From Candidatus Chloroploca sp. Khr17 (GTDB taxonomy: Bacteria > Chloroflexota > Chloroflexia > Chloroflexales > Chloroflexaceae), in contig NZ_RYFF01000056.1 of assembly GCF_004138165.1 (NCBI RefSeq), positions 1 through 32,455 on the forward strand: a DNA stretch of 32,455 nucleotides, written 5' to 3'. Under the pieces are notes generated by a model, which worked only from the letters and a program-made list of their open reading frames with translations, was not told the DNA's origin and made no database searches. Positions 1 through 32,455 of the stretch are shown piece after piece. The position numbers and the translations under genes were made by a program. Numbering within the stretch: position 1 is the first letter of the stretch; each line of letters starts with the position of its first letter.

Positions 1-150
1 CAGCCGAAGAGACTCGCCACGTTCCTCGTACGCCCGCTTGCGCTCGGCAAGCGTCTCGTTATACACCCAGCGGCACTCCTCAAGCTGCTGCTCAAGGATA
101 CGCCGTTGGCCGTTCGTGAGGTAGATGCGGTATTTGAACGTCTTTCGCAT
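1..150 (-). CDS. tnpB: IS200/IS605-family TnpB (OrfB), N-terminal fragment
   Basis: The minus strand from position 150 reads MRKTFKYRIYLTNGQ followed by RRILEQQLEECRWVYNETL and runs off the window. The pattern K-Y-R-I-Y-L-T-xx-Q, then L-xx-C-R-x-x-Y-N, is the conserved helix-turn-helix start of IS605 OrfB/TnpB proteins, the RNA-guided nuclease family ancestral to Cas12. Only about 50 residues are visible, so the RuvC catalytic residues, the zinc finger and any omega-RNA at the 3' end lie outside the window. The start is ATG at 148-150, and no strong Shine-Dalgarno sequence precedes it. It could be a complete active copy or a decayed one; this window cannot tell. Confidence 0.8.
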   Translation of the reverse strand, partial: MRKTFKYRIYLTNGQRRILEQQLEECRWVYNETLAERKRAYEERGESLRL

Positions 151-425
151 GGTTTAAGTATGGCACATAGTTGCTTAAATTGCAAGTTTGTGCTACCTGG
201 GCTGAAGCCGCTCAAGCGGGTGAAGCCCTTCTATCCCAGGGCTAAAGCTCCTGGGCTTTACGGGCTATTTCCGTAAAGTTTGCTTGCAATGTGTAGTATC
301 ATGCACGTGCGGATCATGCTCACCCAGGGCGATCAACACGGCCAAATGGTTGTGACAATGCGCTCAACCTTCACCTGCAAAAAATTTTTCTGGTTGAAAC
401 AGCATGCGAAAGAGAGGCTCGGGTT
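151..425. other. Intergenic region: probable IS left flank and leader of the signalling operon
   Basis: No gene is seen here. Positions 188-260 hold GC-rich short inverted repeats of the gctgaagccc type. One is a clear hairpin at 235-255, with arms cccagg and cctggg around a 9-nt loop. Such hairpins are expected near ends of IS200/IS605 elements, so this may be the left end belonging to the adjacent tnpB (inference). Positions 260-425 are the probable leader of the STAS-domain gene. I see no convincing -35/-10 pair there. Confidence 0.4.
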
Positions 426-764
426 ATGGAGATGAAAACACGCCTTGTGGACAAGGTCAACATTGTCGATATCATCGGACGGTTTGATGCCAATACAGTC
501 GCCCCGGTCGCAGCGTGGCTTGAACAAATGACCACAAAACCAGGGTGTCGTGTGCTGGTCAACCTGAGCGAGACGACCTTTGCTGACTCGACTGGCCTGG
601 CAACGCTGGTACAGGCGATGAAGCGAGCGCAGCAACATCAGGGGGAAATCTATCTCTGTGGGATGCGGCGGTCAGTCTATATGACCTTTGAATTAACCCG
701 TCTGGATAAGGCCTTTACGATTTTTGCCGATGAAGAGCACGCGCTCAAAGCTTTTGCAAAGTAA
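426..764 (+). CDS. STAS-domain anti-sigma factor antagonist (RsbV/SpoIIAA type)
   Basis: This 112-residue protein is a single STAS domain. The motif F-A-D-S-T-G-L at residues 52-58 is the conserved phospho-acceptor loop of RsbV/SpoIIAA proteins; Ser55 is the likely phosphorylation site, with Thr56 beside it. In this family the unphosphorylated form sequesters a serine kinase and so frees the kinase's partner, often a sigma factor. The gene opens a tightly packed run with a PP2C phosphatase (3-bp gap) and an RsbW-type kinase, which are the enzymes expected to act on it. The start chosen is ATG 426, with a GAGAGG-like ribosome site about 9 bases upstream. ATG 432 is an alternative. Confidence 0.9.
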   Translation: MEMKTRLVDKVNIVDIIGRFDANTVAPVAAWLEQMTTKPGCRVLVNLSETTFADSTGLATLVQAMKRAQQHQGEIYLCGMRRSVYMTFELTRLDKAFTIFADEEHALKAFAK

Positions 765-767
765 GTT

Positions 768-2291
768 ATGTTAGTATCCATCCTCAGTTCACAATACGCA
801 CGCTTTGCGGCCCTGGCCGAGTCATGGCTAGCCCTGGGTGCGTCGGCCTTTGGGGTCTGGCAGGATGGACATCCGCTTGTCTACTGGCCTTCGAGTCATC
901 GTCTCACCAACCCCAGCCTCCGCGCTCCATTGATAATACAGGGTACCGAGGAAATCGGTGAGTTGCGCGTCGCCGGCATTACCGGCACAGCCTTTGAACA
1001 ACGGCTCCGCGCTGATGCAGAATTGATCAGCTATCTGTTGCAACTCGAAGAAGAGCTGCAGCAGATAACCGCTGATCTGGTCACCAGTCAGGATCAACAA
1101 CTGGCCCTCTATCGCCTGACCCAGCGGATGCGCGAGTATGTCACCGTCGAGCAGACATTAGACGTGGTCGTAAAAGAGACGATGCGGATTCTGAAAGCCG
1201 ACGTGTGTAGCATGCTGTTTGTGCCAAGCTCGGGGCAAGATGCGTTGCTGGTGCAACAACCCGAGGGGTTTCTGCCTGATGACTACCTCTGGCAACTCTA
1301 CTGGCAAGGGTTGGCGACCGAACAGCCAATCCATCTCCCCAAAGTACGCCCCACAGACGGGCCAGAAGGGTTGTATAATCTCTTATATCTTCCCCTGCGT
1401 ATTCGTAATAATTTTATGGCTGGCCTGGCGATTATTAATCGATCCGGCGGCTTTGGCACCCCTGACATCAAGCTGAGCAAGGCGATCGCCGATCAGGCAA
1501 GTGCGCAGATTGATCGGGTCTTACTCTATCAAGAGATGTTTGACCAGGCCAAGCTCCGTACTGAAATGGATCTGGCCCGCCGGGTGCAACTCGAATTGCT
1601 GCCGCCAACCTTGCCAAGCATCGCCGGGCTCGATATCTATGCACATTCACGTCCTGCCTCAGAGGTTGGGGGCGATTTTTATGACTTTGTGGTGCAAGAT
1701 GGACGACCGTTTATCTTTGTCATCGGCGATGTAACAGGCAAAGGCTTGTCTGCGGCGCTCTTGATGACGATGACGCGCACCGCGATCCATAGCAAAGCCC
1801 AGTTTATGCCTTATCCAACGCCAGAAGCAATTATGCGCCAGTCAAATGAGGATTTGTATAACGACTTTACCAGGGTGGGTGTCTTTGCGACGGCCCTGGT
1901 TGGACAGTTCGAACCAGGGAGCAATGTCTTGATGTACGCCAATGCGGGCCACGCACCAGTGATCTACCGACCCTGCGATGGTGAGGCGGTGTTGCTACGC
2001 GCCGATAGCACGGCGATCGGCATCTTGCCAGTGAATCCGTGCCGAAATCAGCGCCTGCGCCTCGGACCTGGGGATCTGCTGGTTGCCGCCACCGATGGCT
2101 TCACCGATGTGCGCGATCACGATGATGATCTGCTTGGCATTGAACGCCTGCTCCAACTGGTCAATGCCTCTCATCACAAGAGCGCGCACGAGATCGCGGA
2201 GGCATTCTTTGCCGAGACTGAAGACTTTGGTCAAGGGGGCAAACAAGATGATGATCAGACTCTCGTCATACTAAAAGGAGCAGTGTCGTGA
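768..2291 (+). CDS. GAF-domain PP2C/SpoIIE serine phosphatase (RsbU-like)
   Basis: This 507-residue cytoplasmic protein has an N-terminal region to about residue 110, a GAF-like sensory domain at about 118-255, a helical linker with the M-D-L-A-R-R-V-Q-L-E-L-L-P-P signature at 267-280, and a SpoIIE-type PP2C domain from about 285 to the end. Metal-binding motifs are intact: E-V-G-G-D-F-Y-D (Asp303, Asp306), G-D-V-T-G-K-G (Asp321), A-N-A-G-H and A-T-D-G-F-T-D (Asp443). It should dephosphorylate the STAS protein encoded 3 bp upstream, in response to a signal sensed by the GAF domain. Its TGA overlaps the GTG start of the next gene. The ligand of the GAF domain is not evident. Confidence 0.92.
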   Translation: MLVSILSSQYARFAALAESWLALGASAFGVWQDGHPLVYWPSSHRLTNPSLRAPLIIQGTEEIGELRVAGITGTAFEQRLRADAELISYLLQLEEELQQITADLVTSQDQQLALYRLTQRMREYVTVEQTLDVVVKETMRILKADVCSMLFVPSSGQDALLVQQPEGFLPDDYLWQLYWQGLATEQPIHLPKVRPTDGPEGLYNLLYLPLRIRNNFMAGLAIINRSGGFGTPDIKLSKAIADQASAQIDRVLLYQEMFDQAKLRTEMDLARRVQLELLPPTLPSIAGLDIYAHSRPASEVGGDFYDFVVQDGRPFIFVIGDVTGKGLSAALLMTMTRTAIHSKAQFMPYPTPEAIMRQSNEDLYNDFTRVGVFATALVGQFEPGSNVLMYANAGHAPVIYRPCDGEAVLLRADSTAIGILPVNPCRNQRLRLGPGDLLVAATDGFTDVRDHDDDLLGIERLLQLVNASHHKSAHEIAEAFFAETEDFGQGGKQDDDQTLVILKGAVS

Positions 2292-2731
2292 CAGTGCCTC
2301 AACCGGAACAGGTCCGGCTTGACCTGCCGGCCCGCTATACCTACCTTCATCTGTTGGGCGATTGCATTGCCGATATGCTACGCTTGCTTGAGCAGATGCA
2401 AGATGCTGAAATGGTGATTTATAATATTCAACTAGCAGTCCATGAAGCATGTACGAATATTGTTCGCCATGCATATGAAAATAAGGGTGAAGGGCGTATT
2501 CTCATTACGCTGACGCTTGCTTTTGATCCGCCGCAGTTAACAATTGAGTTGCAAGATACCGGCAAGCCGTTTGATGCAGCGAGCTATGAGCCGCCGGATC
2601 TTGATGATGTACCGAGTGGTGGCCTGGGTATCTTTTTGATCCGTAATCTTATGGATGATGTGACCTATACGCCAGTTCCAGGTCATAATCACTGGAGTCT
2701 TACCAAGAGTTTGCTTATGAAAGGGATATAA
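2288..2731 (+). CDS. Anti-sigma regulatory factor, serine kinase (RsbW/SpoIIAB-type HATPase)
   Basis: This 147-residue GHKL ATPase matches the compact RsbW class. The N-box E-A-C-T-N-I-V-R-H-A lies at residues 53-62 (Glu53, Asn57). The G1-like D-T-G-K-P-F-D is at 90-96, and the glycine-rich lid G-G-L-G-I-F-L at 111-117. The expected activity is phosphorylation of the STAS antagonist at 426-764. The GTG start overlaps the phosphatase stop codon in a GTGA arrangement, and AGGAG ends 7 bases upstream, so translation is coupled. No sigma factor gene lies nearby. The kinase's other partner may be encoded elsewhere, or the module may control the downstream receiver or membrane proteins instead. Confidence 0.9.
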   Translation: MTVPQPEQVRLDLPARYTYLHLLGDCIADMLRLLEQMQDAEMVIYNIQLAVHEACTNIVRHAYENKGEGRILITLTLAFDPPQLTIELQDTGKPFDAASYEPPDLDDVPSGGLGIFLIRNLMDDVTYTPVPGHNHWSLTKSLLMKGI

Positions 2732-2737
2732 TGCTCG

Positions 2738-3154
2738 ATGAGCACTATTCTGGTAGTTGATGATTATGCGCCAAATCATCGTTTGATGAGTTTTGTGCTA
2801 GAGCACCATGGCTATGCTGTTGTTTCTGCGCACGATGGGGTACACGCCCTCGAATGTCTGGCGACGGTACCAATCGATCTGATGGTGACCGATTTGACGA
2901 TGCCTCGCCTTGATGGGCTTGCGCTGGTTGAACGCATCCGCAGTGATCCACGGTATGCCAAGATGCCTATTGTGATTGTTACCGCCAGCAGCAAAGAGAC
3001 TGATGAAATCAAGGCCGCCGGGATCGGTGTCAATGCGTTTCTCACCAAGCCGGTTGACTCAGAGGATCTCGCCCAAACAGTCGCTCAATTACTTACCCAG
3101 GAGGCGAGTCATCCCGACTCGCGCTTTCTGAAAACCGGCCAGAGCGCTGCCTGA
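2738..3154 (+). CDS. Single-domain response regulator (CheY-like receiver)
   Basis: This 138-residue protein has a lone receiver domain with all the family's key residues: the acidic pair Asp8-Asp9, phospho-acceptor Asp52 in V-T-D-L-T-M-P, Thr82 in I-V-T-A-S, and Lys104 in the L-T-K-P motif. A polar tail of about 15 residues follows. There is no output domain, so it must act by protein contact. It starts 6 bases after the RsbW-like gene and belongs to the same transcription unit, suggesting cross-talk between phosphotransfer and partner-switching signalling. Confidence 0.92.
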   Translation: MSTILVVDDYAPNHRLMSFVLEHHGYAVVSAHDGVHALECLATVPIDLMVTDLTMPRLDGLALVERIRSDPRYAKMPIVIVTASSKETDEIKAAGIGVNAFLTKPVDSEDLAQTVAQLLTQEASHPDSRFLKTGQSAA

Positions 3155-3169
3155 TCAACGAACAAACGT

Positions 3170-4006
3170 ATGCCACCACAGTCTTCGGTTCCTCGCTCTC
3201 CTTCCAAGCGCACGCTCGGCCTGACCCTGATGGCGACCGCCTGGCTCGGTCTGCTCATCAGTCTGTCGGGCATTCTTTTTGTGCTCGTGACGGGACGGGT
3301 CGCCTCCGAGGCGCTCTCGCGTGAGCTTGGAACCCTCGATCGCGCCTTGCTGGTGACCCAGGAGGGGTTGCAGGTGGCCGATGGGACGCTCGCTGACACG
3401 CAGGTGACAATCCAATCGCTGAGTAACACGGTCAATAGTGCCTCGCGTACCCTGGTTGCAACCGATCCCACGCTCACCACGCTCCGCGATGTGACCGGGA
3501 CGAGTTTGCCCAAGACACTTGACTCGACCAATCAGGCGCTCAAGGCCGCGAGCGAGTCGGCCCGCCTCGTTGATGATGTGCTCGGTACCCTCGGTTTTTT
3601 TGGGCTCCGCTATGAGCCCGAGGTGCCGTTGAGCGTCGCCATCAAACAGGTTGCCGATAGTCTGGTTGATCTGCCAACGGCGCTCGATGAAGTGACTGAG
3701 GGCCTTGGAACGGCGCAGGATAATCTGCGTACGATTGCAGATGATTTAGAAGAGGTAGCTGAGGGCCTCGATCTCATTGCGTTGAATCTCGATGAGGCGA
3801 TGACGGTCGTCGCTGACTATGAAACCATTGTCATCCAGTTACGCGACGAGGTCGCGGCTATCCAGGTCAGTGCGCCCTTCTGGTTTGCCATTGTCCAATT
3901 CGGGCTGGTGCTGCTCTTGGTCTGGCTTGGTCTCGCCCAGATCAGTCTGTTTGTCCAGGGGCGGCAACTGCTGGCGGAAGGACAGATTGAACAGATAGAG
4001 AGGTGA
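3170..4006 (+). CDS. Membrane protein with two terminal helices and a long helical extracytoplasmic domain
   Basis: This 278-residue protein is not assigned to a named family. A first membrane helix spans about residues 17-41 and a second about 232-262. Between them are about 190 residues rich in Ala, Leu, Thr, Ser and Asp with heptad-like spacing, including several D-x-L-x-x-V segments that suggest a helical bundle. The topology resembles a sensor module stripped of HAMP and output domains. It starts 15 bases after the receiver gene and its stop overlaps the ribosome site of the methyltransferase, so it is part of the signalling operon. A sensing or scaffolding role is inference only. The ribosome site upstream of ATG 3170 is weak. 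Confidence 0.8.
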   Translation: MPPQSSVPRSPSKRTLGLTLMATAWLGLLISLSGILFVLVTGRVASEALSRELGTLDRALLVTQEGLQVADGTLADTQVTIQSLSNTVNSASRTLVATDPTLTTLRDVTGTSLPKTLDSTNQALKAASESARLVDDVLGTLGFFGLRYEPEVPLSVAIKQVADSLVDLPTALDEVTEGLGTAQDNLRTIADDLEEVAEGLDLIALNLDEAMTVVADYETIVIQLRDEVAAIQVSAPFWFAIVQFGLVLLLVWLGLAQISLFVQGRQLLAEGQIEQIER

Positions 4007-4009
4007 CGT

Positions 4010-4606
4010 CTGGATCCAACGACACTTGCGGTCTATGACGCCGAGGCCGAGCGTTTCACGCAGACCCAACGGAGCAAAACGCCACGTGCGTTGCAACTGC
4101 AGGTGCTGGCGGCGTTTGTGCCCGGGCAGCCGACCGTTGATATTGGTTGCGGCAGTGGCCGCGATACGGCCTGGCTTGTGGCGGCAGGCTTTCCTACGGT
4201 TGGCTATGATGGCTCGATCGGTATGGTTGCCGCAGCACGCGCTGCGTATCCCGAGCTTGATCTGCGCCACGATACGTTGCCTCACCTCGCGACGATTCCC
4301 GATGAGAGCTATGCGAATGTGCTCTGTAGTGCCGTCTTGATGCATCTGCCGTCTGAGGCGCTTGCGCCCGCCGTGGCCGGATTGGCGCGAATTATGCGTC
4401 CCGGTGGGCGGCTGGTGCTGACGTATCGTGCCAGTGAGACGACAACGCCCCGCGAGCCCGATGGCCGTCTCTATACGCCCATCGATCAGGATGAACTGGC
4501 CCAATGCTGTGCGGCCTCCGGCTTGGGTGTACTGAAACAAGACGTTGAAGCCGATGGTGGACGGGCGGGGGTACACTGGTCAATCGTGGTCGCCGAACGA
4601 ATATAG
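4010..4606 (+). CDS. Class I SAM-dependent methyltransferase, probable CTG start
   Basis: The reading frame encodes a class I methyltransferase. Motif I reads V-D-I-G-C-G-S-G-R-D, followed by the acidic V-G-Y-D-G-S loop, V-L-C-S-A-V-L-M-H-L at strand 4, and M-R-P-G-G-R-L-V-L after it. The frame has no ATG, GTG or TTG between the stop at 4004-4006 and the TTG at 4091. The preceding residues L-A-V-Y-D-A-E-A-E-R-F look like the natural N-terminal helix of this family. CTG at 4010 lies 6 bases after GAGAGG (3998-4003), so I place the start there, giving 198 residues. The substrate is unknown. It is the last gene of the signalling operon. Confidence 0.8.
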   Translation: MDPTTLAVYDAEAERFTQTQRSKTPRALQLQVLAAFVPGQPTVDIGCGSGRDTAWLVAAGFPTVGYDGSIGMVAAARAAYPELDLRHDTLPHLATIPDESYANVLCSAVLMHLPSEALAPAVAGLARIMRPGGRLVLTYRASETTTPREPDGRLYTPIDQDELAQCCAASGLGVLKQDVEADGGRAGVHWSIVVAERI

Positions 4607-4643
4607 CAGTCCTAGACGCAATACTTTGCAACGAAGGCGATTG

Positions 4644-4664
4644 TTTTGACGCAAAGGCGCAAAG
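4644..4664 (+). repeat. Dispersed 3'-flank repeat gacgcaaaggcgcaaag, copy 1
   Basis: TTTTGACGCAAAGGCGCAAAG occurs 37 bases after the methyltransferase stop. The same core is found at 15285-15318 and 22264-22308, each time just downstream of a plus-strand stop codon and in the same orientation. Confidence 0.75.
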
Positions 4665-4719
4665 GTTTTCGCGTAGGACAAGGTTCGTAGGCACTTGACA
4701 GTTTGCGCCCTACGTCGTG

Positions 4720-4752
4720 GGAGTGCCGACTTTAGTCGGCTGAGGCCGACTG
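4720..4752. repeat. Partial copy of the agtgccgac-type palindrome
   Basis: GGAGTGCCGACTTTAGTCGG followed by a short return arm matches the left arm of the large hairpin at 16500-16551. It is a truncated or diverged copy of the same dispersed repeat. Confidence 0.7.
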
Positions 4753-4874
4753 TTATGCTCAAAAGCTCTTTCTGAAACCTTGTCTAGGTGAGGGAATCCT
4801 TTACGACGACGCGTGAGCTTGGTTGAAAGATATTTGTTCTAGACTAGGAGTGCTCTCGTTTACAAGGAGGAATC

Positions 4875-5531
4875 ATGGAATATACCATTATAGGAACGAT
4901 TGCCCAACGCGCACGCCTCGATTTTGCGCCGGGTGAGGCTGTCTGGCTGAGCAAGGGCGCGTTGATGGCCTATTCGCCCGGGATCGAGTGGCGGCCGCGG
5001 GTGCCTGGTGGGCTTGGCGGAGCTTTGCGTCGCTCGCTGGCAGGCGAGGGTATTTCGCTTACCTATGCCGAAACGACCCAGGCGGGCCAGTTTGCCCTGA
5101 TCGCCTCGAATGCGCCTGGACATATCACCGAGTGGGATCTTGCTGATGGCCCCGTGCTGGCGACGCGTGGCTCGTTTCTGGCGGCCTGGGGAAGCGACGT
5201 AGATATTACGGTCGTGATCGCCCGACGGGCCGGGGCGGCCTTCTTTGGCGGGGCCGGGCTCTTCCTGCAACGCATCTCGGGCGAGGGCAAGGTGCTGTTG
5301 CACGGCAGCGGGGACTTCGATCGTCGCCAACTTGCCCAGAACGAGACCTTGCTGGTCAGTACGGGCAATCTCGCCGCTTTTGCCGATAGCGTTGACTACG
5401 ATATTCAGACGGTTGGCAGCGTTGGGCGGGCTTTCTTTGGGGGCGAGGGCATCTTTATGACCCGTCTGCAAGGGCCAGGGACAGTGCTGTTGCAGAGCCT
5501 CAAGCGCGGGTCAGGCAGTAGTAGTGAGTAG
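4875..5531 (+). CDS. AIM24 family protein (TIGR00266 type)
   Basis: This 218-residue protein is made of two similar beta-rich halves of the AIM24/TRAP-like fold. Repeated elements R-A-G-A-A-F-F-G-G-A-G-L-F and V-G-R-A-F-F-G-G-E-G-I-F, each followed by G-x-G-x-V-L-L, are the family hallmark. The biochemical role of bacterial members is unknown; yeast AIM24 is a mitochondrial protein. An AAGGAGG ribosome site lies 5 bases before ATG 4875. It stands alone, convergent with the carbon-fixation operon. I see no link in function to its neighbours. Confidence 0.9.
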   Translation: MEYTIIGTIAQRARLDFAPGEAVWLSKGALMAYSPGIEWRPRVPGGLGGALRRSLAGEGISLTYAETTQAGQFALIASNAPGHITEWDLADGPVLATRGSFLAAWGSDVDITVVIARRAGAAFFGGAGLFLQRISGEGKVLLHGSGDFDRRQLAQNETLLVSTGNLAAFADSVDYDIQTVGSVGRAFFGGEGIFMTRLQGPGTVLLQSLKRGSGSSSE

Positions 5532-5537
5532 GTTTTT

Positions 5538-5578
5538 TGCCGCTCAGCACGCAAGCGAAGCTTGCGTGCTGAGCGGCA
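5538..5578. terminator. Perfect 19-bp hairpin between convergent genes
   Basis: Arms 5538-5556 and 5560-5578 are perfectly complementary around a GAA triloop. It sits between the stops of the AIM24 gene (5531) and mch (5618), where a two-way terminator is expected. The T-run lies before the stem on the plus strand (5533-5538), so neither strand has a classic U-tract after the hairpin. It may end transcription through stem strength alone, or serve to protect the 3' ends. Confidence 0.55.
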
Positions 5579-5617
5579 GGGATGAGCTTGCGTTGGGAGA
5601 GGCAGGATTATGCGTGC

Positions 5618-6679
5618 TTAGGCGGTGCGGCGGGGCATGAGCACGGTGTAATCAACGTCGAGCACGACGGCGGGATCATAGGTGCCTGCACTATCCTGGT
5701 AGAGAAAATCGGAGGCAGCGTGATCTTTGAGGGCAACGGTGCGAACACGTAACGCACCAAAATCGGTGCGGCCCGGCAAGGGCTCGTGCGCAAGGATCTC
5801 GGACCAGGCGTAGATGGTGTCGCCGGCAAAGGTCGGGTTGGTGTGACGCCCCCCGTTGATCGCCGCGATGCTGAGTGCATTGGCTAACCCGTTGAACGAG
5901 AGCGCCCGGGCGAGGCTGATGATGTGGCCGCCATAAATGATGCGGCGACCAAAACGGCCCTCGCGTTCAACATGCTGATTGAAGTGAACACGGGCGGTAT
6001 TCTGGTAGAGGCGCGCCGCCAGCATATGTTCGGCCTCTTCAATGGTGATGCCATCAACGTGATCAATGCGCTCGCCAACCTCGTAGTCTTCCCAGAGATA
6101 GGGACTGCCTGCGAGATCGGTATCATAACTGCCTGGCGTCAACGCATAGGGAACGTGCAGGTCGGCCACATCAACCGCTTCGACCAGCGTTGGGATCACC
6201 GGCTCGGGGGCGGGGGCCTCCAGGTTCTTTTTGCGTACCATCACCCAGCGCGTATATTCAACGACCATTTGATGGTGCTGGTTTGAGCCAACGGAACGCA
6301 CATAGACAACGCCGGTCTTGCCATCACGATTCTGGCGCAGACCAAGCACCGTCGAGCGGGTCGTGATCGTATCACCAGGATAGACTGGTTGCCCAAAACG
6401 GCCATTGGCATAGCCGAGATTGGCGATGGCATTGAGCGAAATGTCGGGCACGGTTTTGCCAAAGACGATATGGAACGTCAGCATGCTATCGAGGGGCGCA
6501 CGCTCGAGGCCAAGCGTCTGGGCAAAGGGCGTCGAACTGTTGAGCGCAAACCGCGAACCAAAGAGCGCCGTATAGAGCGCCACATCGCCCTCGGTGACGG
6601 TACGCGGCGTTGCGTGGATCAACTCTTGACCAACATAAAAATCCTCGAAAAAGTTCCCTGCTCTGGTTTTGCTAGGCAT
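5618..6679 (-). CDS. mch: Mesaconyl-C1-CoA hydratase (beta-methylmalyl-CoA dehydratase)
   Basis: This 353-residue protein has two MaoC-like hotdog halves, beginning F-F-E-D-F-Y-V-G-Q-E-L-x-H and, in the second half, L-W-E-D-Y-E-V-G-E-R-I-D-H. It removes water from beta-methylmalyl-CoA to give mesaconyl-C1-CoA in the glyoxylate-assimilation half of the 3-hydroxypropionate bicycle. Length and position next to mcl and mct match the Chloroflexus aurantiacus enzyme. The open frame extends to 6793, but ATG 6679 has AAGGAG 6 bases upstream and begins M-P-S-K-T-R-A-G-N-F, so I use it. Unlike the other operon genes it is separated from its upstream neighbour by 377 bp full of palindromic repeats. Confidence 0.93.
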   Translation of the reverse strand: MPSKTRAGNFFEDFYVGQELIHATPRTVTEGDVALYTALFGSRFALNSSTPFAQTLGLERAPLDSMLTFHIVFGKTVPDISLNAIANLGYANGRFGQPVYPGDTITTRSTVLGLRQNRDGKTGVVYVRSVGSNQHHQMVVEYTRWVMVRKKNLEAPAPEPVIPTLVEAVDVADLHVPYALTPGSYDTDLAGSPYLWEDYEVGERIDHVDGITIEEAEHMLAARLYQNTARVHFNQHVEREGRFGRRIIYGGHIISLARALSFNGLANALSIAAINGGRHTNPTFAGDTIYAWSEILAHEPLPGRTDFGALRVRTVALKDHAASDFLYQDSAGTYDPAVVLDVDYTVLMPRRTA

Positions 6680-6772
6680 CGCTGCTCCTTGAAATTGGAT
6701 CCGGCGCAGGGCGCTGAAACCCATGTGTATAAATGTTCGTGGTGTGTGAAGGGAGTTTTCTGACAGCCCTTG

Positions 6773-6856
6773 CCGACCACGAATATTGATCACGAATAAA
6801 CGAATATGGGCTGCCCCATGCGCTCTTCGTTTTTTTGTGGCCCCGTTCGTGGTCGG
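6773..6856. repeat. 84-bp MITE-like element, copy 1
   Basis: It begins CCGACCACGAATATTGA and ends TTCGTGGTCGG, so the ends are inverted repeats. An equally long copy with a few substitutions lies at 21270-21353. Similarity continues for about 20 bases beyond the right end (gacgccag then aaact) in both copies. No coding capacity; it may be a non-autonomous transposable element. Confidence 0.8.
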
Positions 6857-6912
6857 CTGAGGACGCCAGGAAACTTAGTAGTTTGTGAACTAAATTTCCT
6901 GATACTTCGCGC

Positions 6913-6957
6913 CCTGGGAGCGCGGGCGTCCCGCCCGCTGATGCCCGCGCTCCCAGG
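6913..6957. repeat. GC-rich REP-like hairpin (cctgggagcgcgggc), copy 1
   Basis: Arms 6913-6927 and 6943-6957 are perfect 15-bp complements. The same CCTGGGAGC core recurs at about 22329-22365 and 28648-28711. This is a repetitive extragenic palindrome family spread through the window. Confidence 0.85.
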
Positions 6958-6993
6958 CCAGTCGTGCCGCAAGAAACAGGGCGAGTGCCCGTC

Positions 6994-7026
6994 AGACTTC
7001 ACAGGTTTTGAAGACCTGTGAAGTCT
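6994..7026. repeat. 33-nt palindrome in operon gap, copy 1
   Basis: AGACTTCACAGGT and its exact complement ACCTGTGAAGTCT flank a 7-nt centre (tttgaag). A homologous 33-nt palindrome lies at 9347-9379 in another gap of the same operon. Confidence 0.85.
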
Positions 7027-7056
7027 CTTCTCGTCCTTATTTGAAAGGTCTTGCCC

Positions 7057-8100
7057 CTAGAGTCCGTAGGCTTCGGCCAGTTCGGGGTCTTTTTTGGCGA
7101 CGAGGCGAGCGAGGTCAACAATGACCTTGGCCTGTTTCCAGGTGGCGTCATCTTGCATTTTGCCGTCGATCATCGCAACGCCGGCCCCGTCGGGCATCGC
7201 TTCGAGGATGCGTTTGGCAAAGAGAACTTCTTTGACATCGGGGCTAAAGACGCGGCGGGCAATCGGGATTTGATTCGGGGCAAGCGACCAGGCCCCCGTG
7301 CAACCCATGAGAAAGGCATTGCGGAACTGCGACTCGCAGGCTGCTTCATCTTTGAGGTCGCCAAATGGCCCGTAGAAGGCGCGGATGCCATGCGCAACAC
7401 AGGCGTCGACCATACGGGCAACGGTATAGTGCCAGAGATCCTGCTGATAGAAGGCGCGCTCGGTCTGGCCTTCGACGGGATCGGTGAGCACACCGTAGAA
7501 AGGATGGCCGCCGCCGACGCGGGTGGTCTTCATCCCGCGTGACGCGGCGAGATCGGCTGGGCCAAGGCTGAGCCCGTGCATCCGGGGGCTTGCGCCGGCG
7601 ATCTGCTCGACATTCTTGACCCCTTCGGCTGTTTCGAGCAGGGCGTGCAAGAGGATCGGCTTCTGCACGCCATACCGTGCTTCAAGCAGGGCGAGGTACT
7701 GGTCAGCAAAATGAATATCCCAGGGGCCTTCGACCTTGGGGAGCATGATCACATCGAGGCGATTGCCCACGGCTTTGACAATCTGGTCCATATCATCGAG
7801 GATCCACGGGCTATTGAGGGCATTGACGCGCACCCAGATGGCGGTCTCGGGGGCATCGAGGGTCGCAATGGCCTCGATAAAGCCAGCGCGGGCGGCTTCT
7901 TTGGCATCAAGCGGGATTGCATCTTCGAGGTTGCCGCAGAGCACATCAACCTGGCGGGCCGTTTCGGGCAGACGGGCGCGGATCTTCTCGATATGGGGCG
8001 GAAAAAAATGGATCATCCGCTCGGGGCGAATCGGCAACTCGCGCAGCGGCTGCGGGGCGCCGGTCGCCAGCGGCTTATAGAAATTCACGGGTAGCTTCAT
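7057..8100 (-). CDS. mcl: (S)-malyl-CoA / beta-methylmalyl-CoA / (S)-citramalyl-CoA lyase
   Basis: This 347-residue HpcH/HpaI-CitE-family lyase is almost the same length as the trifunctional Chloroflexus enzyme. Visible family motifs are C-G-N-L-E-D-A-I-P, the magnesium-ligand glutamate in H-A-L-L-E-T-A-E-G, and the aspartate in [10 protein letters not shown]. It cleaves malyl-CoA to acetyl-CoA and glyoxylate, joins glyoxylate to propionyl-CoA, and finally splits citramalyl-CoA to acetyl-CoA and pyruvate, so it acts three times in the bicycle. It starts 15 bp after mct, with AAAGGAG ahead of ATG 8100. No missing residues are evident. Confidence 0.95.
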
Positions 8101-8115
8101 TCTGGTCTCCTTTGA

Positions 8116-9333
8116 TCAGGCAGGCCCTGCAACGATGCCATCATCGTGCAGTTTGCCGACTTCAGCCTCGCTCAGGCCAAGCATGTCGAGCAGGATTTCG
8201 TCGGTATGTTCGCCGAGGCGTGGCGCAGGCGTCACGGGGAACCGTGGAACCTGGCTAAAAGCGAGCGGCGAGCCAGCGGCGAGGTAGGTGCCAAGGCCGG
8301 GTTGTTCAAGCAGCGCGAACATCGGATTGTCGGTCGAGCAATCAGGATCTTCGGCGAGTGCCTCGCGGACGCTGCGATAGGGCGCCCAGGTGACCCGGTG
8401 AGCCTCGAAGATCTGACTAATCTCGGCGAGGGTGCGGGCGCGAAACCAGGGATCAAGCAAATCAGCGAGGGCGTGACGAGCGCGGAAACGATTGCCCTCT
8501 TGAGCGAGATCAAGCCCGAGGCGCTGGCCTAGGGCCGCAAACTGCTCGGCCATCCCCGTCGCCTTCGTCAGGCAACTCCACTGCAAACTGGTCAAACCAA
8601 CGACCATGACATGCTTGCCATCAAGCGTCTCAAAATCGCGCCCAAAGGCCCCATAGAGATAGTTGCCCTGACGCGGGCGATCGGTATCGTTGACCATCAC
8701 CTCGGCGATCATGCCAAGATGCCCAAGCATCGCCAGACCAACATCCTTGAGCGCCAGCTTGACCAATTGACCCTCGCCAGTCAAGCGGCGATGGCGCTCG
8801 GCGGCGAGGATCGCCACCGCGATCATCTGCCCAGCAATGAAATCCCAGGCTGGCAAGACATGATTGACCGGCTCGGGCGTACTGGTTGGCCCAGTCATGA
8901 ACGGAAAGCCGAGTTGCGGATTGATCGTATAGTCAACGTCCGAGCCACCATCGCGGCGACCGAGCAGATTGACCATCACGAGATCGGCGCGCTGCTTTTG
9001 CAGCGCCTCATAGCTGAGCCAACCGCGCGCCGGAAAATTGGTACTGAAGATGCCGCCCTCGTCACCGGGGAGCGCGATCAACTGCGTGAGCAACTCTTGC
9101 CCACGCGGATGGCGCAGATCAACGGCGATCGAGCGTTTGCCCTTATTGAGGCCAGCCCAGAAGAGACTCTGGCCGGTCTCGGTGACAGGCCAGCGACGAT
9201 AATCAAGACCCCCACCGATGGGATCGAAGCGGATGACATCGGCACCAAGTTGAGCCAGGGTCATCCCGCCGAGCGGGGCAGCGACGAAGGCCGAGCCCTC
9301 GATCACCCGCAGACCCTTGAGAATGCCTTGCAT
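8116..9333 (-). CDS. mct: Mesaconyl-CoA C1-C4 CoA transferase
   Basis: This 405-residue family III (CaiB/BaiF) CoA transferase moves CoA within mesaconyl-C1-CoA to give mesaconyl-C4-CoA. Asp164, in P-A-W-D-F-I-A-G-Q, falls at the nucleophilic aspartate position of the family. It is clearly divergent from the two Smt paralogues upstream, as expected for Mct. The assignment rests on family plus position between mcl and smtB. ATG 9333 is preceded by AGGA 8 bases upstream; this site abuts the palindrome at 9347-9379, so folding of the palindrome could affect access of ribosomes. Confidence 0.93.
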   Translation of the reverse strand: MQGILKGLRVIEGSAFVAAPLGGMTLAQLGADVIRFDPIGGGLDYRRWPVTETGQSLFWAGLNKGKRSIAVDLRHPRGQELLTQLIALPGDEGGIFSTNFPARGWLSYEALQKQRADLVMVNLLGRRDGGSDVDYTINPQLGFPFMTGPTSTPEPVNHVLPAWDFIAGQMIAVAILAAERHRRLTGEGQLVKLALKDVGLAMLGHLGMIAEVMVNDTDRPRQGNYLYGAFGRDFETLDGKHVMVVGLTSLQWSCLTKATGMAEQFAALGQRLGLDLAQEGNRFRARHALADLLDPWFRARTLAEISQIFEAHRVTWAPYRSVREALAEDPDCSTDNPMFALLEQPGLGTYLAAGSPLAFSQVPRFPVTPAPRLGEHTDEILLDMLGLSEAEVGKLHDDGIVAGPA

Positions 9334-9346
9334 AGTTATTCCTGTG

Positions 9347-9379
9347 AGACCTCACCGGTCTTGAAGACCGGCGAGGTCT
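9347..9379. repeat. 33-nt palindrome in operon gap, copy 2
   Basis: AGACCTC-a-CCGGTCT pairs with AGACCGG-c-GAGGTCT around tga, with one mismatched pair. It fills most of the 60-bp gap between smtB and mct and is the same family as 6994-7026. Confidence 0.85.
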
Positions 9380-9393
9380 GACGCATGCCAGCG

Positions 9394-10614
9394 TTAAATA
9401 ACCCGTTTCTGGCGAAGTTCAGCGATCTGTTGTTCGTCCATGCCAAGCAGTTCGGTCAGAACTTCGGTGGTATGCTCGCCGAGTTTCGGGCCGAGACTGC
9501 GCAGGCTACCGGGGGTTTCCGAGAGCTTGGGAATTGTTGACGGGACAATGACGGTTTCACCGGTATCCGGGACATCAACCGCCATCAAGTTGCGGCGAGC
9601 GTGAAACTGGCGGTCGCCGAAGATATCGGCAATGTTGTTGAGTGGTCCGGCGGGCGTCCCGGTCTCATAACAGCGGTCAAGCACCTCATCGCGCGTGAGT
9701 GAACCACACCAGTCGCGAACAATCTCATTAACATCGTGGCGATGTTCGAGGCGCGTCTTCTGTTCGCCATAGGTACTCGACGAGGCGAGCTCGGGCCTGC
9801 CCATAGCCAAGGCGAGGCGCGCAAAGAGCTTGTCGGTGGCACACGAGATCGCGACCCACTTGCCATCTTTGGTCGGGAAGTGGCCGTGCGGACAGGCGAA
9901 ATCGTTGTGTGATGGGCCGTGGCGTTCGCGAACGATGCCGTACATGCCATAAGCCGGGGCAAGTTCATCGGTACAACGAAAGACCGACTCGTAGAGTGCG
10001 GCATCAACATACTGACCTTGACCAGTGCGATCGCGATGGCGCAGCGCCAGCAACACACCGAGGCAGCCGTACAAACCCGTCATGTAATCACCAAGCGTCG
10101 TTGAGCCAGGCGTCACCGGGGTACCCCTGGGCATTCCGGCGAGATAGGCAATGCCACCGACGGCGTGAGCAACACGGGCAAACCCGGGACGATCCTTGTA
10201 GGGGCCGGTCTGGCCATAGCCAGTGACACGGAGCATAATCAGACCAGGATTGAGCTCGTGCAACACTTCCCAGCCGAGGCCCCATTTTTCGAGCGTACCG
10301 GGGCGAAAATTCTCACAGAGCACATCGCTCTGCGCGATCAGTTGCTTGAACACGGCCACGCCTTCGGGACGATGGAGGTCAATTGTTACTGAGCGCTTAT
10401 TGCGCGCCTCACTGAGCCAGGTCAGCGTATCGCCGCGCTGGCTGGGCGTCCCAAAGCGGCGCAGGGCATCACCGCCAACCGGATGCTCAACCTTCAACAC
10501 ATCAGCGCCAAACTCACCGAGCAGCGTCGCGCAGTAGGGGGCGGCAATCACCGTTGCCACATCAATGACACGAATGCCCGCCAGGGGCAACGCAGGTGCA
10601 GACTCTGCGGTCAT
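9394..10614 (-). CDS. smtB: Succinyl-CoA:(S)-malate CoA transferase, subunit B
   Basis: This 406-residue family III CoA transferase has the family start [10 protein letters not shown], the [13 protein letters not shown] segment, [13 protein letters not shown] and [10 protein letters not shown]. Asp176 in L-G-D-Y-M-T-G is the expected nucleophile. With SmtA it transfers CoA from succinyl-CoA to malate, giving malyl-CoA. The two subunits are close paralogues and both are needed for the Chloroflexus enzyme. It begins 14 bp after smtA, and its AAGGA ribosome site lies inside that short gap. Confidence 0.94.
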
Positions 10615-10628
10615 GGGTTATATCCTTC

Positions 10629-12029
10629 TCAAATAATCTTGTGCTGCCGCAGCCGTCGAATCTCGTCCGCCGTAATATCGAGCAGTTCGCGCATCACTTC
10701 ATAGGTCGCGTCGCCGAGGGGCGGCCCCAGGTTGGTAATGCGCCCGGGGGTTGCCGAAAGCGTCGGCACCACTGCGGGCACGACCACCTCACCGAGGCCC
10801 TCTTCCTCAAACCTGGCGAGATTGCCTCTGGCCTGAAAATGCTCATCTTCAAAGATATCGGCAATGCTATTGACCTTGCCGACGGGCACCTCTTTCTCGA
10901 GGCAGCGTTCGAGCACCTCGGCACGCGTGAGCGAACCGACCCACTCGATCACAATCTGATTGACCTGATCGCGGGCGGCGAGGCGCTTGCGCTGATCGCC
11001 GTAGAGCCCGGTCGTCGCGAGTTCAGACTGTTCCATCGCTTCAGCGAGGCGCTCGAACATCTTGTCGGTCGTACAAGCAATCGCGATCCACTTGTCATCT
11101 TTGGTGCGAAAATGGCCGTGGGGCACCGCGACAAAGCTGCCCGAGCCTTCGCGTTCGCGCACCTTGCCAAAAAGGCCATAGGCAGCCGCGATCTCATCGA
11201 GTTGACGAAAGACCGCCTCATAGATGCCGACATCAATCACCTGCCCGCGCCCGGTCTCCTCCTGATGGCGCAGCGCCACCAGCACCCCGATGATCCCATA
11301 GAGACTCGACATATAATCGCCGAGGGGCACGGTGCCGGGCAACACCGGCGTCTCACCAGGGAAACCGGCAAGATACGAGAGGCCGCCAAAGGCGTGGGCG
11401 ATGTGGGCAAACCCAGAGCGACGGCGGTAGGGGCCAGTCTGCCCATACCCCGAAACCCGCAGCACCACCAGGCGGGGATTCGCCTCACGCAACTGCTCCC
11501 AGCCAAGGCCCCACTCTTCCATCGTCCCGGGGCGAAAATTCTCGATCAGCACATCAGATTTGGCGATGAGCTTGAGAAAGATCTGCACGCCCTCTTTCTG
11601 GCGAAGATCGATGGTCACCGACTTCTTATTGCGCCCCTCACTAAGCCATGCAAGAGTCGCATCGTGACGCTTGGTTGGTGTCCCAAAACGGCGCATGGGA
11701 TCGCCGGAAATCGGGTGTTCAACCTTCAGCACCTCGGCACCAAACTCGCCCATAATCGAAGCCGCATACGGGCCAGCCAGGAAGTTGCCGACATCCACCA
11801 CGCGAATGCCACTCAGAGGTAACTGTTCGTGATCTGAAGGACGATCGGAAGGTGGGAGCGGCTTCACGTGCGGTTTCTCCTGGTGCTGCGCCGTTGAGGG
11901 TGGTGGTTGCGCTGGTTCAGCCTCAGGGGAAACCTGTGCTGCTCCTTCGCCCTCAGGCACCCCCGTTGCTGTCTCGGCAACGTCCGTCGCATCCGCCTGA
12001 TCCGTAGGAATACGCTCGCGCTTGCTCAA
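10629..12029 (-). CDS. smtA: Succinyl-CoA:(S)-malate CoA transferase, subunit A, TTG start
   Basis: This 466-residue paralogue of SmtB carries a low-complexity N-terminal extension of about 68 residues rich in Pro, Glu, Ala and Gln. The CoA-transferase core begins at L-S-G-I-R-V-V-D-V-G. Asp238 in L-G-D-Y-M-S-S matches Asp176 of SmtB. An extended N-terminus distinguishes SmtA from SmtB in Chloroflexus too. The start is TTG at 12029 with a strong GGAGG 7 bases upstream; there is no ATG before residue 93, which lies within the core. It is the first gene of the operon smtA-smtB-mct-mcl-mch. Confidence 0.93.
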   Translation of the reverse strand: MSKRERIPTDQADATDVAETATGVPEGEGAAQVSPEAEPAQPPPSTAQHQEKPHVKPLPPSDRPSDHEQLPLSGIRVVDVGNFLAGPYAASIMGEFGAEVLKVEHPISGDPMRRFGTPTKRHDATLAWLSEGRNKKSVTIDLRQKEGVQIFLKLIAKSDVLIENFRPGTMEEWGLGWEQLREANPRLVVLRVSGYGQTGPYRRRSGFAHIAHAFGGLSYLAGFPGETPVLPGTVPLGDYMSSLYGIIGVLVALRHQEETGRGQVIDVGIYEAVFRQLDEIAAAYGLFGKVREREGSGSFVAVPHGHFRTKDDKWIAIACTTDKMFERLAEAMEQSELATTGLYGDQRKRLAARDQVNQIVIEWVGSLTRAEVLERCLEKEVPVGKVNSIADIFEDEHFQARGNLARFEEEGLGEVVVPAVVPTLSATPGRITNLGPPLGDATYEVMRELLDITADEIRRLRQHKII

Positions 12030-12055
12030 CGATTTGCCTCCGCTTCAATATGTAT

Positions 12056-12080
12056 GCATATCGCCCTCGATATGCGTCAA
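12056..12080 (-). promoter_or_regulatory. smtA operon promoter with overlapping inverted-repeat operator
   Basis: The minus strand has TTGACG (complement of 12075-12080) as a -35 box. Immediately downstream lies the perfect inverted repeat GCATATCG-N4-CGATATGC (12056-12075), filling the expected spacer. The -10 is weak: GCATAC or CATACA at 17-18 bp spacing. A weak -10 with an operator in the spacer fits a regulated promoter, either repressed or activated by spacer-bending regulators. No regulator gene is adjacent. Confidence 0.5.
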
Positions 12081-12128
12081 GACACATCACGCAAAGAAGT
12101 TCAGGGAGTCACTTTTTTGGGGTAGCAA

Positions 12129-12137
12129 TGTTATAAT
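12129..12137 (+). promoter_or_regulatory. Extended -10 promoter element for meh
   Basis: TGTTATAAT is a perfect extended -10 (TG at 12129-12130, TATAAT at 12132-12137) about 115 bases upstream of meh. A recognisable -35 is missing at 17-bp spacing, which extended -10 promoters tolerate. holB has the same type of promoter (13204-13212). Confidence 0.6.
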
Positions 12138-12181
12138 GTCGAATTATATGTCAGAATATCATCAGATGCAAAGTTGGAGCG

Positions 12182-12224
12182 GTGCGCTTACACCGACCAG
12201 CGATGCTGGTCGGTGTAAGCGCAC
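12182..12224 (+). promoter_or_regulatory. Perfect 20-bp hairpin in the meh leader
   Basis: Arms 12182-12201 and 12205-12224 are perfectly complementary around a GAT triloop. It lies between the -10 element and the ribosome site of meh and has no U-tract after it. It could be an attenuator, an RNA-stability element, or a barrier for transcription between the divergent units. The triloop design matches the hairpins that end mch (5538-5578) and meh (13110-13156). Confidence 0.6.
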
Positions 12225-12253
12225 GATAGATCCTCCGGCTAAGGAAGCAAACA

Positions 12254-13102
12254 ATGAGTGACGCAGAGGCAACGTTCAGCAGTTGGATCGGTACCACCGA
12301 ACTGCTGGAAGACGATCTGAGTCCCGCGCAGGCATATGCGGCGGCGGCAACGCTTGATGATACGACCACCATGATCAACGGCAACGCGACGCTGCCGCCA
12401 TTGTGGCACTGGTTCTATTTTGTGCCCCGCGCCCCACAGTCAAAACTGAGTAGTGACGGGCACCCCGAACGCGGCGGGTTTCTGCCGCCGATTCCGTATC
12501 CACGTCGCATGTTTGCTGGTGCGCGACTTACATTCTATCGCCCTTTGCTGCTCGGGCGAACAGCTCAGCGCAAGGGCGAGATCCGCAATATCGTGCAAAA
12601 GTCAGGGCGCAGTGGCAACCTAGCCTTTGTCACCGTTGGCTACCAGTTTTACCAGCAAGGCATCCTCTGCCTTGAAGAAGAGCAGGACATCGTCTACCGC
12701 GAGCCCGGGCCACCAGTGCCCGCGCCGGTGCCCGCCGAACTCCCCCCGGTTCCCGAGGGAGCGTGGACGCGCACCGTCACACCCGATCCGCGGTTGCTCT
12801 TTCGCTTTTCGGCCCTGACCTTCAACGCGCACCGCATTCACTACGACCGGCCCTATGCGACCAATGAAGAGGGTTATCCAGGACTGGTCGTGCATGGCCC
12901 CCTGACGGCCGTGCTGCTGCTCGAACTGGTACGCCACTCGACCAACCGCCGCATCACGGGCTTTAGCTTTCGCGGCCAGGCCCCGCTCTTTGACCTAGCC
13001 CCCTTCCGTCTCGTCGCCACGCCCGAAGAAGAGCGCGTCATGCTTGAAGCCCAGGGGCCCGATGGGAGAGTTGCGCTGAGCGCAGTTGCCGAGCTTGGGT
13101 AG
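12254..13102 (+). CDS. meh: Mesaconyl-C4-CoA hydratase
   Basis: This 282-residue HTD2-like double-hotdog hydratase contains the motif F-N-A-H-R-I-H-Y-D in the second half, holding the catalytic His/Asp region of the R-hydratase type, then G-L-V-V-H-G-P-L. It adds water to mesaconyl-C4-CoA to give (S)-citramalyl-CoA, the last substrate of Mcl. It faces away from smtA across a 224-bp control region. The same six-gene set is clustered in Chloroflexus. ATG 12254 has AAGGA about 9 bases upstream. It could in principle be another HTD2-family hydratase, but the context makes Meh very likely. Confidence 0.92.
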   Translation: MSDAEATFSSWIGTTELLEDDLSPAQAYAAAATLDDTTTMINGNATLPPLWHWFYFVPRAPQSKLSSDGHPERGGFLPPIPYPRRMFAGARLTFYRPLLLGRTAQRKGEIRNIVQKSGRSGNLAFVTVGYQFYQQGILCLEEEQDIVYREPGPPVPAPVPAELPPVPEGAWTRTVTPDPRLLFRFSALTFNAHRIHYDRPYATNEEGYPGLVVHGPLTAVLLLELVRHSTNRRITGFSFRGQAPLFDLAPFRLVATPEEERVMLEAQGPDGRVALSAVAELG

Positions 13103-13109
13103 GAGGTTT

Positions 13110-13156
13110 GCTTGTCCTGCAAAAAGCCAGCTACGCTGGCTTTTTGCAAGACAAGC
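13110..13156 (+). terminator. Terminator hairpin after meh
   Basis: GCTTGTC-c-TGCAAAAAGCCAGC pairs with the returning arm around TAC, with one mismatch. The inner part, AAAAAGCCAGC-tac-GCTGGCTTTTT, has T-runs at the stem ends on both strands, so it may work in both directions. It lies 7 bases after the meh stop codon. Confidence 0.75.
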
Positions 13157-13203
13157 AGAGAGGAGGGAGGGGCACTAGGGCGCAGGTGCTGCGCCCCGCG
13201 TGA

Positions 13204-13212
13204 TGCTATAAT
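13204..13212 (+). promoter_or_regulatory. Extended -10 promoter element for holB
   Basis: TGCTATAAT (TATAAT at 13207-13212) sits 34 bases before the holB start. No strong -35 is visible. Confidence 0.6.
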
Positions 13213-13245
13213 GGGCCAGACACGCGCAACCCTCGCAGGAGAGCT

Positions 13246-14271
13246 ATGCCCTGGCAGATCCTCGGTCATGATTGGGCGATCGCCCAGTTAAAAAACAACA
13301 TTCAGGCGGGAACCGATGCCCACGCCTATCTGATCAGTGGCGTCCCGGGGATCGGCAAGGCACTGCTCGCCTTGCGTTTTGCCCAGGCCCTCAACTGTGA
13401 AGCGGGCCTGGGCGAGCCGTGTCTGACCTGTCGCACCTGCCGCCGCATCGAGCGAGGCAATCATCCCGATGTGCGCATTGCGAGTATGGCGACCCAGGCC
13501 GCGGGCTTGAAAGCCGACGAGGCGGCGCGCCAGAAGGAATTGAAGATTGCGACGATCCGCGCATGGCAAAACGATCTAAGCCTGCGCCCCTATGAGGCGC
13601 GGCGCCGGATCTTGATCCTGCACGATGCCGAACGCCTCAATGAGGAGGCGTCGAATGCGATGCTGAAAACACTTGAGGAACCACCGCCGTACGCAACCCT
13701 GATTTTGGTTGCCAATAGCACTAACCTGCTGCCGACGATTGTCTCGCGCTGTCGTGTCTTGCGGTTGCGGCCCTTGCCACGCCGTGAGGTGGCAACGGCG
13801 TTAGAGGCACGCGGGATTGCCTCAGATGAGGCAGCCACCCTTGCGGCCTGGAGTGGGGGGCGGATCGGGTGGGCGATCCAGATGCTTGCCCAGCCCGAGG
13901 CGATCGCCCAACGCGATGAGCAACTTGAAAGCTTGCTTGCCTTATCACAACAGGGCGTGAGCGCTGGCCTGCGTTGGGCCGAACAACGGGCCAAAGAGTA
14001 CCGCACCGGCGAACAGGCGACCGTCTTTGCCTGGCTTGACCTCTGGCAGAGTTGGTGGCGCGATGTGCTGCTCGTGGCGGCTGGGTGCGCTGAAAGCGTG
14101 ATCAACCTTGATCGGCAGGAGCATCTCGCACAGGCTGCACGACGCTATGATGCGCGTCAGGCATATACCATGGTTGCGAAGATCAACCAGGCGGTGCAAC
14201 AACTTCGTGAAAATGGCAACCCACAACTGGTGCTCGAAAGCGTTGTCTTGCAATTGCCACGAGGAGATTGA
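13246..14271 (+). CDS. holB: DNA polymerase III, delta' subunit of the clamp loader
   Basis: This 341-residue AAA+ protein has P-loop G-V-P-G-I-G-K at residues 32-38, a four-cysteine zinc module (Cys51, Cys59, Cys62, Cys65), a Walker B-like I-L-I-L-H-D-A-E and the sensor S-R-C motif at 167-169. It is a clamp-loader subunit that helps place the sliding clamp on DNA. AGGAG lies about 5 bases before ATG 13246. The next gene starts 4 bp after its stop, so the two are probably co-transcribed. It is a housekeeping gene bordering the carbon-fixation cluster. Confidence 0.95.
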   Translation: MPWQILGHDWAIAQLKNNIQAGTDAHAYLISGVPGIGKALLALRFAQALNCEAGLGEPCLTCRTCRRIERGNHPDVRIASMATQAAGLKADEAARQKELKIATIRAWQNDLSLRPYEARRRILILHDAERLNEEASNAMLKTLEEPPPYATLILVANSTNLLPTIVSRCRVLRLRPLPRREVATALEARGIASDEAATLAAWSGGRIGWAIQMLAQPEAIAQRDEQLESLLALSQQGVSAGLRWAEQRAKEYRTGEQATVFAWLDLWQSWWRDVLLVAAGCAESVINLDRQEHLAQAARRYDARQAYTMVAKINQAVQQLRENGNPQLVLESVVLQLPRGD

Positions 14272-14275
14272 ACCC

Positions 14276-15265
14276 ATGACCTGGTTTGAAAAGCTCACCG
14301 GAGTGCGTGAAACCTCGCCTAGCGACGTGCGCACCCACCTGCGGGTTGAGGGCACGCACCTTCATTCAACGGCGAATGGCGCAACCTTTGTCTGTGGTCA
14401 ACTGGCAACCCCGTCGCTCGGCGAGTTGCGACGCGAGGCTGCCGCGTGTACGTCGGTGTACGGGCATTTGACGATACGCGAAGTTGTCGCGAATGTGCAG
14501 CACCTTCACGCTGACCCGGCCAACGCATCAGCGCTCTTTCAAGTTGCCTCGCAGTTCAACCTGCTCGAAATGGCGTCGCCGAACGTCACCCCCGAAGAGG
14601 GCGTGGGCATCTATGAACATGACCATACCCAGGGGCCGGCATGCGCCGTTGCCGCTGGCGCGGGGACAATCTATCGCAACTATTTTGCGCCAGTCAACGG
14701 TGCAAGCGGGCAAACGGCCAGCAACCAGATCGATTGTCTGGCCGATCTCGGTCAGGCGCTGGGCAACGCTAACGGCGAACTTTGGCACATGCAGAACGGC
14801 TATGCCCTCCCCTCGCGCAGCGGGCTCACCGCGATCGCCGAGCGGCTGCAAGCCGCAAGCGAAGCTGAACGTGATGAACTGCGCGGGTTGCTTCGCATCG
14901 GCATGCAATGGCAAACCCAGGTGACCATCGCGGCGTCTGGGCACCTCGTCTCGCAGGCCTACTGTTCAGCCCTGCCGGTCGCGTATGCGAGTCATCCCAC
15001 TGATCTCTGGGAGCCCTTTGCTCGGCTGGTGCTCGAAGCGGCCTACGAAGCGACGATCTGCGCCGGCATCATCAATGCCGCCACGTACGGCTCGCCGCGC
15101 CTCTTCCTGACCCTGCTTGGTGGAGGTGTCTTTGGCAACGACATCAGATGGATCATCGCCAGCATCGCCCGTACGCTCCATCGCTATCAGGACTACGGGC
15201 TCGAGGTTGCCATCGTGAGCTATGGGCGCTCAAACGAGCATGTACGGCAACTGGTTGCGGCTTAG
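14276..15265 (+). CDS. Uncharacterised conserved protein with a macrodomain/PARG-like GGGVFGN signature
   Basis: This 329-residue soluble protein was not matched to a named family by me. Notable features are a central block with E-H-D-H-T-Q-G-P-A-C-A-V-A-A-G-A-G-T-I-Y-R-N-Y-F and a C-terminal block L-T-L-L-G-G-G-V-F-G-N-D-I-R-W-I. A triple-glycine loop followed by V-F-G-N is reminiscent of the ADP-ribose binding loops of macrodomain and PARG proteins, but this is resemblance only. GAGGAG precedes ATG 14276 and the gene follows holB by 4 bp. The frame stays open upstream to 14108, overlapping holB, but the ribosome site supports the later start. Confidence 0.85.
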   Translation: MTWFEKLTGVRETSPSDVRTHLRVEGTHLHSTANGATFVCGQLATPSLGELRREAAACTSVYGHLTIREVVANVQHLHADPANASALFQVASQFNLLEMASPNVTPEEGVGIYEHDHTQGPACAVAAGAGTIYRNYFAPVNGASGQTASNQIDCLADLGQALGNANGELWHMQNGYALPSRSGLTAIAERLQAASEAERDELRGLLRIGMQWQTQVTIAASGHLVSQAYCSALPVAYASHPTDLWEPFARLVLEAAYEATICAGIINAATYGSPRLFLTLLGGGVFGNDIRWIIASIARTLHRYQDYGLEVAIVSYGRSNEHVRQLVAA

Positions 15266-15284
15266 GGCGATTACCTTGCACATA

Positions 15285-15318
15285 AGGCGGTTTTTTTGAC
15301 GCAAAGGCGCAAAGCTGC
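15285..15318 (+). repeat. Dispersed 3'-flank repeat, copy 2
   Basis: The sequence aaggcggtttttttgacgca, then aaggcgcaaagctgc, lies 20 bases after a stop codon. It shares an uninterrupted 20-base start with the copy at 22264-22308. Confidence 0.8.
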
Positions 15319-15439
15319 GTCGAGAGAACATCTGGACGCCAAGTGTGCGACGGATAGCTGCGCCAGACGTGTATCAGGAAACTCCGTTACCGTAGCAGGA
15401 CGTCAGCCGTCACCCTGATGCGTATGGTGCCAAGTCTTA

Positions 15440-15463
15440 CCCCGGATCACTCCCGATCCGGGG
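15440..15463 (-). terminator. Hairpin overlapping the end of the marR-type gene
   Basis: CCCCGGATC (15440-15448) pairs with GATCCGGGG (15455-15463). The TGA stop of the MarR gene (15447-15449) is inside it. On the minus strand the stem is followed by TAAGACTT, a poor U-tract, so termination is plausible but not certain. Confidence 0.5.
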
Positions 15464-15917
15464 GCAAGGGTTCAAGGGGATCGAGCGCAATATTCGCATA
15501 GAGGGTTGCGAGCAGGTTTTTCAAGACAGCGACCTCATCATCGCGGAGCCCTGCGGTAGCCTGCGCAATGACGCCCTGGGCCAGCGGGATCAGTTCGTCT
15601 TTGAGCGCACGCCCGGCCGGCGTCAGCGAGATTTGGTAATTGCGCCGATCGACCGGATCGCGCTCACGCACAACAAACTGCTGCTCGATCAGCAACGCCA
15701 ATGTGCGCGCCGTCGTTGTCTTATCGCGAAACGTACGCTCGGCAAGGTCGTGCTGTGTGAGGCCCTCCTCTTGCCAGAGGCGATTGAGAATGAGCCACTG
15801 TGGCATCGTGATCGAGTAGCCGTGGGCGGCAAATTGGCGCTGCAACTCCTGGCGCATACGAGTATGGGCCAGATAGAGCAGATAGCCGAGCGAATGCTCA
15901 AGCTGAAAGTCACTCAT
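15447..15917 (-). CDS. MarR-family transcriptional regulator
   Basis: This 156-residue winged-helix protein has the MarR features H-D-L-A-E-R-T-F-R-D-K-T-T-T-A-R-T-L recognition helix at about residues 56-73 and the wing V-R-E-R-D-P-V-D-R-R-N-Y-Q-I-S-L-T-P-A-G. It starts 17 bp after a DUF2269-like membrane protein gene and shares its promoter. The usual arrangement is self-repression relieved by a small phenolic or stress ligand. A candidate operator is seen at 16591-16606. The ribosome site is AAGG about 11 bases upstream. Confidence 0.92.
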   Translation of the reverse strand: MSDFQLEHSLGYLLYLAHTRMRQELQRQFAAHGYSITMPQWLILNRLWQEEGLTQHDLAERTFRDKTTTARTLALLIEQQFVVRERDPVDRRNYQISLTPAGRALKDELIPLAQGVIAQATAGLRDDEVAVLKNLLATLYANIALDPLEPLPPDRE

Positions 15918-15934
15918 CGTACATCAACCTTAGC

Positions 15935-16435
15935 TTAGCGTTTCGCGGCACGCTTCCACGGCTTGAGCACCGAAATGAAGATCAGCGTCAAGAGCAACAA
16001 CACCTGCGGAGCGACCGATAGCGCAATGGCCGACTGATTGCGCAGAAAGGTCGGATCTTGCAGGGCGACCAATGGATCGGCAGCAGCGATAGCGACCATG
16101 CCATTGAGCCAGGGGCCGAGGAAGAAGGAACCAAAGAGGATCATTGCCACTGTCCCGATCCACTTGAGCGTTACCCAGCGCCACTTGAAAAAGCCCCACG
16201 GGGTGCGCCAGCTGATCAGCAAACCCGTCAAGAGCGAACCTATCGCTGCTGGAATGATGACCCAGTTGTCAATCATCTGCAGCGCAAGCAGGCCAGCATA
16301 CAACGCCTCGCCACTAGCAGGCTGACCAACAAACGTGAGGATCGTCATACAGAGCGCAGCGCCAACCCAGGCGCTCGCGAAGAGAATATGAAACCCTTTG
16401 AGCCAGGCACGCAGAGGGGGACTCAGATATTGCAT
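15935..16435 (-). CDS. DUF2269-like integral membrane protein
   Basis: This 166-residue protein has four predicted membrane helices, at about residues 12-34, 54-72, 87-113 and 138-158. The start L-K-x-x-H-I-L-F-A-S-A-W-V-G-A-A is typical of the DUF2269/CopD-like membrane families that often sit beside transcription regulators. It is the first gene of the operon with the MarR regulator. Function is unknown; a role in stress or solute handling is guesswork. Its leader carries a long palindromic repeat. Confidence 0.85.
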   Translation of the reverse strand: MQYLSPPLRAWLKGFHILFASAWVGAALCMTILTFVGQPASGEALYAGLLALQMIDNWVIIPAAIGSLLTGLLISWRTPWGFFKWRWVTLKWIGTVAMILFGSFFLGPWLNGMVAIAAADPLVALQDPTFLRNQSAIALSVAPQVLLLLTLIFISVLKPWKRAAKR

Positions 16436-16469
16436 AATCGCCAGCCTTTCCTTTCATGCTTAGACATGT

Positions 16470-16572
16470 TTCAACCGAGCTTGACGGTTTGCGGTGTTTG
16501 GAGTGCCGACTTCAGTCGGCTGAACAGGAAGCCGACTGAAGTCGGCACTCCAAGCGGTTAAGCTCGGTTGAA
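16470..16572. repeat. 103-bp nested palindrome in the DUF2269 leader
   Basis: Outer arms TTCAACCGAGCTT (16470-16482) and AAGCTCGGTTGAA (16560-16572) enclose a second perfect stem with 22-bp arms (16500-16521 and 16530-16551). The inner stem belongs to the agtgccgac family also present at 4720. The element lies between the promoter and the start codon, so it is transcribed as part of the leader. Confidence 0.85.
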
Positions 16573-16590
16573 CCATATCTTTGTCATAGT

Positions 16591-16606
16591 TTTGATTATA
16601 AACAAA
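16591..16606. promoter_or_regulatory. Candidate MarR operator
   Basis: TTTGATTATAAACAAA is a near-perfect 16-bp palindrome (TTTG-N2-TATA-N2-CAAA), flanked by two direct TTGTCAT heptamers (16581-16587 and 16610-16616). It lies just downstream of the predicted start of transcription, where a bound MarR dimer could block elongation. Confidence 0.55.
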
Positions 16607-16623
16607 TGGTTGTCATGCCCCCT

Positions 16624-16653
16624 ATTATACAAACAGAGATACGTGCCTGTCAA
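16624..16653 (-). promoter_or_regulatory. Sigma-70 promoter of the DUF2269-marR operon
   Basis: The minus strand has TTGACA (complement of 16648-16653), an 18-bp spacer and TATAAT (complement of 16624-16629), both consensus. The -35 box is inside a small inverted repeat GCCTG-tcaag-CAGGC. Confidence 0.8.
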
Positions 16654-16712
16654 GCAGGCAGGAGAGAAAGCCTAGGGCTAAGAGCTACAGGTTCAAGCAA
16701 GCCTAAGCGGAA

Positions 16713-17084
16713 CTAGCTCGCCCCTGCGAGCAAGCGTTCCATCGTCGCCACCAGATGATCAAAGTCAATCGGCTTGGTTTCAAATGCATCGCATCCGGCG
16801 GCCATGCTGCGATGATAATCATCACTCATTGCATAGGCAGTCAGCGCAATAATCGGAATCGTTGCTAAGACAGGATTAGCCTTGATCTGGGTCGTCGCCT
16901 CCCAACCGCTCAACAAAGGCAGGCCCATATCCATCAAGATCAGATCAGGATGGAGATCGGCGGCCAATTCAACCGCCTGATGCCCATCGGCGGCCAGGAA
17001 GACCTCGTACCCGAGCCACTTCAGATGTCCGACGATCATTTGTCGGTTCATTTCATTATCTTCAACGAGAAGGAGGCGAGGCAT
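16713..17084 (-). CDS. Single-domain response regulator (CheY/DivK-like)
   Basis: This 123-residue receiver carries the acidic cluster E-D-N at residues 8-10, phospho-acceptor Asp52 in L-M-D-M-G-L-P, Thr82 and Lys104 in E-T-K-P. This E-D-N-E-M-N-R start is typical of receivers paired with hybrid-style kinases. ATG 17084 has AGGAG 8 bases upstream. The open frame runs further upstream to 17216 but overlaps the kinase, so the later start is preferred. It overlaps the end of the kinase gene by 23 bp, so the two are co-translated and almost certainly partners. Confidence 0.92.
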   Translation of the reverse strand: MPRLLLVEDNEMNRQMIVGHLKWLGYEVFLAADGHQAVELAADLHPDLILMDMGLPLLSGWEATTQIKANPVLATIPIIALTAYAMSDDYHRSMAAGCDAFETKPIDFDHLVATMERLLAGAS

Positions 17085-19029
17085 ATACTTCTCCTGTGTC
17101 GGCCACATATATTCGTTTGCCCGAGACTTCAAGAGCCATGGTTGGGGGCGCAATAATGGCCCAATCACGTTCAACCGGCAGACGCACATAGAACGAAGAG
17201 CCCCGGTTTTCTTCACTCGTTACGCTAATCGTCCCTTTCATCAACTCGGTATAGCGTTTGCAGATCGTCAGACCAAGCCCGGTACCACCATACTGTTGTT
17301 GAAGTGAACCAGGGATCTGCGAAAATTCTTCAAAGATCGTCGTAAGAAAGGCAGGTGCAATGCCAATCCCCGTATCATGCACACTGAACTCGATCCATGC
17401 ACCATCGTTGCGGAGATCATACCTGACCTGCAGGGTAATCGTACCCTGTTGCGTAAACTTGGCGGCATTGGAAAGCAGATTAATCAAAATCTGACCGATT
17501 TTTTGCTCATCACCATAGTAGGTCTCAACCTCATCTGACACATCAATGACTAAGCGATTGCCCCCACGCTGAGTCAGTGGTTGCACCATCTGGACGGTGC
17601 GATCAATCCACGGGCCGATCGCGAATTCACCATACTTGAATTGCATCTGACCAGCCTCGATTTTCGCAAGATCGAGCACATCATTGATCAGTTCCACCTG
17701 GTGGCGACCGGCACTGATGATGATATCAAGTTCAGAGCGGATCAAGTCATGATCGCTGCCAACAATTTGGCGCTGGATCAATTGTGCATATCCAATGATC
17801 GAGGTCAGTGGTGTGCGAAGCTCGTGACTCATATTGCCAATAAACGCACTTTTGGTACGACTCGAAGCCTCAGCCATGTCGCGTGCCTGGGCAAGGGCGA
17901 TTTCAGCGCGCCGACGCTCGGCCAACTCTTGTTGCAGAGAAAGATGCAAAGCTTCAAGTTCAGCATTGCGCAACCGCAGCAACTCCTCGTCCTGGCGACG
18001 GCTGGTGATATCGCGCCAGTGAACCAACCAGCCTTTGATCCGCCCTCGCCACCCCGCAAGCGGAAACACCTGGATCGAGAACCAACGCAGGCCTGTGCTG
18101 GTCGTAAGGGCGATCTCCTCATCAATCTCGTGGGCTGTCAGGTATTCGATGGGGAGGTTGGTATCAGGAGGAAAGAGGGCGGTAATCGGCATCCCAATCA
18201 CCTCGGCAATCGCACGATTAAACATCTTGCTTGCGGTGATATTGAGATCAACAATGCGCCGCTCAGGATCAAGCACAACCACCCCATCGCGCATCTGCTC
18301 AAACGTCAACGTACGTGCCAGAGGAATCACTTCAAGCAGACGCCCCCTCATTGTCAGCAGGGCGACCAGTATCACCGAGATACCAAACCCGATGGGCAAC
18401 AGGTCAAGAAACTGACCCGGCCCGATCCGTAGCAGATACAGAAGATTGCCGAGCAGAGGCGCAACTGCGGCCATCACGAGCATCAGCGCCTGCCAACGAA
18501 AGAGCCGATGCGTACGCAGCGCGGTCATCATCAAGAAACCAGTCGCCGGCAGGATCAAGCTATAGCTATAGAGTGTATGCACCCAAAACCAAGAACCGTA
18601 CGTTGGCGCAAAAAAAGTACCGTTTTCATTAACGTTAACCGCAGTGTTTTGCCAGATTAAACCATGAAAGTCGTTCGTCCACGCCAGGATCAGGGTTAAC
18701 GCCGGCACGATCAGCAAAGCATACTGGCGGGATGTATCAACCATTTTGCTTCGGCCCGTGTAGGTCAGCGCAAACCAGAGCCAGAAGACGGGGATGCTCA
18801 CGATGCCAATATATTGAAAACGCACTGCCAGGAGTATGTGCTCAAGCTGAGTATTGGCTAGCTCAACCGCATAACCTGCAGCCATGATCGTAACGGCAAT
18901 GCCAGCCAACGACAACGGACGAGCCCAGACGCGATCACGCCGTCGCCAACTCTGCAGACTCACAATGCTGCTGGTCAAAGCCGTCACAACGAGCACGAAC
19001 ATGCAGACAATGGTCACCAACGATGGCAT
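17062..19029 (-). CDS. Membrane sensor histidine kinase (7TM-PAS-HisKA-HATPase)
   Basis: This 655-residue kinase has an N-terminal seven-helix membrane region of the HisKA_7TM type (about residues 5-225), a PAS domain (about 240-343), a coiled-coil with R-A-E-I-A-L-A-Q-A (about 345-390), a HisKA domain with S-H-E-L-R-T-P-L (His402) and a HATPase with N-L-L-S-N-A-A-K-F, D-T-G-I-G-I and G-G-T-G-L-G-L. About 30 extra residues follow the ATPase domain. It should autophosphorylate His402 and pass the phosphate to the overlapping receiver. ATG 19029 has only a weak ribosome site. The signal is unknown. Confidence 0.94.
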   Translation of the reverse strand: MPSLVTIVCMFVLVVTALTSSIVSLQSWRRRDRVWARPLSLAGIAVTIMAAGYAVELANTQLEHILLAVRFQYIGIVSIPVFWLWFALTYTGRSKMVDTSRQYALLIVPALTLILAWTNDFHGLIWQNTAVNVNENGTFFAPTYGSWFWVHTLYSYSLILPATGFLMMTALRTHRLFRWQALMLVMAAVAPLLGNLLYLLRIGPGQFLDLLPIGFGISVILVALLTMRGRLLEVIPLARTLTFEQMRDGVVVLDPERRIVDLNITASKMFNRAIAEVIGMPITALFPPDTNLPIEYLTAHEIDEEIALTTSTGLRWFSIQVFPLAGWRGRIKGWLVHWRDITSRRQDEELLRLRNAELEALHLSLQQELAERRRAEIALAQARDMAEASSRTKSAFIGNMSHELRTPLTSIIGYAQLIQRQIVGSDHDLIRSELDIIISAGRHQVELINDVLDLAKIEAGQMQFKYGEFAIGPWIDRTVQMVQPLTQRGGNRLVIDVSDEVETYYGDEQKIGQILINLLSNAAKFTQQGTITLQVRYDLRNDGAWIEFSVHDTGIGIAPAFLTTIFEEFSQIPGSLQQQYGGTGLGLTICKRYTELMKGTISVTSEENRGSSFYVRLPVERDWAIIAPPTMALEVSGKRIYVADTGEVYASPPSR

Positions 19030-19140
19030 AAATTAACCCGAATACATTAACGAAATGACACAACTGGGCTGATGATCTTGGTAGTCAGCAGTGACCTGAC
19101 AGCACAAAGCCTTCTTGGTTGTGAGAGGATGCTAACTTTA

Positions 19141-19170
19141 TATGTAACAGGAAATGACCGCATTTGTCAA
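19141..19170 (-). promoter_or_regulatory. Promoter of the histidine kinase gene
   Basis: The minus strand has TTGACA (complement of 19165-19170), an 18-bp spacer and TACATA (complement of 19141-19146). It lies in the 157-bp gap after the CLC gene on the same strand, so the kinase can be expressed independently. Confidence 0.6.
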
Positions 19171-19186
19171 GTGAAAAACTATTTAA

Positions 19187-21067
19187 CTAGCTCTGGTCAT
19201 CTCGTCCTGAGAGTAGCAGCGTCACCTCGCCATCGGCTGCGCACCCACTCCGCAGGGAATGCAACTGCGCATCAGCGCCAGGGGCCAGCACAACCGTAAT
19301 GCGCATGTGTGGTTCAAGCCGGGTGGCCGCCGTGGGAACCCATTCACGCGCACCGTCGTGGCAGCGCACAATGATGCATCCCGGGGCCAGGCCAAGATCG
19401 CGGATGGCACGCCCGACAAAGGGAGCCCCCGGCTTGATTTCTAGCTCGAGCACCATGGGATCGCGGAGCGCATACGTGATGCCATTGCGATGCAAATCGC
19501 GTTCCAACAGCGCCTCGTACACCGGCAATTCCCTGAGCGCTTCCGCAACCATATACGCACACAAACACGCCACAAGCAGGGGAAGCATCTGATTATAGCT
19601 GCCGGTCATCTCCACAATCAACACAATGCCCGTCAGGGGTGCCCGCACAATCGCCGTAAAATAGGCCGCCATGCCCACGACAGCAAAAACGGCAGGCTCG
19701 GGCACAGCGGTTGGGGTAAGCTCGTGGGCCACTTCGCCAACCCCGAGGCCAATCAAAGCGCCGAGGGCAAGCAGTGGAGCAAAAATTCCACCAGGTGCCC
19801 CCGTGCCATAACTCAACAAGGTGAGCAGCAGGCGCACAAGAAAAAAGAGCGGGATCAAGGTCAACGCTACCTCGCCAACCAGCGCATGTTCGGTCAACGT
19901 ATGCCCACCGCCAATCAGCATGGGCGCATACCAACCGATCAGCCCAGCCCCAGCCCCGATTGCCGCAGTTGACCCCAGAATGGCACCGGGTCGCAAGCTG
20001 CCAAACCAGTTCAAGGTGGAGAGCAGCCCCCGGTTGAAGAGCACCCCCAGCCCACCAGCAAGGCAACCAAGCACCGCAAAAGCGGGCAAGGCAGCAAGCG
20101 GGGGCATGGCATAATCAGGGATGGTAAACACAGGTAACTGGCCGGCCACCAAGCGCGACAGGATATCGGCCACTGCTGCTGCAATAAAGGCCGCCCCAAA
20201 GACCATCGGGCGAAAATCACGCCGCACTTCTTCTAAGACAAAGACTAAACCAGCTAATGGCGCATTGAATGCTGCCGCCAAGCCAGCCCCGGCACCCGCG
20301 GCAATCAATGTCATGCGCTCACGGACTGGGGCACGCAACCACTCGGCGACTGCACCGCCGATCGCACCACCCAATTGCACCGTTGGACCTTCGCGCCCCA
20401 GGGCAAGCCCTGAACCAAGCGCGAGGGCTCCGCCTACCAGTTTGACAGGGATGATGCGCCGCCAGCGCAATTCGCGCAACCGATACAAAACGGCCTCGAT
20501 ATGAGGAATGCCGCTTCCGCTTGCTTCGGGCGCATAGCGGCGGGTGATGCCGACGGCCAATACTGCGCCTGTTGCCCCAAAGAGCATCGGGGCCAGCCAC
20601 CCGACCGAAGGATAGTGTTGCGACCATGCAATCAGGCCATCACGCGCCTGCTCACCAAGAGCCAGCAGGCCACGAAAAATGATCGCCACCAGGCCAGCCA
20701 GGAAGCCAACCAGTGCCGCCCGAGGAAAGAGACGCCGGCGCTGCTGGCTTGCCCCCAGATATTCGGTCAGTTCAGTATCAGCCTCAGTTCTGGCTCGTAG
20801 TTGATCGGTTGCCTGAGGTGCTGTGGATACGGGAAGATGCGCCGCTTCAGCGGCGGCCTCACCAGCGTCACGAACCAACACTTGCTCGGCACGTTCGTCA
20901 GCGTTCCCCCCAGTAGTATCATCAGCATCACGGGCTGAGACGTGATCGGCAGTGGTGGCCGCGTTTTCCCTCGTGGCATCATCAACATCACGGATCGCTG
21001 CGCGGTCTGGCGTGCTTCCCTCAGCAGGTCGAAAATCATCTGATGGATGGGGATCTTGTTTCATCAT
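19187..21067 (-). CDS. CLC chloride channel/antiporter with C-terminal TrkA-C domain
   Basis: The CLC core begins at about residue 115. Selectivity motifs are intact: G-S-G-I-P (184-188), G-R-E-G-P (224-228, gating Glu226) and G-G-I-F-A-P-L-L. Glu-Glu at 279-280 aligns with the inner proton glutamate of E. coli ClcA, so H+/Cl- exchange is more likely than a passive channel. The last 85 residues resemble a TrkA-C ligand-binding domain. The first 100 residues are acidic and disordered with about 20-residue tandem repeats. The open frame extends to 21106, but ATG 21067 (M-M-K-Q) is preferred (626 residues). There is no Shine-Dalgarno sequence; TATAAG lies close upstream. Confidence 0.93.
   Translation of the reverse strand: MMKQDPHPSDDFRPAEGSTPDRAAIRDVDDATRENAATTADHVSARDADDTTGGNADERAEQVLVRDAGEAAAEAAHLPVSTAPQATDQLRARTEADTELTEYLGASQQRRRLFPRAALVGFLAGLVAIIFRGLLALGEQARDGLIAWSQHYPSVGWLAPMLFGATGAVLAVGITRRYAPEASGSGIPHIEAVLYRLRELRWRRIIPVKLVGGALALGSGLALGREGPTVQLGGAIGGAVAEWLRAPVRERMTLIAAGAGAGLAAAFNAPLAGLVFVLEEVRRDFRPMVFGAAFIAAAVADILSRLVAGQLPVFTIPDYAMPPLAALPAFAVLGCLAGGLGVLFNRGLLSTLNWFGSLRPGAILGSTAAIGAGAGLIGWYAPMLIGGGHTLTEHALVGEVALTLIPLFFLVRLLLTLLSYGTGAPGGIFAPLLALGALIGLGVGEVAHELTPTAVPEPAVFAVVGMAAYFTAIVRAPLTGIVLIVEMTGSYNQMLPLLVACLCAYMVAEALRELPVYEALLERDLHRNGITYALRDPMVLELEIKPGAPFVGRAIRDLGLAPGCIIVRCHDGAREWVPTAATRLEPHMRITVVLAPGADAQLHSLRSGCAADGEVTLLLSGRDDQS
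20858..20992 (-). repeat. 60-bp tandem repeat within the CLC N-terminus
   Basis: The encoded segments I-R-D-V-D-D-A-T-R-E-N-A, A-R-D-A-D-D-T-T-G-G-N-A and V-R-D-A-G-E-A-A-A are three imperfect copies of a 20-residue unit. Copies one and two are the best preserved. Confidence 0.65.
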
Positions 21068-21269
21068 AAGCTTATAGTAGCACACGCTGTCACCCCACCC
21101 GTACACTTGCTTTTAGCGCCCGACGCGGCTACCATGCTGAGCGCAGCGAAGCATGGCAGCCATTGGGACGCCTGAGACCCTTCGCTGTGCTCAGGGTGGC
21201 AAGCTAGCGGAAAACGTACGTTACAGACACCACTAAATAATCTGGGAACTACATTTCCCGGGGGTGCCG

Positions 21270-21353
21270 CCGACCACGAATATTGAGAACGAATAAACGA
21301 ATATGGGCGGCTCGATGCGCTCTTCGTTGCTTCGTGGCCCCATTCATGGTCGG
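21270..21353. repeat. 84-bp MITE-like element, copy 2
   Basis: Same length and ends as 6773-6856 (CCGACCACGAATATTGA to TGGTCGG). It ends 34 bases before the start codon of the dehydrogenase gene, so it forms most of that gene's leader. Confidence 0.8.
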
Positions 21354-21387
21354 CGAACGACGCCAGAAAACTCACAAGAGGTCGATG

Positions 21388-22266
21388 ATGAACAACCAGG
21401 CTGGATCAGTCTTGATTACAGGCGCTTCAACCGGGATCGGGCGAGCATGCGCCCTCCATCTGGTCGCACGGGGCTTTCAGGTCTTCGCCGGGGTGCGTTC
21501 GCCCGAGGATGCCGAGCAGTTGCGGCTTGTGAGTGGGGGCCGTGTGACCCCTGTGATGCTTGATGTCACCGATGCTGCCCAGATCGACGCCGCTGTTGCC
21601 ACAATTCGCGCCCAGACCAATGGGCATGGCCTGCGCGCCCTGGTCAACAATGCGGGCATTGCCGTGCCAGGGCCACTCGAGGTGGTGCCGATCGATGCGT
21701 TTCGCCGCCAACTCGAAGTCAATACGCTCTCACCGATCGCCGTCACCCAGGCCTTTTTGCCATTGCTGCGCGAATCGTCCCGCCCTGCCACGATTGTCAA
21801 CATGGGCTCGATTTCGGGGCGCTTCACGCACCCGCTCTTTGGCCCTTACTCGGCCTCAAAATTCGCCCTCGAAGCATGCAGCGACGCCTTGCGCATTGAA
21901 CTGAGCCCGTGGGGCATTCGGGTGGTCTGCATCGAGCCGGGCATCATCGCGACGCCAATCTGGGACAAAACGCTCGCATCGAGTCTCCAGATGCTGGCCG
22001 ACGTATCGCAGGCGCGCCTGGCCCCCTACCAACCCCTGATCGACATGGTGAAAGCCACGGTCAAACCAGGCATGGGCATCCCGCCCGAGCGGGTTGCCCG
22101 CGTCGTCGGCCAGGCGATCACTTGCCGTCGCCCACGGGCGCGCTACGTGATTGGGCTCGACGCGTACGGCCAACTCGTGCTGACCCACCTCCCCACGTGG
22201 CTACGCGACTGGCTCGTACGGCTCGCCTTGCCGCCGTTTGGCGACCTTGCGGCGACAAAGAAATAA
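21388..22266 (+). CDS. Short-chain dehydrogenase/reductase (SDR)
   Basis: This 292-residue classical SDR has the cofactor motif T-G-A-S-T-G-I-G at residues 11-18, N-N-A-G at 87-90, and the catalytic set Asn112, Ser141, Tyr154 and Lys158 in Y-S-A-S-K. The C-terminus is hydrophobic (L-P-T-W-L-R-D-W-L-V), suggesting loose membrane contact as in retinol or 17-beta-hydroxysteroid dehydrogenase-like members. The substrate is unknown. The start is ATG 21388, with AAGAGG 7 bases upstream; ATG 21385 is directly adjacent. The frame is open back to 21283 but only across the repeat element. Confidence 0.92.
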   Translation: MNNQAGSVLITGASTGIGRACALHLVARGFQVFAGVRSPEDAEQLRLVSGGRVTPVMLDVTDAAQIDAAVATIRAQTNGHGLRALVNNAGIAVPGPLEVVPIDAFRRQLEVNTLSPIAVTQAFLPLLRESSRPATIVNMGSISGRFTHPLFGPYSASKFALEACSDALRIELSPWGIRVVCIEPGIIATPIWDKTLASSLQMLADVSQARLAPYQPLIDMVKATVKPGMGIPPERVARVVGQAITCRRPRARYVIGLDAYGQLVLTHLPTWLRDWLVRLALPPFGDLAATKK

Positions 22267-22308
22267 GGCGGTTTTTTTGACGCAACGGCGCAAAGGCGCA
22301 AAGCTGCA
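22264..22308 (+). repeat. Dispersed 3'-flank repeat, copy 3 (with an extra unit)
   Basis: It starts in the TAA stop of the dehydrogenase gene and carries one more ggcgcaa-type unit than the copies at 4644 and 15285, suggesting unit-number variation. Confidence 0.8.
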
Positions 22309-22316
22309 TGTATAGA

Positions 22317-22395
22317 GTTCACACTTTCCCTGGGAGCGAGGGTGTCCCGCCCTCGCTCCCAGGGTTGCCTGTTCCCGCAAGTGTGAAGACGTACG
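22317..22395. repeat. Palindromic element with GTTCACACTT ends, copy 1
   Basis: GTTCACACTT at the left and AAGTGTGAA at the right enclose the CCTGGGAGC hairpin (arms near 22330-22341 and 22353-22364). The same plan is seen at 28635-28735. Confidence 0.7.
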
Positions 22396-22599
22396 CTTGA
22401 TGCGGCGGGGTGTGGGTCAACAGATGAAGTGCCAGCCTCATGGTTTTGCAGGAAATGATCCGCTCTGCGCCTGATGCCGTGGGGCTGAAGCCCTCGGCTA
22501 GGGGGAGCGAAGCCCACCTTCGTGGGCTAGACCGGATTCATTTCTGGAAGACCATTAGGCCGCTACCTGTGCCCTGGTGGGAACAGATCAGCGGAGCGC
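22396..22599. other. Intergenic region with a small hairpin
   Basis: No gene is seen. A gctgaagccc-type stretch (22491-22500) like that at 189-230 is followed by the hairpin AGCCCAC-cttc-GTGGGCT (22511-22528). The composition changes to more GC-rich sequence after this point. Confidence 0.5.
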
Positions 22600-23673
22600 C
22601 TATACCGTCACCTGGCCCTGCTCGACCAGGGTCATCCCGTCGGCACGGAGGGTGGCGTTGCCGAGGGCGAAGTCGATGTTGAGCGACGAGCGATTGGCGC
22701 CGCCCATGTAGCGGTTCTCTCCCAGCGCCAGGAACAGCGCACCATGCACATGCTCGTCTACCAGTGTCCAGCCGATCGGCATGCGCAAATAAGGGTTAAG
22801 CCCGATGCCAACGTGACTGATTCGCCGCGGCTCCCCGTCGTGGGAGTCAAGGAACGCCGCAAGCTCATTGGCTCCTGTCTCTGCCTCGATCGCGACGATC
22901 CGCCCGTCGCGGAACTGGAACACGACCCCGCGAGCCGACCCCACACGCTCCAACGCAACACTCCCCTCGGCACTCTCTTCGACGATGGTTGTGTACAACG
23001 ACGCAGCAGGCAGGTTGCTCACAAGCGCCCCTGTGGCCTGGTCGTCGGCATCGATCACCCCGTCGTCGGCAAGCCAAGGGCGACCGCGCCGGATCATGCG
23101 CAACTCGTGGTCTTCACCAGTGCGGATGGTCAGGCGCTCAGCCACCCCGGCGACCGCCAGAACGCGCCCGATCTCCGCCCGTAACTCCTCGACGGGGGCG
23201 AGTAGCGCGGGCATCAGGTGGGCCAGCAGCGCTTCGGGCAGCAGATTAAACCTGTCTGCCTGGGCCGCGGTGGGAATGGCAGCAACCAGGTACGGGAGAC
23301 GTCGCGTTTCCTCTACGGCGGTCCACTGTGTGTCGAGAGCGTCGAAGGCGGCACGGGCTTCTGGTGGTACGTGATCGAGCTTCGGCTGAGCGCCGCCGAG
23401 GATCAGCACGCGATCGATGCGCTGCAGCAGTTGTGTCCAGCCCGCGCCATGGGCGGTGATGAGCGCCGGGTCACTCGCGGCAAGCATCTGCTCCATCTTC
23501 GCGGCCGACATCAGGTAGGGGAGCGCGACGGCGCCCCGGAGTTCAAGGGCGAGCACGGTCTCTAGCAGCAACTCGGGACTGCCCGCGACGTCCCGTACCA
23601 GTACCAGATCGCCAGGTCTCGCCTGTACACCCAGAGCAAGGCGCCGTCCGAGATCCACCCATTGGTTCTGCAT
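22600..23673 (-). CDS. M29/AmpS-fold aminopeptidase-like protein with degenerate metal site
   Basis: This 357-residue protein matches the COG2309 aminopeptidase T family in its C-terminal half: G-I-G-L-N-P (289-294), D-E-H-V-H-G-A-L-F-L-A-L-G (306-318) and G-G-A-N-R-S-S-L-N-I-D-F (324-335). In active M29 peptidases the second and third motifs normally carry metal-binding His (H-x-A-x-G and H-x-D). Here they are Phe314 and Asn332, though Asp334 remains. The protein may be catalytically dead or use another chemistry. ATG 23673 has AGAGGA upstream. Related folds include NicX-type dioxygenases, so peptidase activity should not be assumed. Confidence 0.85.
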   Translation of the reverse strand: MQNQWVDLGRRLALGVQARPGDLVLVRDVAGSPELLLETVLALELRGAVALPYLMSAAKMEQMLAASDPALITAHGAGWTQLLQRIDRVLILGGAQPKLDHVPPEARAAFDALDTQWTAVEETRRLPYLVAAIPTAAQADRFNLLPEALLAHLMPALLAPVEELRAEIGRVLAVAGVAERLTIRTGEDHELRMIRRGRPWLADDGVIDADDQATGALVSNLPAASLYTTIVEESAEGSVALERVGSARGVVFQFRDGRIVAIEAETGANELAAFLDSHDGEPRRISHVGIGLNPYLRMPIGWTLVDEHVHGALFLALGENRYMGGANRSSLNIDFALGNATLRADGMTLVEQGQVTV

Positions 23674-23744
23674 TGTTCGATCCTCTCACTCTATCGCGAT
23701 ACGTCTATATACCTTGCCGAAGTAGTCGTGCTCGGAGGTAAACA

Positions 23745-23767
23745 GCCCAGGCCGCTGCGGCCTGGGC
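23745..23767 (-). terminator. Terminator after the lipoprotein gene
   Basis: GCCCAGGCCG and CGGCCTGGGC are perfect 10-bp arms around a 3-nt loop, 7 bases after the stop at 23774, followed on the minus strand by TGTTTACC. Confidence 0.7.
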
Positions 23768-23773
23768 AAGGGC

Positions 23774-25663
23774 TCACCGGGGCGTCGCGGCGTAGGCACC
23801 GGTGGCCGGGTTCCAGACCAGCAGCACGCTGCGTCCCGCCACAGCGCCGTTGCTCGCGAGCGGGGTGAGGATGAGCCCAGCGTCGCCGAAGACCACGGTG
23901 TATGCAACGGGGAAGGGTGAGCCGCTCCCGTCCCCAAAGGCGTAGATCAGGTAGCCACCGGCGTAGATCGCGCCGTTGAGCAGACTAGCCTGGGCCTCGG
24001 TGCCGTTCCCGCCAACCACGAAGATCCCCAGTTCCTTCGCCACCACTTCACCCGAGGCCAGGACAAGCTCTGAGGGCACGTAGGCCACCAAATCCGGGAG
24101 GCCGTCGCTGTTGAGGTCGTCCCGGCTCAACTCAGTAAAGCCGGACGGCGTCTGGGGCTCGACGGGCGGCGTGGGCTGGTAGCCCCCAGAACCGAGGCTG
24201 GTCACCCGGTAGGCCAGGACGCCACTATCCCAGTAGACCTTGAACTCGGGGCCGAAGGGCATGCCATCGCGGTTCAGCAGGGTGAAGAGAACGCTCCGGT
24301 CGGCGCTTCCGCGGACCAGCAGGGCCGAGGGGCGGACGCCGTTCTGGCTGAGTTGCACAAGCGCCTGGCCATCAGCGGAGATCGTGTCGAGATTGGCGCT
24401 CAGGCGCACTGCGGCACCGCCGTTCGCCGCCCGGTCGACGAGCACGAACTCGCTCGCCGGTACCGCAAAGAAGTCGAAGGGCGGTATGGAGCCCACGGGC
24501 GTGCTTGCGGGCTTGTACGCGATCACCCCATCGCTCACGCCGGGGGTGAATGACCCGTTGAGCGCTACGGTCCACTCGGGGCCGACAAGGGGCAGCGGCA
24601 GCACACCGCCGGGTCCGGCGACGACATAGCGGCCCACCACGTCCACATAGCTGATCGCCACATCCTGGGCGTACTGCTCGCCGGCGCCGTTGAGCGGCGT
24701 CAGCACCAGCTTGCGCTCTGCGCCCTGGAGCCGCACGATGAACCCTGCGGGCCGATTGTCGCCGCTGCCGAAGCTGGCCACTGACAGATTGTCGGCCAGC
24801 ACCCCATCGCGGGTGATCAGCAGGCGCACCACTGGAGCGCCACTGGGGTCGCGCTCGGCCACCACAACCTCGCTGGACAGGTAGCCGCCGCTGGTGCTGA
24901 CACCGGAGTTCACGTTGGCGGGCTTGTAGCCAAGCATATCGCTGCGACCGTTGCGATCGAAATCCCCCGAGGTGATCAAGGTCCACTCAGAGCCGAGCAG
25001 GGACTGCCCGCCGGGGATCTCGCCACCGAGCCGATTGTAGCTACCTGTGGCTTGGTCGTAGGCCGCCCCGATAGGGTAACTGGTCTGCTGACCCTGAGCG
25101 TCCAGCGGATAGAGCAGGAACTGCCGCCGGTCGTTGATCAGCGCCAGCATGTAGGCGGCGGGATGGGAACTGGTGTGGGCAATCACGCGCGTGCCGTCGA
25201 TGCTCAGGCCGCCCAGATCGCCGAGCACCCGTACCGACGGCGTGCCGTCGGCCTTGGACTCCACCAACACCGCCTCGCTCACCACGGCGGCAAAGCTGAC
25301 CGCGCCCGGGTTCACGCTCGAACGAACCGACGAGGGCTTGAAGGCAATGACATCCTGGCGACCGTTGCCGTCGAAGTCGCCTTGGAAGGCCACCGTCCAC
25401 TCGGGGCCGACGAGCGTGTTGGAGGGACGGGTGGGCGTGGTGGTGGGCGCAACACTCGGCATGGTCGTAGGGACCGTGCTGGGCGCCAGAGTGGGAACGC
25501 TCGTTGCGCTCGTGGTTGGGATGCGGGTTGGGCCGACGATGGGAGCGCCGGGGCTGCCGATCGGCTCGGCGGGTTGCGCGACACAGGTGGCGAGAGCCAG
25601 CGCGGTGATGCCCGCGAGGATGAACTGGCTCGCGCTGCGAATTGGATGTCGTAAGAGATTCAT
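23774..25663 (-). CDS. Secreted lipoprotein with FG-GAP/VCBS-like calcium-loop repeats
   Basis: The 629-residue product starts M-N-L-L-R-H-P with a hydrophobic signal ending in L-A-T-C (Cys27), a lipobox with an unusual Thr before Cys. A Thr/Pro/Ser linker (about 45-82) follows. Then come four units of about 140 residues, three opening with (L/V)-(V/L)-G-x-E-W-T. Calcium-loop motifs D-x-D-x-N-G-x-x-D are intact at 96-104 and 234-242, lost in unit three (371-378), and D-x-N-x-D-G-x-x-D in unit four (516-524). The frame is open to 25777, but ATG 25663 gives the signal peptide and has AGGAAG upstream. Probably a surface binding protein; ligand unknown. Confidence 0.85.
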   Translation of the reverse strand: MNLLRHPIRSASQFILAGITALALATCVAQPAEPIGSPGAPIVGPTRIPTTSATSVPTLAPSTVPTTMPSVAPTTTPTRPSNTLVGPEWTVAFQGDFDGNGRQDVIAFKPSSVRSSVNPGAVSFAAVVSEAVLVESKADGTPSVRVLGDLGGLSIDGTRVIAHTSSHPAAYMLALINDRRQFLLYPLDAQGQQTSYPIGAAYDQATGSYNRLGGEIPGGQSLLGSEWTLITSGDFDRNGRSDMLGYKPANVNSGVSTSGGYLSSEVVVAERDPSGAPVVRLLITRDGVLADNLSVASFGSGDNRPAGFIVRLQGAERKLVLTPLNGAGEQYAQDVAISYVDVVGRYVVAGPGGVLPLPLVGPEWTVALNGSFTPGVSDGVIAYKPASTPVGSIPPFDFFAVPASEFVLVDRAANGGAAVRLSANLDTISADGQALVQLSQNGVRPSALLVRGSADRSVLFTLLNRDGMPFGPEFKVYWDSGVLAYRVTSLGSGGYQPTPPVEPQTPSGFTELSRDDLNSDGLPDLVAYVPSELVLASGEVVAKELGIFVVGGNGTEAQASLLNGAIYAGGYLIYAFGDGSGSPFPVAYTVVFGDAGLILTPLASNGAVAGRSVLLVWNPATGAYAATPR

Positions 25664-25703
25664 AGGTTGGGTACTTCCTGAAAATGCACTAATATTTACT
25701 ATA

Positions 25704-25747
25704 GCAGCCCGTCGGAGCAAACGCCGAAAGCGGCTCCGTCGGGCTGC
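25704..25747 (-). terminator. Hairpin between the propeller-like and lipoprotein genes
   Basis: The 15-bp arms (25704-25718 and 25733-25747) pair with one mismatch. On the minus strand the stem is followed by TATAGTAAATATT, partly U-rich, and the same AT-rich stretch could serve as a promoter for the lipoprotein gene. Confidence 0.55.
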
Positions 25748-25819
25748 ATGACGAACATGTGGCCGGGCTGGTTCCACTCGAGCCTCCAGCCGCTGCTCAC
25801 CAACGACCGCGCCGTACCC

Positions 25820-27406
<1,587 letters not shown>

Positions 27407-27511
27407 GATAAGCTATCTCCTCAATAGAGCTTAATGAACTGCACGGTGTCAAGGTCTGAATTACCTCGTTGCGCGGCTCGGAGCGCCGGACGCGCAAGTC
27501 GTTGCTTCGTG

Positions 27512-28072
27512 TCAGACAGGTTCGCTGCGCCGCTCAAGCAGACCGCGACGCCACCACCGATGTGCGAGCAGGAGTCCGCTGGCGAGCAGCAGCGTGGGGA
27601 CAAGGCAGAAGGCGCGCACGAGAGCCCACCAGAAACCTGCACCGATCCCGCCGCTCGTCCCTGCTACCTGTGCCGTCGGATCCTGGTTGTAGTTGCCGTT
27701 GCCGAGCCCGACATCACCCAACACCCGGGCCTGCGGCCCCAGGTGCAGATTGCCGGTGAGCAGTTGAACGTCACCGCGAACTTCACCGTTCACCAGCACG
27801 TTGCAGCAGAGCACAAAGAGCCCACTGTCGAGTCGGGCGCGTTCCGTGACATGGAGGTTGCCTGAGAGCACGAGCAGATCGCTACCCTCGCTGACGCCCG
27901 CGAGCATCAGGTTGCCCTCGCGTATGCGCACGCCGGTTCCGGTAAGCAGCAGCAGCAACCCAAGACCGAGGAGCGCGTATGCCAACCATGGTCTCCGCTG
28001 TACAGACCAGATCATCTGACCGCGACTCGTCGCCGGAGCCTGCGGATTGTCGCGGGAATGGAGCTTGAACAT
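27512..28072 (-). CDS. Membrane-anchored bactofilin-like protein
   Basis: This 186-residue protein has a membrane helix at about residues 29-46, a middle part of short beta repeats (L-L-V-L-S-G-N-L-H-V, G-L-F-V-L-C-C-N-V-L-V-N-G-E-V-R-G-D-V, L-L-T-G-N-L-H-L-G) typical of polymer-forming bactofilin-type beta helices, and a second hydrophobic segment near the C-terminus ending in R-R-S-E-P-V. The start is ATG 28072 with AAGGAG 8 bases upstream; the frame is open to 28117. It could have a structural role at the envelope. A pair of adjacent cysteines in the beta region is unusual. Confidence 0.8.
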   Translation of the reverse strand: MFKLHSRDNPQAPATSRGQMIWSVQRRPWLAYALLGLGLLLLLTGTGVRIREGNLMLAGVSEGSDLLVLSGNLHVTERARLDSGLFVLCCNVLVNGEVRGDVQLLTGNLHLGPQARVLGDVGLGNGNYNQDPTAQVAGTSGGIGAGFWWALVRAFCLVPTLLLASGLLLAHRWWRRGLLERRSEPV

Positions 28073-28137
28073 TGGGTGTCTCCTTACCCCTGCCCCCTGG
28101 CGTGGCCCAGGGGGCACCTCGTAACATCCGGGGGCCG

Positions 28138-28371
28138 CTAAAGCATGTCGGTCAAACGGCGCCTTGCCCCCGCCACCTCGGCGTTGTCCTGGGGCTCAAG
28201 CTGATCCAGCAGCGTCGGGTTCTGACTCCGCGCAGCGCGGACGCTGCTGAAGTCCTCGACTTCGACCCGCTGGCCGGCGATCGGCTGGGCGGCGGGATTG
28301 GTGCCGAGGTTGGCGGTGACACCGACGACCAGGGCGAGGGCGATCATGATCATCTCTTTCACGCGGGGCAT
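28138..28371 (-). CDS. Small exported protein of unknown function
   Basis: This 77-residue product has a hydrophobic N-terminus (M-I-M-I-A-L-A-L-V-V-G-V-T-A) that looks like a signal or anchor, then a polar, charged tail. AGGAG lies 7 bases before ATG 28371, and the gene ends 65 bp upstream of the bactofilin-like gene on the same strand, so the two may be co-expressed. No family recognised; coding status is supported mainly by the ribosome site and signal-like start. Confidence 0.65.
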   Translation of the reverse strand: MPRVKEMIMIALALVVGVTANLGTNPAAQPIAGQRVEVEDFSSVRAARSQNPTLLDQLEPQDNAEVAGARRRLTDML

Positions 28372-28876
28372 ATGGCACTCCTGTCAGTATTGCATTGGGC
28401 TGGTGGACGTTCCACCGAGGGTTACGATAGCAGGTGCGAACCACGCTGACCCGTGACAGAGTAAGACAACCGCTTGTACCGTAGGTATGACAGCCAGGTG
28501 TATCACTGGCGTGGTAACACCCAGGACGCACCCGCTCTGCGCCGACGGTGTCGGTGCCAGGTTGCTCCAATGGCGATAGTCACGCGAAAGGGTGCCAGGC
28601 TTGAAGGCATGGATCGCACAACCGTGACATAACTGTTCACACTTCGCCTGGGAGCGCGGGCGGCTCGCCCGCATCCAGACCAGAGCGGGCGAGCCGCCCG
28701 CGCTCCCAGGGTGGTGCTTTACCCCAAGGGTGAACACGTACACCGTGACAAGAACTGGGACAGACTCGTGGGCGGCTGTCCAGGTAGCTGTATGAGTCTG
28801 TGACTCCCACGGCCTGAGGCCGGCTGCTTCAATAGGTGTGTCATCCGTCACGACTTACCGAAGGAGTAGCGAGGAG
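28372..28876. other. Divergent intergenic region with a repeat element
   Basis: No gene is seen in these 505 bases. They hold the palindromic element at 28635-28735, flanked by ACCGTGACA at 28621-28629 and 28742-28750. The rest should contain promoters for the small exported protein and the lipase, but no consensus pair stands out. Confidence 0.5.
28635..28735. repeat. Palindromic element with GTTCACACTT ends, copy 2
   Basis: GTTCACACTT at the left and AAGGGTGAAC at the right enclose a long CCTGGGAGC-type hairpin (near 28648-28711). It has the same plan as 22317-22395 and lies between 9-bp direct repeats ACCGTGACA. Confidence 0.75.
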
Positions 28877-31800
28877 ATGTTTACCACTTCGCCCGTGTCC
28901 ACCAACCGGCTGCGCAGGCTGCTGAGCCTGCTGCTGCTGCCCGCCGTCGTGCTGAGCCTGTTCGCGCCGGCTGCGCCAGAGGCGCGGGCTCAGGAACCCC
29001 CGCCGCCCCCGCCACCACCAAGCTACCAGGCACAAGTGTTGGAAGGGCCGCAAGGTGAGTTTTTTCGCGCCGTCGACCTCAACAACCGCGGGCAGGTGAT
29101 CGGCACCTTTGCCGCCCGCCCGAACGACATCCCCGAGCTGTGGGAGGATGGCCGCTTCACCAGGCTGCCCATGCTTGCTGGCGAGCTGGAGCCGTTCTAC
29201 CCGCAGCCCTCCGCGCTGAACGATGCCGGCCATGTCCTGGTGCGCGACAGCAACAGCTTCCACATCTGGATCGGGGGCTCGTATGTCACACCAACCCGTC
29301 CGGAACCCTACTACTGGCACAGCAGTTATCTCTCTTCGGCCAAACTGAACACTCAAGGGGTGGTCTACGTCGCGGTCACCGATTATCGCACCTACCCCAA
29401 TCGAGGTACCGCAGTCTTCTGGAACAGTGGCGCATTCGGCTTCCTGCCCGCGCCGAGCAACACCGGCGCGGTTATTACCACCGACCTGAACGAAACGAAC
29501 CAGGCCGTTGGCGTTTACCTGCTCAACGTCGGCAACAGCTCTGTTATGGCGGGCTTCCGCTATGTCAACAATCAGGTACAGGTGCTGACCGCCCCCGACA
29601 GCAGCTACACGCGGCCCGAGGCGATCAATAGCCAGGGCCAGATCGCCGGCTTCGCCTATACCACCCAGCGCCTAGAGCGCCCGGTGATCTGGCAGGCCGA
29701 TGGCACCATTGCCGATCTGCCCATCGGCACAGCCCTTAGCGGACGAGCGTTTGACATCAACGACAACGGCGAGGTTATTGGCGAGTTGATGAATGTTGGC
29801 CCGGTGATCTGGCGCGGGGGGGTGCTCTACCGCCTAGCCGAGCTGCTGCCCGCCGAGCTGCAGCTCAATCTCGTGCGGGCGGTGAGCATCAACAACGCCG
29901 GCCAGATCCTCGTCGAGGGTGCTGCGGCCGGCCAGCAAGGTCGCTTCTACCTGCTGACCCCCGAAGTTGGCGTCGAACTCGCCGACCTGACTCTGCAGCG
30001 CCAGGAGCGCGAGAGCGCCGAGTGGGTCAACCTGCCCCCCGCGGACCAGGAGGTCAATCTGCCCGACGGCAGCCCCGCCCGCCTGGTCGCGTCCATCCGC
30101 AACCCCGGCAGCGCCCCCGTGACCGTGGCCGTTCGCTTCCACAACGCCACCACCGACCGGCCTCTCGCCGGCTGCCCTGCCACCGCCACGGTGCCTCCCA
30201 CCGGCACCGACGAGCCCTTCCAGCTGCAGTGCGAACTCACCACCAGCGGCATGGCCTTTGCCGACGGCGACCCCTCCACCCCGGGCAGCGTCCACACCCT
30301 CGAAATCGAGCTCACCCTGCCCGACGCCAGCACCCGCACCCGTTCGCGCGACCTGCGCGTCCGCCCCCGCCCCCTGGTCTTCGTTCCCGGCATCGGCGGC
30401 AACTACGCCCGCAACGACGACGAGTTCTGGCTGCTCAACCGCGGCGTCGCCCCCGGCCTGCTCGAGATCGACCCGCTGATCCGTTCCTACGACGGCATCC
30501 TCACCACTCTGGAGAACACCGGCTACCGGCGCGACCGCGACATCTTCATCGCCAATTACGACTGGCGCCTCGTCCCCGGCCCCTCACCGCTGCCGAACGC
30601 CGACGGCAGCTACAGCTACGACGGCGTGATTCTCGGCCTCAACCCTCGCGACATCAGCGACAACGAGTACACCTACGGCGTGGACTACTTCGGCGAGGCC
30701 GCCCGCGCCGCCGAGGCGCTCTGGCGCGATGTCTACGGCACGCCGCTCGACTACGTCGATGTGATCGCCCACTCCACCGGCGGCCTGGTCACCCGCACCT
30801 ACATCCAGAGCACCGCCTATGGCGGTGTGTACGACCCCGCCACGGGCGCCGAGTTGCCCAAGGTGCGCCACTTCATCTCGGTTGGCGTACCACATCGCGG
30901 CGCCTCCAAGGCCTGGAACCCGCTCCACGACAACTGGGGCATCGACGCCTCGTTCAGTGCCGTGCTCTCCAAGATCGCCAACCACGCCTTCCAGAAAGTC
31001 GATGCCGGCGCAATCATCCCCGGCCCTGACCTCGAGATCTCGCGCGCCGAGTTCGTACGCCCCTCGACCGGCGAGATGGATCCGGTGCCCTTTATCAAGC
31101 GCTACGTGCCGACGATCAACACCCTGCTGGCCACCTACGCCTTTTTTGACAACGGCTCGCGGCGCCTGGAGCCGGTGCATACGGGGACGTTTGCCAATCA
31201 TCTGCTGCTTGATCTGAACAACGGTGCCGACATCGACCCCACCCGCGACCCGAACGTCTTTCTGGAGCGAACTCGGCTGACGGCCATCGCCGGGATCAGC
31301 GAGCGTACGCCGCTCTATGTCTCGCAGGACGTCGGCCCCGCAGCGAGTGTGCTCTCGCCCTTCACAGACTTTGTTAAGAGCGACGCCGCAGCGGGCGAGA
31401 TCTTTTTCTGGGACGACTTCGAGAACAACGCCGGCGATGGCACGGTGCCGACGCTTTCAGCAGTGGGCCAGTTCGTGAACGACCCGCGGGCCCGCGTGCT
31501 GACCTACCGCAGAGGCATCGACACCCAGGGCAAGGTAACTCACACCGACCTGCTGGATAACTTCGACATCCAGGCCGCCATCCTGCTCACCCTGGACGCG
31601 CCGCTCAAGCCGGAGAACCTGGCGGCGTTCGGTCGCGAGGATCTTGGCAACATTGCTACGGTAGTGCTGGATCCGGTGCAAGGCTTTGTGGTGGACGGGC
31701 AGGGCCGGCGGCTGGGCTGGAGCGAGGCGACCGGGCCGCTCCAGGAGATCCCGAACAGCTTCTGGCGCGGCCAGGGCGACGGCTTCGGCCTGATCTTCGG

Positions 31801-32455
31801 CCCGGTCAGCGGTGAGTTGCGGCTGGAGCTGCAGGGCCTCGATGGCCCCTACTACGCCCAGGTGCAGCGCTACACCGCCGCGGGCGAGCAGGGCGGCGTA
31901 ACCCTGGCCGGCCCAAGCCTGGCGCGCAGCGAGACGGTGAGCGCCCCTGCGCTGCTACCGAGCCAGCCCTACACGCCCCAGGTCAGCGCCAGCGGCCCCT
32001 ACACGGTCGCCGAGGGCATGAGCGTGCCGCTCGCCGCGACGGGTGAGGGCGGGTTGAGCTTCGCCTGGGACCTCGACGGCGACGGGGTCTTCGAGACGGT
32101 GGGTCAGGGGGCGAGCTTCCGCGCGGCGGGCGTGGATGGCCCGTCCACCCGCACCGTGGCGGTGCGCGGCACGCTGCCCACGGGCCAGAGCGCGACAAGC
32201 GCGGCGACGGTGACGGTGGAGAATGTGGCGCCCACGGCGACCCTCGCGGCCCCGGCGACGGCCACCGCCGACCAGCCCTTCACCCTAAGCCTGAGCGGGG
32301 CGAGTGACCCTGGCGGCGACATGCTTAGCTTCGCCTTCGACTGCGGGCAGGGCTTCGGCCCCGCGGGCAGTGCCACAAGTGTTAAATGTCAACTAGATTT
32401 GCCGCCCGCATTGCCTCACGTTAGATGTAACCTTGACAAGCATCGTTGCCTCACG
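28877..32455 (+). CDS. Giant secreted LCAT-type lipase/acyltransferase with HAF repeats and PKD domain, 3' end open
   Basis: At least 1193 codons run from ATG 28877 to the window edge with no stop. In order: a signal peptide to about residue 36 (ending A-R-A) with a following eight-proline run; about seven HAF-type repeats (60-370) such as A-V-D-L-N-N-R-G-Q-V-I-G and A-I-N-S-Q-G-Q-I-A-G; a beta domain (375-490); an alpha/beta hydrolase (495-920) with I-A-H-S-T-G-G (Ser633), G-D-G-T-V-P (Asp854) and H-T-D-L-L (His889), the lecithin:cholesterol acyltransferase-like triad; and a PKD-type domain with F-A-W-D-L-D-G-D-G (from about 1040). Ribosome site AAGGAG at 28861-28866. Probably an extracellular lipid or ester hydrolase. 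Its last 25 codons look foreign. Confidence 0.88.
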   Translation, partial: MFTTSPVSTNRLRRLLSLLLLPAVVLSLFAPAAPEARAQEPPPPPPPPSYQAQVLEGPQGEFFRAVDLNNRGQVIGTFAARPNDIPELWEDGRFTRLPMLAGELEPFYPQPSALNDAGHVLVRDSNSFHIWIGGSYVTPTRPEPYYWHSSYLSSAKLNTQGVVYVAVTDYRTYPNRGTAVFWNSGAFGFLPAPSNTGAVITTDLNETNQAVGVYLLNVGNSSVMAGFRYVNNQVQVLTAPDSSYTRPEAINSQGQIAGFAYTTQRLERPVIWQADGTIADLPIGTALSGRAFDINDNGEVIGELMNVGPVIWRGGVLYRLAELLPAELQLNLVRAVSINNAGQILVEGAAAGQQGRFYLLTPEVGVELADLTLQRQERESAEWVNLPPADQEVNLPDGSPARLVASIRNPGSAPVTVAVRFHNATTDRPLAGCPATATVPPTGTDEPFQLQCELTTSGMAFADGDPSTPGSVHTLEIELTLPDASTRTRSRDLRVRPRPLVFVPGIGGNYARNDDEFWLLNRGVAPGLLEIDPLIRSYDGILTTLENTGYRRDRDIFIANYDWRLVPGPSPLPNADGSYSYDGVILGLNPRDISDNEYTYGVDYFGEAARAAEALWRDVYGTPLDYVDVIAHSTGGLVTRTYIQSTAYGGVYDPATGAELPKVRHFISVGVPHRGASKAWNPLHDNWGIDASFSAVLSKIANHAFQKVDAGAIIPGPDLEISRAEFVRPSTGEMDPVPFIKRYVPTINTLLATYAFFDNGSRRLEPVHTGTFANHLLLDLNNGADIDPTRDPNVFLERTRLTAIAGISERTPLYVSQDVGPAASVLSPFTDFVKSDAAAGEIFFWDDFENNAGDGTVPTLSAVGQFVNDPRARVLTYRRGIDTQGKVTHTDLLDNFDIQAAILLTLDAPLKPENLAAFGREDLGNIATVVLDPVQGFVVDGQGRRLGWSEATGPLQEIPNSFWRGQGDGFGLIFGPVSGELRLELQGLDGPYYAQVQRYTAAGEQGGVTLAGPSLARSETVSAPALLPSQPYTPQVSASGPYTVAEGMSVPLAATGEGGLSFAWDLDGDGVFETVGQGASFRAAGVDGPSTRTVAVRGTLPTGQSATSAATVTVENVAPTATLAAPATATADQPFTLSLSGASDPGGDMLSFAFDCGQGFGPAGSATSVKCQLDLPPALPHVRCNLDKHRCLT
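32380..32455. mobile_element. Probable insertion-sequence terminus interrupting the lipase gene
   Basis: At about 32380 the very GC-rich coding sequence changes abruptly to AT-richer DNA starting TGTTAAATGTCAACTAG. This stretch has internal repeats: TTGCCTCACG occurs twice (within 32415-32425 and at the end), and ttaaatgtcaac is echoed by ttagatgtaac. Repeated short motifs at a TG-starting end are typical of several IS families. No transposase is visible, so the family is not assigned. Confidence 0.5.

Follow-up and report, generated by a model that had tools for sequence, protein, structure and literature searches.

A block of six genes in the green filamentous phototroph Candidatus Chloroploca sp. 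Khr17 raises the question of whether it belongs to the autotrophic 3-hydroxypropionate bicycle or to another route. The genes lie in a stretch of 32,455 nucleotides (the window), which is contig C5 of a host genome of 6,376,501 bases in 171 contigs (100% complete, 1.3% contaminated). A preliminary description of this DNA had read them as the complete glyoxylate-assimilation branch of the bicycle, identifying the host as a bicycle user or a recipient of the module. We found that the block is, as judged from sequence, almost certainly the standard glyoxylate-assimilation cluster of the autotrophic bicycle, in a genome that also carries two diagnostic first-cycle enzymes, malonyl-CoA reductase (Mcr) and propionyl-CoA synthase (PCS). 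The cluster itself is ordinary and already known, and the genus has already been reported with the cycle.

Genes, proteins and spacers of the cluster

The six open reading frames were recovered as described earlier, five of them leftward and meh diverging (Table 1). All six belong to the reported families by Pfam, NCBIfam and solved-structure searches, which were mutually consistent (solved structures covered all proteins but SmtA). For comparison we used the 5,258,541-bp Chloroflexus genome G007, which we take to be Chloroflexus aurantiacus J-10-fl. Its cluster has the same six genes in the same order and orientations, with 73-83% protein identity to the window.

Table 1. Features of the cluster in the window (positions on the forward strand).
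Feature	Position	Strand	Description	Basis
smtA	10629..12029	-	CoA-transferase subunit, N-terminal 66-residue low-complexity extension	PF02515 E 8.5e-115; identity and position
smtB	9394..10614	-	partner CoA-transferase subunit, 406 aa	PF02515 E 9.7e-117; identity and position
mct	8116..9333	-	intramolecular CoA transferase (2-methylfumaryl-CoA isomerase)	TIGR04253; 8apq; residues
mcl	7057..8100	-	malyl-CoA/beta-methylmalyl-CoA/citramalyl-CoA lyase, 347 aa	6kin, 4l7z; identity to G007 gene
mch	5618..6679 (ORF open to GTG 6793)	-	beta-methylmalyl-CoA dehydratase (mesaconyl-C1-CoA hydratase), 353 aa from probable ATG	4e3e, 8hgn
meh	12254..13102	+	mesaconyl-C4-CoA hydratase, 282 aa, divergent	identity to G007 gene, position; 8huc, 8khg
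promoter-like site TTTGCA-18-TATAAT	12143..12172	-	faces smtA; weak	consensus scan, 10/12 matches
perfect 20-bp inverted repeat, 3-nt loop	12182..12224	.	upstream of meh	
mcl-mch gap	6680..7056	-	377 nt, three inverted repeats	

On its sequence, the identity of Mct is beyond doubt. The protein scored 788.8 bits against TIGR04253, whose curated cut-off is 725, and matched the solved structure 8apq over nearly its full length with an E-value of 1.2e-227. The expected catalytic residues are in place, since Leu43, Arg47, Tyr135 and Asp164 align with Leu43, Arg47, Tyr136 and Asp165 of the G007 protein, residues whose roles are given in the relevant part of PMC9813914. Among the best 80 of its 421 relatives, the closest named ones are from Ca. 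Chloroploca mongolica M50-1 (98%) and Ca. C. asiatica B7-9 (97%).

Mcl matched 6kin (E 1.1e-205) and 4l7z (E 1.3e-205) nearly end to end, is 83% identical to the G007 protein, and is the sole match of its kind within the host genome at E <= 0.001. The long frame of Mch matched 4e3e (E 4.1e-182) only from residue 39, so translation probably starts at ATG 6679 and not at GTG 6793. Mch also matched 8hgn, named beta-methylmalyl-CoA dehydratase, with an E-value of 2.3e-136, and like Mcl it is covered nearly end to end by its solved homologues.

SmtA, SmtB and Meh reached no curated cut-off: no NCBIfam model was reached at cut-off by SmtA or SmtB, and Meh had no Pfam model at cut-off and no NCBIfam match. 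Their names therefore rest on 73-81% identity to the G007 proteins and on conserved order and position. Compared with its positional counterpart in G007, SmtA is 81% identical over 400 residues in its conserved part; SmtB reaches 81% over 398 residues, and Meh, whose counterpart diverges in the same way, 73% over 275. The probable start codon of smtA is TTG 12029, preceded by a GGAGG on the minus strand, and this start yields the low-complexity extension. An extension of about 35-90 residues, counted from plausible starts, was seen in all 15 Chloroflexales loci inspected and in locus L039; it seems shorter in L074, L082 and L084, where the starts are unsure.

The name of Meh also leans on a structural homologue whose own name refers to a different substrate: its two close matches were 8huc (E 5.8e-68) and 8khg (E 8.1e-68), the latter named itaconyl-CoA hydratase. 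This would suit a different reading, in which the CoA transferases, lyase and hydratases serve another route of mesaconate or itaconate degradation, and in some loci (for example L091, L095 and L101) mct does have mcl or mch only at a distance. We rejected such a pathway, to which we give next to no credence, on the score of Mct above its curated cut-off and on the 73-83% identity of all six proteins to their Chloroflexus counterparts, whose genes are arranged identically. No evidence against the identity of the cluster was found among these results.

Gene order was compared across the Chloroflexales. The conserved order, with meh diverging from smtA, smtB, mct, mcl and mch, is that of the window, and the comparison with Chloroflexus and Roseiflexus genomes proposed in the preliminary description gave the same order. 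Of 29 Chloroflexales stretches inspected, 19 had all six genes so arranged; the other ten, each lying at a contig end or close to one, held two to five of the genes without a change of order. With the Mct score above cut-off and this recurring order, the six-gene arrangement is far beyond chance. For Chloroflexus aurantiacus, an excerpt of PMC3150298 places mch, mcl, smtB, smtA and meh between Caur_0173 (mch) and Caur_0180 (meh). Ca. C. asiatica B7-9 and Ca. C. mongolica M50-1 share with the window both the order and the flanking holB and AIM24-family genes.

The spacers bear on how the genes are transcribed. As reported earlier, no gene lies between mct and smtB, which are 60 nt apart; in G007 these two genes are about 1.15 kb apart, with no convincing gene in between. 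The other short gaps are 14 nt (smtA-smtB) and 15 nt (mct-mcl), and a single leftward unit is plausible from smtA through mcl. Its proposed extension to mch is unsure: the mcl-mch gap of 377 nt, with its three inverted repeats, casts doubt on whether mch is co-transcribed and weakens the claim of one operon. This gap is longer than in G007, and longer than in the two sister species, where it is about 120-130 nt.

On the other side, smtA and meh diverge across a gap of 224 nt. A consensus scan of the region found four promoter-like sites against 2.3 expected. The inverted repeat upstream of meh gave a fold z of -7.59 in a 101-nt stretch, and a 30-base pattern of it, allowing up to 3 mismatches, fits the genome at this site only. 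It occurs in Ca. C. asiatica with one arm change, beside a second palindrome, and is absent from Ca. C. mongolica. We rejected it as a conserved regulator, since it is missing in one of three species and has a single genomic place. No copies of a second type of palindrome were found with a pattern that missed even the window's own copy, a negative of little weight.

By the established biochemistry of these families, the six enzymes, if expressed and active, would form a series of steps. SmtA and SmtB would transfer CoA from succinyl-CoA to malate, and Mcl would cleave malyl-CoA to acetyl-CoA and glyoxylate and also join glyoxylate with propionyl-CoA. The product would be dehydrated by Mch to mesaconyl-C1-CoA, Mct would shift the CoA to the C4 carboxyl, and Meh would hydrate the result to citramalyl-CoA, which Mcl would cleave to acetyl-CoA and pyruvate. 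Mcr and PCS, encoded elsewhere, would carry the flux from malonyl-CoA to propionyl-CoA. Every enzyme from succinyl-CoA plus malate to acetyl-CoA plus pyruvate is encoded, as had been stated, with all six genes present and their families matched.

Mcr and PCS in the host and in other genomes

The absence of Mcr and PCS had been named beforehand as evidence against a bicycle. The genome search found both at full length on other contigs. The Mcr candidate (G000:C163:8319-11996) has 1226 aa with no inner stops, and two PF00106 matches fall in one frame of 1261 aa, in line with a bifunctional enzyme of about 1220 aa with two SDR parts. The PCS candidate (G000:C1:311145-316622) has 1826 aa with no inner stops and an AMP-binding match in a frame of 1827 aa, in line with a fused enzyme of about 1820 aa. 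We take the two to be Mcr and PCS from their length, their build and general knowledge of the enzymes. Full-length relatives of both are present in other Chloroflexales. RuBisCO had no match in the host genome at E <= 1e-20. Gene content (the six genes, Mcr and PCS, with no RuBisCO match) thus supports the claim that the host is a bicycle user. These searches agree with the part of PMC6180586 that deals with Ca. Chloroploca, in which genes of the 3-OHP cycle are present and Calvin cycle genes are lacking. The whole-genome search confirms the diagnostic bicycle genes in a Chloroploca.

We surveyed 82 Chloroflexales genomes for these genes. A true mct (at least 74% identity; next best match 33%) was found in 30 and a true mcl (at least 80% identity) in 29. 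Mcr and PCS were each found in 39, and a strong RuBisCO match (E below 1e-130) in 12, with weaker matches in 4 others left uncounted. Among the 30 genomes with mct, 29 had Mcr and 27 had both enzymes. The exceptions were G029 (88% complete) and G030 (99%), without PCS, and G066 (82%), with neither enzyme; full scoring covered at most 8 Mcr and 5 PCS candidates in each genome, and these absences are therefore not certain.

Outside this order, the survey covered 50 genomes from 80 kept mct loci, leaving out Chloroflexales and others, mostly Accumulibacter. With at most 13 Mcr and 9 PCS candidates scored, both enzymes were found in 16 genomes, PCS alone in one (L085) and neither in 33, which makes mct a poor single marker of the bicycle. 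Eighteen of the 50 had mct without close mcl and mch (L081, cut just after mct, is not judgeable), and L029, filed as Gammaproteobacteria, looks misbinned. Among the 16 genomes with both enzymes, 11 had all six genes, 4 were cut at a contig end, and L077 showed just one smt stretch, a short one. These bicycle loci of Burkholderiales, Gemmatimonadaceae, Woeseiaceae and Longimicrobiales resemble Chloroploca in the six genes, whereas Mcr and PCS, which lie on other contigs in Chloroploca, are found at the cluster locus itself in L077, L080, L082, L083, L086 and L089. A section of PMC9802188 reports the bicycle for Burkholderiales and Gemmatimonadota and describes a conserved operon of the glyoxylate genes.

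A rival reading is a stand-alone module for organic acids, co-assimilating glyoxylate and propionyl-CoA without autotrophy. Fifteen of the 50 outside genomes (Accumulibacter, Propionivibrio and unnamed proteobacteria) have mct and a close mcl with neither Mcr nor PCS, the cluster being whole in 7 and partial in 8. Like the window they mostly also have mch, with smtA and smtB in 11 of the 15 and meh in 12. Partial bicycles of this type, including the lack of Mcr and PCS, are described for Ca. Kentron in the pertinent passages of PMC6593406, which also give a proposed co-assimilation role for Chloroflexus. In contrast, the Chloroploca genome has full-length Mcr and PCS, and we consider a module of the Accumulibacter or Kentron type very improbable here, though the Chloroploca cluster may serve co-assimilation as well. 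Taken together, the survey gives a base rate for judging a genome by the cluster, or by mct on its own: the claim that the cluster identifies a bicycle user holds for this host with its Mcr and PCS, but the block by itself is insufficient, as those 15 genomes indicate.

Trees of the cluster and of Mcr and PCS

More interesting than the cluster itself are the apparently differing histories of the two halves of the pathway. Chloroflexus belongs to the same family as Chloroploca (coded f1), and Roseiflexus to another (f4). The six cluster proteins of Chloroflexus G007 and Roseiflexus G064 are 85-94% identical to each other, and those of either genome are 73-85% identical to the window. For one genome of each genus, Mcr is 59% and PCS 74% identical (PCS compared with G067).

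The six-gene tree placed Chloroflexus and Roseiflexus in one clade with support 100, and holding f1 together with Chloroflexus included (12 rows against 5) was rejected by the AU test (p 3.3e-7). In the Mcr and PCS trees, Chloroflexus grouped with other f1 genera, and a Chloroflexus and Roseiflexus grouping was rejected in turn (Mcr p 5.7e-7; PCS p 2.8e-4, with only two Roseiflexus rows), G030 being left out of both tests for its long branch. All AU tests used LG+G4 and fewer than 44 rows, with groups named after the first tree was seen. The cluster and the Mcr/PCS half thus seem to have different histories, the cluster having moved between the Chloroflexus and Roseiflexus lineages on its own. 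Convergence through shared heat adaptation could explain the closeness of the Chloroflexus and Roseiflexus proteins, but Mcr and PCS should then show the same effect. Some f1 genera fall with f4 (g6, g7 and g10 in Mcr; g3, g7 and g10 in PCS). Mcr and PCS thus do not cleanly follow the family codes either, which speaks against a simple reading, and those of some f1 genera may also have been transferred.

For Chloroploca, the cluster falls with the Chloroflexales in the tree, and the six proteins show 95-100% identity across the genus (for SmtA, the conserved part only). The earlier alternative of a recipient of the module is unneeded on these grounds, and we rejected a transfer into Chloroploca alone. 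The Chloroploca cluster stands next to Burkholderiales and Gemmatimonadaceae clusters (support 93), which are drawn inside the Chloroflexales; the Mcr and PCS of these groups fall outside. For the six-gene set, all Chloroflexales as one clade was not rejected (p 0.098), so this nesting stays a suggestion.

We put at about even the chances of a broader account, in which the six genes make up a transferable module whose history is not that of Mcr and PCS. The Chloroflexus and Roseiflexus lineages would have exchanged it whole, each retaining an Mcr and a PCS of its own, and a Chloroflexales relative of Chloroploca may have been the source of the module in the full bicycles of Burkholderiales and Gemmatimonadaceae. 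A passage of PMC5826079, citing Shih et al. 2017, states that carbon-fixation genes in Chloroflexi have moved by transfer. The literature we looked through contained no published statement of the Chloroflexus-Roseiflexus discordance, which is not proof that none exists. The discordance between the trees of the cluster and those of Mcr and PCS is relevant to how the two-cycle pathway was assembled.

Palindromes and the SmtA extension

The gaps around the glyoxylate cluster of the window (smtA, smtB, mct, mcl, mch and the divergent meh) hold three long palindromes. By pattern search, the one at 12182-12224 occurs at a single location in the genome, and it was absent from one sister species, Ca. 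C. mongolica.

Long palindromes in the gaps around the glyoxylate cluster
Position	Arm length (nt)	Arm complementarity	Loop (nt)
5538-5578	19	100%	3
12182-12224	20	100%	3
13109-13157	23	96%	3

We found that SmtA of the window (10629-12029) carries a low-complexity N-terminal extension and that SmtB has none. The extension is common to the other Chloroflexales loci examined, and within that of L252 a stretch is repeated. The mct-smtB interval of a 5,258,541-bp Chloroflexus genome (about 7890-9039 of locus L243) contains similar stretches common to several frames, a pattern such as repeated DNA would give. Reading these frames for genes revealed no convincing gene.

Cluster neighbors and contig assignment

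Six loci on Burkholderiales and betaproteobacterial contigs have the propionyl-CoA synthase (PCS) and malonyl-CoA reductase (Mcr) genes, pcs and mcr, adjoining the glyoxylate cluster, either after mch (L077, L080, L082, L089) or before meh (L083, L086). Therefore, the bicycle's diagnostic genes stand in one locus there.

One 4.8-kb contig with the glyoxylate cluster, PWUP01000308.1 (L029), is filed as Gammaproteobacteria. Its mct is sister to Chloroploca mct in the mct tree (support 99), and searches of its 2.7-Mb genome found neither Mcr nor PCS. The contig is probably a Chloroflexales sequence placed in the wrong bin. Near-identical mct genes (tree path 0.003) were also observed in an alphaproteobacterial MAG and an Anaerolineae MAG (L065 and L066), one of which may be misbinned.

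RuBisCO and the two cycles in Chloroflexales

In the family that includes Chloroflexus and Chloroploca, mct rarely co-occurs with a strong RuBisCO match (2/41 genomes; Fisher p 0.005, uncorrected for kinship). The two genomes are G001, which is 9.3 Mb and 7% contaminated, and G030, which is 99% complete and combines mct and RuBisCO with a divergent Mcr; no PCS was found in G030 among at most five candidates scored in full.

Homologue searches of 82 Chloroflexales genomes identified ten (G010, G016, G018, G020, G021, G022, G025, G031, G032, G056) with Mcr and PCS matches and without true mct (74% identity or more) or mcl. Missing contigs are unlikely to cause this absence in G021, G031, G032 and G056 (the last 6% contaminated), because these genomes are 97-100% complete. 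Judged from the homologues, the first cycle of the 3-hydroxypropionate bicycle is predicted to be present in all ten genomes and the second absent.
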